A DNA stretch of 64,000 nucleotides from Anatilimnocola floriformis (lineage in GTDB: Bacteria; Planctomycetota; Planctomycetia; Pirellulales; Pirellulaceae): positions 3,906,001 to 3,970,000 of the forward strand of contig NZ_JAMLFW010000001.1 of NCBI RefSeq assembly GCF_024256385.1, given 5' to 3'. The notes under the pieces were generated by a model. The model did no database searches and was not told the DNA's origin. It saw only the letters and a list, made by a program, of their open reading frames with translations. The first letter of the stretch is position 1. Every line of letters starts with the position of its first letter. Below are positions 1 through 64,000 of this stretch, one piece after another. A program made the translations under genes and the position numbers.

Positions 1-1
1 C

Positions 2-676
2 AATTTTCAACCCAACAACGACATGCCGGCCTTCACGCTCACCGCGGCCGAAGCCGAGTTGCAATCGAACCTCGACGAAAACACTCTCAGCCTCATCCTG
101 ATCGATTGCAAGATGGATACCGACGAGGGGCTGACGTTCGATTGGCCGGGGCGGACGGTGCAAGATATCCCGCTCACGTTTGCCGCTGCCAAGGACGTGG
201 GAGAAAGCAACCCCGCGCATCTACCGCTGCGCAAAATGACTGCCGCGATCGAAACGCAGAAACTCACAATTGCCGAGCTTGAACAATCGGTCGCAGCTGA
301 AACCGGCTTGGCCTTGATGACCGGCGACTTCGATTTGCTGTCGCAAGCCGCCTGGCAGAAGCGTCAGAACAGTGTCGAAACGGCGCGGCTGCGGCTGTAT
401 CGCTTGCAAAGCGAACCCTGGCGTCGTTGGGCCAGCGGCTTTTGCGCGATGGCCTTCGTGCTCATCGGCGCGCCGCTCGCCATCATGTGGCGAAACTCCG
501 ATTACCTCACCACGTTCATGGTCGCGTTCTTGCCGGTAATTCCCTACTGGATCTTTCTCAGCCAGTGCCTGAGCCTGGTGAAATCGGGCGACGCACCGCC
601 TGCCATCGTCTGGACAGCCAACATCGTCTATATGGGCGCCGGCGTCATCATGATCCGGCGCATGTTACGCAACTAA
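2..676 (+). CDS. LptF/LptG family permease, C-terminal part (5' truncated)
   Basis: The frame is open to the left window edge, so the start lies outside. About 224 codons remain. The visible part ends in the family's C-terminal membrane region: after a charged helical stretch comes 'EPWRRWASGFCAMAFVLIGAPLAI', here cited only as W-R-R-W-A-S followed by a hydrophobic segment with IGAPLA, then two more hydrophobic segments and a basic tail (MIRRMLRN). LptF and LptG form the inner-membrane part of the ABC exporter that carries lipopolysaccharide to the outer membrane through LptC and LptA. Whether this is LptF or LptG cannot be told from the C-terminus. The gene is convergent with the giant gene that follows, with only 3 bp between the stop codons and no terminator visible there. 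The family call is from recognisable sequence; the role in LPS export is inferred from the family. Confidence 0.85.
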   Translation, partial: NFQPNNDMPAFTLTAAEAELQSNLDENTLSLILIDCKMDTDEGLTFDWPGRTVQDIPLTFAAAKDVGESNPAHLPLRKMTAAIETQKLTIAELEQSVAAETGLALMTGDFDLLSQAAWQKRQNSVETARLRLYRLQSEPWRRWASGFCAMAFVLIGAPLAIMWRNSDYLTTFMVAFLPVIPYWIFLSQCLSLVKSGDAPPAIVWTANIVYMGAGVIMIRRMLRN

Positions 677-679
677 CAC

Positions 680-3600
680 TTACGTATTCGGCGGGATTCG
701 TTGATCTGCTCCCATGCCCACCGCATTGAAGTCGGTCGGGGCGAGGCCTGAGTCGACGACGTCGGCGGCTTCCCAGCAGAAGTCGTCGTCGCCGAGGCCG
801 CCGAAGAGATCGTCGTTGGCGCCGTCGTGGGTGATCGGCGCCAGGCCGGTGCTGTTGCTGCCCGTGCTGCCCCACAGGGCCAGCAGTGTGAGCAACGCAT
901 CGTCGTTGTCGCTGCCGTTGGTGTAGGTCGCGGGGCTGAATGTCGTCGTGTTCGCGACGCTCGTCCAAGTGCTGGACTCGTTCAGCACGCTGCCGCTGAT
1001 CAGCAGGTCGTTGCCCACGCCGCCATCGAGCAGATCGGCTCCCGTGCCGCCAAAGATCACATCGTTGCCGGCTTCGCCGTAGAGTCTGTCGTTGCCAGTG
1101 CCGCCGCTGAGCAAGTCGTTGCCGCCAGCGCCGCTCAGCGTGTCATTGCCATCGCCGCCGTACAGACGATCGTCGCCGTCGCTACCGTCGAGAATGTCAT
1201 TTCCCGCGCCGCCGTTGGCGTAATCATTGCCGCCGCCAGCCGAGATCTGGTCGTTGCCGCCGCCGCCATAGAAGACATCGTTGCCACCGAGACCGCTGAG
1301 AATGTCGTCGCCGCCGGTCGCGCTATTTTGCGGCGTGGGATCGCCGCTGGTCGGGCTGTTGTCGCCCCAGATCACGTTGTCGCCGCCGCTGCCGTTGATG
1401 CGGTCGTTGCCGTCGCCGCCCACCAGCCAGTCGTTGTTCATCGCGCCGCTGAGCACATCATCGCCACCCTCGCCGTAGAACTCGGCGGGGATCGTGAGAT
1501 TGCTTTGCGTGATATTATCATTCTGCGCGCCACCATAAATAATAGTCTTATTACTGGCGCTATAATTGCCGCTTCCCGCCGTGATCCGCAACCGAACCTG
1601 GTTCGGATTGAGAGTCGTGGAGTTCTTCGTCAACTGCACGATGTCGGAACCGGGAGTTGTGCGGGCAAACAGGTCACCCATCTGCACGTTGGTCAGCTTC
1701 CCTTGGTCGACGACATTGATATCTTCAATCTGCGTCCATGTCAAAGGTTGAATGCCAGTCGCTACTACGGTTCCAGGTGAGAAGGTTGAGACAATCACCG
1801 AGTTGGAATTCGGCAGCGCGCTGATATCAATATTATTACGATCGCCCGTCTCATCGCCGAGCGGCGCGGCGAGTCCTGTCGGCTGACCACCGTCGATGGC
1901 AATCGCTGTGCTGGTGCTCGGACGAATCGAACGCACGGTGCTCGCCACGGCGAGGCCGACGTTCGTCGCGCCAGTGCCGCTGATGCCCGGCGGTTGTTCG
2001 CCGAAGGTATCGTTGCCGTCGCCGACGTGCGGATTTCCCGGCGAATCGCCGTACAAATTGATGTTCGTCACGCCGCTGGCCGTCGCATTCGGCGTGAACA
2101 GTCCGGTTCCGCCGAGCTGATCCGAAGTGAACAGCAGGAACTGATCGCTGCCGGTCCAGCCGCTGAGATTGACGGTATTGAGATCGTGCGCCGGCATCGT
2201 GTTCACAAACCGGCCGTCGATTGAATCATTAAAGGTCGTGCCGGTGTAATCCAACACATCGATGTTACGGAAGACGACGTCACTACTAACCGTGCTGGTA
2301 ATGCCATCGATGAAATAGTCGGCCGAGACGCCCGCATTCACGGCACCGATCACTACCGTATCACCATTGAGAGTATCGCCCGTATCAATGATCGTCAGTG
2401 TATCGGTGTTTCCTAGCAGATTACCATCGCTGCCATCAACAACGACCGGCGCTTGAATATTATCAACGGTGTTCGTGCCATCATACAATTGAAACGAATC
2501 GCTGCCGGCATTGCCTTGTAAGAGTGCGCTCACGCCGGTGGGCAACGAGCGCAGACGAATGGTATCGGCCGAGCTGTCGCCGCCAGGAAGTGTTAGTAGA
2601 TCATTGGTATTGCCGGCCACCACTTGCAGGTTGGTCAGCGTGGCATTGTCGACGCTCACGACATCGATCAGTTCCGCCCCACCGCCGCCGACAACTACTG
2701 CGCTGGCAAAACCGCCGAAGGTCGTGGTCGCCACGCCGCCGTCGGCGACAAGTTGCGTCGTCGGGCCGATGTCGGTCAGCGTGAGGTTGCTCGTCGCGGC
2801 CGTGCCGGTCGCGTCGACGAGCAGCGTGCCGCCAGCACCGTTGAGATTGAGCGGCTCGATGTTCGCGACCGAAATCAACAACGTCGGTGCACCGATCGTG
2901 GGAAAAGTTCCCGGCGCGGCGAGCACATTGCCGCTGTTGCCGGCATCGCTCGCATCGCTGAAGTAACCCGTGTTCTGCGCGGTGAGATAGTTGATGGTGA
3001 GCGAATCGGTGCCGCCCACGCCACCATCGAAGTGAATCGAGACATCGTTGGCATCCCAAGGCGTTTGCGCACCGCGGAGCGTTTCGAGCGCGAGATCGGC
3101 ACTGCTATTCAGATGCGAACCCGCGCTCACGCCACCGCCGATGCCGCTGTTGTTGACTGCAGGTGCGCCACTGTTGAACCGCGGCAAGCCACCAGCCGTT
3201 TCGGTGATCGTCAGAGCATCGTTGTCGGTCGAACCGATGATCGTCAACGACTCGATGTTGGCGTCAGCACCGCTGAAAACCGGCAAGCTGTTGACGAGCA
3301 ACTGCAGTGTGTCGCCGGCGTTGTTGAGCCGAGCATCGATCGTATCGGCGACGCCGTTTTGATAGCCCGAGAACTTCATATCGAGCACTAGATGAAACGC
3401 CGAGCCCGGCGGATCGCTGCTGACATCTTCGATATCGTTGTAGGTGAGCGACGCGGCTTGCGTGCCGAAGCTGAACGAGCCGTTGCGATCGCCCGGGCCG
3501 AGCGTGAGCGTCGGCACGCCGAGGCCGGCCGTATCGACAATCAATTGATCGCCGGCAGGGAACACACCACTCGTCGGCGCGAAACCAAAGATCCGAATCG

Positions 3601-6600
3601 GCGTGAGCACATCACCGACATCTTGATCGGGCCGCACGTTGAACGAGTTGCCGGGCGAACCCGCACCGACATCGGCCGAGCCGTTGAACACCGCCAGCGG
3701 CGCATCGACATCGGCATCCCACACCAGCGAACCACCAACACCCGGATCCGCATCGCCCGCATCAATATTGATCGTCACGGTCCCCGCGGCCACTAGCACC
3801 GCCGTCGCCGGCACCGTCGCATTATCACCGGCCGACAACGTGATCACGCCGCCTGCATTCAGCGTCACCCCCGCGCTCACCGCGATGTTCTGCCCCGTGG
3901 TCGCCGCATCGGTCGCCGTCAGCAACACATCGCTGCCCACGCCACTCGCCGTCGCATTCTCCGTCACGCTGATGCCACCGGCAGTCGTGATCACCAGGTC
4001 ATTGCCGCCCGACAAACCCACGACCGCCGACAACCCTCCAATCGTGAGATTGCCGGTGTTATTCACAAACACGCCGCCGGTCCCGCCCACCGCTTCAAGC
4101 ACCGAAATCGTCGCTTCGAGCGGATCAGCACTCGTCCCCGCGCCCGTCGCCGACGACAGCACGATGCCCGTGCCGGTGATATTCATCGCCGCCGCATTGT
4201 TATCGCTAATCGCGCCAGCGACTGCATTAATCCGGCCATTCGCCGTCGTCACATTGCCGACCAGGACATTACCGGTATTCACCGTCAACGCATTCCCACC
4301 TAGCGCGAGCGTACTCGTCGCCGCCCCCGTGAACGCCGACACCGTCTCATCACTGAGCAACTGCAACGTCGCCCCATTCGCCACACTCACCGCCCCAGCC
4401 CCATCGGCAATCGCATTCCCCCCCTGCACCTGCAACGTGCCAGCACTGACCGCCGTCGTGCCGGTGTACGTATTCACGCCCGAGAGGGTCATTGTGCCCG
4501 TGCCGGCCTTGATGAAGCTGCCGGTGAAACCCGCGCCTTGCGAGATGACGCCCGAGAACGTCGTCGACAAGTTATTCGAGCCTGCCGTGAACGGCGTGGC
4601 CGCGGTGGCTTCCAGAATGACGCTTCCTGCACCACTGAGCGAGCCAACGGATGGCGTGGTGTTGGCCGTGAACCGCGCGGTTCCACCGGCTGCGACATCC
4701 AAATCGGAATTGATCAGAGCGCCAGTTCCCGAAATGAAAGTTGCACCCGAAGCAACATTGGTCTTGCCGGTACCAGCACCCACCGTGTAACTCGCGACAC
4801 CTCCGCCATGCTGCAGCGTTCCCGCCGAAACGGTGACGGTGGTTAGATTCAAACCAATCGTAGCGCCACCCGTAAAATTGAGCAGGCCCGGCCCGGCTTT
4901 CACGAGCGAGCCATTCGTCACATTCAAATTGTTGAGATCGAAGTCAACGCCAGCCAATGCGTTGTCAATCGTGAATGTGCGAGTCCCGCCGCCGAGATTC
5001 AAGTTGCCGGAAATGAGTCCGGCCGCTGTTGCCGAGGCCGACGTGTACGTGAGATTGCCATTCAGCGTGAGCACGCCAGTGCCAGTGGTGATCGAGGCTA
5101 CGCTGGCAACTGCTGTGTTACGACCGAACGAAATACCAGCCGTGGTTTGATTGAAATTATTCAGATCCAGCGTGGTCGCGCTGTTATCGTTTTGGCCCAT
5201 GATGATCTGGCCAGCAGCGGGCAACACATTGGCGGTTCCCATCCGCAGCGTTCCCACCGAAGTTTGCGTATTGACCCAGCTGTAGGTCTTGCCGGCGGTG
5301 CCGATGATCCACAGACCGCCATCGGTCTTGATCAGGCTGCCGCCCGTGAGATTGACGCTACCTTGCAAATGATTGGCGGTGCTGGTCGAGCCACCACGCA
5401 GCACGAACTGCGGCGAAGCCCCGGTGAGCGTGCCGGTGATATCGCTCGTGACCGTCAAAGAACCGGCGTTCGAAGTGAATTGCACGAAGGTTCCCGTGCT
5501 CGAAACGTCGATGGCGCCCGAGAGCGTATTGGCCTGCGCGCTGTTGAGCAGAGTCACGCGACCGGCAGCATTCGCATTCAAATTCAAAGCTTCGGGAACG
5601 TTGATCCCTGCGGCAGGATTCAGTTGCAAGGTCGTGCTGGTCGTACCGTCGGCACCCACGACAACGGTATTGTTTCCGGCCCCCGTCGCGCCCAACGCAT
5701 TGGCACTGGTCAACACAGTCGTGCCGCGATTGAGCGTCGTCACACCGGTGTAGGTGTTGTTGCCACCCAGTGTCAGCGTGCCGGTGTTGTTTTTGGTCAA
5801 ACCGCCGCTACCAGTGATCACGCCGGCCAGGGTCACCGATTGGCCGTTGGTATCGATGACTGCCGTCGCCGTGATGTTCACGCCGCGCGTGGCGGGTGAG
5901 GCGATGGTAGACGCGGCCACCAAGGTGCCGCCGCCAAACACCAGCGTATTTGTCGCCGAACCATCACCGATGGCCGAACTGCTGTTGGCATTCAAAGTAC
6001 CGGCAGTAATCGTCGTCGGACCGGAATACGTATTCAACTGCGACAACGTCAGCGTGCCAGTTCCCAGTTTCGTCACGCCGCCGGCGCCGGCGATCACGCC
6101 GGTCTGCGTAACGGGGTCGTCGCTGTTGATCGTCAGATTCGAAGTCACCGTCGCGCCGGTCAACACCAGGCCGGTATTGTCATCGCGCAGGCTCACGCTA
6201 CCGCCAGCGGCGACATTAACCGTGTTGAAGTTGTTGGCGGCGTTGGTCAGCGCAAACGTGCCCGTGCCGTTGAGCGTGGTCAGGTTGGTGACGGTCACGC
6301 CTTGCGTTTGAGCGACGTTTTCGGTCGTCAGCGACAGGTTATTCGTGATCGCAAGTCCCGCAGCGTTGAGATTCACCGTGTCGGTGCCAGCTCCGCCGTC
6401 GATCACCAGGCTGGTATTGGCATTGAGGACCAGTGAATTAACGGTCAACGTTTGATCGTTGTTCCCCATGTTGATCGTCAGCGAACCGCCGGCCGTTGGC
6501 ACGGCGAAGTCGGTCAGTTCAAACGTAGGAACTGTACTCTGCAGCCGGGCCATGCCAGCGCCGAGATCGCTCAGCGCGATGGTGCTATCGGCCGTGCCGG

Positions 6601-8533
6601 GCAAATTGAAAGTAACGTTCGCCGCAGTGCCGCTGTTGCTGATCGGCTCGAGACCCGTGTAATTGATCGTGCCAAAGTTTTGCATCACCACGCTGCCGTC
6701 GGAGGCATTGGTGTAGTTGTAAGTCACATTGCCTTGATTGCCGCCGACGATCGCCAGCTTGTCGCCCGGGCCCGTCGTGGGACCACCGCCGTTGAAGGTC
6801 AAGCCGCCCGTCGGGATCGGATTGCCGCCGGTCAGATCGACCGTCAGCGTGTCATTGCCAGCCGAGCCGTTAATGACCAGCGGAGATGTGGAAGAGACCG
6901 TCACCGGCAGGCCGCCGTTGACTGTGTATTGGCTGATGCCGTTGACCAGCTTCAAGACAATGTTGTCCGACCCGGAAGTTCCCGCAGTGCGGGGCCGAAC
7001 CAGAACGTAGAGGTTCTTCGTGGCGTAGGTGTTCGAGTTTGTGCTGAAGGTCCAGTCTGGCTGGTAATTCGCGCGTGCCGTATTCGGATCCACTCCAATG
7101 CCTAGCGCTTCAGCGCCAGCACCGTTCCAGCCGTTGTAGCCAAACAGAGTTTTGCCTACCGCAGCAGCAGCCGACGAATTGTGGATCTGCATCGAACCAT
7201 GCGAGCCGCCGGCTGAGCGACTATCGCCAAAATCGAGGGTGGATCCACTGGCTCCAGGAATGTTGAGTGTATTGCCGGCCCCGTAGTCGTTCGGCCAGAA
7301 TTCGACGTTCCCCATCACATTCGTCGCAGGCAGGCCGCTGACGTTGGAGAAGACATTCATGCCGGTCACGTATTGCTGAAAGACTGCAGTCGAGGCCGCG
7401 TTGGGAATGCCGAGGAGCGACGGATTGGTGGAATAGCCATCGGCGTTGAAGGAAGCCGAAACCCACTGCGTGGGACTCGGACCAGCGCCGTCGGTATCGA
7501 GTTCCAAGTAGTAGGCGATGCGATCAAACGAATTGGCCGGAATCAGCGCGGCATTGTTGACGTCGTAGGCCACCGCGCCGCTGCTGTAGTTGGCGTCGTT
7601 CGGCAGCGCCTTTTGATACAGCAGTTGATAGTCGGCCAGTTCTGGGGCATTGGACGAGAGTGCAGCCGGTGCGGCGGTTGCGGTCGGTGTAGGAATGGGA
7701 GTGTTGCTGGTTTGGCGCACCAGAACCGCGATGTTCTTGATCTGGTAGGTGCCGACGTTGGCTGCAAAGGTCCAGTCAGAGCCGTGCGCCGGATTCGGGT
7801 CGTTGCCGATGCCAAGCGCTGCGGCGTTCAGCGTGCTGTCGTTCCAGTTGTTGAACGCAAACAGCGTTTGCCCGGTTATTCCCGGACCAGCGCCATCGGT
7901 GTCGTAGTTGTGAATCTGCATCGAGCCGTGGCCGCCCGCACTGATGGTATCGCCGAAGTCATAGGTCGACCCGTTGGCATTCGGCACGCCGACACCGTTC
8001 GCCGTGTTGTAGTTCGAGGGCCAAAACTCGATGTTGCCGGTGGTGATGCCCGTTCCGGTGACGATGCCTGCCTTATTCGAAAAGACATTCATGCTGGTCA
8101 GGTTCTGTTGAAACACAGCACCTGATGACAAATTAGGAACACCGATCTTGGCAAGATTGTTCGTCAGCGCATTGGCCGACACATAGACCCACTCGGTTGG
8201 CGCAGGACCGGCGCCGTCGGTGTCTAGTTCCAGATAGTAAGCAACTCGATCGAACGGATTAGCGATTGCCCCGGAGTTGTTGACGGAGTAAGGAACATTA
8301 CCGGCAGAGAAGTTGTTCGTCCCCGTGATGTTCAGCTCGTACACCAGCGAATAATTGGCCGCTTCGGGCACGTTGGCGAAGACGCCCGTCGCCATCATGC
8401 TGCGGTCTTCGAGCGCCTCCAGAAACGCTTGCCGCCGTCCATTTTTTGCGGTGTCGCGAGCAGGCCGGGCCTTGCCGCTGGCGAAAGGCGCACGAACACG
8501 AGACCACCACGACCGGCGGATGCGGTTTGACAT
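680..8533 (-). CDS. Giant exported protein with autotransporter-type beta repeats and C-terminal RTX repeats
   Basis: 2617 residues. The N-terminus is basic (R-R-S-W-W-S-R) and carries '[13 protein letters not shown]', a variant of the planctomycete LEPR-XLL export motif, at about residues 38-50; there is no ordinary hydrophobic signal peptide. Residues ~50-280 and ~293-525 are two copies of one domain (shared landmarks [41 protein letters not shown]). Residues ~560-745 match a module in the other giant of this window. Three autotransporter-associated beta-strand repeats (GTGTLTLS.. NTYSG/TG.. TAGTL) lie near 812-868, 901-950 and 1330-1380. Residues ~2340-2515 are RTX-type GGxGxDxL repeats, expected to bind calcium outside the cell. 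The ending resembles planctomycete RTX C-termini. Likely a cell-surface or secreted adhesin-like protein; the function is not known. No Shine-Dalgarno site is seen before the ATG. Confidence 0.8.
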
Positions 8534-8870
8534 GGGAGAGGTTTTAGCTGGGGAGGTAGTTACAAATCAGGCGTCGCGCAGGATGTGACAAAACCCGGCA
8601 GGGTGCGCAAGATATGCCCGTGGATCTGAGTATATCGAGGGAATCGCAAATATCCACTTTCTCACATGGGTATTGAAAGATTAAACCCCAGAAGTCAACT
8701 GCGGATTGCCGCAGCCGAGCGACAGATCGTTACTTTTTGTTGTTTTCACGCTTACGACCGGCCACTTCCGCAGAATCCGATTCAGCGCGTTACGGTGACC
8801 GCCCGGGGCAGCACTGCGACAGGCTGTCACTTTTCTCCGCCGTCATCGCTCAACAGAGGAGGCATTCAGC
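8534..8870. other. Divergent intergenic region (337 bp)
   Basis: This gap separates the divergent starts of the giant RTX protein and the L,D-transpeptidase. It should hold both promoters. I see no convincing -35/-10 pair, RNA gene or strong hairpin in it. Its only clear signal is the AGAGGAGG ribosome-binding sequence at 8855-8862 before the GTG at 8871. Confidence 0.4.
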
Positions 8871-9986
8871 GTGCTCAACGCCGGATGCTTCTTATCAGTC
8901 AGCTTTTCAACCCCGCATTCGCGGGCCTCTCCAGGAGCACTGCGCACTTGCAGTGACACGATCATGGCCGTTTTTGAAAAATCCAAGGGGCAAGACCTCA
9001 CCGGTTGGGACAAAATCACGCACACGCAAACCATCAAGGAAGGCAAAGACACGCGCATGACGCTGGCCGGTTACGACATGACCGGCTTCTATGTCATCTC
9101 GACCGATACCTCGGTTTGCACGATTCACGAAACGACCTCCCCCACCGTTAAACAGCCCGTCGCCGAGCGGCAGTTTGTGGTCACCGGCGTGCGCGATGGG
9201 TCGTGCGAGATCCAGGCGTTGTATTCCGAAAAGAACCGGACGGTCCTGGCGTCGTTCAAGGTGATCGTCACCAACGTAAAGATGGCTGCGAAGCTCGTCT
9301 TCTTTCCCGGCGAACGAACCGTCGGTGAATGCACGATGGGAACCATCTTCGTCGTCGGGGGCAACGGCGAACACTACGACGCAGCCGGTGGCGCGCCGGC
9401 CGCATACAAGGGCGAAGGTGGCCACACCTCGGATCCCACGCCGCCGGGAGTGTATGTTCTCGGTCCGCAGCACAAAGCGACGACCGGCACTTGGCCGAAC
9501 TCGGCGATTCCGTGGGGCGCGCAACTCCGTCTCGGCAAAGAGCCCGGCCGTGTCGAATATCTGCAGGGTGGCAACAGCTGGGCCGCGGCCAATGGCCCGA
9601 CCGGGATCATCGTGAAATACATGAAGCAATTTGCCGCTCGCGACGGCAAGACGCGCACGACGGAAGAATGCGACAATGAACTCGCCGGCCTCTTCTTCAC
9701 CGACCGCGAACGCAAGGTGCTCCGTACCACGTCGTGGGACCAGAACGACTTCGGCCAATGGTCGTGGAACCTCACCCTCAACGGCAAGATCACGCCCTTC
9801 TACATTCACACCACGCCGCTGAACGAATTGCAAACCGTGAAAGGCTGGACCGTGAAACTCGACAACTCACACGGCTGCGTGCACCTCGCGCCAAAGACAC
9901 GCGACAAAATGATGGCCGATGGCTATCTGAAGAAAGGCGTGATCTTCGAAGTGCGGAAATACAGCGACGTCGCGCCGCGTAATTGA
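8871..9986 (+). CDS. L,D-transpeptidase (YkuD domain) without a recognisable signal peptide
   Basis: The C-terminal half carries the YkuD catalytic signature 'NSHGCVHLAP' (nt ~9864-9893) with the nucleophilic cysteine and its histidine partners, and an upstream 'FYIHTTPLNE' segment typical of the fold. YkuD enzymes form 3-3 peptidoglycan crosslinks or attach proteins to the wall. The first ~100 residues look like a beta-rich Ig-like domain. Two starts are possible. GTG 8871 has a strong AGAGGAGG 8 nt upstream (371 aa). ATG 8964 (340 aa, MAVFEKSKGQ) starts where the sequence begins to look like folded protein but has no close ribosome site. Neither gives a signal peptide, which is odd for an enzyme acting in the envelope. 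It stands alone, with a terminator-like hairpin at 10120-10150. Confidence 0.8.
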   Translation: MLNAGCFLSVSFSTPHSRASPGALRTCSDTIMAVFEKSKGQDLTGWDKITHTQTIKEGKDTRMTLAGYDMTGFYVISTDTSVCTIHETTSPTVKQPVAERQFVVTGVRDGSCEIQALYSEKNRTVLASFKVIVTNVKMAAKLVFFPGERTVGECTMGTIFVVGGNGEHYDAAGGAPAAYKGEGGHTSDPTPPGVYVLGPQHKATTGTWPNSAIPWGAQLRLGKEPGRVEYLQGGNSWAAANGPTGIIVKYMKQFAARDGKTRTTEECDNELAGLFFTDRERKVLRTTSWDQNDFGQWSWNLTLNGKITPFYIHTTPLNELQTVKGWTVKLDNSHGCVHLAPKTRDKMMADGYLKKGVIFEVRKYSDVAPRN

Positions 9987-10119
9987 TCCGCCTCCTGGGA
10001 GAATTCACTTCGCCACCGTAGCAGCCTTGAATTCGCGCGGTGGAATATATAACAGGTTATTAGATTTTACGTATTTCGGGCAACATCTTGTCCGTAAACG
10101 CCTTGCGGCGAAATCGTGC

Positions 10120-10150
10120 GGTTATATCGAGCCCGGGCTATAACCTTTTT
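10120..10150 (+). terminator. Intrinsic terminator downstream of the L,D-transpeptidase gene
   Basis: GGTTATA (10120-10126) pairs with TATAACC (10139-10145), with a GC-rich palindrome GCCCGGGC inside, and TTTTT follows directly at 10146-10150. It lies 134 nt after the L,D-transpeptidase stop. The structure is seen in the sequence; its function as a terminator is inferred. Confidence 0.65.
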
Positions 10151-10416
10151 ATAACCATCGCCGATCCTTCGCACACAAACCGATCGCTTCCGTGGTAATG
10201 CTCCGTTCGACATCGATTGGCTGCCCTCCGCGCGCACCGGTAGCGCAGCGACGACTGCCGCTTTCAAAAACATCAACCGAATTGAGAAAGATCACTCGCC
10301 AATTAAATGCGAATGTAGTGACAACTTTGGTCAGCGATTTCCATTCGGCAGTCGGCCAAATCTGGCACTCAGCCAAGGTGCGTAGCTGGCGAACGAACAC
10401 CTCTTAATCGACCCCA

Positions 10417-10514
10417 GGGAGGGCGAGGCTCCCGCCGAGCCGCGCCGGTCGAAAGCAATCGGCACCTGCCATTGCCGGTCACCTTCGGCGGCTCGGCAGG
10501 AGCCTCGCCCTCCC
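10417..10514. repeat. Palindromic intergenic repeat (REP-like), copy 1
   Basis: A 98-bp unit begins GGGAGGGCGAGGCTCCCGCC and ends GGCAGGAGCCTCGCCCTCCC, so its ends are imperfect inverted copies of each other and it can fold into a long hairpin. A second copy at 59809-59898 lies in the opposite orientation: the inner flank 'CTTTCGACCGGCGCGGCTCGG' is on the right in that copy and, as its complement, on the left here. The element sits in the gap just before a small zinc-ribbon gene. Confidence 0.8.
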
Positions 10515-10562
10515 GAACGTCGTCTTGCAGTTTTTTCGAACAGAGTTCGAACAGAGGATGTT

Positions 10563-11012
10563 GTGACTGTCATTGCTTGCCGCGAGTGTCATCAGCCCGT
10601 CTCGACCGAGGCGCCGGCGTGTCCGCATTGTGGCTGTCCGACCGATCCCAAGCCGGTTCACAAGTCGAGCCGAGGACCGCAGAGCTCGCTCGGCAAGGAT
10701 CCGCGCTGTTACCTCTGCGGCGGTTCGGCGAATCGCGCCTGTTCGCGATGCGGACAATTCTGCTGTGGCGCTCACATCGGCGCGCCGAGCAATTATTCTT
10801 CCGCACTCTGCACTGGCTGCGATCGCACTCGTCAGAAATTCCTGTTTTGGACACTGGCTTTCGTGGCGGTGATCATTGGCAGCTTCTGCGCTTTGAAAGC
10901 CTACGAATCATTCAATCCCGTAGCGAAGTTGAAGGCGTCCGATGTATTGCCGATCAGGCGGGAGATTGAGAAACAGCAGCGGGAGATGTGGGAGAATAAA
11001 CGTCGACCGTAA
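10563..11012 (+). CDS. Small zinc-ribbon membrane protein
   Basis: 149 residues. The N-terminus has CxxC...CPHCGCP (residues ~6-25), a zinc-ribbon pair, followed by a second cysteine-rich block with CYLCGG, CSRCGQFCCG and CTGC (about 49-88). One hydrophobic segment (about residues 92-112, FLFWTLAFVAVIIGSFCAL) follows, then a basic, charged tail. It is probably anchored in the inner membrane with its metal-binding part on one side; I do not recognise a specific function. The start is GTG with AGAGGA at 10553-10558, 4 nt away. The palindromic repeat at 10417-10514 lies immediately upstream. Confidence 0.6.
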   Translation: MTVIACRECHQPVSTEAPACPHCGCPTDPKPVHKSSRGPQSSLGKDPRCYLCGGSANRACSRCGQFCCGAHIGAPSNYSSALCTGCDRTRQKFLFWTLAFVAVIIGSFCALKAYESFNPVAKLKASDVLPIRREIEKQQREMWENKRRP

Positions 11013-11092
11013 GCTTTCCCCGGGACTCGCCAGTTTTGTTATCCTGGGCGGTTTCCACCCACTGAAACTGCCGCTCGAATCGAGGAACTGCA

Positions 11093-11398
11093 ATGCTCGC
11101 TCACATGGTTTACTTCACGCTCAAGGACAGCTCCGATGCCGCCATCGATCACATGGTGGGGGCCTGCCAGAAATACCTCAGCGGCCATCCGGGAACGAAG
11201 TTTTTTGCGGCCGGCAAACTCGTGCCCGATCTCACTCGCCCCGTGAATCAGATCGACTTCCACGTCGCGCTGCATGTGGTCTTCGATACTCGCCAAGCCC
11301 ACGACGATTACCAGACGCACCCACGGCACATCCAATTCATCGAAGAAAACAAAGCTAGCTGGGACCGCGTGCGGGTCTTCGATTCGTACGTCGACTAG
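11093..11398 (+). CDS. Dabb (stress-responsive A/B barrel) domain protein
   Basis: 101 residues, the usual size of a single dimeric alpha/beta-barrel Dabb domain. The start 'MLAHMVYFTLKD' and the pattern of a short helix, beta strands with 'DFHVALHVVFDTRQAHDDYQTHPRH' (cited by its landmarks HVAL, F-D, YQTHP-H) and 'VRVFDS' are typical of the family (PF07876 type). These proteins bind or rearrange small molecules, but members without a pathway context have no assigned reaction. ATG follows GAGGAA at 11082-11087 with a 5-nt spacer. The neighbours do not indicate a substrate. Confidence 0.8.
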   Translation: MLAHMVYFTLKDSSDAAIDHMVGACQKYLSGHPGTKFFAAGKLVPDLTRPVNQIDFHVALHVVFDTRQAHDDYQTHPRHIQFIEENKASWDRVRVFDSYVD

Positions 11399-11457
11399 GG
11401 AATACACGACCTTCGTGAGAACGAAACTACCCGCCAAGTTCATTGCGGGTTGCCGCA

Positions 11458-11490
11458 AAGCGGTTGCGGAGCATTTCATCGCAACCGCTT
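11458..11490. other. Perfect 11-bp hairpin after the Dabb gene
   Basis: AAGCGGTTGCG (11458-11468) and its exact complement CGCAACCGCTT (11480-11490) flank an 11-nt loop. There is no T-run after it on either strand, so it is only a possible transcription end for the Dabb gene. Confidence 0.5.
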
Positions 11491-11618
11491 GTCGAGATTG
11501 TGGATAGTGGCGAATTAGACCACGTGCCATTCTGCCGCACCCACCCAATTGGGCGGTCTCGCAGGAGTAGATGTTGCTGACGGCGGTTTAGCCACTAGGT
11601 AAGATGGCTCCTTCGGCT

Positions 11619-11647
11619 GAGCTCGTCCTTCCAGATAGGGCGAGCTC
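11619..11647. other. 10-bp hairpin upstream of rpe
   Basis: GAGCTCGTCC (11619-11628) can pair with GGGCGAGCTC (11638-11647) across a 9-nt loop, with one T-G wobble. It lies about 145 nt before the rpe start. Whether it acts in the rpe leader is unknown. Confidence 0.35.
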
Positions 11648-11791
11648 GCCAACATGCTCAGGACGCTGTGGGATGGATTGCCCAGCGGATGATGAGCGTG
11701 ATTCAGCAACGTTGGCCGGATGGCCGAAGTGGCGACGCCAGTTACTGCGAGTTCGCAGGCCTGCTAGCAGCCACGTGGCAATCCGCAGTAT

Positions 11792-12478
11792 ATGTCCGCA
11801 AGCATCGCCATTGACTCTCTCCCAACGGTCCAGCCCATCGTGCTGCCGTCGTTGTTGCAGTGCGACTTCGCCAATCTCGAGCGCGAAGTGCGAACGCTGG
11901 AAGAAGCCGGTGTGCAGGCGCTGCATCTCGATGTGATGGACGGCTCTTTCGTTCCGAACTTGTCGTACGGCATGCCCATTGTGGCAGCCCTGCGAAAGGT
12001 CACACGCCTGCCGCTCGACGTTCATCTGATGATCGAACAGCCGCAGCGGTATTTGCGGCAATTCGCTGAAGCGGGTGCCGATCTCCTTACATTTCACATC
12101 GAAGCGGCTCCGGAAGCGGGTCCGCTGATCGATGAAATTCACTCGTTGGGTGTGAAAGCAGGGCTCGCCCTGAACCCAGCCACTCCCCTTGGCACGCTGG
12201 ATGCATTTCTGGGGGATATCGATCTGGCGCTCGTCATGAGCGTGCCTGCCGGTTTCGGCGGGCAGAAGTTTCATGAGAACGCGTTAGAGAAACTGCAATC
12301 GCTTCGTAGTCGGGTTCGGCCCGAAGTGATTTTGGAGGTGGATGGCGGCGTGAATGCGTCGACCATCGCCCGTTGTGCACAGGCTGGCGCTCGCTGGTTT
12401 GTGGTGGGTTCGGCAATTTTCGGACAGCCCAGTTACGGCGATGCTGTTCGCAACCTGACCCACTTGGCAAGTCTTTAG
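11792..12478 (+). CDS. rpe: Ribulose-phosphate 3-epimerase
   Basis: 228 residues, normal for the family. It interconverts ribulose 5-phosphate and xylulose 5-phosphate in the pentose phosphate pathway. Visible signatures are 'LPSLLQCDFANL' (substrate-binding Ser and the first acidic region), 'LHLDVMDGSFVPNLSYG' (metal-binding His and catalytic Asp, residues ~46-62), 'LDVHLMI' (metal His), 'MSVPAGFGGQKF' (phosphate loop) and 'LEVDGGVN' (second catalytic Asp). All key residues are present. No Shine-Dalgarno site is seen before ATG. Its stop TAG is overlapped by the AGGAGG that could serve the next gene, suggesting one transcript. Confidence 0.95.
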   Translation: MSASIAIDSLPTVQPIVLPSLLQCDFANLEREVRTLEEAGVQALHLDVMDGSFVPNLSYGMPIVAALRKVTRLPLDVHLMIEQPQRYLRQFAEAGADLLTFHIEAAPEAGPLIDEIHSLGVKAGLALNPATPLGTLDAFLGDIDLALVMSVPAGFGGQKFHENALEKLQSLRSRVRPEVILEVDGGVNASTIARCAQAGARWFVVGSAIFGQPSYGDAVRNLTHLASL

Positions 12479-12498
12479 GAGGCTCATACCGATCCTGT

Positions 12499-13161
12499 AT
12501 GGTTCGAATCCTGTTGATCCGTTCCGCTGCGACCGACTTTGATGAACAAGGTCGCATCAAGGGAACTCTCGATCTTCCTCTCTCCGACGTGGGCACGGCT
12601 CAAGCCGCTCGTTTGATTAACGAAGTCCAAGCGGTTGAGTTCGATTACCTGTATTCGTCGACGTGTCGTTGTGCGGTCGAAACCGCCAACCAACTGGGCA
12701 CTAGCCGCAAAATGAAGGTGCGGCAGCTTGCCGATTTTCAGAACGTCGATCATGGTCTGTGGCATGGCAAGCTCGTCGACGAGCTGAAGCAAACCCAGCC
12801 GCGGATTTATCGCCAGTTGCAAGAACACCCCGAAACCGTTTGCCCGCCCGAAGGCGAACCCCTGGGCATGGCCCAAGCGCGAGCCAAAGTTGCCGTCGAT
12901 CGCCTGGTGCGAAAGCATCGCCGCGGCACCATCGCCCTCGTGTTGCCCGAACCGTTTTACAGCCTCGTCAAACAGATTCTGGCCCCGGCTGCCGAGCTCG
13001 GCGACCTGTGGAAGGCCGAGTGCCAATGCGGCGGTTGGCAGCTGATTGATCTCGAACAAGAAGAGTTACAACGCGTCGTGCTGGCACCGGCTGCTGCCAT
13101 TTCGGCTGCTGTCAGTGGCGGAGCAGCCGTGATGACCGGCCTGCTGTTTGGCCGATATTGA
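12499..13161 (+). CDS. Histidine-phosphatase-superfamily protein lacking the catalytic histidines (probable pseudoenzyme)
   Basis: 220 residues. The fold signature of phosphoglycerate-mutase-like enzymes is clear: 'ILLIRSAATDFDEQGRIKGTLDLPLSDVGTAQA' (landmarks: LLIR, G-R-I-K-G, D-L-P-L-S, G-T-A-Q-A-A) and 'FDYLYSSTCRCAVETA'. In the normal motif R-H-G the histidine takes the phosphate; here residues 8-10 read R-S-A. The second catalytic histidine (usually SHG near the C-terminal third) is also absent; the place reads 'VLPEPFYSLV' (~148-157). The usual catalytic Glu region reads 'DHGLWHG'. It is therefore probably not a phosphatase or mutase but a binding or regulatory protein. It follows rpe by 20 bp and ends in a C-terminal Ala/Gly-rich segment that might be membrane-associated. 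Confidence 0.75.
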   Translation: MVRILLIRSAATDFDEQGRIKGTLDLPLSDVGTAQAARLINEVQAVEFDYLYSSTCRCAVETANQLGTSRKMKVRQLADFQNVDHGLWHGKLVDELKQTQPRIYRQLQEHPETVCPPEGEPLGMAQARAKVAVDRLVRKHRRGTIALVLPEPFYSLVKQILAPAAELGDLWKAECQCGGWQLIDLEQEELQRVVLAPAAAISAAVSGGAAVMTGLLFGRY

Positions 13162-13275
13162 TTAACCTGCGCTTGATGTGCGACATTTCGGATAGAAACA
13201 AACTTTTTGCTTGCCATGCTGCCACGGCAAGCGCATAGTCGGCCTTGATCGGCGGACCTGATTTTGGAGCAACAC

Positions 13276-14166
13276 ATGGCTTCTTCCGCACCGACCTCCA
13301 CCACTGCCCCGGCAGCCTCCTCTCCTGTCCCCTCGCAAACTTCCGAAAGCACCATGAAGCAGCGGACCAAGCGCGGCGTTCCCGAAGGTCTGTGGCAGCG
13401 CTGCCCAGGCTGCGGCGCGTCGATCTATAAGAAGGAAGCGGAGAAGAACCACAACGTCTGCCCGCAGTGCGAATACCACTTCTACGTTTCGGCGCCGGAG
13501 CGCGTCCAGCAGCTGTGCGACGAAGGGACGTTTGAAGAGTGGGACGCCCACTTGATGCCGACCGATCCGCTGCAATTCGCCGACTCGAAGCCGTACAAAG
13601 AACGCCTACTCGCCGAACAAAAACGAACCGGCATGACCGACGCTGCCGTAACCGGCGGCGGCATGATTCGCGCCCGCCGCGTAGCCGTGGGCGTGACCGA
13701 CTCGGCGTTCATCATGGGAAGCATGGGTTCGGTCGTTGGCGAACGGCTGGCCCGTCTCGTCGAACGTGCGACCGCGGAAAAGTTGCCGCTAATCATCGTC
13801 AGTGGTTCCGGCGGTGGAGCTCGTATGCACGAAGGCATCCTGTCGCTCATGCAAATGGCGAAGGTCTCGGCAGCGCTCGCGCGCTACGATCGCGCCGGCG
13901 GTTTGTTCATCTCGGTCCTCACCAATCCCACGATGGGCGGTGTCGCCGCGAGCTTTGCTTCGCTCGGCGATCTTGTGTTCGCCGAACCGAAAGCCCTCAT
14001 CGGTTTTGCTGGTCCGCGCACGATCAAAGCCACCATCCGCTTGGAACTGCCGAAGGGTTTTCAAACCAGCGAGTTCCTGCTGCAGCACGGCTTCGTCGAT
14101 CGCATCGTGCCGCGCACTCGACTGAAGAGTGAAATCGCCCGCGCGATTGATTACTGCGGCAAGTAG
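13276..14166 (+). CDS. accD: Acetyl-CoA carboxylase carboxyltransferase, beta subunit
   Basis: 296 residues from ATG 13276, which has GGAG 6 nt upstream; the frame could be opened at TTG 13264 but that is less likely. The enzyme transfers the carboxyl group from biotin-carrier protein to acetyl-CoA, making malonyl-CoA for fatty-acid synthesis, as a complex with AccA. The C4 zinc finger (CPGC and CPQC, residues ~42-64) is intact. It is followed by '[14 protein letters not shown]', '[11 protein letters not shown]', '[12 protein letters not shown]', '[13 protein letters not shown]' and 'IGFAGPRTI', the standard crotonase-fold core. The first ~30 residues are Ser/Ala/Pro-rich and poorly conserved. 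accA is not in this window. Confidence 0.95.
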
Positions 14167-14192
14167 ACCGCGCTCGAAATCATCGTTCTTCA

Positions 14193-14252
14193 ACACTCTG
14201 GCCTGACGCGAAGCGCGCACGTTCGCCTTCATTCTTACGCTTGCCAGAGTGT
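14193..14252. repeat. Inverted repeat after accD
   Basis: ACACTCTGGC (14193-14202) and its exact complement GCCAGAGTGT (14243-14252) lie 40 nt apart, with a GC-rich short hairpin between them. No T-run follows. It may be a transcript end or a protein-binding site; I cannot tell. Confidence 0.4.
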
Positions 14253-14424
14253 CGCTCGCTGCAAAATCGTAACGTCGCGCGAGTGCTTTGCCGGTTGCTC
14301 TTCTTGCCCGGCTCGCTATCCTGAAAGGTGTTGAAACAACTGTTGATCGCCTTCAGCCGTCTGTCGTTCTAAATCGACGTCGGCCGGAGCCCGCCTTTCC
14401 AACTCTCCGACTCGCTGGTGCATC

Positions 14425-16707
14425 ATGAAACGTTCTGGCTTCGTTGGCCTTTTCGTCGGCTGGCTGTTGATTGCTTCACTCGCTGCAACTTTTGCTGCCG
14501 CTCAGGAAGCGAAGACTGACGCCACGGCGAAAGCCGATCCGCTCGACTGGCCGTATTGGCGTGGACCAGAGTGGAACAGCATTTCGCGCGAGACCGGTTT
14601 GCCAGACACGATCAATCCTGGCGGCGGCGCGGGAAGCAACCTGGCTTGGAAGCGCGAAGACCTCGGCGGTCGCAGTACGCCGGTCGTGCTGCGCGGCAAA
14701 CTCTATTACCTCACGCGTCACAATCCAGGCACGAACAAAGAGTGCGAAAAGATCGTCTGCCTCGACGCAGCGACTGGCGAAACGAAGTGGGAGAGCATTC
14801 ACAACGTGTGGTCGAGCGATGTGCCCGACACGCGCGTCGGCTGGTCGAATGTCGTCGGCGATCCAGAGACCGGTTTTGTCTATGCTCTCGGCGCCAACGG
14901 TTTGTTCAAGTGTCTCGATGGCGAGAACGGCAAAATTCAGTGGCAGATTCCGCTGCATGAACAGTACGGCGTGCTCACAACCTATGGTGGTCGCACCAAC
15001 AGCCCGATCATTTGCGAAGACATGGTGATCTTCGGCAGCGTGATTATCGGTTGGGGTGAAATGGCTCAGCCGGCGCATCGCATTCTGGCCTTCGACAAAC
15101 GCAACGGCCAGGTTCGCTGGTTCATCAGCACGCGGCTGCGGCCCGAAGACACGATCTATAACAACCCGACCATCGCCGTGATCAAGGGCCAGAAGCTGAT
15201 GATCACCGGCGCTGGCGACGGCTGGGTGTATGGTATTCAGCCGCGCACCGGCAAAAAGGTGTGGGAATATCAGTTCTCGAAGCGCGGTTTGAATCTCGCT
15301 CCGACTGTCGACGGCGATGTCATTTACATGGCCCACAGCGAAGAGAATCCGCCGCCAGATGTGACCAAGGTCGGCGCGGTTGCAGCCCTCGATGGCACGC
15401 AAGAAGGCAACGTTTCGAAGACGGCTGAAATTTGGAAGACGCTCGAAATCGCCGACGGCAAGAGCTCGATCCTGAAAGTGAAAGACCGCCTTTACTGCCC
15501 CGATGACGGCGGCAAACTCTTCGTGCTCGATGCCAAAGATGGCGAAGAAGTTTGTAAGAAGATCGGCCTCGGCACGATCAACTTCGGCGCACCGGTATAC
15601 GCCGATGGCAAGATCTTCTACAGCGAGAAAAATGGTCGCTGGTACATCCTCACGCCGGACGAAACCAAAGGCGCGACTGGCTGGGAACGAACTGGCAAAG
15701 GCAAGACGAACGGCACCTTCAATCAGGGTGACGAATGCTGGGCTTCGCCCGTCGTTTCGCACGGCCGTCTGTATATTTTGACGACTGGAGCGCTCTACTG
15801 CTTCGAAGACAAAGCGAAGAAGAAGGGTGCCGATCCGCAGCCGCCGCAACCGCAAGAGTCGCCGGTTTCGGAAGACCAAACTCCAGCGCAACTGCAAATC
15901 GTGCCGGCCGAGTTGTTGCTCAAGCCGGGCGAAAAGCAAACGTACACGGCCCGCCTTTACAACGCCCGTGGTCAGTTCCTGAAGACCACCGAAGCCAAAT
16001 TCGCCGTTGATGCCAATGGTACGATCACCGAGGGTGGTGAGTTCACGGCAGCCACCGATGCCAAGCACGTCGCAGCCATCGTCACAGCGAGCGTCGGTGA
16101 GTTGAAAGCGCGGGCTCGCGTTCGCATCATTCCGCCGCTGCCATGGAAGTTCGACATGGAAGGGCTGACCGATGCTCCAATCACTTGGATCGGTGCTCGC
16201 TATCGTCATCAGCTCCGCAAGGGTCCCGATGGCAACAGCTTCCTCGCGAAGATCACGACTATTCCCAAGGGAACACGCAGCCGTGCATCGCTCGGTCCAT
16301 CGGATCTGCACGACTACACCATCCAAGCCGATATGCTGCCGCACGAACTCGACAAGAAACAGCCTGACATGGGCCTCATCGCTCAAGGCTATACCTTCGA
16401 GATCTCGGGCGAGCGAAACCTGCTGCAGATCGGCAGTTGGATCTCACACGACAAGCGTTACTTCGCGACCAAGAAGTTTGAGTTGGAACCCGGCAACTGG
16501 TACACGCTCAAACTGCAAGCCGCGAATGTCGATGGCCAAGCCGTGGTAAAAGCGAAGGTTTGGAAGCGGGCTGATAAGGAGCCGACCGAATGGTCGCTCG
16601 AGTTGACCGATCCGCAACCGAACAAGGTCGGCGCCCCCGGCCTCTTCGGCAACGCCACGAATGCGGAAGTGTTCATCGACAATGTGACCGTGACACCGAA
16701 TAATTAA
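14425..16707 (+). CDS. Secreted PQQ-type beta-propeller protein with C-terminal domain
   Basis: 760 residues. An N-terminal signal peptide is clear (MKRSGF, then GLFVGWLLIASLAATFAAA, cleavage near AQEAK). 'DWPYWRGPEWNSISRETGLP' is the usual opening of planctomycete propeller proteins of this kind. From ~residue 80 to 470 come repeated blades with the pattern 'xxYxLDAxTGExxWE' (for example CLDAATGETKWE, AFDKRNGQVRW, GIQPRTGKKVWEY, VLDAKDGEEV), as in PQQ-dependent dehydrogenases and BamB. There is no sign of the PQQ-binding Cys-Cys or catalytic residues, so the propeller is probably a scaffold. After a Pro/Gln-rich linker (~475-495) a beta-rich domain follows. Probably periplasmic or secreted. 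A second propeller gene follows after 122 bp. Confidence 0.85.
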   Translation: MKRSGFVGLFVGWLLIASLAATFAAAQEAKTDATAKADPLDWPYWRGPEWNSISRETGLPDTINPGGGAGSNLAWKREDLGGRSTPVVLRGKLYYLTRHNPGTNKECEKIVCLDAATGETKWESIHNVWSSDVPDTRVGWSNVVGDPETGFVYALGANGLFKCLDGENGKIQWQIPLHEQYGVLTTYGGRTNSPIICEDMVIFGSVIIGWGEMAQPAHRILAFDKRNGQVRWFISTRLRPEDTIYNNPTIAVIKGQKLMITGAGDGWVYGIQPRTGKKVWEYQFSKRGLNLAPTVDGDVIYMAHSEENPPPDVTKVGAVAALDGTQEGNVSKTAEIWKTLEIADGKSSILKVKDRLYCPDDGGKLFVLDAKDGEEVCKKIGLGTINFGAPVYADGKIFYSEKNGRWYILTPDETKGATGWERTGKGKTNGTFNQGDECWASPVVSHGRLYILTTGALYCFEDKAKKKGADPQPPQPQESPVSEDQTPAQLQIVPAELLLKPGEKQTYTARLYNARGQFLKTTEAKFAVDANGTITEGGEFTAATDAKHVAAIVTASVGELKARARVRIIPPLPWKFDMEGLTDAPITWIGARYRHQLRKGPDGNSFLAKITTIPKGTRSRASLGPSDLHDYTIQADMLPHELDKKQPDMGLIAQGYTFEISGERNLLQIGSWISHDKRYFATKKFELEPGNWYTLKLQAANVDGQAVVKAKVWKRADKEPTEWSLELTDPQPNKVGAPGLFGNATNAEVFIDNVTVTPNN

Positions 16708-16829
16708 GGTCATTCGCGATGGTGCTACTCAAGAGCAGCACTTGTTTCTGAGCTCACTAATTTGAATTTCAAACCCGCCCGCGGCGGCGCGCCGGGTAAT
16801 GATGAAAAGTGCTTTGTAGGGAGAGCGCG

Positions 16830-19178
16830 ATGCAACGAACCAATGCCATGGTGGCGATTTTCAGCAGCCTATTTCTGGGCGCGGTGGCGGCAACCTTCAT
16901 TCCAGGCTGCCAGCCGAACAAGCCAGGCCCGGCGCTGACCACCGACTCCGGTAGCACCACCACCGAAGGCGATCGCAAGCCGGCTGAGAAACCCAAGCCG
17001 ACCGAAAAACCGCTCGACCCGGTCGATATGCCGCCGCCGAAGCCGACTCTCGGCGAACCAATGCCGCCGCAAGAAGGGCTGAAGAAGGAAGAAGAAAAGA
17101 AGGCCGAAGAAAAGGCTGTTGAAGCAGTCAAGCCGGCCGAAGTCAAACCGGCCGAAGTGAAGCCCGCCGAAGAGGCTAAACCTGCTGAGGCTCCAAAGCC
17201 TGCTGAAGAAGCCAAGCCGGCGGAAACGCCGAAGCCGGATCAAGTCGTGGCGCTCGCTCCTAACCCGCCCGCCGGCGATCCTAAAGTTCTCACCGACAAT
17301 CCCGTGATGAAAAAGGGAGACTGGGGTCAGTGGGGCGGCAACTCGATGCGCAACAACGTGCCGATCACCGATGTGGCGCCCATGGAGTTTGCTCCCGGCA
17401 AGTTCGATCGCAAGACCGGCGCTTGGGACAGCAAGAAGGCAAAGAACATCAAGTGGGTCGCCACGCTCGGTAGCCAGTCGTATGGCAACACCATCGTCGG
17501 TCACGGCAAAGTGGTGCTTGGGACGAACAACAGCAACGGTTATTTGAAGCGTTATCCCGCCGATGTCGATCTCGGCTGCTTGGTGGCCTTTGATGAAAAG
17601 ACCGGCAAGTTTCTCTGGCAACACAGCAGCGAAAAGCTGCACACCGGCCGCGTTCACGATTGGCCGCTGATGGGTATTTGCTGCTCACCCATGATCGAAG
17701 GGAACCGCCTGTGGTTCGTAACGAGCCGCGGCGAAGTGAAGTGCCTCGATACCGAAGGGATGCTCGACGGTAAGGACGACGGCCCGGTCACTCGCGAACC
17801 GGCCCGTATTTTTGACGTCGTCCGCGCCGACGAAGCCGCCGATGACAAGCTCGGCGGCATCTTGAAAGAACTCGAAGGTGGCAAGCTCTCGGCCGACTTG
17901 CGAGCTCGCTTTGCGACGGCAGGTGCGGAACTCGACGCTGCCGATCCCGAGCTGAAGCTCGACGAAAAAGTGAAAGCTCCCGCCAAGAAGTGGAACTTCA
18001 AAGCCAAGTCGAACGGCATTGAACGAGAGTTCTACCTGATGCTCGCTGGTCCGCGCTTGAGCGCGTTCCGCATCACGACGGCTGACGACAAAGACGAAGC
18101 CGACGTGATCTGGTCTTACGACATGATGAAGAATCTCGGCACGAGCCAGCACAACATGTGCAGCTGCTCGGTCACGACTTGGGGCGATTTGCTCTTCGTG
18201 AACAGCAGCAACGGCGTGGATGAATCGCACCTCGTCGTGCCTGCTCCCGATGCCCCCAGCTTCATCTGCATGGACAAGAACACGGGCGAGGTTTATTGGA
18301 CCGACAACAGCCCGCGCGATCTGATCCTGCACGGTCAATGGTCATCGCCCACGGTGGCAATTCTCGGCGGCGAAGCTCAAGTTCTGTTCGGCGGCGGCGA
18401 CGCCTGGCTGTACAGCTTCAAAGCCAACAAGGGAAAAGACGGCAAGCCGGAGCTCCTCTGGAAGTTTGACTGCAATCCCAAGGACAGCATTCTGGAACTT
18501 GGTGGCCGCGGCACGCGAAACGACATCATTTGCACGCCGGTGGTTTACGACAACAAAGTCTATTTCGCCACCGGCCAGGATCCGGAGCACGGCGAAGGGT
18601 TGGGTATTTTCTGGTGCATCGATCCGCTGAAGCGCGGCGACATCAGCGAGAAAATCGTAAAGAATCGCGACCCCGCCAAGAACCCTGTCGCTCGCAAGCG
18701 GATCCAAGCCGCGGTGGAGGAAGAAGGGGATGTCATCGAAGATAACCCCAACAGCGGCGTGGTCTGGAAGTTCACCGAGTACGACTGGGACGGCAACGGT
18801 GAGATCGACGACTTCCTCGAGAAGTTTCACCGCGCGATCAGCACGCCAGTGATTAAAGATGGCTTGATCTTCATTCCTGATTTCAGCGGTTTGTTCCACT
18901 GCATCGATGCCAAGACCGGCAAGGTTTATTGGGCGTACGACATGCTCGCCGCGGCTTGGGGTTCTCCCATGATTGCTGGCGATAAGGTCTACGTCGGCGA
19001 CGAGGACGGCGACATCACGGTCTTCGAAGTAAAGAAGGAACCACACGATCCAGTTGCCGAAATCAACATGCTAAACAGCGTCTACAGCACGCCGATCATT
19101 GCGAACGGCGTGATGTATATCGCCAACAAGGACCACGTCTTCGCGATCCAAGAACCAGTTGGCGGCGAAGAAAAGTAA
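16830..19178 (+). CDS. Lipoprotein with Pro/Glu/Lys-rich spacer and PQQ-type beta-propeller
   Basis: 782 residues from ATG 16830, which follows AGGGAG with a 6-nt spacer; the GTG at 16809 is less likely. A signal peptide ending in the lipobox 'FIPGC' (Cys ~28) predicts a lipid anchor. Residues ~30-155 are a low-complexity spacer of KPAE/KPAEV repeats, probably a wall-spanning tether. The rest is a beta-propeller with blades such as 'FDEKTGKFLWQHSS', 'CMDKNTGEVYW' and 'CIDAKTGKVYWAYDM', and the acidic loop 'DWDGNGEIDDF', which resembles a calcium-binding loop. It is a paralogue of the preceding gene and probably shares its transcript. The domain calls are solid; a binding or scaffold role in the cell envelope is inferred. 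Confidence 0.85.
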   Translation: MQRTNAMVAIFSSLFLGAVAATFIPGCQPNKPGPALTTDSGSTTTEGDRKPAEKPKPTEKPLDPVDMPPPKPTLGEPMPPQEGLKKEEEKKAEEKAVEAVKPAEVKPAEVKPAEEAKPAEAPKPAEEAKPAETPKPDQVVALAPNPPAGDPKVLTDNPVMKKGDWGQWGGNSMRNNVPITDVAPMEFAPGKFDRKTGAWDSKKAKNIKWVATLGSQSYGNTIVGHGKVVLGTNNSNGYLKRYPADVDLGCLVAFDEKTGKFLWQHSSEKLHTGRVHDWPLMGICCSPMIEGNRLWFVTSRGEVKCLDTEGMLDGKDDGPVTREPARIFDVVRADEAADDKLGGILKELEGGKLSADLRARFATAGAELDAADPELKLDEKVKAPAKKWNFKAKSNGIEREFYLMLAGPRLSAFRITTADDKDEADVIWSYDMMKNLGTSQHNMCSCSVTTWGDLLFVNSSNGVDESHLVVPAPDAPSFICMDKNTGEVYWTDNSPRDLILHGQWSSPTVAILGGEAQVLFGGGDAWLYSFKANKGKDGKPELLWKFDCNPKDSILELGGRGTRNDIICTPVVYDNKVYFATGQDPEHGEGLGIFWCIDPLKRGDISEKIVKNRDPAKNPVARKRIQAAVEEEGDVIEDNPNSGVVWKFTEYDWDGNGEIDDFLEKFHRAISTPVIKDGLIFIPDFSGLFHCIDAKTGKVYWAYDMLAAAWGSPMIAGDKVYVGDEDGDITVFEVKKEPHDPVAEINMLNSVYSTPIIANGVMYIANKDHVFAIQEPVGGEEK

Positions 19179-19211
19179 GCGGTCCTATTCCCTTAGAACC
19201 AAGATAGTCTC

Positions 19212-19580
19212 ATGAAGCGCATTCTCGATATCGGCAACTGCTCTCACGACTTTGGTCTCATCAGCGGCATGCTGCGAAAGCAGTTTGCCGCCGAGGTCGT
19301 GCAGTGCCATGGGCCGGATGATTCGCTCGATGCGCTCCGCCATGGCCAGTTCGATTTGGTCCTGGTCAATCGTCAGCTCGATCAGGATTACAGCAGCGGC
19401 CTCGATATCATTCAGACGATCAAGGCCGATCCACAGTTGTCTTCGATTCCCGTGATGATGGTAACCAACTACGCCGAGCATCAGGCTCAAGCAGTCGCTT
19501 CCGGCGCACTTCCCGGCTTCGGAAAGCGCGAACTGTATACCGATCAAACGCAACAGCGACTTGGCGCGGTTCTCTCGTAA
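19212..19580 (+). CDS. Stand-alone receiver-like domain lacking the phosphoacceptor aspartate
   Basis: 122 residues, the size of one CheY-like receiver. The order of elements fits ('MKRILDIGNC', 'FDLVLVNRQL', 'GLDIIQTIKADPQLSSIPVMMVTNYA'), including the conserved Thr/Ser region. But the site normally holding the phosphorylated Asp reads LVN (Asn 53), and the acidic pair after strand 1 is missing. It should not be phosphorylated in the usual way. It lies 33 bp after the propeller lipoprotein gene and is convergent with the outer-membrane gene that follows. It may act as a constitutive binding domain. The receiver assignment is fair; loss of the site is seen directly. Confidence 0.65.
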   Translation: MKRILDIGNCSHDFGLISGMLRKQFAAEVVQCHGPDDSLDALRHGQFDLVLVNRQLDQDYSSGLDIIQTIKADPQLSSIPVMMVTNYAEHQAQAVASGALPGFGKRELYTDQTQQRLGAVLS

Positions 19581-19590
19581 GAGTTCGTTT

Positions 19591-20544
19591 TTAGAATCGC
19601 GATACGAGCCCGGCCCCCGCGAAGAGATCCACCGCGGCGGCGCTCACTCCCTTGCCGATCCGCACATCGAGTTGCAAATTGTTCGACACGCTATAGGTCA
19701 GCCCGGCATCGAGATAATGTTCGGTGCGGGCCGTGTCGGCGCCGGCGGGTGAGAAGACAAACCACTCGGTATACATGCCGAGTTTCTCGGCCAGCGAATA
19801 GCCGATCGTCCACGACTGGGCAAACTCGGTGTACTCGTTGCCGGTCGTTGGATCCACCGACAAATTCAGCTGCGTGCTACCGGCCGTCGTCAGGAAGTCG
19901 TTGATCTCCCAGCCGTAGAGCCAGTTCACGCCGGGCAACACGCGGTTCGCGCTGAACGCGCTTCCCAGCGGCACGCTCATTTGCGGCATGAGTGCCATCT
20001 CGGGCAGAATGCCTTGCTGTGGCGTGAGTCCGAGCTTGAGGCCGACGTACAGATCGTCGAAGCCCGACGTTTGTATTCCCACGCCGCCGGTTCGCAATTG
20101 TTCACGACCGAAGTTCCAAGCAATCCGCAGTTCCAACCAATCGGCAAGCACGCCGATTCGCAGCAGCATCTCGGGCAACGAATGGCCATCGAAACTCGTC
20201 GCGCCATCGTTGTCGTGAAAGTACGTGTAACCCATTTCGAGCTGACACACGCCGCGGCCCACCGTGCACGAAGCCTCGGTGAAGTCGGGCCGATCGCTGG
20301 CCAGCGGTTCGTCCCAACCGGGCGGCCCGCCAATCTGCTCGGCGCTAGAATTCCAGAGCATCAGCGTCTTGCGCTCGTTCGCCTCTTCGGCGTCTTGAAT
20401 GAAACGCACCGCGCTGAGGTCGATCGACGACTCGGCTGCTTCTTCGAGCGAAATCACTCGTCCGCGCGATCGCGCGATTGCTGGCAGTGACAACGTGAGC
20501 ACGCAAAGCAGGGATAGACTCGCGGCGGGCAGGATTCTCAACAT
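19591..20544 (-). CDS. Outer-membrane beta-barrel protein (MetA-pathway/transporter family, PF13557 type)
   Basis: 317 residues. A signal peptide is present (MLRILPAASLSLLCVLTLSLPAIARS). The landmark 'LASDRPDFTEASCTVGRGVCQLEMGYTY' (cited by SDRPDFTEA and QLE-GY-Y) is characteristic of the outer-membrane 'transporter' family PF13557. The remainder alternates polar and hydrophobic residues as in beta strands and ends with an aromatic residue (VSRF), a common outer-membrane ending. The transported compound, if any, is unknown. It is convergent with the receiver-like gene, 10 bp apart. Confidence 0.75.
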   Translation of the reverse strand: MLRILPAASLSLLCVLTLSLPAIARSRGRVISLEEAAESSIDLSAVRFIQDAEEANERKTLMLWNSSAEQIGGPPGWDEPLASDRPDFTEASCTVGRGVCQLEMGYTYFHDNDGATSFDGHSLPEMLLRIGVLADWLELRIAWNFGREQLRTGGVGIQTSGFDDLYVGLKLGLTPQQGILPEMALMPQMSVPLGSAFSANRVLPGVNWLYGWEINDFLTTAGSTQLNLSVDPTTGNEYTEFAQSWTIGYSLAEKLGMYTEWFVFSPAGADTARTEHYLDAGLTYSVSNNLQLDVRIGKGVSAAAVDLFAGAGLVSRF

Positions 20545-20718
20545 GGGAACAGACCTCAGGTTCGCAACGTTAGTTTCATTGCCTTACTTCGGAGCAATGT
20601 GGAACGCCAAACTATTAATTTCAGGCCTGCGAATCTGTTTTTTTGACGACTCTAAAAAGCTAGCGCCAGCTGCTATCGGCACCCCGACACTCGGGGCGAT
20701 CTTTGCTACGATGGACTC

Positions 20719-21315
20719 ATGTTTACTGGCCTCGTGGAAGAATTGGGAACCATCACCGCCGTCGTGCCGCAGGGGGCCGCCGTGGAGCTTTCGCTCCGCG
20801 CGCCGCTCGTGGCCAGCGATGCCGCGCTGGGCGACAGCATCGCGGTCAACGGTTGTTGCCTGACAGTGGTTCGCCGTGACAACGATCTGCTGACGTTCGA
20901 AGCCGGCAGCGAAACGCTCTCGCGCACCAACCTCGGCAAGTTGCAGCCCGGCAGCCGCGTGAACCTCGAGCGCTCGCTGAAAGTCGGCGATCGCCTCGGT
21001 GGCCACTACGTCAGCGGACACATCGACGGCCTCGGCGCACTCGATGTTCGCCGTGAAGAAGGCCCGTGGGCTTTCCTCTGGTTTCGTTTGCCGCGCGAAC
21101 TTTCGCGGCAACTAGCGGCCAAGGCTTCGATCGCCGTCGACGGCGTGAGCCTGACGCTGGTCGAAGTCACCAACGACAGCTTCAGCGTCGCCCTAATCCC
21201 TCACACGCTCGCGGTCACCACGCTCGGCGCACTCAAGCCGGGCGATGCCGTGAATCTCGAAACCGATCTCCTCGCCAAATACGTGCAACGACAGCTGGAA
21301 TTCCTGAAATCCTAA
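20719..21315 (+). CDS. ribE: Riboflavin synthase, alpha subunit
   Basis: 198 residues. It converts two molecules of 6,7-dimethyl-8-ribityllumazine to riboflavin plus a pyrimidine product. The protein shows the two homologous lumazine-binding domains: 'MFTGLVEELGT...NGCCLTV' and, from about residue 98, 'GHYVSGHIDGLG...VDGVSLTLVEV...FSVALIPHT'. Catalytic Cys and the conserved Ser/His regions are present. The start is ATG with no strong ribosome site. I saw no FMN-riboswitch pattern upstream. A 6-bp hairpin CCCCGA/TCGGGG at 20682-20696 lies just before the start. Confidence 0.95.
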   Translation: MFTGLVEELGTITAVVPQGAAVELSLRAPLVASDAALGDSIAVNGCCLTVVRRDNDLLTFEAGSETLSRTNLGKLQPGSRVNLERSLKVGDRLGGHYVSGHIDGLGALDVRREEGPWAFLWFRLPRELSRQLAAKASIAVDGVSLTLVEVTNDSFSVALIPHTLAVTTLGALKPGDAVNLETDLLAKYVQRQLEFLKS

Positions 21316-21378
21316 ATTCCTGATTCCAAATCCCTGTCTCCCTTCTGCGTTCTGCCTTTTCACTTCTGCATTTCCCCC

Positions 21379-22275
21379 ATGCCTTCCACTCGTCAAACCG
21401 TTACTTATCTGCAGCGCCGCTTTCAAGAAGCGGGGATCCGGCCCGAGGTGCGGCATGGCCAGAACTTTTTGATCGATCTCAACCTGCTCGACCTGCTGCT
21501 CGAAACAGCCGCTCCGACCGAGAACGACGTGATGCTCGAGATCGGCACCGGCATGGGTTCGCTCACGTCGATGCTCGCCGATCATGCGGCCCACGTGGTG
21601 ACCGTCGAGATCGATGCCCGCATGCATCAACTGGCCTCGGAAGAGCTCGAAAACTACGGCAACATCACGCTGCTGCAGCAAGACGCGCTGCGAAACAAAA
21701 ACCATCTCGCTGACAGCGTGCTCGATGAAGTTCGCAAGCACATCACGCCCGGCCGGCAATTCAAACTGGCGGCGAACTTGCCTTACAACGTAGCCACGCC
21801 GATTCTTTCGAACTTGCTCATGGTCGAGCCGACGCCGGTGTCGTTGACTGCGACGATTCAAAAAGAACTCGCCGATCGCATGGTTGCGCCGCCGGGTGTG
21901 AAAGACTACAGCGCGCTGAGCGTGTGGATGCAATCGCTCTGCGATCTGCAGATCACCCGCATCCTGCCGCCGCAAGTCTTCTGGCCGCGGCCCAAGGTTC
22001 ACTCGGCCATCGTGCACATCGTGCCGAACGCCGCCAAGCGCGCGCTCATTCCCGACCTCGAGTTCTTCCACACGTTTGTCCGCGGCTTGTTCCTGCATCG
22101 CCGCAAGTTTCTCCGCAGCGGGCTGGTCGCCGCGCAGCAGGAACATCTCGACAAGCCTGCCGTCGACGAAGTCCTCGCGCCGTTTGCGTTCCCGGTCGAT
22201 GTCCGTGCGGAACAGTTGCCGCTCGAAACCATCCAGCAACTGAGCGAAGCCTTCCGCCAACGCAGGGCTTCTTAA
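21379..22275 (+). CDS. rsmA: 16S rRNA (A1518/A1519-N6) dimethyltransferase KsgA/RsmA
   Basis: 298 residues. It dimethylates two adenosines near the 3' end of 16S rRNA during small-subunit assembly, using S-adenosylmethionine. Motifs in order: 'RHGQNFLID' (~residues 25-34), 'EIGTGMGSLT' (SAM-binding motif I, ~55), 'VTVEIDARM' (motif II) and 'LAANLPYNVATPIL' (catalytic N-L-P-Y motif IV, ~131). The C-terminal helical domain is present. It follows ribE after 63 bp. Its stop overlaps the 3' end of the opposite-strand acetyltransferase by 4 bp. Confidence 0.93.
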   Translation: MPSTRQTVTYLQRRFQEAGIRPEVRHGQNFLIDLNLLDLLLETAAPTENDVMLEIGTGMGSLTSMLADHAAHVVTVEIDARMHQLASEELENYGNITLLQQDALRNKNHLADSVLDEVRKHITPGRQFKLAANLPYNVATPILSNLLMVEPTPVSLTATIQKELADRMVAPPGVKDYSALSVWMQSLCDLQITRILPPQVFWPRPKVHSAIVHIVPNAAKRALIPDLEFFHTFVRGLFLHRRKFLRSGLVAAQQEHLDKPAVDEVLAPFAFPVDVRAEQLPLETIQQLSEAFRQRRAS

Positions 22276-22796
22276 CTCGCAGATTCTGCCGAGCGACGAA
22301 GGCTGTAGATGCTGACCGCGACTTCCTTGAACGTCGCATCTTTCTCGAAGCGTAGGCCTGTTTTTTCCGCGACTCGAATCGAAGCCACGTTACGCGGGTC
22401 GATGATTGCAATCAGCCGCGACAAGCCGAGCGAATTGAAGGCATACTCGCGCACGGCGGCCGCCGCTTCGGTCGCATAGCCGCATCCCCACTTGTCCCTT
22501 GCCAGGCGAAAACCAATTTCGGTCTCGGGCTGTCCCGCGATATCGTCGAAGCGACTCAAGCCGCAGTAGCCGATCGTCTGCTGCGACTCACGCTCGACCA
22601 CGGCCCATAAACCAAAGCCCCACTTGGCGTGGTAATTTTCCAGGCAGCCGCGCAGCCAGGTGCGGACCCATTCCGGCGTCTGCGGACCACGGCCGTAGCG
22701 CATCACTTCGGCATCGCCAAACACGCGGTCCATCGCCTCGCCATCGACGATGTGAAATTGCCGCAGCCGAAGACGTTCTGTTTCCGCAATGATCAT
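22272..22796 (-). CDS. GNAT family N-acetyltransferase (RimJ/RimL-like)
   Basis: 174 residues. The start 'MIIAETERLRLRQFHIVDGEAM' (landmarks ETERLRLR) and 'GYCGLSRFDDIAGQPETEIGFRLARDKWGCGYATEAAAAVREYAF' (landmarks GYCGL, EIGF-L, W-C-G-Y-A-T-E-A) are the RimJ/RimL form of the GNAT fold. The Q/RxxGxG/A acetyl-CoA loop is the WGCGYATEA segment. 'IIDPRNVASIRVAEKTGLRFE' is the usual C-terminal part. The substrate (a protein N-terminus or a small amine) cannot be told from sequence. It sits downstream of phoB on the same strand with a 27-bp gap, so it may be co-transcribed with the phosphate regulator. Confidence 0.88.
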   Translation of the reverse strand: MIIAETERLRLRQFHIVDGEAMDRVFGDAEVMRYGRGPQTPEWVRTWLRGCLENYHAKWGFGLWAVVERESQQTIGYCGLSRFDDIAGQPETEIGFRLARDKWGCGYATEAAAAVREYAFNSLGLSRLIAIIDPRNVASIRVAEKTGLRFEKDATFKEVAVSIYSLRRSAESAS

Positions 22797-22823
22797 GCGC
22801 CAGATTGTACCACTCGGTCCAAC

Positions 22824-23549
22824 CTACGCGTCTTCGTCGCTCACGGCACCTTCGGCAGGCAGATCGGTATCGCGAAAGCGATAGCCCACGCCGCGGACGG
22901 TTTCGATAACGTCAGCATGGTCGCCCAGTTTGCGGCGGAGGGCGCGGATATGGACGTCGATGGTCCGTTCCATCACCATCGTGTCTTCGCCGAGGGCGGC
23001 GTCGATCAATTCGGTCCGGTCAAAGACCCGGCCGGGCTGACGGATGAGGGTATCGAGCAGCCGAAATTCGCTGCGGGTCAGCGGCAACGGCTGATCGTCG
23101 ATCGAGGCTTGATGGCGACGGCGATTCACCGTCACGCCTTGGCGCTTGGTGATTTCGTCTGGCACTCCTTCGCCGGAACGACGACGGCGAAGCGCCTTGA
23201 TCCGCTCGAGCAACACCTTCACGCTGAAGGGTTTCGTCACGTAATCGTCGGCCCCGAGCGAGAAGCCGATCAATTCGTCCGACTCTTCGGCTTTCGCCGT
23301 GAGCATGACGATCAGCATTTCGCGAGTTGCGGCGTCGGCTCGCAGACGGCGGCAAACATCCAAGCCGTCGATCACCGGCAACATCAAATCGAGCAGCACG
23401 ATGTCGGGCGTTTTTAGCTGGGCCTGCAACAATCCATCCTGGCCGTCGCTGGCGGCGAGCACTTCATAGCCCGCTTGTTTAAGGTTGTAGCAAACGACTT
23501 CGCTGAGGGAGCGGTCGTCTTCAATGACGAGGATCTTCGTTTTGGCCAT
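22824..23549 (-). CDS. phoB: Response regulator of OmpR/PhoB type
   Basis: 241 residues. An N-terminal receiver has the acidic pair (VIEDD, residues 8-12), the phosphoacceptor in 'VLLDLMLP' (~Asp54), the Thr in 'VMLTAK' and the Lys in 'VTKPFS'. The C-terminal winged helix has 'LTRSEFRLLDTLIRQPGRVFDRTELID' (landmarks LT-EF-LL, PG-V--R--L) and 'RTIDVHIRALRRKLG...IETVRGVGYRF'. Its place 42 bp after phoU supports the PhoB assignment; it should activate phosphate-starvation genes at low phosphate. The partner kinase PhoR is not in the window. The Pho-box-like repeats upstream of phoU suggest it controls its own operon. Confidence 0.9.
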   Translation of the reverse strand: MAKTKILVIEDDRSLSEVVCYNLKQAGYEVLAASDGQDGLLQAQLKTPDIVLLDLMLPVIDGLDVCRRLRADAATREMLIVMLTAKAEESDELIGFSLGADDYVTKPFSVKVLLERIKALRRRRSGEGVPDEITKRQGVTVNRRRHQASIDDQPLPLTRSEFRLLDTLIRQPGRVFDRTELIDAALGEDTMVMERTIDVHIRALRRKLGDHADVIETVRGVGYRFRDTDLPAEGAVSDEDA

Positions 23550-23591
23550 ACGTGCGCGTTACTCGTTGCGTGTAATCCGTCGACTAATTCG

Positions 23592-24269
23592 TCAGGACGG
23601 AGAATCATCCAGATTGAGGTGCCGGTGGCGGACGATTTCACCTTCGACGAGGTAAATCACGTCCTCGGCAATATTGGTTGCGTGATCGGCAATTCGCTCG
23701 ATGTGGCGAACGCCGGAAAAACAATGCAGAGCGGCCGGCACGAGGTCGGCCTGCTTTTGCATGCGGGTTTGCAGCTCGTCGATGATTTCGGAGTTGTACT
23801 GATCGACTTGCTGATCCATGGCCAGAATGCGGCGGGCAGCGGCAGCGTCGAGATTCACAAACGAATCCATCGCGCCGCGCACCATTTGCGTGGCCAGCAC
23901 AATCATCTTGCCGAGGCGATCGGGCACAACGAAGGCCGGATGCTCGGAAATGGCCCGAGCGCGGTTGGCGATACTCACGGCCAGGTCAGCCATGCGTTCG
24001 AGATCGGCATTCACCTTCAGCACGGTGGCAATCCGTCGCAAGTCGACGGCCACAGGCTGGTGCAGCGCGAGCATCTTGAGGCATTCCTCTTCCAGATGCA
24101 CTTCGCTCGAATCGACGATGTCGTCGGAGCTGATTACCTTCTCGGCCAGGTCGTAGCGACGTTCGCTGAGGGCTTGGGTGGCCCGGTCGATCATTTCCTC
24201 AACCATCGACGAAATGGTGAGGAGCCGATTGATGAGACCGTCGATATCGCGCTGCAGATGTTTGCTCAT
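23592..24269 (-). CDS. phoU: Phosphate signalling protein PhoU
   Basis: 225 residues, usual length. The sequence is a repeated three-helix bundle with the family landmarks 'HLQRDIDGLINRLLTIS', 'DLRRIATVLKVNADLERMADLAVSIA' (landmarks DLR-I, N-DLERM-D-A--IA) and 'VRHIERIADHATNIAEDVIYLVEG' (landmarks IERIADHATNIAE), which provide the metal-binding E/D residues. PhoU damps signalling from the Pst transporter to PhoR when phosphate is plentiful. It is first in an operon with phoB. The 11-bp-spaced repeats at 24331-24357 lie 62-88 nt before its start. Confidence 0.93.
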   Translation of the reverse strand: MSKHLQRDIDGLINRLLTISSMVEEMIDRATQALSERRYDLAEKVISSDDIVDSSEVHLEEECLKMLALHQPVAVDLRRIATVLKVNADLERMADLAVSIANRARAISEHPAFVVPDRLGKMIVLATQMVRGAMDSFVNLDAAAARRILAMDQQVDQYNSEIIDELQTRMQKQADLVPAALHCFSGVRHIERIADHATNIAEDVIYLVEGEIVRHRHLNLDDSPS

Positions 24270-24330
24270 TGTTCATCCCGGCTCAACTGTGAGCCGTAAG
24301 AGAGTCTGACGTACGGCGAGAGGTAATCTG

Positions 24331-24357
24331 TGAAGATAGAATGAAGATCTGATGAAG
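24331..24357 (-). promoter_or_regulatory. Putative Pho box upstream of phoU
   Basis: On the plus strand TGAAG occurs at 24331-24335, 24342-24346 and 24353-24357, exactly 11 bp apart; on the coding strand this is three CTTCA units with AT-rich 6-nt spacers. PhoB/PhoP-family regulators bind direct repeats with an 11-bp period. The position before phoU-phoB fits autoregulation. The repeat is seen; binding is inferred. The region also lies upstream of the divergent acidic-protein gene. Confidence 0.55.
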
Positions 24358-24493
24358 CACAGCCCCCCGCGAAAGTGGCTATTTGCATCCTTTAAGCGGC
24401 CCCAAGACAAGGCAAAAGTTGGTACAATTGTCCGTTTGGTTTTCTCTGCCAGCACGACGCAAGCATTTTCGACTTTATCTTCAGCACTCTCCT

Positions 24494-25015
24494 ATGCGCA
24501 TCGATCACTCTGCCAGCACCATCGACCGGCCTCACTTTGCGGTGGTCGAAGACCTGACGAATTCCGGCACGATTGTGTGTGAGCCGGCCTGTCCGCCACC
24601 ACCCGCCGACGACGTCGCGAACTGGGAAGCCGAAATCGGTGTCCTGAACGACGACCTGGTGATGGCCGACGAAGAAGAATCGGTCGACGACTTCGATGAG
24701 GAAGATTTCGACGATGAGTTTGATGACGACTTCGAAGAAGAGCTCGAAGACGAATACGACCTCGCCGACCTCGAGGAAGTGAGCGACGACGACCTCGCCG
24801 CCGACGATGCCGAGCTGCCGATTGGTGGCGATTTCGTCGACGAAGACGAAGAAGCCGAGGAACCGGCGTTGCCCGAAGATCCTGACGCTCCAGCCGCGGA
24901 AGAAGAAGAAAAGCCCAAAAAGGGAAAAGGCAAAGCCGCCAAGGGCAAGGGGAAGAAATCGAAGGACGAAGATGATGAAGATGACGATGAAGATCTCGAT
25001 TTCGATGATGAGTAA
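24494..25015 (+). CDS. Highly acidic low-complexity protein with a Lys/Gly-rich block
   Basis: 173 residues from ATG 24494; the frame opens earlier at 24383 but the sequence before 24494 looks non-coding. After about 40 ordinary residues (a CxPACPPPP segment near 36-43) the protein is dominated by Asp and Glu (residues ~55-135, for example EEDFDDEFDDDFEEELEDE). A Lys/Gly block (KGKGKAAKGKGKKSK) and a final acidic run (DEDDEDDDEDLDFDDE) follow. It is probably disordered. I recognise no family. Acidic proteins with such tails often bind basic partners or metals, but nothing here proves a role. The gene lies between phoU (divergent) and ileS, with an intrinsic terminator after it. Confidence 0.65.
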   Translation: MRIDHSASTIDRPHFAVVEDLTNSGTIVCEPACPPPPADDVANWEAEIGVLNDDLVMADEEESVDDFDEEDFDDEFDDDFEEELEDEYDLADLEEVSDDDLAADDAELPIGGDFVDEDEEAEEPALPEDPDAPAAEEEEKPKKGKGKAAKGKGKKSKDEDDEDDDEDLDFDDE

Positions 25016-25021
25016 GTTGTA

Positions 25022-25041
25022 GGACGGACGATTGGTCCGTC
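25022..25041. repeat. Short hairpin element of the GTAGGACGGAC family, copy 1
   Basis: GACGGAC (25023-25029) pairs with GTCCGTC (25035-25041). The opening GTAGGACGGAC is identical to that of the hairpin at 61057-61080, and a related hairpin follows at 25071-25092. The three look like copies of a small dispersed palindrome. Confidence 0.55.
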
Positions 25042-25070
25042 TCCGTTGCACATCCAAATTGGCACATCGC

Positions 25071-25099
25071 AGGACGGAGTTTACTCCGTCCTCCTTTTT
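25071..25099 (+). terminator. Intrinsic terminator between the acidic-protein gene and ileS
   Basis: AGGACGGAG (25071-25079) pairs perfectly with CTCCGTCCT (25084-25092) over a TTTA loop, followed by CC and TTTTT (25095-25099). It lies 56 nt after the stop of the acidic protein and 22 nt before the ileS start, so it would separate the two transcripts, or act inside the ileS leader if transcription reads through. The stem belongs to the same palindrome family as 25022-25041. Confidence 0.75.
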
Positions 25100-25120
25100 A
25101 TTCCGGAGTTGCTTTCAGCA

Positions 25121-28100
25121 ATGTTTCAGCCAGTGCCGGCCAGCGCGCCGTTTCCGCGGATGGAAGAAGAAGTCCTCGCGTTCTGGAAGGAACACACCAT
25201 CTATGAGCAGTCGCTCAACCGGCGGCGCGGCGGTAAGAAGTTCGTCTTCTTCGAAGGCCCGCCCACGGCCAACGGCCTGCCTCATCCCGGGCACTGCTTG
25301 ACCCGCGCGATCAAGGATCTATTCCCGCGCTATCGCACCATGCGCGGTTACTTCTGCGAACGCAAAGCCGGCTGGGACACGCACGGTCTGCCAGTCGAAG
25401 TCGAGGTCTGCAAGGAACTCGGCATCCACTCGAAAGAGGAAATCGAAAACTACGGCATCGAGCCGTTCATCCATCGCTGCCAGGAAAGCGTCTGGCGGTA
25501 CATGCAAGAATGGGAACGCCTGACCGAACGCCTCGGCTTTTGGGTGAATCTCAAAGAAGCGTACGTCACCTATCACCAATCGTTCGTCGAAAGCGTGTGG
25601 TGGTCGCTGAAGAATCTGTTCGATCGCGGATTGCTTTACCAAGGCCACAAGATTGTGTGGTGGTGGGCTCAGGGTGGCACGGCGCTGTCGAGCGGTGAAG
25701 TTGGACAGGGTTATCGCGAAGTTGCTGATCCCAGCGTGTATGTGCTGTTTCCGTTGCTCGATGATGCGGGCAAAAAAACCGATACGTCGCTGCTCGTCTG
25801 GACGACGACGCCTTGGACGTTACCCAGCAATCAGTTTGCGGCCGTTCATCCGGAGCTGGATTACGCGACCGTGCTCGATGCCCAAACCGGCACGCGCTTC
25901 ATCATGGCTCAAGCGCTCATGGAAACGATCGCTGGGAAACTCAAACGCGAACTGACCGTTGAAAAAACTTGCAAGGGAAGCGAACTCCTCGGCAAGCGAT
26001 ATCTGCCGCCGTATGACTGCTATTACAAGACACAAGGGAACCAAACCGGCACGCTGAAGAGCGGTCCAAAGGAAGCCATCTCTTGGCGCGTCGTGGCCGC
26101 CGATTTCGTGACTACCGACAGCGGCTCGGGAGTTGTGCATCAAGCGCCAGCCTTCGGTGAAGTCGACTTTGATGTTCTCGTTGCCGAGAAAGCACGCTTT
26201 GTCGACGAAGAAGGCCCCCATCTCATCTGCGCGGTTGGCCCGGATGGCAAATTCACCAAGGAGTGTCCAGAGTACGAAGGCCGCTGGGTCAAAGATTGCG
26301 ATAAGGACATCCAGCGCGAATTGAAGGCCAAGGGTGTGCTCTTTCACCAAGAGCAATACATCCACGACTATCCGTTCTGCTGGCGAGCGTCCGAAGATCC
26401 GCTCATCCAGTATCCACGCAAGAGCTGGTTCGTGCGGACGACCCAGTTCAAGGATGAGATGCTGGCCAACAATTCGAAAATCAACTGGCTCCCCGAGCAC
26501 ATCAAGGATGGCCGGTTTGGCAATTTTCTTGAATCGAACGTCGACTGGGCGCTGTCACGCGAGCGCTACTGGGGCACGCCGCTGCCGATCTGGGTTTGTC
26601 AGCAAACCGGCCAGATGGAAGCCGTCGGCAGTTACGAAGAACTGCTGAAAAAGCCCGGCGTGAAGGGAACCGACGTTTGGGACAAAGCGAAAGCGGCGAA
26701 CCCGAAATTGCCGGACGATCTGAAGGTCCACAAACCCTACATCGACGAGATCACCTACGACTCGCCATACGCCAAGGGCGCGCACATGCGCCGCGTCGGC
26801 GAAGTGATCGACTGCTGGTACGACAGCGGCGCCATGCCGTTTGCGCAGTGGGGCTATCCGCACCAGAACGCCGACAAGTTCTCCGATCAGTTCCCAGCTG
26901 ACTTTATCAGCGAGGCGCTCGATCAAACGCGTGGTTGGTTTTATTCGCAGCTCGCCATCAGCACGCTGATGTTTGGGAAGGGTGCGGGAGGCGAGGGACG
27001 AGAGACGGGAGAAAAACCTTATCCGCATCCGTTCAAGAATTGCATCGTGCTCGGTCTGATGTTGTCGGAGTGGTGGGAAAGTCCCGACAACAGCAAAGAG
27101 ATCTATTTGGTCGAAGCCGAAGGGCGGGCGAAGTACGGCGAGAAGCTCATCCGCAAAGTCGGCAAGATGTCGAAGTCGCTGCGCAACTATCGCAGCCCGC
27201 AGTACATCTTCGATACCTTCGGTGCCGATGCGCTGCGTTGGTACTTCTTTGCCAATCAGGCTCCTTGGAGCTCGATCCTTTACAGCGAACGCGCGATCAA
27301 AGACACGATCCCGGAGTTCCTGCTGCGACTTTGGAACTGCTACAGCTTCTTCGTCATCTATTCCAACATTGATGGATTCGACCCGGGCGAGCGCGTTGCT
27401 GGCGGTCAGGAATTGCAACTCAACGCAGCCGATCTCGCCAAGGGGAAGGGCTATCGCCCCATCGCTGAGCGCGGCGAACTCGACCGCTGGGTGATCAGCG
27501 AACTCAATCGCACGCTGACAACCGTCGTCGAGCGGATGGATGCTTACGACAACTTCGAAGCCTGCAAGCAGATCAACGCGTTTGTCGACGGCTTGTCAAA
27601 TTGGTACGTTCGTCGCAGCCGCGATCGCTTCTGGGCGAGCGACAAGCAATCGCAAGAGAAGCTCGACGCTTACTGGACCCTCTACGAATGCCTCGTGACG
27701 ACGGCGAAGATCATCGCCCCATTCACGCCGTTCCTCGCCGAGACGCTGTGGCAAAATCTGGCCGGCGTATTCGGCGATCGCGCGCTGAAGAGCGTGCATC
27801 TCACCGACTATCCGCAGGCCAACGAAAAAGTCGTCGATGAAACGCTCTCCGCGCGGATGCAACTCCTCCGCGAGATCGCCTCACTCGGCCGCAGCGCGCG
27901 AATGGACAACAAACTGAAAGTCCGTCAACCGCTGGCCAAGGTCGAAGTGATTCTCTCGGCGAAAACGCATCAAGCCTGGCTGCAACAGCACGATGCGTTG
28001 CTACGCGACGAGCTGAACGTGAAGCAAGTCGACTACGCCGAAGATGCGACGAAGTACATCACGTACCAGATCCAGCCGAACTTCAAACGCCTCGGCCCGC

Positions 28101-28591
28101 GCATCGGCAAGCTGTTGCCGGAATGCAAAAAGGTCCTCGGCGCTGCGGACGGTGGGCAGTTGCTCGCGCAGATGCAAGCGCAGGGAACCGTCGACCTTGC
28201 CATCGGCGGCGAAACGATCAAGCTTGACGGCGAAGACTTGCAAGTTCGCTTGCAAGCCAAACCAGGTTGGGCAGCTGCTCAAGGTCGTGGCGTGGTCGTG
28301 GTGCTTTCGACCGAAATCACTCCGGAACTCGTCCGCGAAGGTTTTGCCAACGACCTGGTGCGGGCGATTCAAGATCAGCGGAAGGATTTGCAACTCGATT
28401 ACACCGACCGCATTGTGATTGGAATCGTGGCGGAGGATGCTGATGTTGCCGGCGCAATCAAGGAACATCAAGCGTTCATCGCGGGCGAGACCTTGGCTGA
28501 CTCCATTTCATTTGAACCGTTTGCAGGCGCGACCGAAATCGTCATCGACCTCGGCAGTGGTAAAGTCCGGTTGTGGGTACGAAAGAATTAG
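25121..28591 (+). CDS. ileS: Isoleucyl-tRNA synthetase
   Basis: 1156 residues from ATG 25121 (GGAG 12 nt upstream); an in-frame start at 25046 would read through the terminator hairpin and is unlikely. It charges tRNA-Ile. The class I signature reads '[13 protein letters not shown]' (HxGH, residues ~45-57), followed by '[10 protein letters not shown]'. '[11 protein letters not shown]' marks the editing domain, '[14 protein letters not shown]' the active site, and '[11 protein letters not shown]' (~residue 680) the KMSKS loop. The C-terminus lacks the Cys-rich zinc finger of E. coli-type enzymes, so it belongs with the longer, eukaryote-like IleS2 group. A short charged insertion ([14 protein letters not shown], ~residues 621-634) is present. 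A lipoprotein gene starts 8 bp after the stop. Confidence 0.95.
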
Positions 28592-28598
28592 AGGACTT

Positions 28599-28952
28599 AT
28601 GAATCGGTTCTTCATTTCGTCGTTATGGCTCGCATCGGCCGTGGCGCTGCTGGTCGGCTGCGGAAATGGCGAAGCGAAACGTATCAACGATCTGAAACAG
28701 ACCGGGCTCGCCTGGCACATCTATCACGAACAGCACAATATCGGTCCTAATAATTGGACCGAGCTCATTGCCTCGGCCAAAGACCATAACATGGACCCCG
28801 TGCACATCGAACGCGTGCGCGATGCCGGTTATGAACTGACGTGGGGCCTGAAATTCTCGGAAGCCAAAGCGGGCGCTTCCAATACAGTCCTTGGCAAGCC
28901 GCCCGGCAATTCCGGGCCGAAGTTGATGCTCGACGGCAGCGTACGCAAGTAG
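28599..28952 (+). CDS. Small lipoprotein resembling the DUF1559 pilin-like family
   Basis: 117 residues. 'MNRFFISSLWLASAVALLVGC' is a signal peptide ending in a lipobox (Cys 21). The part 'INDLKQTGLAWHIYHEQHNIGPNNWTEL' (landmarks LKQ-GLA-H-YH--H---P) recalls the N-terminal region of planctomycete DUF1559 pseudopilins, but here it follows a lipoprotein signal rather than a pilin helix. The C-terminal 'PGNSGPKLMLDGSVRK' also looks like the DUF1559 display pattern. AGAGGA at 28590-28595 overlaps the ileS stop. Role unknown; anchored in a membrane. Confidence 0.7.
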   Translation: MNRFFISSLWLASAVALLVGCGNGEAKRINDLKQTGLAWHIYHEQHNIGPNNWTELIASAKDHNMDPVHIERVRDAGYELTWGLKFSEAKAGASNTVLGKPPGNSGPKLMLDGSVRK

Positions 28953-29067
28953 CTACTGACCACGTTGTGCGCTCCGTCGCTCTTTTCGCAAAACGATTTC
29001 CCGGCCAAATCCGTCATAACGTACAGTTACAGCAGGCGGGCGATCTATTCTTTGGGCGGAGCGTTTT

Positions 29068-31203
29068 ATGCGGCTATCTCGCAATTTCTTAAGTACTGCC
29101 CTGGCAATCACTTGCGGCGTTTCGGCCGTGTTCTCGAGTGGCTTGGCTTATGGGCAGGAAAAAGACAAAGATGCCAAGGACGGGCAAATTCCCGTCAAGC
29201 GGATCGTCATGTTCAGCTCGGGTGTGGCCTTCTACGAGCGCAACGGCGACGTGCAGGGCGACACGGCGATCGACCTCAAGTTCAACACGCGCGACATCAA
29301 CGACTTGCTGAAAAGCATGGTCCTGCAGGATGATGGCGGCGGCCGGATCTCGACGATTTCTTACGGCTCGAAGGATCCGATCACTCGCGCACTGCGGACA
29401 TTTTCGATCGACCTCACGAGCAATCCCACGCTCGCCGATCTGCTGGTGCAGGTCCGCGGCGAAAAAATCGAAATCGATTCCCCCTCGGCGCTGACCGGCA
29501 CCATTGTCGGCATTGAGAAACGAACCAAACCCGTCGGCGAAAATAAATCGGTCGAGGTCACCTACCTCAACCTGCTCACCGATGATGGTCTGCGCAGCGT
29601 GGCCCTCGATAGCGTCGGCCGCATCAAGCTGAGCAATCCCAAGCTCGATGCCGAACTGCGACAAGCTTTGATGGTGCTCGCGATGGGGAACACCAAGGAC
29701 AAGAAGAGCGTCACGCTCAACTTCACCGGCGCCGGCAAACGGCCCGTGAAGGTCGGCTACATCCAAGAGTCGCCGATCTGGAAGACCAGCTATCGGCTCG
29801 TCCTCAGCGATGAAAAGCCGCTGCTGCAAGGCTGGGCCATCGTCGAAAACACGACCGAGGAAGATTGGCAGAACGTCAATCTGACGCTCATCAGCGGCCG
29901 GCCGATTTCGTTCGTGATGGATCTCTATCAGCCGCTGTATGTCGATCGTCCGGAAGTAAAGCCTGAGTTGTATTCGTCGCTCCGGCCGCGTACTTACGAT
30001 CAAGATCTCGCCTCGGCCGATCGTGACTTTGGTCGGGCCGCGGATGAAGCCACGAATTTGAAGCGACTCGCCGATGGGCGTGGCGAAGGTGAACGACTCA
30101 GCCGAGCAAACGCGCCGGCCGGTCCAGGGGGCTTTGCCGCGAACGGCGCTCGTATGCGAGGTACGGCGGAACAAGCGGGCAGCGAACGGCAGATGGATAT
30201 GAAGCGAGTTGCCGCCAGCGTTGAGTCAGCCGCGCAGGCCAGCGATGTCGGCGAAATGTTTCAATACAAGATCGCCACCCCGGTGACCGTCGCCCGGCAG
30301 AAGAGCGCGATGCTGCCGATCGTCAATGAATCGGTCGCTGCCGACAAGATTTCAATCTACAACCCAGGCGTGCATGCCAAGCATCCGCTCAACGGATTGA
30401 AGTTCACCAACAGCACCGACCTGCACCTGATGCAGGGGCCGATCACGGTCTTCGACGACGGCTCGTATGCGGGCGACGCCCAGATTCAGGACCTGCCGCC
30501 GAAATCGGAACGGATCATCAGCTATGCGATGGATCTCGATACCGAAGTCGCGCCGACCTCGTCGGGCGATCCCGAGCAACTCGTCAGCGTAAAGATCGTC
30601 AAAGGGACGATACACGCCACGCGCAAGTACGGCCGCAAACAAAGCTACGTGGTGAAGAACAGCGGCAAGAAAGAAAAGAACGTTCTGATTGAATACGCGC
30701 TCGATACCAACTGGACATTGATCGAGCCGAAAGAAGCCACGGAAAAGACCCGCGATCAATACCGGTTCGCCGTGAAAGCGCAGCCGGGCAAGCCTGCGAA
30801 TCTCGACGTCAAGGAAGAGCGAACCGCGACGCAGCAGTTCTATGTCAACAACCTCGACGACGGCTCGATCCAGTACTACATCAATGCCAAGGTCGTGAGC
30901 GACAAGGTCAAGCAGGGCCTGGCCGAAGTGATCAAAAAGAAAGCCGCTCTTGGTCAACTGACCGTCAAGCGGGCCGAACTCGAGCGCCAGGTGCAGGTGA
31001 TTTTCGAAGAGCAAAATCGCGTCCGCCAGAACATGACGCAGCTGCCGAAGGACTCCGACCTCTTCCGCCGTTACGTCACGAAGTTCAACGAGCAAGAAGA
31101 CAAAGTCGAACAACTCCGCGAGCAAATCAAGACTGCCCTCGCTGATGAACAAGCTGGTCGGCAGGCGCTCGATAAGTTCATCCAGGAGTTGGATCTGAGC
31201 TAG
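29068..31203 (+). CDS. Exported DUF4139-like protein
   Basis: 711 residues. Signal peptide at 1-30 (hydrophobic TALAITCGVSAVFSSGLAYG, cleavage near GQEK). The core 'GYIQESPIWKTSYRLVL', 'LLQGWAIVENTTEEDWQNVNLTLISGRPISFVMDLYQPLY' (landmarks PIWK-SYR, GWA-VEN-T-EDW, L-L-SGRPISF) is the DUF4139 family, whose members are usually beta-rich secreted or periplasmic proteins of unknown role. Residues ~595-700 are a long charged helical segment, probably a coiled coil (KKKAALGQLTVKRAELERQV). The gene has its own promoter region (115 bp gap) and is followed by a hairpin before the next start. Confidence 0.75.
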   Translation: MRLSRNFLSTALAITCGVSAVFSSGLAYGQEKDKDAKDGQIPVKRIVMFSSGVAFYERNGDVQGDTAIDLKFNTRDINDLLKSMVLQDDGGGRISTISYGSKDPITRALRTFSIDLTSNPTLADLLVQVRGEKIEIDSPSALTGTIVGIEKRTKPVGENKSVEVTYLNLLTDDGLRSVALDSVGRIKLSNPKLDAELRQALMVLAMGNTKDKKSVTLNFTGAGKRPVKVGYIQESPIWKTSYRLVLSDEKPLLQGWAIVENTTEEDWQNVNLTLISGRPISFVMDLYQPLYVDRPEVKPELYSSLRPRTYDQDLASADRDFGRAADEATNLKRLADGRGEGERLSRANAPAGPGGFAANGARMRGTAEQAGSERQMDMKRVAASVESAAQASDVGEMFQYKIATPVTVARQKSAMLPIVNESVAADKISIYNPGVHAKHPLNGLKFTNSTDLHLMQGPITVFDDGSYAGDAQIQDLPPKSERIISYAMDLDTEVAPTSSGDPEQLVSVKIVKGTIHATRKYGRKQSYVVKNSGKKEKNVLIEYALDTNWTLIEPKEATEKTRDQYRFAVKAQPGKPANLDVKEERTATQQFYVNNLDDGSIQYYINAKVVSDKVKQGLAEVIKKKAALGQLTVKRAELERQVQVIFEEQNRVRQNMTQLPKDSDLFRRYVTKFNEQEDKVEQLREQIKTALADEQAGRQALDKFIQELDLS

Positions 31204-31237
31204 TCATCGCGCACTCCGCGCTGTCATCGACATAAGC

Positions 31238-31265
31238 CCCCGCAAGTTTCTGCTAAACTGCGGGG
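31238..31265. other. Strong hairpin ending exactly at the start codon of the HD-domain gene
   Basis: CCCCGC (31238-31243) pairs with GCGGGG (31260-31265), and inner AGTTT (31245-31249) with AAACT (31255-31259), around a 5-nt loop and one bulged A. The ATG follows immediately at 31266. Any ribosome-binding bases are inside the stem. It may end the previous transcript or restrain translation of the next gene. Confidence 0.5.
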
Positions 31266-31925
31266 ATGAATTGCACCCAGGAAGACATTCTCGAATCGAC
31301 TGCCGATCACATTCGCAATCTGCTGGCCGGCGATAGCTCCGGCCATGACTGGCATCACATCGAGCGGGTTTGGAAAACGGCTGTCACCATCGGTCGCGGT
31401 GAATCGGCCGATCTGTTCGTCGTGCAACTCGCCGCGCTGCTACATGACATCGCCGATTGGAAGTTTCACGGCGGCGACGAAGAAGCCGGGCCGCGAGCGG
31501 CTCGCGCTTGGATGGACCGCTTCGGCATCGATGAGCCGACGATCGAACACGTGTGCGACATCATCGCTTCGCTCTCCTTCAAGGGCGCTGGCGTCGCCAC
31601 ACCGATGTGCACCATCGAAGGCCAATGCGTACAAGACGCCGATCGGCTCGATGCCATCGGCGCAGTCGGCATCGGCCGAGCCTTTGCCTACGGCGGCCAC
31701 AAAGGCCGCGCGATGTACGACCCCGCGGTGCCACCCACGCCGCACGATTCGTTCGGCGCTTACAAAAAAAATGCCGGGCCGACCCTGAACCATTTCTATG
31801 AAAAGCTGCTCTTGCTCAAGGACCGCATGAACACGTCGGTCGGCCGGCAGTTGGCCGCGGAGCGTCATCGGTTCATGGAGCAATTCTTGGAACAGTTCCT
31901 CGCGGAGTGGAATGGCCAGCGCTGA
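31266..31925 (+). CDS. HD-domain phosphohydrolase
   Basis: 219 residues. The metal-binding HD pattern is visible: 'GHDWHHIERVWKTA' (first His pair, residues ~26-31), 'LAALLHDIADWKF' (HD, His59-Asp60), and the later 'QDADRLDAIGAVGIGRAF' (Asp, ~121-138). This arrangement matches the YedJ-like family of predicted nucleotide or phosphate-ester hydrolases. The substrate is unknown. It has no usual ribosome site because a hairpin ends right at the ATG. It precedes rsgA, separated by a long inverted repeat. Confidence 0.85.
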   Translation: MNCTQEDILESTADHIRNLLAGDSSGHDWHHIERVWKTAVTIGRGESADLFVVQLAALLHDIADWKFHGGDEEAGPRAARAWMDRFGIDEPTIEHVCDIIASLSFKGAGVATPMCTIEGQCVQDADRLDAIGAVGIGRAFAYGGHKGRAMYDPAVPPTPHDSFGAYKKNAGPTLNHFYEKLLLLKDRMNTSVGRQLAAERHRFMEQFLEQFLAEWNGQR

Positions 31926-31932
31926 AAACGAT

Positions 31933-32004
31933 GTAGCTGAATTCGCCAGAATTCAGATAGTCACCGCCCAACTGATGGCTCTGAATTCTGGCGAATTCAG
32001 CTAC
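31933..32004. repeat. Perfect 25-bp inverted repeat between the HD gene and rsgA
   Basis: The left arm (31933-31957) begins GTAGCTGAATTCGCCAGAAT and the right arm (31980-32004) is its exact reverse complement, with a 22-nt spacer. It fills the whole gap before rsgA; the right arm ends 13 nt before the rsgA ATG. A perfect palindrome of this size between genes is likely a dispersed repeat or a structured leader; no T-run follows. Confidence 0.85.
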
Positions 32005-32017
32005 TTTGCAAATACAT

Positions 32018-33145
32018 ATGAGCCAACGGAAACGAAAAATACGCACGGAGTTTCGCAAGAACCATCAAGGCCGAGTCCGCCGCGGCGACTTGACGCGCGA
32101 CTTTCAGCAGGAAAATCTTTCCGAAGATCACATCAAGGATGAGCGAGTCAGCGGCAAGGGTGAACTTTCGCGCAGACGCACCGTTGTCGGGCAGGACGCC
32201 GATGCTGCCACGGGCGGCTTTGCCGTGCAGCCCGATGCCGATCACGCAGCGCGTCTGGGCCGAGTGCTGAGCGTGCACGGCCTGGTGAGTATCGTGCAAG
32301 CACCAGACGGCCGGCTGTTTCAATGTTCGACGCGCGGCGTGCTGAAGAGCCTGAGCACCGACCTGCGTCACGTAGTCATCGCCGGCGATCAGGTGATCTT
32401 CACGCCCGGCAGTGGCGACGAAGGGGTGATCGAACGGATCGAGGCGAGGCGAAGCATCGTCAGCCGCACCAGCCGCAATCGTCAGCATGCAATCGTCGCC
32501 AATGTTGATCAGCTGCTGATCGTCTCGAGTGCTGCCGAACCCGGCCTCAAGCCGAACCTGATCGACCGCCTGCTGGTCGAAGCCGAGCGAATGCAAATTC
32601 AGCCAGTCATTTGCATCAACAAGGTCGACCTCATCGACCCTGCCGACCTGCAGCCGCTGGCCGGCGTCTTCGGCCAAATGGGTTACGAAGTCTTGTTGAT
32701 TTCCGCCAAGCTGGGCATCGGCATCGATCGCTTGCGGCGACTCGTCAAAGGCAAGGAAAGCGTCGTCGCCGGTCAAAGCGGCGTCGGCAAAAGTTCGATT
32801 CTCAATGCCATCGAGCCTGGCCTCGAACTTAAAGTCGGCCGCGTGAGTGCCGAGAACGAAAAGGGGCGTCACACGACCACCGTCGCCAAACTCATCCCGC
32901 TCGAAGCCGGCGGCTACGTGGTCGATACGCCTGGCATTCGGCAGTTTCAACTTTGGGACGTCGTCCCTGAAGAGGTCGCCGGTTTTTATCGCGACATTCG
33001 CCCCTACGTCAGCCACTGCCGCTTTGCCAATTGCACCCATCAACACGAAGCCGACTGCGCCGTGAAAGACGCCGTCGCCGATGGCAAGCTCGACGTGCGT
33101 CGGTATGAGAGCTACTGTCATTTGTTCGCAGGCGATGAGGCGTAG
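32018..33145 (+). CDS. rsgA: Ribosome small-subunit GTPase RsgA
   Basis: 375 residues from ATG 32018. RsgA is a circularly permuted GTPase that helps mature the 30S subunit and releases RbfA-like factors. Motifs appear in permuted order: G4 'NKVD' (~residue 201), G5 'ISAK', G1 'GQSGVGKSS' (~252), G3 'DTPG' (~303). The N-terminal OB-fold is at ~80-145. The C-terminal zinc site is 'CRFANCTHQHEADCAV' (~334-349). The N-terminal ~70 residues are basic and variable, a little longer than in E. coli. The TTG at 32006 is in frame but less likely as a start. Confidence 0.93.
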   Translation: MSQRKRKIRTEFRKNHQGRVRRGDLTRDFQQENLSEDHIKDERVSGKGELSRRRTVVGQDADAATGGFAVQPDADHAARLGRVLSVHGLVSIVQAPDGRLFQCSTRGVLKSLSTDLRHVVIAGDQVIFTPGSGDEGVIERIEARRSIVSRTSRNRQHAIVANVDQLLIVSSAAEPGLKPNLIDRLLVEAERMQIQPVICINKVDLIDPADLQPLAGVFGQMGYEVLLISAKLGIGIDRLRRLVKGKESVVAGQSGVGKSSILNAIEPGLELKVGRVSAENEKGRHTTTVAKLIPLEAGGYVVDTPGIRQFQLWDVVPEEVAGFYRDIRPYVSHCRFANCTHQHEADCAVKDAVADGKLDVRRYESYCHLFAGDEA

Positions 33146-33229
33146 GCGGCAAACATCCCCAGTTTAACTTGACGCTCTTCTTTCCAATCGCCATAAACCC
33201 GCGTTGGTTTCTCATCGACCTGGGGCCGA

Positions 33230-34225
33230 TTGCTCGTGTTGAATCTTGTCTTCCGCTTTCGCTGCGATTTGCTGGCCGCACTGTGCTGCGCACTTTTCTG
33301 CTGTGCCGCGGCGCCGCTGGCAGTTGCGCAGTTGCCGCCGCCCGCTAGCGAAGCAGAGCTATTGCCGCCGGTCGCCGAACCGCTGACGAGCGAAGAATTG
33401 CCCGGCACGATTCCGCTCGATGTGGTTGAGGATCCGATCGTCCCTTCGCTGTCGGAAGCACAACTGCTCGCCATGCAGCCTGCGCCGTTCGGTTACAACC
33501 TGCGCGACAACGACACCAGCTGGCTGATGGGCGGCCGCGATAAATTCGGCATGTTCAGCTTGGAGAATCATCCGATCCTGCCGCAGGACAAAACCTCGGG
33601 TCTGGTCGCCGGCGTCAACATTCACTGGCTGAGCGGCCCGGTGCAAACCGATATGCCGCCGCGATTGTTCGATTTTCAAATCGGCTGGCAAAAGCGCAAA
33701 TGGGTCACCGATTCCTTTGGCTACGATGTTGCCGCGCGAGTCGGCGCGTTCAGCGATTTCGAAGGAAGTGCCCGCGAGGGGGTGCGGTTTCCAAGTCATG
33801 CGGTTGGTTATTATCGCTGGGACTCGCAAATCGACTTCGTCTTCGGCGTCGACTATCTCAATCGCGACGACATTCAGATTCTGCCTGTCGCCGGTGTGAT
33901 TCTCACGCCGCGCGACGATCTGCGACTGGAGCTTGTCTTTCCACACCCGCGCGTCGAACTGCGCGTGAGTCCGCAGCGCGCGATCTACCTGGCCGGTGAA
34001 CTCGGCGGCGGCACGTGGGCCATCGAGCGCGCAAACAACGCCGCCGATGTCGTCACCTATCGCGATTTGCGGCTGCTCTTCGGCATTTCGGAACGTACGG
34101 AAAAGGGTGGCGAAACCGGCATCGAGATTGGCTACGTCTTCGATCGCGATCTGAGTTACCGCTCCGGCAACGGCGACTATGCTCCAGGGAGCACGTTGCT
34201 GATTCGTTTGACGGAGCGGTATTAG
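33230..34225 (+). CDS. Predicted outer-membrane beta-barrel protein
   Basis: 331 residues. A signal peptide with many Cys residues (LLAALCCALFCCAAAPLAVAQ) is followed by a Pro/Glu-rich spacer (~30-70). The remainder (from ~residue 100) alternates hydrophobic and polar residues as in beta strands: for example 'FDFQIGWQKRK', 'YDVAARVGAFSDF', 'DFVFGVDYLNR', 'TGIEIGYVFDRDLSY', ending 'LLIRLTERY' with a terminal aromatic residue as in outer-membrane barrels. No known family can be named with confidence. TTG 33230 or GTG 33236 may be the start; TGGGG lies upstream. It is convergent with the 4510-residue giant, 15 bp apart. Confidence 0.6.
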   Translation: MLVLNLVFRFRCDLLAALCCALFCCAAAPLAVAQLPPPASEAELLPPVAEPLTSEELPGTIPLDVVEDPIVPSLSEAQLLAMQPAPFGYNLRDNDTSWLMGGRDKFGMFSLENHPILPQDKTSGLVAGVNIHWLSGPVQTDMPPRLFDFQIGWQKRKWVTDSFGYDVAARVGAFSDFEGSAREGVRFPSHAVGYYRWDSQIDFVFGVDYLNRDDIQILPVAGVILTPRDDLRLELVFPHPRVELRVSPQRAIYLAGELGGGTWAIERANNAADVVTYRDLRLLFGISERTEKGGETGIEIGYVFDRDLSYRSGNGDYAPGSTLLIRLTERY

Positions 34226-34240
34226 ACGACGCTTGGTTCA

Positions 34241-37200
34241 TCAGCTGAGATTGCTCAGCGTTTCGCTCGCAGCAGTCCGATCGATCAGGATGTCTTCGAG
34301 AATATTGGCAAAGAACCAATCAATTCCGGCCTGGCCGCGGAGATTGTCTATCGCGTGATCATCGAAGACCGTCGGTGATCCTGGCCCCGCGTCGCCAGCC
34401 ACTCGCAACACCACGCTGCCGTTCAAGCCCGTACCGTTACGCAGGTTGCTGACGCGAACTGCGTAACTATTGGCACTGGTCCACTCGGCCATGATCGCCG
34501 CGAGGGCCACCTGATTGGCATCGTAAGTAGTTGTCCCGGCAATCAGCAGATCATCGCCGCCGCCACCATCGACGCCAACCGGCACGAGATCGGCTTCGCC
34601 GTTGTCGGCGCCCGAGCCACCGATGAGCAAGTCGCGCCCCGCGCCTCCCGCGAGCGTATCGTTGCCGCCGTTGCCGACGAGCACGTCGTTGTCGTTGCCG
34701 CCGTTCAGCACATCGTTTCCCGAGCCGCCGAAGAGGAAGTCGTTTCCACCCAGACCGCTGAGCACGGCAGTACCCGAAAAACCTGCGGCATTGATGATGT
34801 TATTCCCCGCGCCACCCGTGAGTTCGGCGACGGTGATGCCGGCTAGCTCGAACGAAGTGCCGTCAGAAATCGTGAGGAGCGAATTGGTCAACGTAAAGTT
34901 CGCATCGCGCGTCACGGTGACATTGGCATAGATTCCACTCGAGGTGAGTCGGCCAGTGCCGGTCCAACCGGTCACATCAAACGTCGCGTTCGCGGGCCCT
35001 GCGTCGAGTTCCGCTCGACCGATGCCGGCCAGCGTGAGGAGCATGCCGTCATCGGTTTCGAGCCGAGTATTGGCCAACTCGTAATTGGCGGCTTTGATCG
35101 ACCGCACCGTGTCGTTGCCGCCACCGCCCGTCAGCGTACCGCGGCCGGTCCAACTCAGGATGTTAAAACGGTTGGCGCCCGCGTCCCCCGTGAGATTGGC
35201 AATTTCAATCGACGACAACAGCATTCCCATTCCATCGCTCGTACCAGTTTGAAAATCGTCGATCATGAAATCGCCCGACTTCGTCATCGCCAGAATGTCA
35301 TTGCCACCACCACCATCAAGCGAACCACCACCAGTCCAGCCGCTCAAGTTGAACGTGTTGGCACTCGTACCGCCGGTCAGCAAGGCACGAGTCACATTCG
35401 AGAGTGTGAGCGTGAATCCACCACTGGCCGCGATCGACGCATTCGCCAGCGTGAAGTTGGCATTACGACTGGCGACAACCGTGTTCGTGCCGCCACCACC
35501 GGTGAGCGCACCCGTGCCATTCCAACCGCCGACATCGAACGAATTGTCGCCCACGCCACCGTTTAGGTAGGCAACTTCCATGGTGGCCAGCACCAGATTC
35601 AAACCATCGCTGGCCGTCAGGCTCGTCGCCGACAGCACGAAGTTGGCATCCTTAGCAACGACGATGGTATCGGTGCCGCCAGCGCCCGTCAGTTTGCCGC
35701 CACCGGTCCAGCCGCTCACTTCGAAAAGGTTGTTGCCCGCAGCACCGCTCAAGTTGGCTAGTTCAACACTATCGAGATCCATGGTTAGACCGTCGGAAGT
35801 AGCCAGACTGGTCGACGCCAGCGTGAAGTCAGCATTCCGCGTCGCGACCACGGTGTCGTTCCCACCGCTGCCGGCAATCCGGCCTGTGCCAGTCCAACCG
35901 CTCACCGTGAACGTGTTGTCGCTCGCGCCGCCAATCAAATGCGCCGACTCCAAACCCGAGATCGCCCAGGTCGGCAAACCCGAGATGGCCAGCGATGTGT
36001 TGGTCAGCGTGAAATTGGCATCTTGCTGCGAAATGAGCGTATCGAAACCGCCATCGCCCACCACCGTGAGATTGCCAGTCCAGCCCGCGACCGTGAACAA
36101 GTTTGATCCCGCACCGCCGGTCAGATCGGCTCGGCCGATGTTGCTCAACGATAGGAACATACCGGCAGCAGTGAAGTAAGTGTCGCTCAGAATGATGATC
36201 GAGGTGTCGCTCGTGTAATACAAACGATCGGCGCCACTCACGCCGTTGAGCGAACCCGTGCCCGTCCAGTTGCCAATGGTGAATGAATTATTCCCGGCCC
36301 CGCCGGTTAAATTCGCAACCTCCACGCCGCCCAGGGTGATGGTCTTCGTCCCGATGACGAGCGCTGAGTTGCCGAGGGTGAAATTGACATTGGCAATTGC
36401 GTTGACTGTGTCGTTGCCATTGCCGCCGAGGATGCTCCCCCCGCCCGCCCAGCCGTTAATGGTGAAGGTATTGTTCCCATCGCCACCGACCAGATTGGCG
36501 TTCTCCACTGCAATCAGCGTGTCGACGGCGCCGTCGGAACCGCTCAGTGTGGTTGCAGTCAAAGTGAAATCAGCATCGCGCTGCACATTCACCCAATCCG
36601 TGCCAGCGCCACCATTGATGGTGTTCGATCCCAAGCCGCCGAACAGTGAATCATCGCCGTTGCCACCCAACAGCACGTTGTCGGCGGCGTTACCGATGAT
36701 CACATCGTTCCCAGCGCCACCGGTGACATTCTCCAGATTGGCCGCCTGACCAGCAGCGCCGACGTGCAAAACGCGATTGGTGTGCGAACCGATCACCGTG
36801 TCCAAACTGCCGAGGTTGATCACCAGCGCATCGCTCGCCGTCAGCGTGCTGAAGTTCAGTAGATCGGTCCCTTCGCCCGGTAATTCCACGATGGTGTCGA
36901 TCTGAGCCGCGGTAGCCGTGGCGAAGTTGTAGGTATCATCACCCAAGCCGCCAGTGAACGTGTTTGACAACTCATTGCCAGTGAAATTGTCGTTCTGCGC
37001 CGAGCCGATCACATTCTCGATCGTCGTGGCAGAACCCAGATTGAGTGTCAGGTTGCTATTCACCACTTGGTTGCCAGTGGTGCCGAGACGAATCGTTATG
37101 CCGATCGTCGTCGTGCTCGAGAAATCGAGCGTATCGATGCCGCCAGCCTCCACGATGGTATCGACATTCAGCGCCGAGTCGGTATCGAAGACATAGCGGT

Positions 37201-40200
37201 CGTCACCCAAACCGCCGTTGAGCGTATCGTTTCCTGCGCCGCCGATCAGCACATCGGCGCCGTCATTGCCGATCAGCACGTCGTTGCCGCCGTTACCCGT
37301 CAGGATGTTGTCGCCATTGTTGCCAGTGAGCGTGTCGTTGCCCGCACCACCGGTCAGATTCTCGATGCCAGCGATTCCACCCACACCGGGAGCAACTCCC
37401 GTGAGCAAATTAGCGACCACGGCAGTCGTGAACGCGCCGTAACTGAGGGTATCGCTGCCACTGCCGCCATCCACGCTGCTGATGGAGCTTCCCATTCCGA
37501 TGGCAAAGGTATCGTTGCCGCTGCCAGAGGCGACGGCAGAGATGTTCGAGAATTGCACGGCAGCGCTCAGGCCCTGAATGTTGCCCGCGCTGGCTGCCGT
37601 CAGATTCCACTGCGTATCGGCCGTGCCGGTGTACATCAACATATCGAAGCCGCCATTGCCGAATACTTGCAAACTGCTGAAGCTGGCAGTCCCCGCGATC
37701 TGAAACACATTCGCCGACGAGCTGCCGTTCAGCCGCAGTGGACTCCCCACTGCGAGCCCAGCCAGCACAATGCTGCCGGCTTGGCTCAAGGACAGATTCA
37801 CAGCGCCAGACGATTGCAAACGCCCCAGCGGAGCGAGTTCCAAGTAGTTCAGCGCAACGGCAGCGATTTGACTGTCCGAATAAACGTAGGCTCCGATCCG
37901 GACTGTCCCTGCAGAAATAGTCACCGGTCCCAGCGGGGCCGTGATGCTCGCCACAACGTCGAGGCTCGCGGCCGCCGACAAAATCACTTGACCGCTGATC
38001 GAACTCGCGCCGACGACTCCATCGACCACACCCACCACGAGCGAGCCGCTGTCCCCATAGGTGGCGACGCCGCTCATGTTGGTCAGCGCGACCTTGTCCA
38101 CATGATTGAACGTCGAAGTCGACAGGAAGATCGCCGATTCCGCCCTTACTGCCATCTCTGCCGCGTGAATGCCGGCGGGCGTTTGTGTAACGCTGCCCCC
38201 CGATTGCACCGCAAACAAATTCGTGACGTGCACTTCGCCGAGTTGCAAATTATTCACATCGCGAATCCGCGCGTGCGCGGCGGTGAGGCTGACTGCTCCT
38301 TGAAATTCGTTCGCCTCCGTTAACACAATCGTGTTCGCCGTGATCGCCGAATTTCCATAGGTATAAATGGTTCCCGCTTGAGAAATGGCCCCGGCGGCAA
38401 CCAGCGTGAGCGTACCTGCGGTCTGCGATCCTAGCAGCAGATCGTTGGCATCGCGTAGCGACACCACGGCAGTCGTCCCGATCGACACAGGCCCTTGAAA
38501 ATCGTTGTATGGGCTATCGAGAATGATGTCGCCAAACATCGAACCTACGTTGAACGCCCCGGTAACGTTGATCGCAGTGTTCGCCGCCTGCTGCACCGAG
38601 CCAGCGCCAAACAGTGATACATTGCCACTCGCCGTGAAGTTTCCAATCGTGTAGGGAACCGAATTGCTGAAGCTGACGTCGGTCAGCTGATAGCCATCGA
38701 TACGCCCCGAGAGTTCGTTCATCGGATTGGCGAGCATGAGAATTCTACCGGTCAGCGAAACCTGGCTGGTGGAGTTCAAAGCACCGCCCTGAGCAATGAT
38801 CTCCGCAGTGACATTCAAGTTACCGGTGAATGTTTGCGGGCCATCATTCGCCAGAATAATGACATCCGTTCCGTCGCCGCCGTTGATATTCAACGTGGTG
38901 TTGGCGTTTAACGCCAACGAATTGAACTCCAACCGCTGATCTTCCGTTCCCAGCGAGAGCGACAGCGAACCACCCGCCGTGGGCAACGCAAATTCTGCCG
39001 TGGAATAAGCGCCGTTATTCGTCAGCTGGGCCACGCCGCCACCGAGGTCATTTACCCGGAGTGCGTTGTCTGCCAAGCCGTAAAGTGAGATCGACACATT
39101 CGAAGTGGGGCTCTCACTCCGTACAACAGCGGTCTCGCCGAAGGCGACAACGCCATAACCGCCCAACACAAGAGTTCCCGCACCCGGGCCATACAGCAGG
39201 AGATTCGTAAACGTCGTGGCGCCGCCGACAACCAGCAACTTGTCGCCAGACCCACTGGTTGCGCCGCCCGCTTGGTACGAGACTCCATACAGCGGCAATG
39301 GATTACCACCGGCCAGATCAAACGTAAGCGTATCGCTGCCGTCGCGCAAATCAGCGTTCAGCATGCCCAGCACGCTGCTGAACAGCACATCGACCGTGTG
39401 CGTATCGATCTGAATCCCGCCGGCCACTGCCACCAGCGGATTGTCAGGATCAGTTACGCGGATGTAATCACCCACGCGGCTGATCGTCAAATGGTTAGCA
39501 ACGTCTCCCGCGACATCGAGAATCTTCAGATCGTCACCCACCATGCCGACCGTCGTCGACGCCGTTTGCGTAACGGTGATCACAAACGAACGATGGCTCG
39601 CCAAGCCTTCATCGTCTGTGACGGTGACGATTGCGGTGAAACTTCCTCCTGCAGCGTAGCTATGAGTTCCAGCAGCCGTGCCGATGCCGTTCAACTCATT
39701 GATGGTCGCCGTCGCCAGTGGACTGCCGTCACCCCAATCGATGGTCGCAGTGTGCGTATCCAGAATACCCGCATCCGTAAAGTGCGCGGTCAGCGTATAG
39801 GGACTGCCGGCGGTGGCGTTTAAATCAGGAGCAACATCACCCAGAAAATGCACGACAACCAAATCGGCAGTCGGACTGCTGTCTGTTGTGCCGCTTACGA
39901 CAAAACCGCCCGTGGGATCGACTGCGATCGATCTGCCGAGATCGGTGTACGAACCGACGTCGCGGAAATAGATACCACCATTGCCAAAGCCTGCATCCAA
40001 CTGACCAGCTGCCGTCAATCGCGCCACGGCAAAGTCGAGTCCCGTCATACCGGCCCGGTCGGCAAAACCCGCAATCAGGATCTTGCCATCGGCTTGCAAG
40101 GCAAGGCTGAACAGTTCGGCAACCGAATGGAAGTCGACGTCGGCCAGACCATGCTCGCCGAACGTTTCATCGGCCGAGCCGTCGGCATTCAGACGAACGA

Positions 40201-43200
40201 CGATTCCATCGCCGGAATTGGTTGTCCCCAAAGCGACAATTTTCCCATCCGAGGTGATCTTCAGATCTTCTACGGTGGGAGAGTCCATGAACGGCAACAC
40301 GACTCCGTCAGTGCCAAACGACGGATCGAGGTTGCCCGCACTGTCATACCGCAACACAATCATGCCGTCGAACGTGCCATACCCGGCGCCAACGACGATC
40401 TTGCCATCGTCTTGAATCGCCACGGCTTTGCCGCGGTTCTGATACAGAATTGGCGTCAGCACCACACCGTTGTTGCCAAACGTCTGATCGAGCGTGCCAT
40501 CTGTGTTGAATCGCAGCACCAAGATCGAATAAGTGCCGACGTTCAGATAGCCCGTCGCAACTAGCTTGCCGTCGGCCTGAATTGCAACATCGGCAATCTG
40601 CGTATCGACCACGCCAAAATCCACCAGGGAAATCCCACCGCTGCCAAAACTCGCATCGAGTGTGCCATCACTGTTAAAACGCACCAATGTCAGCCGCGGT
40701 CCCTGCTGCGTGTAGGCATGTCCGGCGATCACGATCTTGCCGTCAGGTTGGAGCACGATATCACCAACGTCAGCAGCCCCCGCTCCCGGAATGGTTGTCC
40801 CAGCAAAGCCGTCGCCACCAAAAGTCGAATCCAGCGAGCCATCGGCGTTATAGCGGACAAGGGTCCAAGAAGTTTCTCCCGCGATATCGTTCGTAGCACC
40901 CACGGCCAGCGTCTTGCCGTCGGGCTGCACCACCACCTTTGTCGGCGCGAGGCTCACCGTTGAATCCACCAGGTCAGTAACGGCGATGCCCGCCGTACCA
41001 AACGTAGAGTCGACAACTCCGCTAACGCTGAAACGAGTCATTCCCACGTCGTACTTCGTAATCAGGTTTGTCGTGGCATAGGCCATCGCAATCACGATCT
41101 GCCCATCAGCGCGCAGCGAACCCGTTGTTACTTGCAGGCCAACGCCAGGCACGTGCAGTTCAGCCAAGCCCGCGGTCCCAAACGAAGTGTCGATCGTTCC
41201 ATTACTTTGGTAACGTGCCAGGGAAACAACAGCATCTCCCTCCGTAGAAACACCATTCCGCACGACCACAATCCGGCCGTCCGCCGGCAACAGAATCGTC
41301 CCGCCGGTCGTATCCATTTGCACGATTCCGCCAGTGCCGAAAGTGGAATCGAGTGTGCCCGCAGCGTCGTAACGCAGCAGCGGATAGGTGCGCGGGAAGC
41401 CCTGCGAATAACCAGAGAGCAACACCTTGCCATCGGCTTGCACGGCCAGGTCATTGACTCCGCCCCCTTCGGTACCAATCGTTGTAACGACAGAACCGCC
41501 GCTGCCAAACGACAGATCGAGTTGCCCGCTCGGTGTGACCTTCATCACAAACGGCTCGCTCACTCCAGCGACCGTTTGCGTTCCACCCACCGCGATCGAA
41601 CCATCGGCGAACAAAGCCGCTGCTTCTGGCGACTCGAACCCAGGGCCAATGTCGATCGTGTTACTGCCGCCGCTCCCAAAGGCCGTGTCGAACAAACCAT
41701 TGGCTTGCAACCGATACACTCCAACCAAGCCGCTGTTTTTCAGCGCCACGAGCACGATCTTGTCATGGTCCAACATCGCATCGCGTAGATCTTCATTCCC
41801 GCCGCCATTGATGATCACGAGTCCCGTCGATGCAAACGTGAAGTCGTAGTCGCCGCTCGCAGTTAGTCGGAACAACGCCAGGTCGTAGTTCAGGCCGTTG
41901 AAGTTGTTGCCGGCTAACACGATGCTGCCATCGGATTGAACCAACAGCCGCTTCAAGGTACCCGTAGAGCCTATCGGCACGTACAGATCGCCATTCACGC
42001 CGAACGAATCATCGAGGCTGCCGTTCGGTAGATAACGCAGTACGTGGAACTTCGGTCCGCTGAACGTGTACGACTGCACGAGCGTCAGAACCTTGCCGTC
42101 CGGCAGCGCGACCGTATCGAGCGGTTCATCAATGCTGCCGCCGGGAATGTCGGTCGTGACGACACCGAAATCCGGATCCAGGCTGATCGGGTTCGGTCCC
42201 GGCAAAATCACCGGCGCGACACTGTCGACGGTCAATTCATGCTCGAAGTAAGTCAAGCCGTAATCCTCTTCACCGACCGCGGCGCGGACTACATACACGC
42301 CATCGTTGACATAGTGATGGCGCGCGATGAGTCGGTAATCGTTGTCTCCAATCTGCTGAATGTTGACTGGCTCCCACGTGCCGTCACCCCAGTCGACAGA
42401 GGCGCTGTAAGTATCGAATTGCCCAGCGGGATCGGTGAAGCGGAAGTCGAACGTGAAGGACTGCCCTTCTTGAATTGCCGAGAACGGGCTCGCATCGCCC
42501 CGCAATCGTACCAGGGCAAAGTCGGGAGTCGTCGATCCGTGCATGAAGTCGAAGTTCGTGCCACCCACCAGAATGCCCCCATCAGGAGCGACACCAACGG
42601 CCCAGCTCGCATCCATGCCGTTGTTGATGTCCACAAACTGCACGCCGTCGTCACCAAAGCCGTAGTCTGCCAGACCGTCGGTCGTAAACCGCGCAATCAG
42701 CATGTCGGGGCCAGACCCGCCAAAGCGATATCCCGTGCCGCTGACGAGGATCTTGTTATCGCCCTGCAAGGCCACGCTCGTCCCTTCGCCTGACGACTGC
42801 CCCAAATCGGCGATGGCAATCCCGTTGTCGCCGAACCATTGATCGGGCGTGCCGTCAGCCAAGAATCGCATTACCGCCGGAGCGTTACCGGTTGGCGTTT
42901 GTACGGTCAACGAAGCGATCAACTTGCCGTCGCTCTGCCGGGCAAGCGAAAGTAGCCCCTGCCAAGCGTTCGACAAATTACCGCGCGCAATGCCGTTGAG
43001 TCCAAACGTTGGATCGAGTGCGCCAGTCGCGGTGTACTTCACCAGTGAGTACGCGTTGCTCTTCGGTTGCCCGGCAATCACGATCGAGCCATCCGCCAGC
43101 AATTGCATGCCGCCAAGACTATCGTTCGAGCCCACATCGGTTCGCACCACACCTGCATCGCCAAAGCTCGAATCCAAAGCGCCGCTCGCCAGCAATCGCG

Positions 43201-46200
43201 CCACGTAATAATCCTGGCCGCTCGTGGCTTGTAATGTGCCGCCCACAACGATCGTTCCATCGGCGGCCGCGGCAATCGCACGAGGCTGATCGAAATTGCT
43301 CAGTGAAAAGGTGGTGACACCGTCCGTGCCGAACGTAGCATCCAACGAGCCATCGGCATTCAGCCGCACAACTCCTGTTTGCAACGGACCCGCCACAGAA
43401 TAGACGGTTCCGGTCACGAGAATCTTGCCGTCTCCTTGAACCGTGACCGCGCCGATTCGCATGATCGCTTTGCCCGACATAACGTCGATCGTCCCCTGAT
43501 CGCCAAACGTCGAATCGAGCGAACCATCGGCATTGAACCGTGCCAGGCCCCAGAACTGTCCGGCGCCCATCGCCATTTCCACGCCTGCCACGATCGTCTT
43601 GCCATCGAGCTGCACCGCCATTATCGAACGATCGAAGACACTGGCACGCCCTTTCAGCGCTGTCATGGCTACGCCTTCGTTGCCGAATGTTGCATCGAGC
43701 GCACCGTTGCTCGAGAAGCGCGCGACGCCCATGTTGATATCTAAGAAGATCTCACCAACCATCACGACACCGGCCACCACGATCTCGCCACTGCTCGTCA
43801 AAATTGCCGAGTTGGTGCCGGCAATCCGAGCATTGAGATTGCTCAGCACCTTACCCGCAGTGCCGAATGTCGCATCGAGCGCACCAGTGCTTCCATTGAG
43901 TCGCGCGAGCGCCGCGAACTGGCCAGCCGTCGTCTGTGCGGTTCCCGTAACCACAACGTTGCCGTCGCTCTGCACGAGCAGGCCACTCACGTTATCGTTT
44001 CCATCCGCAAACTCGAGCGAGATCACGCCGGCGTTGCCGAAGGTTGAAACGAGAGCCCCTGTGAAATCGTATTTCGACACGATGATGTCTTGCGTGGTCG
44101 CGTTGGTCGTGCCAGTGACCAGAATCCCATCCGAGGCAATCGCAACTGCGTTGCTGTACTCGCTATTCGATCCCCAGTCGGCCGTCGTCAATCCGCCGCT
44201 GCCAAAACTGTTATCGAGAGAGCCATCCGCCAACAGTCGCACGATGAGAATATCGTTGTTACCTGAGTTGTAGCGCGAACCGACCAGCACGATACGCCCA
44301 TCGGACTGCACGGCGACGGCAGACACCGTGTCCCACACCGTCAGGTTGGTGAGCACGCCGCCAGAATTACCAAACGTGGTATCCACGGTGCCATCGCTGT
44401 TAAACCGCGTGAGCGCAATTCGCCGCGCATCGGGCAGATCGCTCAATCCGACAAGCAGGAGCTTGCCATCGGGCTGCACGACGACATTCGTCAACAGCTC
44501 TTGCGATTCAGGCTGAAATTCAAACGTCGCCGTGCCATCCACGCCGAACGACAGATCGCGCACACCAGCCGCGCTGTACCGCCGCATGGCCAACCGGTTT
44601 GTACCGCTACTCTGTTGCCCGCCGACGAGAATGCTGCCGTCGGCGGCAACCACGAGCGTCGTCGGGCCGAAGTTGACTCCCGCCGAAGAAATCGGTTGCA
44701 GCACAATACCACCATCACCAAAGGTGGTATCGAGTGAACCATCGACGTTGTAGCGCGAGATCAAAAAGTCGGCGCTGCCGAAGCTCATCTTGCTGCCCAG
44801 TACCACTGTCTTGCCGTCAGCCTGCGCAACTACCTTCAGGGCAGTGTCCATCGTCGGCCCTGGCACGCTCACAGTTGCCACGCCGTCGTCGCCGCCGAAA
44901 TTCGGATCGAGCGTCGCCGGGTTCGGACCGTAATAAACTACCGGCGCGATATTCTGGACGTAGACGATGTTCGTCCACAGCGACGACTCTCCGCCGCTGT
45001 CGCTCACCGTGACGTTGATGGCATACTGGCCACTATCTGCATAGCGATGCGTGGCCCGCAGCGTTCCCAGGCCGCCACCTTCATTGATCGAACCACTTTC
45101 GATCGTGCCATCACCCCAATCGATTGTCGCCGTGTGAGTGTCGTTCACGTCGACATCATTCAAGCCAAGCTCCAGCGTGTATTTCGCGCCTTCCCACGTA
45201 GTTGCCGTCGGTGTGGCAAATTGGCCGCGCAGCTTCGCGGTTGCAAAGTCATACGTCACATTGCTGTAGTTGACCGAGACTCCGCCGAGCAGGATGCCGT
45301 CGTCCGAGGCCGACGACATTGCGTACAGCCGGTCGTCACTCGAATAGACATCCAGCAACTGTACGCCGCCGATGCCGAAACGCCGATCGAGCGCGCCGCT
45401 GGAATTGAAGCGAGCCACGGCAAAGTCATTGCCGGACGAAGCAACGGAATACGCCGTGCCGCCGGCCACAATAACGCCGTCACCTTGTACGAGGAGCGCA
45501 CTCACATCAATGCCGTAAGAAAACTCCGCCGTCGCTAAACCGCCCGTCCCAAATGAGGTGTCCAGCGCGCCGTTGCTGAGAAATCGCAGTACTCCAAGGT
45601 TTCCTTCTAGCGTGTTGATCAAGCCCAGCAGCGAGCCATCGATCTGCCACGCCAGTGCTTTGATCCCGTGCTCACTGGTCCCTGCCGGGCCCGAAATCAC
45701 CCCCGCGGTACCGAAGCTCGCATCCAACACGCCGTTGTTGTTGTACTGGGCAACAAAGTAATCGCCGTTCCCCGCGTCGCTAATCTGGCCAGCAACGGCC
45801 ACTTTGCCGTTCGGCAAAAGTTGCATATCCCGCGGTTCTTCCTGACCGCCGAGATCGGTGATCACTAGGCCGCCCGTGCCGAATGTATCGTCGACCGAGC
45901 CATCAGAATAAAGACGAAGTAAGAACACATCGAACGAATTCGAAGTGGTGGTCATCGCGCTACCGAGAACCACGATGTTTCCATCACCTTGCACTTCGAC
46001 CGAACGCACGGTCACGCTGCTTGCCAGAGCCAGCTGCACACCGCCGTTGTCGCCAAACGTGGCGTCGACCGTACCATCGGCTTCATACCGGCTGATGAAG
46101 ACATAATGATTGCCCTCACTATCGAGCGAAACGCCGGCCAGCAGAAACCTCCCATTCTGGTCCAGGGCAATCCCACCGATCTCATCGAATAGAGTGCCGA

Positions 46201-47773
46201 GGTGCGTGTTGAGCTTGCCACCCGTGCCGAAGGTGGCATCGAGCGAGCCATCGACGTTGTAACGCGCGACGCCCCAGCGAACGCCACCAGCAAGTCCCAT
46301 CACCGCGCCGGCGACCAAAGTTTTCCCGTCGGGCTGCGTCACCATCACCGTTTGACCGACTTGCCCTGTCGGTCCCGTATGGCCCGTCGTGACGATCCCG
46401 TCCTCGCCATAACTGGTATCGACCGCGCCGTTGCTGTCGAAGCGCGCGAGTCCGGCTTCGAGGCCTGCTGAGGATGTTTGCACGGATCCGGCCATTACGA
46501 ATCCTGCCCCCTGCGCTACGAGCGCGCGCCCCACCGCGCGAGCGCCCTCGATTGTCGCAGTCGCCAACCCAGCCGTTCCAAACGTTGAATCGAGCGAACC
46601 ATTGGCGTTGAGTCGCGCGAGGGCAAAACGACTGTCGCCGTTCAGATCGGCGCGACCGCCGAGCACAATCTTGCCATCGGCTTGCAGCACGAGATCGGTC
46701 GCGCCGTCGGTATCGTTGTCGTAGTCGATAACTACCGTGCCAGCCGTACCGAACGACGGATCGAGCATGCCGTTGGAGTCGAAACGAGCCGCAACCATGT
46801 CGTCGTCGCTGCCGCTACTATTGCCATAACCTGCGACGACAAGACCGCCGCCTGGTTGAGCCGCCACGGCCGACACATAGCCGTTCGTGCCTCCGAAATC
46901 GGTAAGATTTCCGCCGCCGTAGCCGAACGACGTGTCGGCCTGACCGCTGGGTGTGAACCGAGCGATCGCGGCTTCATTGTTCAAGCCGAACTGATCGTAG
47001 ACGTAGCCGACCACCACAATTCCGCCGTCTGCCTGCTGGACCGCGCCCGTCACGTATTCGCTGACATAGCTGCCGAAATCGAAAATCCCCAAGCCACCAT
47101 TGCCGAACGTGCTATCGAACGAACCATCGGCTAGAAACCGCATCGTCACGAAGACGCGGCCTTGTGGCATTTGCGCTGCTCCCGCCACGATCAGCTTGCC
47201 GTCGGGTTGCACCAGTGTTTGCGCCGCTTCTGCCGGGCCGCTATCAAAGGTGAAAGTCGAAACGCCGCCGCCAAAAAACGAGTTGTCGGTATGGCCATCC
47301 GCTGTCAGCCGAGTCAATCCGATCGAAGAATTGCTCCGGCCCGTCACAATGATCTTGCCATCGGGCTGCAGCGCTAGCGCATTCCCCGCCAACGTTGCGG
47401 CGCTGTACTTGTAAATGCCGTCGTCGCCGAACGACGTATCCAAACTGCCATCGGTGTTGTAGCGGGTCACGAACTGATTCGTTCCGTCGAACCCTGAGCT
47501 ATTCGACAGCACAATTGTTTTGCCATCCGCCTGTGTGACGGCATCGACGGCGTTATCGAGATTGGCGCCAGGGACATCGGTCAGCGCGCGTCCCCCATCG
47601 GCGAAGTTGCTGTCAAATTCAGCCGGGTTCGGCCCCCAGTACAGTGCCGGCGCAAAGCCCGTGAGCACCTGCCGCGGCTCGCATGTTTCAAACAGCAAGG
47701 CCCGCTTCTTTTGGCTCACTTTGCGGGATTTGCGGAGCCGTGCAGGACGACGATTGGCGCGCACCAGGGACAT
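34241..47773 (-). CDS. 4510-residue giant exported protein: three delta-60/PKD blocks, RTX repeats and a 62-residue tandem repeat
   Basis: The basic N-terminus ends in 'LLFETCEPRQVLTG', the planctomycete LEPR-XLL export motif. Three similar blocks follow (about residues 48-938, 948-1848 and 1858-2734). Each opens with a 'GPNP---D--F' signature and a 'DVPGG/A-D-A' motif, then many delta-60 repeats ('ARYNADGSLDSTFGDDG...VVQPDGKIVVAG' pattern), and closes with a PKD domain ('TATIDWGDGT...HRYADSG'). Residues ~2815-2995 match a module in the other giant. RTX repeats (GGAGNDTL type) lie near 3480-3625. Nine to ten copies of a 62-residue 'GWTG' repeat follow. The C-terminus is again RTX-like and ends with a planctomycete RTX tail. 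Probably a surface or secreted protein of unknown function. GGAG lies 9 nt before ATG. Confidence 0.85.
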   Translation of the reverse strand: MSLVRANRRPARLRKSRKVSQKKRALLFETCEPRQVLTGFAPALYWGPNPAEFDSNFADGGRALTDVPGANLDNAVDAVTQADGKTIVLSNSSGFDGTNQFVTRYNTDGSLDTSFGDDGIYKYSAATLAGNALALQPDGKIIVTGRSNSSIGLTRLTADGHTDNSFFGGGVSTFTFDSGPAEAAQTLVQPDGKLIVAGAAQMPQGRVFVTMRFLADGSFDSTFGNGGLGIFDFGSYVSEYVTGAVQQADGGIVVVGYVYDQFGLNNEAAIARFTPSGQADTSFGYGGGNLTDFGGTNGYVSAVAAQPGGGLVVAGYGNSSGSDDDMVAARFDSNGMLDPSFGTAGTVVIDYDNDTDGATDLVLQADGKIVLGGRADLNGDSRFALARLNANGSLDSTFGTAGLATATIEGARAVGRALVAQGAGFVMAGSVQTSSAGLEAGLARFDSNGAVDTSYGEDGIVTTGHTGPTGQVGQTVMVTQPDGKTLVAGAVMGLAGGVRWGVARYNVDGSLDATFGTGGKLNTHLGTLFDEIGGIALDQNGRFLLAGVSLDSEGNHYVFISRYEADGTVDATFGDNGGVQLALASSVTVRSVEVQGDGNIVVLGSAMTTTSNSFDVFLLRLYSDGSVDDTFGTGGLVITDLGGQEEPRDMQLLPNGKVAVAGQISDAGNGDYFVAQYNNNGVLDASFGTAGVISGPAGTSEHGIKALAWQIDGSLLGLINTLEGNLGVLRFLSNGALDTSFGTGGLATAEFSYGIDVSALLVQGDGVIVAGGTAYSVASSGNDFAVARFNSSGALDRRFGIGGVQLLDVYSSDDRLYAMSSASDDGILLGGVSVNYSNVTYDFATAKLRGQFATPTATTWEGAKYTLELGLNDVDVNDTHTATIDWGDGTIESGSINEGGGLGTLRATHRYADSGQYAINVTVSDSGGESSLWTNIVYVQNIAPVVYYGPNPATLDPNFGGDDGVATVSVPGPTMDTALKVVAQADGKTVVLGSKMSFGSADFLISRYNVDGSLDTTFGDGGIVLQPISSAGVNFGPTTLVVAADGSILVGGQQSSGTNRLAMRRYSAAGVRDLSFGVDGTATFEFQPESQELLTNVVVQPDGKLLLVGLSDLPDARRIALTRFNSDGTVDTTFGNSGGVLTNLTVWDTVSAVAVQSDGRIVLVGSRYNSGNNDILIVRLLADGSLDNSFGSGGLTTADWGSNSEYSNAVAIASDGILVTGTTNATTQDIIVSKYDFTGALVSTFGNAGVISLEFADGNDNVSGLLVQSDGNVVVTGTAQTTAGQFAALARLNGSTGALDATFGTAGKVLSNLNARIAGTNSAILTSSGEIVVAGVVMVGEIFLDINMGVARFSSNGALDATFGNEGVAMTALKGRASVFDRSIMAVQLDGKTIVAGVEMAMGAGQFWGLARFNADGSLDSTFGDQGTIDVMSGKAIMRIGAVTVQGDGKILVTGTVYSVAGPLQTGVVRLNADGSLDATFGTDGVTTFSLSNFDQPRAIAAAADGTIVVGGTLQATSGQDYYVARLLASGALDSSFGDAGVVRTDVGSNDSLGGMQLLADGSIVIAGQPKSNAYSLVKYTATGALDPTFGLNGIARGNLSNAWQGLLSLARQSDGKLIASLTVQTPTGNAPAVMRFLADGTPDQWFGDNGIAIADLGQSSGEGTSVALQGDNKILVSGTGYRFGGSGPDMLIARFTTDGLADYGFGDDGVQFVDINNGMDASWAVGVAPDGGILVGGTNFDFMHGSTTPDFALVRLRGDASPFSAIQEGQSFTFDFRFTDPAGQFDTYSASVDWGDGTWEPVNIQQIGDNDYRLIARHHYVNDGVYVVRAAVGEEDYGLTYFEHELTVDSVAPVILPGPNPISLDPDFGVVTTDIPGGSIDEPLDTVALPDGKVLTLVQSYTFSGPKFHVLRYLPNGSLDDSFGVNGDLYVPIGSTGTLKRLLVQSDGSIVLAGNNFNGLNYDLALFRLTASGDYDFTFASTGLVIINGGGNEDLRDAMLDHDKIVLVALKNSGLVGVYRLQANGLFDTAFGSGGSNTIDIGPGFESPEAAALFADGSIAVGGTQTVAGVSEPFVMKVTPSGQLDLSFGSGGSVVTTIGTEGGGVNDLAVQADGKVLLSGYSQGFPRTYPLLRYDAAGTLDSTFGTGGIVQMDTTGGTILLPADGRIVVVRNGVSTEGDAVVSLARYQSNGTIDTSFGTAGLAELHVPGVGLQVTTGSLRADGQIVIAMAYATTNLITKYDVGMTRFSVSGVVDSTFGTAGIAVTDLVDSTVSLAPTKVVVQPDGKTLAVGATNDIAGETSWTLVRYNADGSLDSTFGGDGFAGTTIPGAGAADVGDIVLQPDGKIVIAGHAYTQQGPRLTLVRFNSDGTLDASFGSGGISLVDFGVVDTQIADVAIQADGKLVATGYLNVGTYSILVLRFNTDGTLDQTFGNNGVVLTPILYQNRGKAVAIQDDGKIVVGAGYGTFDGMIVLRYDSAGNLDPSFGTDGVVLPFMDSPTVEDLKITSDGKIVALGTTNSGDGIVVRLNADGSADETFGEHGLADVDFHSVAELFSLALQADGKILIAGFADRAGMTGLDFAVARLTAAGQLDAGFGNGGIYFRDVGSYTDLGRSIAVDPTGGFVVSGTTDSSPTADLVVVHFLGDVAPDLNATAGSPYTLTAHFTDAGILDTHTATIDWGDGSPLATATINELNGIGTAAGTHSYAAGGSFTAIVTVTDDEGLASHRSFVITVTQTASTTVGMVGDDLKILDVAGDVANHLTISRVGDYIRVTDPDNPLVAVAGGIQIDTHTVDVLFSSVLGMLNADLRDGSDTLTFDLAGGNPLPLYGVSYQAGGATSGSGDKLLVVGGATTFTNLLLYGPGAGTLVLGGYGVVAFGETAVVRSESPTSNVSISLYGLADNALRVNDLGGGVAQLTNNGAYSTAEFALPTAGGSLSLSLGTEDQRLEFNSLALNANTTLNINGGDGTDVIILANDGPQTFTGNLNVTAEIIAQGGALNSTSQVSLTGRILMLANPMNELSGRIDGYQLTDVSFSNSVPYTIGNFTASGNVSLFGAGSVQQAANTAINVTGAFNVGSMFGDIILDSPYNDFQGPVSIGTTAVVSLRDANDLLLGSQTAGTLTLVAAGAISQAGTIYTYGNSAITANTIVLTEANEFQGAVSLTAAHARIRDVNNLQLGEVHVTNLFAVQSGGSVTQTPAGIHAAEMAVRAESAIFLSTSTFNHVDKVALTNMSGVATYGDSGSLVVGVVDGVVGASSISGQVILSAAASLDVVASITAPLGPVTISAGTVRIGAYVYSDSQIAAVALNYLELAPLGRLQSSGAVNLSLSQAGSIVLAGLAVGSPLRLNGSSSANVFQIAGTASFSSLQVFGNGGFDMLMYTGTADTQWNLTAASAGNIQGLSAAVQFSNISAVASGSGNDTFAIGMGSSISSVDGGSGSDTLSYGAFTTAVVANLLTGVAPGVGGIAGIENLTGGAGNDTLTGNNGDNILTGNGGNDVLIGNDGADVLIGGAGNDTLNGGLGDDRYVFDTDSALNVDTIVEAGGIDTLDFSSTTTIGITIRLGTTGNQVVNSNLTLNLGSATTIENVIGSAQNDNFTGNELSNTFTGGLGDDTYNFATATAAQIDTIVELPGEGTDLLNFSTLTASDALVINLGSLDTVIGSHTNRVLHVGAAGQAANLENVTGGAGNDVIIGNAADNVLLGGNGDDSLFGGLGSNTINGGAGTDWVNVQRDADFTLTATTLSGSDGAVDTLIAVENANLVGGDGNNTFTINGWAGGGSILGGNGNDTVNAIANVNFTLGNSALVIGTKTITLGGVEVANLTGGAGNNSFTIGNWTGTGSLNGVSGADRLYYTSDTSIIILSDTYFTAAGMFLSLSNIGRADLTGGAGSNLFTVAGWTGNLTVVGDGGFDTLISQQDANFTLTNTSLAISGLPTWAISGLESAHLIGGASDNTFTVSGWTGTGRIAGSGGNDTVVATRNADFTLASTSLATSDGLTMDLDSVELANLSGAAGNNLFEVSGWTGGGKLTGAGGTDTIVVAKDANFVLSATSLTASDGLNLVLATMEVAYLNGGVGDNSFDVGGWNGTGALTGGGGTNTVVASRNANFTLANASIAASGGFTLTLSNVTRALLTGGTSANTFNLSGWTGGGSLDGGGGNDILAMTKSGDFMIDDFQTGTSDGMGMLLSSIEIANLTGDAGANRFNILSWTGRGTLTGGGGNDTVRSIKAANYELANTRLETDDGMLLTLAGIGRAELDAGPANATFDVTGWTGTGRLTSSGIYANVTVTRDANFTLTNSLLTISDGTSFELAGITVAELTGGAGNNIINAAGFSGTAVLSGLGGNDFLFGGSGNDVLNGGNDNDVLVGNGGNDTLAGGAGRDLLIGGSGADNGEADLVPVGVDGGGGDDLLIAGTTTYDANQVALAAIMAEWTSANSYAVRVSNLRNGTGLNGSVVLRVAGDAGPGSPTVFDDHAIDNLRGQAGIDWFFANILEDILIDRTAASETLSNLS
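34796..36466 (-). repeat. Nine-copy 62-residue tandem repeat inside the giant gene
   Basis: Nine units average 62 codons (186 bp), with a tenth partial unit downstream. Each has the pattern F-x-V-x-G-W-T-G-x-G, then a G-rich turn (GGxDTV), 'ANFTL', 'SDG', 'L-x-x-V-E-x-A' and 'LTGGAGxN'. Units differ by many substitutions, so they are old. The GGxGxD turns suggest derivation from RTX repeats. Confidence 0.8.
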
Positions 47774-47968
47774 TGAATCGCTCCAGATTGAAAGTGCTAA
47801 ACTTGCACAACGATTCCCGTTGAGAGTCCAATCCGCCGGCGAGTGCGGTTGGCGCTACGGGCCATCAAGGAAACATCGCAAACACGGCTCAGGGGAGGCG
47901 GCGCACACGTGCGCACGCGCGAAACATCCAGAATCGCTGCCGGTTTCGGAAGGGGAATATAATGGCGA

Positions 47969-48013
47969 AGCGGGGCTTGTCTACTCCTGAAAGGTGATCA
48001 GGAGAGCCCCGCT
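47969..48013. other. Long nested hairpin between the giant gene and pfp
   Basis: AGCGGGGCT (47969-47977) pairs with AGCCCCGCT (48005-48013); inside, CTCCTGA (47984-47990) pairs with TCAGGAG (47998-48004). Only a 6-nt bulge interrupts one side. It sits between the pfp stop and the giant gene's start (same strand). No T-run follows, so it may be a structured leader, processing site or weak terminator. The rest of the 402-bp gap (47774-48175) shows only a small AT-rich hairpin at 48100-48122. Confidence 0.5.
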
Positions 48014-48175
48014 GCCAAGATTAAATTTAGAAGGCTGGATGTTCGTTTCCGATCCACAACCCAGCATCGAGTTTGCGCGTCGAACGCGACCTCTGCGAGA
48101 ATTATTTTCACGCAGAATAATTTCCAACTATTTTCTGCTGAGCGCAACCGCGCTCGCGATGAATCACTGCAGAGA

Positions 48176-49513
<1,338 letters not shown>

Positions 49514-49710
49514 GAATCGTTCTTCCGTAAAAGCCGCCTGAGAATCGCCCGCTGCTCAAGTGCAGCTCAATCCCGCATTTTAAGATTCGGCAGGAGTTTG
49601 GCCAAGGAGCGGTCTGCGCTATGCACACCGTAGTTGGACCGCGACTGGCAACTACGATTAAGGTAAATCCATCTGCCCCAGCAGCCAGTTAATGCTGCCG
49701 ATTCAAACGA

Positions 49711-49749
49711 AAATGCCCCGGCGAGAATGCGTTGGGCCCGCCGGGGCAA
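49711..49749 (-). terminator. Intrinsic terminator after the tail-specific protease gene
   Basis: On the minus strand TGCCCCGGCG (49749-49740) pairs with CGCCGGGGCA (49724-49715) and TTTT follows (49714-49711). It lies 53 nt beyond the protease stop, so it should end that transcript before pfp. The remaining parts of the 49514-49802 gap show no gene. Confidence 0.8.
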
Positions 49750-49802
49750 TGTTGTAGCTGACAGAGCAACAACAGGACTGCATCCGCAGTCAGTTAAGCA
49801 AA

Positions 49803-51881
49803 CTACTTGATCGCGACCTTATCCTTGCCGAGCGAACGGAGGTAATCGATCGTGATGCCGATGCATTCGTTGAAGTAGAAGTCGCGGTCGACGACCTTGC
49901 TGGAGTCGTTCAGCCGTTCGTCGATCTTCTGCTCTTCGTTGTCGGCGTCGAGTTCGGCGCGACGAGCCAGGTACTTGGCTTCGTTGAGCGGAATCTCTTT
50001 CTTGGTCTTCTGTTCCTTGTACTTCTCGATGCTGCCGGCCAGCTTCTTGAAGTCGTCCGAAGTCTTGCGACGCGCATCAGATGCCTCCCGCAGGCGATTC
50101 ACCAAGCCGGTGTTGACCTGATCCAGCTTGTCGAACTTGGCCGAGGGAATCTTGTCGAAAGCCAGCGCGTGATCGAGATCGGCTTCGCTCACGTCCATAT
50201 GATCGGTGATCGACGGCAACACGATATCGGCGAGCACACCGCGACGCTGCGTGCTTTCGCCGTTCGGGCGATAGAACTGCTGCATCGTCAGTTTCAGCGC
50301 GCCTAGGTTCGGCGGGTTGCCGACCTTGAACATCGTTTCGCCCAGGTCGAGCAGGCTTTGCACCGTGCCCTTACCGTGCGAGGTCGAATCGCCAATGATC
50401 AAACCGCGACCGTAATCCTGAATGGCGCCGGCGAGAATTTCGCTGGCCGAAGCGCTGAACTTGCTTTCCAGCACCACGAGCGGGCCCTTCCAGTAGATGC
50501 CCGATTCCATATCGTCGTACTGCGTCACGCGGCCGTTCGGATCTTTCACTTGCACGACCGGGCCTTCGTCGATGAACAGGCCAGTCAGGCTGATCGCTTC
50601 GGTCAAGCTGCCGCCACCGTTACGGCGGAGGTCGAGCATCACCACATCGACGCCCTTGGCCTTGAAGCCGTCGAGCAGCTTCTTCACATCGCGGGTCGAG
50701 CTCTTGAAATCGGCCTGGCCTTCGCGGGCGGCTTCCATATCCATGTAGAAGCTGGGGAGATCAATCACGCCGATTTTGAACGGCGAGCCGTCTTGCTTCT
50801 TGCCTTCTTCGAAGATCACGCCGCGAGCTTCGCTGTCCTTGAGTTCGATCTTGGCGCGGACGATGCGAACAATCTTGGTTTCGCCACCAGCACCAGGCAA
50901 CACGCCGAGGCGCACCACGGTGCCGGCCTTGCCGCGGATCTTCGAAACCACGTCGTTGAGCTTCATTTCGACAACGTCGACCATTTCGCCGTTTTCGCCT
51001 TGTCCGACGCTCACGATGCGGTCTTCGGCCTTCAGTTGACCGCTCTTTTCAGCAGCACCACCCGGAATCAACTTGTTTAGCACTGTGTAACCGTCGCGAT
51101 CTTCCAGCTGAGCGCCGATACCGTCGAGGTTCAGCGTCATCATGATGCGGAAGTTTTCCAGCGAGCTGGGCGACATGAACGTGGTGTGCGGATCGTACGA
51201 CGTCGTGACCGAGGTCAGGTACATTTCCAACAGTTCGTCGCTGTCGGTCTGATGCATCCGGCGGGCGAAATTGGCATACCGCCGCTTGAGTCGAACCTTG
51301 GGATCTTCGCCCTTCAACGTTTTGTCGTTTTTCAGGGTCAGCAAGTCAAACTTGATCCGCTTCCGCCAGCGATCCTTGGCTTCGGCAGGCGTCTTGGCAT
51401 AAGCCAGTTTGGCCGGATCAGTGATGATCGATTCATCGACGGTGAAGTCGAGGTTTTCTTTGAGCAATTCATCGACCGTCACCAGCCGTTCGTCGATCCG
51501 CTTCAAAAACGTGTTGAACACCGTGTAAGCGAACGTGATGTCGCCAGCGCCGAGCTGATTGTCGAGCTCGTTGCGTTGCTTGGCAAATTCATCGATGTCC
51601 GACTGATAGAAGTAGAACTTCATCCCGTCGAGCTTCTTTTCGAACTGATCCAGCGCCCGATTCGAGATTTCGTCGTCGAGCTTGTGCTTCGACAGGTGCT
51701 GCCGGGCAATCAACTCGTTGACTAACATGGTAATACGACGGTCAGCTGCCCGCGGCGCATTGAGCGTCGCCGGCGCCGGCTGTTGACCCATGGCTGCGGG
51801 CAGCAGCATCATGCTCAGCACCGCGGTCGCCAGTAGGTTGGAAAGGTGCCGACGACACGTCGTGTGAGAAAGCAGTCGCAT
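49803..51881 (-). CDS. prc: Carboxy-terminal processing (tail-specific) protease
   Basis: 692 residues from ATG 51881; GAGGA lies 8 nt upstream, so the longer frame to 51923 is less likely. A signal peptide precedes 'AMGQQ' (~residue 33). The order is an N-terminal helical domain, a PDZ domain ('GIGAQLEDRDGYTVLNKLIPGGAAEKSGQLKAEDRIVSVG', landmarks GGAAEKSG, D-I-SVG, ~250-320), then the S41 catalytic domain. The catalytic pair is visible: Ser in 'KFSASASEI' (~478) and Lys in 'TSHGKGTVQ' (~501). The C-terminal DUF3340-like part (~560-690) is typical of the long Prc form. Such proteases trim or degrade envelope proteins from their C-termini in the periplasm. Confidence 0.93.
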   Translation of the reverse strand: MRLLSHTTCRRHLSNLLATAVLSMMLLPAAMGQQPAPATLNAPRAADRRITMLVNELIARQHLSKHKLDDEISNRALDQFEKKLDGMKFYFYQSDIDEFAKQRNELDNQLGAGDITFAYTVFNTFLKRIDERLVTVDELLKENLDFTVDESIITDPAKLAYAKTPAEAKDRWRKRIKFDLLTLKNDKTLKGEDPKVRLKRRYANFARRMHQTDSDELLEMYLTSVTTSYDPHTTFMSPSSLENFRIMMTLNLDGIGAQLEDRDGYTVLNKLIPGGAAEKSGQLKAEDRIVSVGQGENGEMVDVVEMKLNDVVSKIRGKAGTVVRLGVLPGAGGETKIVRIVRAKIELKDSEARGVIFEEGKKQDGSPFKIGVIDLPSFYMDMEAAREGQADFKSSTRDVKKLLDGFKAKGVDVVMLDLRRNGGGSLTEAISLTGLFIDEGPVVQVKDPNGRVTQYDDMESGIYWKGPLVVLESKFSASASEILAGAIQDYGRGLIIGDSTSHGKGTVQSLLDLGETMFKVGNPPNLGALKLTMQQFYRPNGESTQRRGVLADIVLPSITDHMDVSEADLDHALAFDKIPSAKFDKLDQVNTGLVNRLREASDARRKTSDDFKKLAGSIEKYKEQKTKKEIPLNEAKYLARRAELDADNEEQKIDERLNDSSKVVDRDFYFNECIGITIDYLRSLGKDKVAIK

Positions 51882-52084
51882 TCGAGAATCCTCGCCCCTA
51901 AAACCCGCTGCTTGCCGCCGCATCGCACGTGGATGGGTGAAAAAATGCGGGTCAGGTAATCCAGATAAATGGTAGGACCAGTCGCGCGAATTCTATCGCG
52001 CGCGGTGACCTCAGACAACACGAATCAACGTTACGATTTGCACGAAACCCAATTCCTGACACAACTTGAGATTGACTTACTCGC

Positions 52085-53131
52085 GTGAACTCCTCTTCTG
52101 ATTTGCCCACTTCCGACAGCCCGCCGCCACAAACTGCAGCAGCGCAGCAACAAATGCCTGCCTACTCGCAGCAAATAACTCAGGCTGCGGAGATTCTGCG
52201 TGCTGGCGGACTGGTCGCGATTCCAACCGAGACCGTCTACGGCCTCGGCGCCGATGCCGAAAATGAATCCGCTGTTCGCAAGATTTTTGCTGCCAAAGGT
52301 CGGCCTGCCGACCATCCGGTAATTGTCCACCTCGCCGAAGCGCAGGATATGCATCAGTGGTCGTTTGATATACCCAAGTGCGCGCTGCGGCTGGCCGATT
52401 GCTATTGGCCGGGCCCGCTGACGATGATTCTCAAGCGGAGCCCCAAGGCCCTCGATGTCGTCACCGGCGGTCAGGAAACCGTCGGCCTGCGCGTTCCCAA
52501 TCACCCCGTGGCCCTCGCGCTGCTGAAAGAGTTTGGCCGCGGCGTGGCAGCCCCCTCGGCCAACCGCTTCGGCCGGATCAGCCCGACGCTGGCAACCCAC
52601 GTCCGCCAGGAACTGGGTGATAGCGTCGACCTGATTCTGGACGGCGGGGCATCGCAGGTCGGCCTGGAGTCGACGATCGTCGACCTCACCGGCGAACAGG
52701 CGGTGCTGTTGCGGCCGGGCGCAATTTCGGTCGAACAACTGCAAGCCGTCATTGGCGAATACCTGGGCGATCCAGCTGAAAACCAGACCCGAGCTTCAGG
52801 CCGTTTGCAAAGCCACTACGCGCCGCGGGCGCAGGTGATCGTCGTCGAACCGATCGAGCTCCGCAGCACCATCCGCCGCTGCGAAGATGCCGGCCAGCGA
52901 TACGCCGTTCTCTGCGATGCCCCCATCGCCAAAGCGGCCAACGTCCACACGGCGCACTTCTACAAGCTCCCTGCCGATCCGGTTGTTCGCGCTCAGCGCC
53001 TTTATATTGCCCTCCGCGCCGCCGATGACGCGGGCTATCCGATCCTGATCATTGCCCACGAACGCGATCCCGCGAACAAAGACGCGGCCATCTGGGATCG
53101 CCTGCAAAAAGCAGCAGCGCCGCGAGATTAG
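52085..53131 (+). CDS. tsaC: L-threonylcarbamoyladenylate synthase, Sua5 type
   Basis: 348 residues. It makes threonylcarbamoyl-AMP from threonine, bicarbonate and ATP, the first step of the t6A37 tRNA modification. The N-terminal YrdC domain has 'GGLVAIPTETVYGLGADA' (~41-58), 'KGRPADHPVIVHL', 'YWPGPLTMIL', 'VGLRVPNHP' and 'APSANRFGRISPT'. A C-terminal Sua5 domain (~230-345) makes it the long form. The GTG 52085 start has no ribosome site; ATG 52154 (MPAYSQQ) could instead be used, giving the first 23 residues as leader. It is divergent from prc. Confidence 0.9.
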   Translation: MNSSSDLPTSDSPPPQTAAAQQQMPAYSQQITQAAEILRAGGLVAIPTETVYGLGADAENESAVRKIFAAKGRPADHPVIVHLAEAQDMHQWSFDIPKCALRLADCYWPGPLTMILKRSPKALDVVTGGQETVGLRVPNHPVALALLKEFGRGVAAPSANRFGRISPTLATHVRQELGDSVDLILDGGASQVGLESTIVDLTGEQAVLLRPGAISVEQLQAVIGEYLGDPAENQTRASGRLQSHYAPRAQVIVVEPIELRSTIRRCEDAGQRYAVLCDAPIAKAANVHTAHFYKLPADPVVRAQRLYIALRAADDAGYPILIIAHERDPANKDAAIWDRLQKAAAPRD

Positions 53132-53264
53132 CCCACAGTCGTCGAACGCTCCGCGGTCGATGAATGGAAGTTCCTCGCCAAAATCCGCCGAAAGAGCGTC
53201 AGCGACTTTCGGCATTTCGGCGCGCATCGCTTCCGTCTCCAACGATTTCAGCAATCGCCGAGCA

Positions 53265-54167
53265 TCACCCGCGCCCGCCCCGACTTTGCAGATATTCCAG
53301 CAACGCCCGATCAAACTGCATGCTCGTATCGAGCGGCACGTAATCGATGCCTGTTTGAAAGCACTCTTGTTTGTACATCGCGCGGAAAGCCGAGATTTCG
53401 TCCTGATACTCTTTCCGATAGCCGGAAGCGTCGACTGTCACCTTTTCGTTCGTCTCGGGATCTTCGAACTCGATCATCCCTTCGAACGGAAACGCCACTT
53501 CGGCTTCGTCGAGGATGTGAAACAAGATCACGTCGTTGCCGCGATGCCGCAACCGTCGCAGCGATTGAAACACCGGCCCGGGATCGGTCAGCAAATCGCT
53601 AAAGATCATCACCAGACTTTTGTGCCGCAGCATCGCCGCGACCTGCGTCAAACTCTTGGCAATGTCCGTCGCGCCGGTCGGCTTCAGCTTCGCGAGCAAC
53701 GCCAGCACAATGCCCAACTGCGTTCGCTTGCTCTTCGGCGCGACGGAGTCACGAATCTTTTCGTCGAACGTAATCAGCCCGCAGGGATCCTGCTGCATCA
53801 GCATCAGGTAACAGAGCGACGCCGCCAGGCAGATCGCGTAGTCGAACTTCGTCAAATCCTGCCGCAGCGTGTAGCCCATCGACTGGCTCAGGTCCATCAC
53901 CAGATAGCCCGTGATGTTCGTCTCGGCTTCGAACTTTTTAACGTAGTACTTGTCTGTCTTGGCATAGACCAGCCAATCGATATCCTTCGGATCGTCGCCC
54001 GTCGAATACCGCCGATGCTCGCTGAACTCGACCGAAAACCCATGAAACGGGCTGGCATGCAACCCCTGCAAAAAGCCCTTCACGACAAACTGAGCGCGCA
54101 GATCAAGCCGCTTGATCTGATTGATGACTTCGGGTTTGAGATATTTTTCAACGGCCATGTCTGTCAT
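53265..54167 (-). CDS. DUF58 domain protein
   Basis: 300 residues. The family landmarks are clear: 'HGFSVEFSEHRRYSTGDDPKDIDWLVYAKTDKYYVKKFEAET' (cited by SEHR-Y--GDDP--IDW-V-AKTDK-YVK-FE-E) and a VWA-like metal site 'LVMDLSQSMGY' (D-x-S-x-S). DUF58 proteins usually sit beside MoxR AAA+ ATPases and are thought to act in protein maturation in the envelope, but no moxR gene lies here. There is no signal peptide or membrane segment. Two starts, 54167 (MTDMAVEK) and 54158 (MAVEK), are possible. Confidence 0.88.
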   Translation of the reverse strand: MTDMAVEKYLKPEVINQIKRLDLRAQFVVKGFLQGLHASPFHGFSVEFSEHRRYSTGDDPKDIDWLVYAKTDKYYVKKFEAETNITGYLVMDLSQSMGYTLRQDLTKFDYAICLAASLCYLMLMQQDPCGLITFDEKIRDSVAPKSKRTQLGIVLALLAKLKPTGATDIAKSLTQVAAMLRHKSLVMIFSDLLTDPGPVFQSLRRLRHRGNDVILFHILDEAEVAFPFEGMIEFEDPETNEKVTVDASGYRKEYQDEISAFRAMYKQECFQTGIDYVPLDTSMQFDRALLEYLQSRGGRG

Positions 54168-54210
54168 CTTACTGGCAAGCGAACAATCAAATCAGGTGGA
54201 GGACTCGGCA

Positions 54211-54705
54211 ATGCAAACGATTCTGGAAGGACGCTGCAAGATGAGTTACTTCACCGACCTACGGATGGTATTCCAGGCCATCAACAACAGCCAACGGCAT
54301 TTCAACTGGCTCATCACAGACTTGCAGTGTCTCCGGCTGAGTCTCGATGAAGGCCTCTCCGATCCGCTGGTTGCCCCCGGCCCGCACTGGCTGACTGGCG
54401 ACGAGTTGACCGAGCTGGTTGCTACGTCCGAGCTGCAGTTTATTTGGGCGGTCCTGTCGGGATTTTCGCCGAGCATCTCGCTTGATTTGGGGCGGTTGGA
54501 AATTGAGCCGTACGCGGATGGCAACCCAAACTTTTGGGTAGAAGAGCCGCGAATTCAGCATCCGCTCGCTGAACTTGAAATTGTGTGTTGGGACGCAACG
54601 AGCACGCTGCTGCTCAGCCGCGATCCGTCGATTAGCGAACAGTTTCGGCAGTATTTTCCGGAAGCGATCGATCTCGCGGATCGTAACAAGGCTCGCTCAC
54701 TCTGA
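54211..54705 (+). CDS. Hypothetical protein at the start of the accessory cassette
   Basis: 164 residues from ATG 54211, which follows TGGAGGA with an 8-nt spacer; MSYFTDLRM at 54241 is an alternative. The sequence is mixed alpha/beta, rich in aromatic residues (FNWLITDLQC, FIWAVLSGF), with an acidic end. I recognise no family. Size, composition and position in a run of small genes resemble immunity-type or SUKH-like proteins, but this is only an impression. Confidence 0.6.
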   Translation: MQTILEGRCKMSYFTDLRMVFQAINNSQRHFNWLITDLQCLRLSLDEGLSDPLVAPGPHWLTGDELTELVATSELQFIWAVLSGFSPSISLDLGRLEIEPYADGNPNFWVEEPRIQHPLAELEIVCWDATSTLLLSRDPSISEQFRQYFPEAIDLADRNKARSL

Positions 54706-54742
54706 CTTGCCAGAAGCATCATCGTGTGAACCGGAGAACCAC

Positions 54743-54862
54743 ATGGCCGACGCAGAGCCCGCAGGCGGAGATATGCAACAGGAACTTCCCGTACCAATCC
54801 AAGATCTGATATTTAAGGCCGATCGACCGTGTCGTTCCGAGATAGATAGAATAGCGGGATGA
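54743..54862 (+). CDS. Short 39-residue protein overlapping the next gene
   Basis: The frame starts at ATG 54743 with CGGAGA at 54731-54736 and ends with TGA 54860-54862. That TGA shares ATGA with the ATG of the next gene (54859), a 4-bp overlap typical of translationally coupled genes. The short protein (MADAEPAGGDM..., ending CRSEIDRIAG) has no recognisable domain. The ribosome site and the exact coupling are the only reasons to call it a gene. Confidence 0.5.
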   Translation: MADAEPAGGDMQQELPVPIQDLIFKADRPCRSEIDRIAG

Positions 54863-55068
54863 GCACTCAGTTTAACCCACAAGCATCAAACCCAATCGGA
54901 CCAGGAATATTTTATGAATGTCGGAGCTGCGGTGATCGATTAGATTCCGGGGCAAGTCATGCTGTCGCTTGCAGATGCCGCAATCTTGTTCTTGATATCG
55001 ATGCGGGAAGAATTTCGGTAAAAAATCCGAGTGTGGTTTTTGTTATTCAGCCGACAGTGTCCAAATAG
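54859..55068 (+). CDS. Small Cys-rich protein coupled to the preceding short ORF
   Basis: 69 residues. 'FYECRSCGDRL' (CxxC, residues ~20-23) followed by 'VACRCRNL' (CxC, ~37-39) suggests a zinc ribbon. The rest is hydrophobic and beta-rich (LVLDIDAGRISVKNPSVVFVIQ). The start overlaps the stop of the 39-residue ORF by ATGA. No family recognised. Confidence 0.55.
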   Translation: MSTQFNPQASNPIGPGIFYECRSCGDRLDSGASHAVACRCRNLVLDIDAGRISVKNPSVVFVIQPTVSK

Positions 55069-55221
55069 TGGACGCTGAATTCTCGGGCGGTGATACTTAG
55101 CGAGAGACCGTGAACGCAGCGACATTGGTGATTCCACCGCAAATCGTCAGGGCGGAGTACCGACCTGACCTACTTGGCTGCAGCGATTCGCGCAGCCTCC
55201 CCTGTCGACCTCCTGAAAAAC

Positions 55222-55683
55222 ATGGCCCATCGAAAGCTAATTGTGATGCTGACCTGCGTCGCCTTTTTGGTGGCGTGTCTTTTAGCTGGCTGTGACTCGC
55301 CATTTCACACAGGTCTGCAGCAGAGCGGAACTGCGTTCTCAGCCGGTGACCATGTAGTGGTCACGACCTATGGATACTTTGGCAATGGGGACAAGTTGGC
55401 ATTTGCCATCGTCCAAACTTGGCCCATCGACACCCCACCAGAAGTCAAGCTCGCCGACAAACGAGTTGATTTCGATTCAAAGACAACTCCACTCATTCGG
55501 CAGAATGACGGTATCTACCGCGAGCCCGATATTTCGGGAACGGTGTACATGTACTTCGGCGATGAGTTACGCACCATGAGTGTGGATATGGATGAACACA
55601 CCGACACCGCCGGCATGATGCAATTGAAGGATATCGATGCCGTCTGGGCGCATTTCGAAAAATTCAAGAAGCAGCAGAAGTAG
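55222..55683 (+). CDS. Small lipoprotein, accessory cassette
   Basis: 153 residues from ATG 55222; the frame opens earlier. The signal 'HRKLIVMLTCVAFLVACLLAGC' ends in a lipobox (LLAGC, Cys ~23). The mature part has 'SAGDHVVVTTYGYFGNGDKLAFAI' and is beta-rich, ending in a short helical basic tail (FKKQQK). It is probably anchored on the outer face of a membrane. No family is recognised and no clear ribosome site is visible. Confidence 0.55.
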   Translation: MAHRKLIVMLTCVAFLVACLLAGCDSPFHTGLQQSGTAFSAGDHVVVTTYGYFGNGDKLAFAIVQTWPIDTPPEVKLADKRVDFDSKTTPLIRQNDGIYREPDISGTVYMYFGDELRTMSVDMDEHTDTAGMMQLKDIDAVWAHFEKFKKQQK

Positions 55684-55711
55684 CCGCGGACCTTTGGTCG
55701 GACATCTCACT

Positions 55712-56116
55712 ATGTGGCTTTTCTCTCAAACACCTAAGCTCAACCCGAAGATTACTTTCGAGGGTATTGAGTTCACATTCCATCGCGAAGACGAATGGTG
55801 GGAGTTCACCTACCGTGGTACTGCGTTCAGTTCGTTCGAGCCGGTGTTGATCATGCCTATGAAGACGCAGCTTGATTCCATCCTGTCCACGCTAGAAACG
55901 TTGATGCCAGAATTGAGGACCAAGCTGAGGAGCGGGTTGAGTGAGTGGAGTGATGCGACACTGGATAGTGGCGAGACCTACTCGATCGACGTGAAGGATT
56001 TTGCCAACGACGGAGCTTTTTCAGTTTCGTGGTCAAACTGCGCGTCGTGGGGAGATATTGGCGTGGAATACACCATCAAAGATCATGCCATTATTGATGA
56101 AAGCTGGAGTGACTGA
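55712..56116 (+). CDS. Hypothetical protein, accessory cassette
   Basis: 134 residues starting MWLFSQTPK. The protein is rich in Trp and acidic residues (EDEWWEF, WSDATLDSG, VSWSNCASWGD), as many small cassette or immunity-like proteins are. No known domain. It starts 28 bp after the lipoprotein stop; no ribosome site is obvious. Confidence 0.55.
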   Translation: MWLFSQTPKLNPKITFEGIEFTFHREDEWWEFTYRGTAFSSFEPVLIMPMKTQLDSILSTLETLMPELRTKLRSGLSEWSDATLDSGETYSIDVKDFANDGAFSVSWSNCASWGDIGVEYTIKDHAIIDESWSD

Positions 56117-56136
56117 GCCACTCCAGCTATTTCAAC

Positions 56137-56410
56137 ATGTCGCAAAAACAACAACATCTCCAGGTAATGGCAGTCCTGCGACGCTGGGATCCGATCGGCG
56201 TCATTGGTGACAGGAACGATGATGAATATGATTCGTACGCTATTCGTTTCGTCCAACGGTCTGAATCGTGGCGCGACAGTTGATGACCTGGTCAAGTACA
56301 TGCGCGAGCTTGCCACTCTCTCGATGGGGCTGAGTCACTTTGACGAAGCTCACAGCCGTAACTGCGCTGCAGAACTGGTAAACTACTGGGTGGCTTCGAA
56401 GAGCAGATGA
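56137..56410 (+). pseudogene. Small gene broken by a one-base frameshift (DUF1871-like)
   Basis: The first part reads from ATG 56137 as 'MSQKQQHLQVMAVLRRWDPIGV...DEYDSYAIRFVQR', then runs into a stop at 56281-56283. The frame one base later continues as 'LNRGATVDDLVKYMRELATLSMGLS...ELVNYW'. Removing one T (about 56260) joins them in one 90-residue protein: FVQR-LNRGATVDDLV. The joined protein looks like a family with 'LRRWDPIGV', 'DEYDSYA' and 'MGL' landmarks (DUF1871-like, from memory). Either the gene is broken or the sequence has an error. The stop (56408-56410) overlaps the next ATG by ATGA, so the second half is still in its old context. Confidence 0.65.
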
Positions 56411-56751
56411 ACGTCGTCTATTACGACAATCTCGAACCCTCGCTCACCGATGAGGCTACAGCCATCATCGAAGTTGAGCGAATCTACTGCCTTGATTGGG
56501 ACAGCTTCAGTGAACCCTATTGGCAGGAACTCACACGCATCTACGACAATCTTCCCGGCACCGTGCGATTTCCCGAGCCCGAAATTCCCTGGTGGTTTGG
56601 CCAAGATGAGGATACGCCACCATTTCTCTGGGCATCGGTCGAGCCGCCTGGCTTACAGGTGTACGGAGTTCTGCCGTTGGTAGATTGGCTGGCCTGGGAC
56701 AATCGATTTCAATCCCTGGCTGCTAAATTACCGATGCGGGTGCTGAAGTAG
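56407..56751 (+). CDS. Hypothetical acidic protein overlapping the frameshifted gene
   Basis: 114 residues, starting ATG 56407 inside the stop of the preceding gene (ATGA). The sequence is acidic and Trp-rich (EPEIPWWFGQDEDTPPFLWASVEPPG), with no signal peptide. No family is recognised. The overlap argues that both genes were once co-translated, so loss of the upstream frame may reduce translation of this one. Confidence 0.55.
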   Translation: MNVVYYDNLEPSLTDEATAIIEVERIYCLDWDSFSEPYWQELTRIYDNLPGTVRFPEPEIPWWFGQDEDTPPFLWASVEPPGLQVYGVLPLVDWLAWDNRFQSLAAKLPMRVLK

Positions 56752-56815
56752 GAATGCGGTGCGTCGAGCTCTCAAGTCCGGTTGGTGAATATTGCAGCCG
56801 CAGCAGGAGTCAATC

Positions 56816-57310
56816 GTGGCTATGTCAAAGAGTAAGCAGGTTGTGGGGTTAGTTGCCTGGCTAATCGTCAGCTTCATCGCAGCTGCGATCGGTGCTACGG
56901 CGTCCGTCAACGCGGGGCCGTTTTACCTGCAGTTGCAACGACCTACTTGGGCGCCACCGGCGAATGTGTTCGGACCGGTTTGGACGATCCTTTACACACT
57001 GATGGCGATCGCGGCCTGGTTGATTTGGCGGGTCGATGGTCTTCGCGGGGCGCGCTTGGCGCTCACGTTGTTCTTCCTTCAATTAGCCGTGAACGCGATT
57101 TGGAGTTGGCTCTTTTTTGCTTGGCATTTGGGCGCGATTTCCTTCGCCGATATTTTGCTGCTTTGGACTCTGATTGTCGTCACGCTGATCATGTTCTGGC
57201 GTATCAAGCCGCTGGCCGGCGCGCTGCTCATTCCGTACCTGCTGTGGGTCAGCTTCGCTACGGTCCTCAACTACGCGATGTGGCAACTCAATCCGCAGGT
57301 TTTGGGGTAG
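56816..57310 (+). CDS. tspO: TspO/MBR family membrane protein
   Basis: 164 residues from GTG 56816 (AGGAG 6 nt upstream; ATG 56822 is an alternative). Five membrane segments and the family landmarks 'RPTWAPPANVFGPVWTILYTLMAIAAW' (cited by W-A-PP---F-PVWT-LY-LM), 'FFLQLAVNAIWSWLFF' (Q-L--N--WS-LFF) and 'YLLWVSFATVLNYAMWQLN' (Y--WV-FA--LN---W-LN) are all present. TspO proteins bind porphyrins and cholesterol-like ligands in the outer or inner membrane and often respond to oxidative or light stress. The setting among unknown genes does not show its ligand. Confidence 0.9.
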   Translation: MAMSKSKQVVGLVAWLIVSFIAAAIGATASVNAGPFYLQLQRPTWAPPANVFGPVWTILYTLMAIAAWLIWRVDGLRGARLALTLFFLQLAVNAIWSWLFFAWHLGAISFADILLLWTLIVVTLIMFWRIKPLAGALLIPYLLWVSFATVLNYAMWQLNPQVLG

Positions 57311-57317
57311 TGAGCTG

Positions 57318-57707
57318 ATGCAACCAACCGATTCCAAGGTGCAAATCTCAACGAGTGATCTTCAAGAAGCACGTGCACCTCTTGCGTCGCTAATCAGCAA
57401 GTCGGAGAAAGCCCAGCTGAAACTGAAATCAGGAAGCTGGCAACACAATATGCTGCGCGACAACCTGCGAGCCCTGCACATCGCCGCGGCACTTTTGCAG
57501 CAAGACCGAAATAGCACAGCTGACTTCACAGCGAGTGATCTGGAAGAGTCGCTTGCCACGTTGGCCAGGATAATCGAAAAGGTCGAGGTGACCGAGGGAA
57601 AGTTCACGCCCGGGACTTCCCAACATACATTGCAACGCAACAGGCTGATGGCGTTGCGTGTCGCGGAAAGTCTGCTGAAAGCCGAGTTTGAAAAACACTC
57701 GGCCTGA
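57318..57707 (+). CDS. Small helical protein with an internal duplication
   Basis: 129 residues. Two halves align: 'STSDLQEARAPLASLISKSE...GSWQHNMLRDNLRALHIAAALLQ' and 'TASDLEESLATLARIIEKVE...GTSQHTLQRNRLMALRVAESLLK' (shared landmarks SDL-E---L--I--K, S-QH---R---ALR-A--LL). Each half is about 50 residues and looks like a helical hairpin. No family recognised. It begins 7 bp after tspO, so the two are probably co-transcribed. Confidence 0.65.
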   Translation: MQPTDSKVQISTSDLQEARAPLASLISKSEKAQLKLKSGSWQHNMLRDNLRALHIAAALLQQDRNSTADFTASDLEESLATLARIIEKVEVTEGKFTPGTSQHTLQRNRLMALRVAESLLKAEFEKHSA

Positions 57708-57757
57708 CGGCGCTCACATTGAGCGCGCTGAAGAGCGATTCATGAGGTGGTTCACGA

Positions 57758-58261
57758 ATGCCGGATGCAATACGAGGATTGTTGTTCTTCGGAGTAGCTG
57801 CTGTCGGCTGGGTGTTTGCGCATCACTCGAGCGAACTCGCTCGCAAGATGGCGAGGATTCTGCCAATCGTCGCTGGCGCTGGTGTCTGTTGGCTGCTGCT
57901 GACGGGCCTCGTTCGCAACTTGGTTCCTCATGTCGATCTTCATCGCTGGTCGGGGCATGCGATCGTCATTTTTCTCTGGCTGGCAGTCCCATTTGCGGCT
58001 GGCGTCGTTTTGGAAAGAAATTGGCGGCGTCCGTCTTCAATGGTGATTCTTCATTTCCTGGCACTACTGGCTGTGCTCGCCATCGGCCTGATTACAGCGA
58101 TTAGTGGCTACCTTGGTCCATCCAATTCCGCCGCTGACGGCGTCGCTGCGATGGCTGAAGAAACTGCCAAACGTTTCGATACTCTGCACAAGTGCGTGCT
58201 CCCCGGCGTGTTCAGCGTGCTGCTGGTGCAATGGTGGCGAATCTTTCGGCCCTATGACTAA
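57758..58261 (+). CDS. Membrane protein of unknown function
   Basis: 167 residues with four likely membrane segments ('GLLFFGVAAVGWVF', 'ILPIVAGAGVCWLLLTG', 'AIVIFLWLAVPFAAGVV', 'VILHFLALLAVLAIGLI') and a C-terminal amphipathic helix before 'VFSVLLVQWWRIF'. 'HVDLHRWSGH' in a loop is His-rich. No known family could be recognised. It lies between the duplicated helical protein and the metallopeptidase. Confidence 0.6.
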   Translation: MPDAIRGLLFFGVAAVGWVFAHHSSELARKMARILPIVAGAGVCWLLLTGLVRNLVPHVDLHRWSGHAIVIFLWLAVPFAAGVVLERNWRRPSSMVILHFLALLAVLAIGLITAISGYLGPSNSAADGVAAMAEETAKRFDTLHKCVLPGVFSVLLVQWWRIFRPYD

Positions 58262-58403
58262 CGAACGAAACGAACGTGTTGGGTTACATATCCGCCGCAA
58301 TCGGCGTGAGGATGTACTCACCCGCGTTCTTGTGACATATTCGACGAACAGAGTTCACCTGTCGGCGTCGAAGGAATGCGATTACGGAAGTTGAGGAGCC
58401 CAC

Positions 58404-59486
58404 ATGCTTAAGTCGCAGCTTTTCCGGGGAGACACCAGGCTCCAAGCGGCAGCCGATTCCAATCCCGGTCACATCGTGCCAGGCGATCGGGGCGAGCATG
58501 TGAAAAAGATTCAGCTCGCGCTCAATCAGCTCGACAATGCCGGCCTCAATCCCGACGGCATCTATGGGCAAAAAACGGCGAATGCCGTGCTCGCCTACAA
58601 ACAGAAACGCGGGATCATCAACCACACTTATCAGAATGAAGCCGACAACATCGTCGGCATTATGACGATGAAGGCGCTCGACGAGGAGTTGCCACCAGCG
58701 GGTGACGATGGAGGAGGTGAAGTCGCGTTTGTGGGAATGTCGGCCAGCGGAGTGTGCGAAGTCGAAGGAGCGAAAAAGGGGAGTGGCCCGCAGCAAACTC
58801 AACAACCCAGCGCGAAGACGCTGATCGCGATCCCCTTGCTAGAGCCCAAGGTGCGGATCGTGATTGCAGCCGCGACGTTCAAGCTCAACTCGGCTGATCA
58901 ATTCGTCAAAAGCAACGAAAAGCTCGTCATCCCCACGGGCCCTTTCCAGGCCAATGCCCGCAGCGCCGTGAAGTTGCTCATCGACGTCTTTAGCCTCGAC
59001 AAGCACAAGAATCCGCGGCCCGGATTCGAGAACATCCGCCGCGTCTTCTTTAACATGAATGTCGCTCTCAATCGTAGCTTCGAGACCGATCCGTTGATTG
59101 CCCCGCTACTGTTCGTGCCGAACACGCTGGTCTCGCAGGAAAAGGTGGCCTTTGCCTATACCTCGGCGGGCGGCGCCTTTCTCAAGTCGTCGAAGACGAA
59201 ACTCAAAGGCCTCGGCGTTCCGGCCGATCGCATCTACATCTGCGATGCGTTGATGAAGGAGAATGAGCTGTTTCAAATTTCCACGATGGTGCACGAGCTG
59301 GCTCACTTCGTCAGCGGTCAACCGATCTTGATCTCTCACGATCATGGCGTGCCCAAGGGCGGACAGTTTCTCAAAGGAGCCAAGGACAAGTTGGACAAAA
59401 TCACTCCCGAAGCCAAGCTGCGCAGCCCCGAACACTACGCCTTCTTTGCGATGATCGCGGGATTTAAACGGCTGGATACAGATTGA
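58404..59486 (+). CDS. Peptidoglycan-binding protein with an M35-like zinc metallopeptidase domain, no signal peptide
   Basis: 360 residues, ATG after TGAGGAG (58393-58399). The N-terminal domain (residues ~25-95, 'GDRGEHVKKIQLALNQL...GIYGQKTANAVLAYKQKRG') is a peptidoglycan-binding domain of PG_binding_1 type. After a Gly/Gln-rich linker (~115-140) comes a C-terminal domain with 'MVHELAHFVSG' (HExxH, ~297-301) and 'SPEHYAFFAMI' (~341-351), which resembles the zinc site of M35-like peptidases. No signal peptide is visible although both domains are expected to work outside the cell. It could be a secreted enzyme delivered by a special system or a cassette effector; no immunity gene can be proved. 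Confidence 0.75.
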   Translation: MLKSQLFRGDTRLQAAADSNPGHIVPGDRGEHVKKIQLALNQLDNAGLNPDGIYGQKTANAVLAYKQKRGIINHTYQNEADNIVGIMTMKALDEELPPAGDDGGGEVAFVGMSASGVCEVEGAKKGSGPQQTQQPSAKTLIAIPLLEPKVRIVIAAATFKLNSADQFVKSNEKLVIPTGPFQANARSAVKLLIDVFSLDKHKNPRPGFENIRRVFFNMNVALNRSFETDPLIAPLLFVPNTLVSQEKVAFAYTSAGGAFLKSSKTKLKGLGVPADRIYICDALMKENELFQISTMVHELAHFVSGQPILISHDHGVPKGGQFLKGAKDKLDKITPEAKLRSPEHYAFFAMIAGFKRLDTD

Positions 59487-59541
59487 GTTTTGGGCTGCCT
59501 TCCAAGTCAACTTTCGGTAGGCGGAATGGCGAACCTACGCC

Positions 59542-59557
59542 GGACCTAAGCTGTCCG
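59542..59557 (+). repeat. Direct repeat GGACCTAAGYTGTCCG, copy 1
   Basis: The 16-bp sequence matches 59912-59927 with one difference, and both are followed after a few bases by TGTCT. Each is itself a weak 4-bp hairpin (GGAC/GTCC). The pair flanks the palindromic repeat region. Confidence 0.5.
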
Positions 59558-59808
59558 CGCTCGCGTGTCTTTGGTCAACCGGATGGTCGTTTCGCAAGCC
59601 GACCTTGATGGTCGCGGACGTGAATGAGCTGGAGAATCTGGGTCTGATTACGTTCGCCACCGACCACCTGAATTGGCGGCAATAAAGTGGAATATCTGGA
59701 GTGCGATATTGCCGCAATATTTGCTATTAAGTCTTTTCTCAGCACCAGGTTGCATCGCAATTTTATTTTCGTATCACCTGTTACATTCTGGGGGTATGAA
59801 AGGGGGGT

Positions 59809-59898
59809 GGGAGGGCGAGGCTGCCGCCGAGGTGGAATTGCGAAGGCCGCCAGCGACTGCTTTCGACCGGCGCGGCTCGGCAGGAGCCTCGCCCTCCC
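59809..59898. repeat. Palindromic intergenic repeat (REP-like), copy 2
   Basis: A 90-bp unit, the inverted counterpart of 10417-10514. It begins GGGAGGGCGAGGCTGCCGCC and ends GGCAGGAGCCTCGCCCTCCC. Finding two such units in 64 kb, both outside genes, suggests a dispersed family. Confidence 0.8.
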
Positions 59899-59911
59899 GG
59901 AATCAGCGCCA

Positions 59912-59927
59912 GGACCTAAGTTGTCCG
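59912..59927 (+). repeat. Direct repeat GGACCTAAGYTGTCCG, copy 2
   Basis: Second copy of the 16-bp direct repeat, 370 bp after the first and 14 bp beyond the palindromic unit. Confidence 0.5.
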
Positions 59928-60048
59928 TGCGCAATTGTCTAAGAAGAAGTACCGAGATCATTGACAGTGTGGTAGGTATTGCGCGAAAAGATGTCGCCAG
60001 TGTAGACGCCATGCTCCGCGTGGCGCACTACGCGATGACGACACTGGA

Positions 60049-61038
60049 TTAGCGCTTTCGCAACTCGCGCAGCACATCAATCGTCCCCTGCATGTCGGCG
60101 GGAATCGGCGCGACGAATTCCATCAGCTCTTTGCTGATCGGGTGTCTGATCTGAATTCGATGAGCGTGCAACGCTTGCCGGCCGAGGACGATTTCCTGGT
60201 CGGTCAGGTCGCCGCTGAATTCGCCCCGTTTGATATCGGCGCGGCCGCCGTAAAGGCGGTCGCAGAGGACTGGGTGGCCGATGTGGGAGAGGTGGACGCG
60301 GATCTGGTGCGTGCGGCCGGTTTTCGGCAGCATCTTGACGATGGCGAATCCGCGGAAGCGCTCCTGCACTTCGTAGAAGGTTTGCGCTTCGCGGCTCGTT
60401 TCATGGCCGCTGCGGATGGCCATTTTTTCGCGCTGATAAGGATGAATGCCGATCGGCTTGTCGATCATGTCGCGATCGCGGTCGGGAGCGCCGACGGTGA
60501 TGGCGATGTATTCCTTGGCCGTGGTGCGATCGGCGAACTGTTCGGCGAGGGCGAAGTGGCAGGTGTCGTTTTTCGCCACCACCATCACGCCGCTCGTGTC
60601 GCGGTCGAGCCGATGGACGATGCCGGGCCGGTGGGCGCCGCCGGCCGTGCTGAGCTGATCGAAATGAAAGGCCAGCGCGCTCGTCAGCGTGCCGGACCAA
60701 TGGCCGCGCGAGGGATGCACGACCATGGCTGGCGGCTTGTTGATGGCCAGCAGTTGATCGTCCTCGAAGAGGATGTGCAGCGGAATGTTCTCGGGGTTCG
60801 GTCCCGCGGTGGGCATCTGCGGCAGAAAGATCGAGACGCGATTGCCCGTATGCAGCCGATGCGAAACCTTTGTCCCGGCATTGTTCACGCGCACACCGCC
60901 GGCGCCGATAATTCGCCGCAGTTGCATGCGGCTGTATTTCGGAAACACCTTGGCTAGATAAGCATCGAGCCGCGCCCCGCTGTCCACTTCGTCGACGACA
61001 AGTTCTTGCGGCGTTTCATTCAGCTCGTCTGCGGACAT
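60049..61038 (-). CDS. rluD: RluD-type 23S rRNA pseudouridine synthase
   Basis: 329 residues from ATG 61038 (MSADELNE); the longer frame to 61104 is less likely. An S4 RNA-binding domain is at ~15-80 ('RLDAYLAKVFPKYSRMQLRRIIGAGGVRVN'; landmarks RLD--LA, SR---R-I--G-V-VN). The RluA-family catalytic signature is 'GIVHRLDRDTSGVMVVAK' (catalytic Asp ~152), followed by 'KTGRTHQIRVHLSHIGHPV'. RluD makes pseudouridines in helix 69 of 23S rRNA; RluA/C/D cannot be fully separated by sequence here. A palindromic repeat lies between it and the YfgM-like gene. Confidence 0.9.
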   Translation of the reverse strand: MSADELNETPQELVVDEVDSGARLDAYLAKVFPKYSRMQLRRIIGAGGVRVNNAGTKVSHRLHTGNRVSIFLPQMPTAGPNPENIPLHILFEDDQLLAINKPPAMVVHPSRGHWSGTLTSALAFHFDQLSTAGGAHRPGIVHRLDRDTSGVMVVAKNDTCHFALAEQFADRTTAKEYIAITVGAPDRDRDMIDKPIGIHPYQREKMAIRSGHETSREAQTFYEVQERFRGFAIVKMLPKTGRTHQIRVHLSHIGHPVLCDRLYGGRADIKRGEFSGDLTDQEIVLGRQALHAHRIQIRHPISKELMEFVAPIPADMQGTIDVLRELRKR

Positions 61039-61056
61039 GGTTGGACAATTCAACTC

Positions 61057-61080
61057 GTAGGACGGACAAGTGATCCGTCC
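61057..61080. repeat. Short hairpin element of the GTAGGACGGAC family, copy 2
   Basis: GGACGGA (61060-61066) pairs with TCCGTCC (61074-61080), opened by GTAG as in the copy at 25022-25041. A second small palindrome (GACC/GGTC, 61114-61124) lies just beyond. Together they fill the gap between the rluD start and the next gene's stop. Confidence 0.55.
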
Positions 61081-61128
61081 AAATGCGACACAAAATCCAA
61101 CCATTCAAAGACTGACCAGTGGTCCGCC

Positions 61129-61965
61129 TTACGGTTTGGCTTCTTCCTTCGGCGTGGCCGGTGCATCGGCCGGCTTCGGGAACTCGATTCCACCTGGAGC
61201 AGTCGCTGGAGGTGGCGCAACGGAGTCCAGATTCAAGCCACCCGGAATGCTGAAGTCGGGCCGTTCCGGCAAATCGGTCGGCACGTTCAGCGGCGGCAAA
61301 CCAGGGATGCCATGGCCACCGGTCGGGGCTGGCTTCTTCGGCTGTTGCGTGGCAAACCAGGCAATCAGCTCGACCTGATCCTTACGGGCCAAGCGTTTGG
61401 CTTCGCGATCGGCGGCCTTGCCGAGGGCAGTCAGGTTGCCAGAGGAATCCTTTTCACTCTTCACAACCATCTCGTAATACTCGCGAGCCCGTTCGGGCCG
61501 GCAGAGCGATTCCTGCGTGCGGGCCATGCCGAACTGAGCGCGGGTCACCAGGAACGGATCGCGAGCTTTCGCGAGGATTTCCTTGTAGGCTTCTTCGGCT
61601 TCCTTGAGTTTCGTTTCGCCGTCGGCGCGCTCGACGAACATCAGGTTAGCGCCCTTCGAGCGGGTCATGTCGGCATAGCTTTGCTTCGCCCACAGAGCGG
61701 CCAGCGAGTTGGGCTCGTTGGTGACGACATCTTTCAAAGCCGGTTCGCGTTCACGCTCGCTGAATGCCTGGTAGTACTTATCCCAAGCGGCAGCCGAGGC
61801 GGAGTCGCGATTGCTCAGATACCAGGCGATGCCGATGGCGGCTGCAAAGGCGACGATGATGCCGCCGGCGACTGGCCAAAAGTAATCTCCCGCGGATCCG
61901 GCATTGCTGCCAATCCAGTCGGCGAGCTCATTCTTCTGCAGTTCGTGTCGTTTTTCAGACTTCAT
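61129..61965 (-). CDS. Membrane-anchored TPR-like protein (YfgM/BamB-partner type)
   Basis: 278 residues. A basic N-terminus (MKSEKRHELQKNELADW) is followed by one membrane segment (~30-52, VAGGIIVAFAAAIGIAWYL) and a helical tetratricopeptide-like region ('WAKQSYADM', 'AEEAYKEILAKARDPFLVTRAQFGMARTQESL') typical of the YfgM family. The C-terminal ~70 residues are a Pro/Gly-rich tail (GHGIPGLPPLNVP). YfgM-like proteins help envelope protein folding with PpiD and BamB. The family is likely but not certain. Confidence 0.65.
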   Translation of the reverse strand: MKSEKRHELQKNELADWIGSNAGSAGDYFWPVAGGIIVAFAAAIGIAWYLSNRDSASAAAWDKYYQAFSEREREPALKDVVTNEPNSLAALWAKQSYADMTRSKGANLMFVERADGETKLKEAEEAYKEILAKARDPFLVTRAQFGMARTQESLCRPERAREYYEMVVKSEKDSSGNLTALGKAADREAKRLARKDQVELIAWFATQQPKKPAPTGGHGIPGLPPLNVPTDLPERPDFSIPGGLNLDSVAPPPATAPGGIEFPKPADAPATPKEEAKP

Positions 61966-62086
61966 CGCGAAATTCCGTCTATCGCCCGTGGGTCAATCCG
62001 AGTCGTAACCAAACCGCAAGTATAGAACTGGCCTGCAAATAGCGTCAATGCCGTTCACTGTCACGATTCGCCCCGGGCAGGCCGAT

Positions 62087-62725
62087 TTAGGGCTTTTCAG
62101 GTAGCGCGACTCCCTCGACAGATTCGGTGTGCACCGCCGGGCCAAACATGGTGGCCGAGAGGGTCTGGGCTAAGCCGCGGAGTTCCTCCGGCATGGTGAT
62201 CCGCCAGTCGGCGGCGGCGATTCGACGGAGCGAGACCACTTCCATGCGCGTGATCTTCAGCGTCATCATCGTTTTCTCGACGCGGACCACTGCGTGGGCC
62301 TGGTCGGCCGATTCGTTGACGATGCCGATGATTTTGTACTTCAAACCGGAGTAATTCATGCCGATGGGCGTGTTCGCTGTAGTGCCCCGCATGAAGCGGG
62401 CAAAGAACTCCTGCGGCTGCCAACCGGCGATGGTTTTCAGATCTTTGCCGCCATCGAACAAATCGAGCAAGCCGTTGCCGGGCGCGGTTGGATTCATCGG
62501 CGCTGCCTGCAGCACCGGCCGCAGCTTCATTTTGAAATCGGCGAGGTCCCGCGGATCGATCAGCTTGGCGTAGGCATCCCATTTCCCCTCGCGGCAGGCC
62601 TCGAACGATGCCGTGACGACCGCTTTCAGCTCGGCTTCGCTGGCCGCCTGCTCCGGGTCTGCCGCCACTGCCGCAGAAACGGCCAAGAGTAATCCCGCGA
62701 TGCCCAACCATGCTTTGCAAATCAT
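62087..62725 (-). CDS. Secreted protein of unknown function
   Basis: 212 residues from ATG 62725 with AAGGAT upstream. Signal peptide 'MICKAWLGIAGLLLAVSAAVAADP' is clear. The mature part has a helical start ('AELKAVVTASFEACREGKWDAYAKLIDPRDLADFKMKLRPVL', landmarks FEA--EGKWDAY--L-DP--L--FK) resembling the SnoaL/NTF2-like helper proteins, then beta-rich sequence and 'LPEKP' at the end. No family named with confidence. It diverges from the leuA leader. Confidence 0.6.
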   Translation of the reverse strand: MICKAWLGIAGLLLAVSAAVAADPEQAASEAELKAVVTASFEACREGKWDAYAKLIDPRDLADFKMKLRPVLQAAPMNPTAPGNGLLDLFDGGKDLKTIAGWQPQEFFARFMRGTTANTPIGMNYSGLKYKIIGIVNESADQAHAVVRVEKTMMTLKITRMEVVSLRRIAAADWRITMPEELRGLAQTLSATMFGPAVHTESVEGVALPEKP

Positions 62726-62831
62726 CGGCCGATCCTTTATGACAGGGAATATCGAGCGAAATCGCTCGCCAGTCTCAGACCGCAGCCCGCATCGGCCGAT
62801 AACAGAACGGAGTGAGAAAACCGCGTCGACC
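62726..62831. other. Divergent promoter region
   Basis: 106 bp between the secreted-protein start and the leuA promoter. A palindrome GAGCGAAATCGCTC (near 62754-62767) may be an operator, but there is nothing else to show it. Confidence 0.3.
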
Positions 62832-62860
62832 TTGACCATTTGGCAGGGCGATAGTAGAGT
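62832..62860 (+). promoter_or_regulatory. Promoter of the leu leader
   Basis: TTGACC (62832-62837) and TAGAGT (62855-62860) are 17 bp apart, matching the sigma-70 -35 (5 of 6) and -10 (4 of 6). Transcription would start near 62867, the A of the leader ORF start codon. Confidence 0.5.
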
Positions 62861-62866
62861 CAAATC

Positions 62867-62938
62867 ATGCAACCAACCGCCCTACTTCTAGACAACCTTC
62901 TCGCGCTTGCCACGGGCAAGTGTATCGGGGTGCGGTAG
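62867..62938 (+). CDS. leuL: leu leader peptide (attenuation)
   Basis: ATG 62867 to TAG 62936-62938, 23 codons. Six of the first 14 codons are Leu (residues 6, 7, 8, 11, 12, 14: CTA CTT CTA, CTT CTC, CTT), and none is the CTG codon that this GC-rich genome mostly uses. An intrinsic terminator begins 43 nt after the stop, and leuA lies downstream. This is the standard layout of ribosome-mediated attenuation: when leucyl-tRNA is short, the ribosome stalls in the Leu codons and the terminator does not form. The ATG is at the predicted transcription start, so translation may be leaderless. The ORF and terminator are seen directly; the mechanism is inferred from the pattern. Confidence 0.75.
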   Translation: MQPTALLLDNLLALATGKCIGVR

Positions 62939-62981
62939 CGCAGCTAAACGAAGCGCAACGCGAATATCAGTGGCAACTTCA

Positions 62982-63010
62982 CCCCGCAGCCTGAACCTGC
63001 GGGGTTTTTT
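62982..63010 (+). terminator. Attenuator terminator upstream of leuA
   Basis: CCCCGCAG (62982-62989) pairs with CTGCGGGG (62997-63004) over a 7-nt loop, then TTTTTT (63005-63010). No gene precedes it on this strand except the leader ORF, so its likely job is to stop leuA transcription. CACCCC at 62980-62985 could instead pair with GGGGTG (62927-62932, inside the leader ORF), and TTGCCAC (62907-62913) with GTGGCAA (62970-62976): plausible antiterminator contacts. Confidence 0.8.
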
Positions 63011-63231
63011 GTTGTCTTGGTCTGTGACTTTGTCGGCGAGTTGGCAGTGGTGATCTAGTGAGCAATTCCTTAACAAACAGTGAAACGTGCGAGCCCAGCG
63101 GTTGCCGCGGGCGGCTCCTCCTTGTCGGGCCGGCGTGAGGCCGGCAGCAGTCCACGACTGCTCTGCAAGGAGTATGCTGAACGTATCAACATTGTTTGTG
63201 ATTGTGAGCTTTGTCTCACCAGAGGAATGCT
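63011..63231. other. leuA leader after the terminator
   Basis: 221 bp between terminator and leuA start, with two hairpins: GCCGGC/GCCGGC (63129-63145) and the perfect AGCAGTC/GACTGCT (63146-63162). No gene is seen. The leuA ribosome site AGAGGA is at 63221-63226. Confidence 0.45.
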
Positions 63232-64000
63232 ATGTCTCTCCGGACCATCAAAATCTTTGACACGACGCTGCGCGACGGCGAGCAATCGCCGGGCTGCAGC
63301 ATGAACCTGCAAGAAAAACTGGAACTGGCCGCCGCCCTCGTCGAACTCGGCGTCGACATTATCGAAGCCGGTTTTCCCATTGCTTCGCCCGGCGACTTCG
63401 AGTCGGTGCGCGAAATCGCGAAGTCGATCAGCGGCGCCACGATCTGCGGCCTCGCTCGTTGCAACGATCAGGATATCGATCGCGCTTGGGAAGCCGTGAA
63501 GGGCGCCGCCGACAAGCGGATTCATATCTTCCTGGCCACCAGCGCCATTCATCGCGAGTTCAAACTCAAGATGACGCGGGAAGAGATCATTCAGCGCGCG
63601 ATCAACGGTGTGACGCGTGGCAAAAAAGTGTGCGACGACATCGAGTTCTCACCTGAAGACGCGGCGCGTACCGAACGCGATTTTCTCTGCCAGGTGGTCG
63701 AAGCCGCCATCAATGCCGGCGCGACGACGGTCAATATTCCTGACACGGTTGGCTATGCCACACCGCAGGAATATGGCAGCGTCATCGCCATGCTGAAGAA
63801 CCGCGTGCCGAACATCGACAAGGCAGTGATCAGCACGCACTGCCACAACGATCTTGGCCTGGCCGTGGCGAATAGCCTGGCTGCGGTCGAGAACGGCGCT
63901 GGCCAGATCGAATGCACCATCAACGGCATCGGCGAGCGGGCGGGCAATTGCTCGCTCGAGGAAGTCGTCATGGCGTTGAAGACGCGCGAGGACTACTACC
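63232..64000 (+). CDS. leuA: 2-isopropylmalate synthase (3' truncated by window)
   Basis: 256 codons are visible; the gene runs past the window end. LeuA condenses acetyl-CoA and 2-oxoisovalerate, the first committed step of leucine synthesis. The TIM-barrel signature '[14 protein letters not shown]' (residues ~8-21, with the metal Asp and catalytic Arg) is followed by '[13 protein letters not shown]', '[12 protein letters not shown]' and '[16 protein letters not shown]' (the HxH metal site, ~202-217), then '[14 protein letters not shown]'. The C-terminal feedback domain is outside the window. Start ATG 63232 has AGAGGA 5 nt upstream. Regulation by the attenuator at 62832-63010 is inferred. 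Confidence 0.93.

Follow-up and report, generated by a model that had tools for sequence, protein, structure and literature searches.

Does the short Leu-rich ORF that lies with a terminator upstream of leuA in Anatilimnocola floriformis act as an attenuator of leuA, and, if so, is this arrangement a peculiarity of one genome or a trait of the planctomycetes? The window (the whole stretch of 64,000 nucleotides analysed here) corresponds to positions 3906001-3970000 of the contig G000:C1, and its 3' end falls within leuA.

Leader, terminator and leuA in the window

The features of the locus, all on the plus strand, are as follows.

62832..62837, +: -35 box TTGACC (promoter scan; TTGAC is also found upstream of many relatives' leaders)
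62855..62860, +: -10 box TAGAGT (spacer of 17 nt; 6 nt from the end of the box to the ATG)
62867..62938, +: putative leader peptide ORF, 23 codons with six Leu and the stop UAG, plausibly leaderless (ORF call and comparison)
62903..62923, +: intra-ORF hairpin, 62903-62911 with 62915-62923 (folds; role unproven)
62925..62935, +: predicted antiterminator 5' strand, in the last codons preceding UAG (folds and swap test)
62984..62994, +: predicted antiterminator 3' strand, covering part of the terminator 5' arm and the loop (folds; alternative register 62927-62932 with 62980-62985)
62981..63010, +: intrinsic terminator, stem 62981-62989/62997-63005 followed by a T tract (terminator scan, fold, covariation among relatives)
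63232..64000, +: leuA, 2-isopropylmalate synthase, running beyond the window (NCBIfam matches)

The ORF encodes the peptide MQPTALLLDNLLALATGKCIGVR, followed by the stop codon. Its Leu codons, at positions 6, 7, 8, 11, 12 and 14, are CTA, CTT, CTA, CTT, CTC and CTT. The terminator has nine pairs, a loop of seven nucleotides and T's after it; on its own it is not above chance (two terminators in a 2-kb stretch, against a shuffle mean of 1.8). The 2-kb stretch has three promoter-like sites, where shuffles average 0.4; TTGACC-17-TAGAGT overlaps with another of them, TTGGCA-17-AATCAT (62840-62868). A sequence-only reading of this DNA had noted that a promoter, a Leu-rich ORF and a terminator line up before leuA. 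This was confirmed for 62832-63010, and the combination far exceeds what chance would give. The leader stretch is single-copy in its own genome, as judged by a DNA search.

The leuA gene starts at the ATG at 63232, with AGAGGA at 63221-63226. The best NCBIfam matches of its first 263 residues were NF002086 (451 bits) and TIGR00973 (440 bits). These scores are under the whole-protein cut-offs (532 and 599, respectively) because just 263 residues fall inside the window.

The same reading had stated that the Leu codons of the ORF are never the CTG favoured by the genome. There is indeed no CTG among the six, but CTC, which is used once, is likewise common: Leu codons in the 27 large ORFs of the window are CTG 36.5%, CTC 31.9%, CTT 6.9% and CTA 3.2%. 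The chance of finding zero CTG among six Leu codons is about 0.07 when this is taken alone.

Two further observations were made in the window. A palindrome, GCCGGC-N5-GCCGGC, lies at 63129-63145 between the terminator and leuA, and several relatives have, by eye, other palindromes in the same interval; a REP-like repeat at 63129-63145 was ruled out, the palindrome being single-copy in the genome. ARAGORN calls a 92-nt tRNA-Lys(ctt) at 60093-60184, antisense to the minus-strand ORF 60049-61104, which we take to encode an RluA-type pseudouridine synthase. The tRNA is probably a false call.

Conservation in Planctomycetota and a leader at DAHP synthase

In the comparison with relatives, 197 regions upstream of leuA were collected from three sets. 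The order-level set held 58 regions from 57 of 60 genomes; the genome of the window is included, G040 is represented twice, and G017, G018 and G035 are without a usable leuA start. The named set consisted of the best 80 of 588 GTDB loci, 12 of which bear non-planctomycete titles; L115, titled Peribacteraceae and without a leader, was counted among the planctomycete-titled loci. The phylum draw comprised 60 of 66 further genomes with leuA, without second copies, of which 59 were usable and one (L196) lacked the LeuA motif. Six regions represent the same contig in two sets. In G040 (G040:C241:17604-19633, L025), one contig carries two equally scoring leuA matches in opposite orientation, perhaps an assembly artefact. 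Each region was searched by a script for a terminator and an ORF ending 10-75 nt upstream of it, and the ORF was scored for Leu.

An ORF with a terminator at a score of at least 2 was found in 104 of the 197 real regions, 2 of 985 dinucleotide shuffles and 0 of 197 reverse complements. At a score of at least 3, the count was 92 of 197, with none among the shuffles and reverse complements. After removal of duplicates, 101 of 191 regions scored at least 2 and 89 at least 3. The upstream regions of the relatives, proposed earlier as the place to check the attenuation model, thus kept the Leu-rich ORF alongside the terminator: both were present (score at least 2) in 47/58 order-level regions. Among the remaining 11, three (L017, L024 and L033) show a weaker ORF that contains Leu, together with a terminator. 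Among the best 80 of the 588 named loci, 41/68 planctomycete-titled and 0/12 non-planctomycete-titled ones scored at least 2, with leaders in Rhodopirellula rubra, Stieleria tagensis, Roseiconus nitratireducens, Thalassoglobus neptunius, Schlesneria and Fuerstiella. The phylum draw gave 16/59, made up of 9/9 in a single additional family from the same class and 7/50 elsewhere. Typical leader peptides of relatives are MHQNLLLPLLLLLLADDRP and MSTNNLLLQLDLLLLLALDKP; the leader in the window scores low for the family, at 2.4.

A terminator kept after loss of the Leu ORF had been named as evidence against attenuation. Strong terminators without the ORF were just 4/49 in the order-level set, 8/49 in the named set (best 80 of 588) and, farther out, 14/30 in the phylum draw. 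The tie between ORF and terminator, as traced in these upstream sequences, is tight within the order and looser at greater distance.

A covariance model built from the leuA leaders placed the window element first in its own genome (E = 1.5e-4). The second match (E = 3.2e-4) lies upstream of the gene for 3-deoxy-7-phosphoheptulonate (DAHP) synthase. Five other matches (L202-L206), from the 150 of 1038 first-look candidates that were scored, showed, by eye, no attenuator-like ORF before an amino-acid gene. The second element is located as follows.

Around G000:C2:629827-629926 (L201:1420-1600): candidate DAHP synthase leader, an aromatic-rich ORF with a terminator (covariance model)

Its ORF encodes MSKLVRNYRWRFYFTGFIPGAAEIA, followed by the stop, and is preceded by the promoter TTGAAA-16-GATAAT and 7 nt before the ATG. 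DAHP synthase regions were then taken from the 30 best-matching of 54 genomes with the gene, own genome included. At minimum scores of 0, 1, 2 and 3, a Phe/Tyr/Trp-rich ORF with a terminator was found in 28, 27, 23 and 20 of the 30 regions, and in 1, 0, 0 and 0 of 150 shuffles. Slightly different weights, with the gene start of L213 misplaced, gave 28, 26, 21 and 20 of 30, against 4, 1, 0 and 0 of 300 shuffles. When the same regions were scored for His as a control, 13/30 were found at score 0, two at 1 and one at 2, which indicates that score 0 is weak evidence. All three aromatic residues are present in 22/28 DAHP leaders.

In the phylum draw for DAHP synthase, 5 of 25 loci were dropped for want of the motif; 8/20 readable loci, one of which had 67 bases, scored at least 2, against 0/100 shuffles. 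Three loci from one distant family (L336-L338, in G108, G180 and G129), outside the class, have very aromatic DAHP leaders such as MNIPGNNLKYCYWVFYYFKYYYKRGGY. Aromatic leaders outside the class may point to an old origin. The same script applied to hisG, ilvB and trpE of 25 relatives (26 loci each) gave no leader with a score of at least 1, a result that doubles as a control of the method. With Leu or Val scoring, ORFs of score 0 numbered 1 of 26 at hisG, and 1 and 1 of 26 at ilvB; loci with any terminator were 4, 5 and 8 of 26 at hisG, ilvB and trpE, respectively.

Alternative pairings of the leader RNA

A MAFFT alignment was made of 71 leuA leaders. Near the stop codon its consensus reads GGCC-n-UAG-GG, and the terminator appears in it as AACCCCGAGGCC-loop-GCCTCGGGGTTTTTT. 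The stop codon is UAG in 66/100 leaders and in 9/27 genes of the window, a comparison of a phylum with one genome. In the terminator stem, 10/12 pairs have changes on both sides, a level reached by 7/500 shuffles. The share of terminator cells that are paired is 89.6%, versus 78.2% in shuffles, and 0/500 shuffles were as high. The covariation expected of an attenuator was therefore seen for the terminator stem. For the antiterminator it failed in fixed columns: the pairs showed no gain over shuffles (62.9% versus 63.1%). In our view the cause is a register that shifts from one genome to the next; sliding by a single column gives a similar score.

The antiterminator did emerge from a register-free swap test, in which 26-nt segments of 100 leaders (four of 104 were dropped as duplicates or N-containing) were paired with the terminator arm of the same leader and with arms from other genomes. 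The best segment comprises the 12 nt up to the end of the stop codon and the 14 nt that follow (99 leaders). At this offset the native energy was -18.7 kcal/mol versus -14.5 kcal/mol for the swapped arms (z = -13.7), and 0/2000 GC-matched swaps reached the native value. The effect is confined to segments around the stop codon, as segments starting 50 to 100 nt upstream gave z values of -1.4 to +1.6; at offset -120 no duplex was found and the figure there is meaningless. The best antiterminator duplex spans the stop codon in 78/100 leaders. Since the segment spanning the stop pairs far better with its own terminator arm than with those of other genomes, it marks the antiterminator. In the DAHP leaders the corresponding strand lies within the ORF; there the best fit to the own terminator arm came from segments whose first base is 40 to 26 nt upstream of where the stop codon ends (z = -6.9 to -3.9).

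Folds of the window RNA agree with this location. When cut before the terminator 3' arm, the RNA folds 62925-62935 on 62984-62994. Ribosomes were represented by masks with an assumed footprint of 31 nt. The terminator arm was held upstream with a probability of 0.67-0.94 when the mask was at Leu codons 11-14, and of 0.11-0.33 when it was at the stop. With no ribosome, or with the mask at codons 6-8, the value was 0.60-0.73, which predicts read-through when the leader is not translated. In the complete leader at equilibrium, the terminator was preferred under all five mask settings (0.98-0.99). The decision must therefore occur during transcription. Across the leaders, a footprint of the assumed size at the stop overlaps the antiterminator strand in 99/100; the strand is free in 89% when the A site holds the median Leu codon.

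Two pairings had been suggested for an antiterminator. The pairing of 62927-62932 with 62980-62985 appears in both printed structures with the mask on Leu codons 12 and 14, where it holds the arm; without a ribosome, however, 62925-62935 with 62984-62994 is better. The pairing of 62907-62913 with 62970-62976 is complementary but absent from every printed fold. The overall stability of the leader RNA is unremarkable against shuffles (z = -1.45 for the whole and -0.35 when cut before the terminator 3' arm). A conserved hairpin inside the ORF was given up, being only weakly favoured across the leuA leaders (mean fold z of -0.24 and -0.17), and a bulged-G (loop E) step around the UAG was dropped, the internal loop varying by eye.

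Proposed attenuation, its alternatives and related systems

We consider that ribosome-mediated transcription attenuation of leuA by the leucine supply is very probably the best explanation of these sequence features. RNA polymerase would start near 62867 and a ribosome would translate the leader ORF. When Leu-tRNA is short, the ribosome would stall on the Leu codons, leaving free the segment before and around the stop; this segment could then pair with the terminator 5' arm, and the polymerase would read through into leuA. When leucine is plentiful, the ribosome would reach the UAG and cover the segment, the terminator would form, and transcription would stop near 63010. The locus has what is used to recognise an attenuator: a leader ORF rich in the pathway product, an intrinsic terminator between ORF and gene, a predicted antiterminator that excludes it, and a geometry that tells a ribosome at the stop from a stalled one. 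What the sequence and the comparison show is the leader ORF and the terminator, the conservation of the two together, and the match between antiterminator strand and terminator arm; from these we infer the stalling, the leucine response, where the transcript starts, and that translation begins at a 5'-terminal AUG.

There are other interpretations of this arrangement. The ORF might code for a hydrophobic microprotein with a function of its own, made from a short transcript that simply ends at the terminator, with leuA served by a separate promoter. Short Leu-rich peptides can be membrane microproteins, and the 221 nt between terminator and leuA leave room for another promoter. The leader peptides, however, vary widely beyond Leu. 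Their residues are 38.5% Leu (partly a selection effect), 2.5% Ile, 1.6% Val and 1.4% Phe, and the rarity of the last three means that leucine, not hydrophobicity, is the conserved feature. In 100 leaders (four of 104 removed as duplicates), CTA makes up 22.5% of Leu codons versus 2.0% in the 5' part of leuA at the same loci, about eleven times as much, and CTG 21.2% versus 38.5%. For sensing the charging of a tRNA, rare codons at the control positions are well suited. The C-terminal codons moreover follow base pairing with the terminator arm, and the model gave no further Leu leader in the genome of the window, where 150 of 1038 first-look candidates were scored. We regard the microprotein as quite improbable. 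We give still less credence to a protein or metabolite that binds the leader RNA, as in riboswitch-like or T-box-like control, with the ORF incidental. Competition between terminator and antiterminator is common to such systems, and the sole RNA-family match is anti-hemB, at a sub-threshold 21.3 bits (cut-off 49.5). Against this, 15 leader loci matched no Rfam family at the gathering threshold, and the alignment has no conserved ligand-like core besides the two pairing segments. The DAHP element swaps Leu for Phe/Tyr/Trp codons, which is explained by codon reading and not by ligand binding.

An alternative that leaves attenuation intact is a transcript that begins farther upstream, so that a 5' UTR precedes the ATG. 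The leaderless start claimed for the window fits the spacing of its best promoter, 6 nt from -10 box to ATG; in G001, a relative from the same genus, this distance is 58 nt. A good promoter call was obtained for 83 of the 100 leuA leaders: the spacing was 6-9 nt in 15, 10 nt in one and 17-131 nt in 66, and in one the ORF start overlaps the call, so that 68/83 are without the short spacing. The cluster at 6-9 nt (15/83 leuA leaders, and 22/28 DAHP leaders with exactly 6 nt in 15) argues against a 5' UTR, as does the rarity of SD-like sites 4-10 nt before the ATG in the short-spacing group (1/16, versus 19/84 in the others). On these predicted promoters, leaderless-type spacing appears strongly conserved in the DAHP leaders. 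Leaderless translation of the window leader is plausible, yet it is no fixed trait of leuA leaders; a start upstream seems a possible but rather unlikely account of the window.

Taking attenuation as the preferred reading, we lean slightly toward a wider proposal. Planctomycetota may hold old, phylum-wide attenuators operated by the ribosome at the first committed enzyme of each of two pathways, one on leuA with Leu codons and one on DAHP synthase with a single Phe/Tyr/Trp leader sensing three amino acids; many, above all those of DAHP synthase, would load ribosomes on a 5'-terminal AUG, and the leuA type would carry its stop codon within the antiterminator strand. In our judgement, such a conserved set would extend attenuation to a phylum with little-known gene regulation. 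It would require transcription and translation to be closely coupled in these bacteria, and the leuA and DAHP leaders would offer a natural series of probably leaderless leaders for testing direct initiation on a 5'-AUG.

The enteric leu operon attenuator (Leu_leader in Rfam) has a leader with Leu codons and mutually exclusive terminator and antiterminator before leuA. The planctomycete leader shares the Leu-codon ORF and the exclusive hairpins, but it has no Rfam match and its antiterminator strand lies around the stop.

A planctomycete case would have been new to the sequence-only reading, and this stands so far as the open-licence papers searched go, in which we found no description of a planctomycete attenuator or leaderless start, although one may be in print elsewhere; the Rfam result for the 15 loci agrees. 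In the excerpt of a study that counts short leader genes of Planctomycetes by distance, leuA is unmentioned (PMC4833913). The LEU element of Actinobacteria also places an ORF with a Leu run ahead of leuA; it is described as a pseudoknot or an alternative hairpin, in which the base stem joins the Leu run to the Shine-Dalgarno box of leuA (PMC1262725); the planctomycete leader has an intrinsic terminator instead, and is of a different design. The trpL leader ORF of Sinorhizobium meliloti begins on an AUG at the 5' end of the transcript (PMC7298713), a likeness to the attenuator ORF proposed here, though trpL concerns Trp and a proteobacterium. A Leu-rich attenuator peptide is likewise described for branched-chain amino-acid synthesis genes in Staphylococcus aureus, a Firmicute (PMC5794164). 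Closest in targets is Corynebacterium glutamicum, for which leader-peptide attenuators were proposed at leuA and aroF (PMC4046766, PMC3890552). Its leuA leader has four consecutive Leu codons, and that of aroF, encoding DAHP synthase, has Phe-Tyr-Phe (PMC4046766). The two target genes are the same, whereas the planctomycete leaders belong to another phylum, have up to ten Leu, or Phe/Tyr/Trp runs, occur in many genera and had their antiterminator pairing tested. The kind of attenuator is thus known; what appears to be new is the planctomycete lineage and the conserved DAHP leader of leaderless type.
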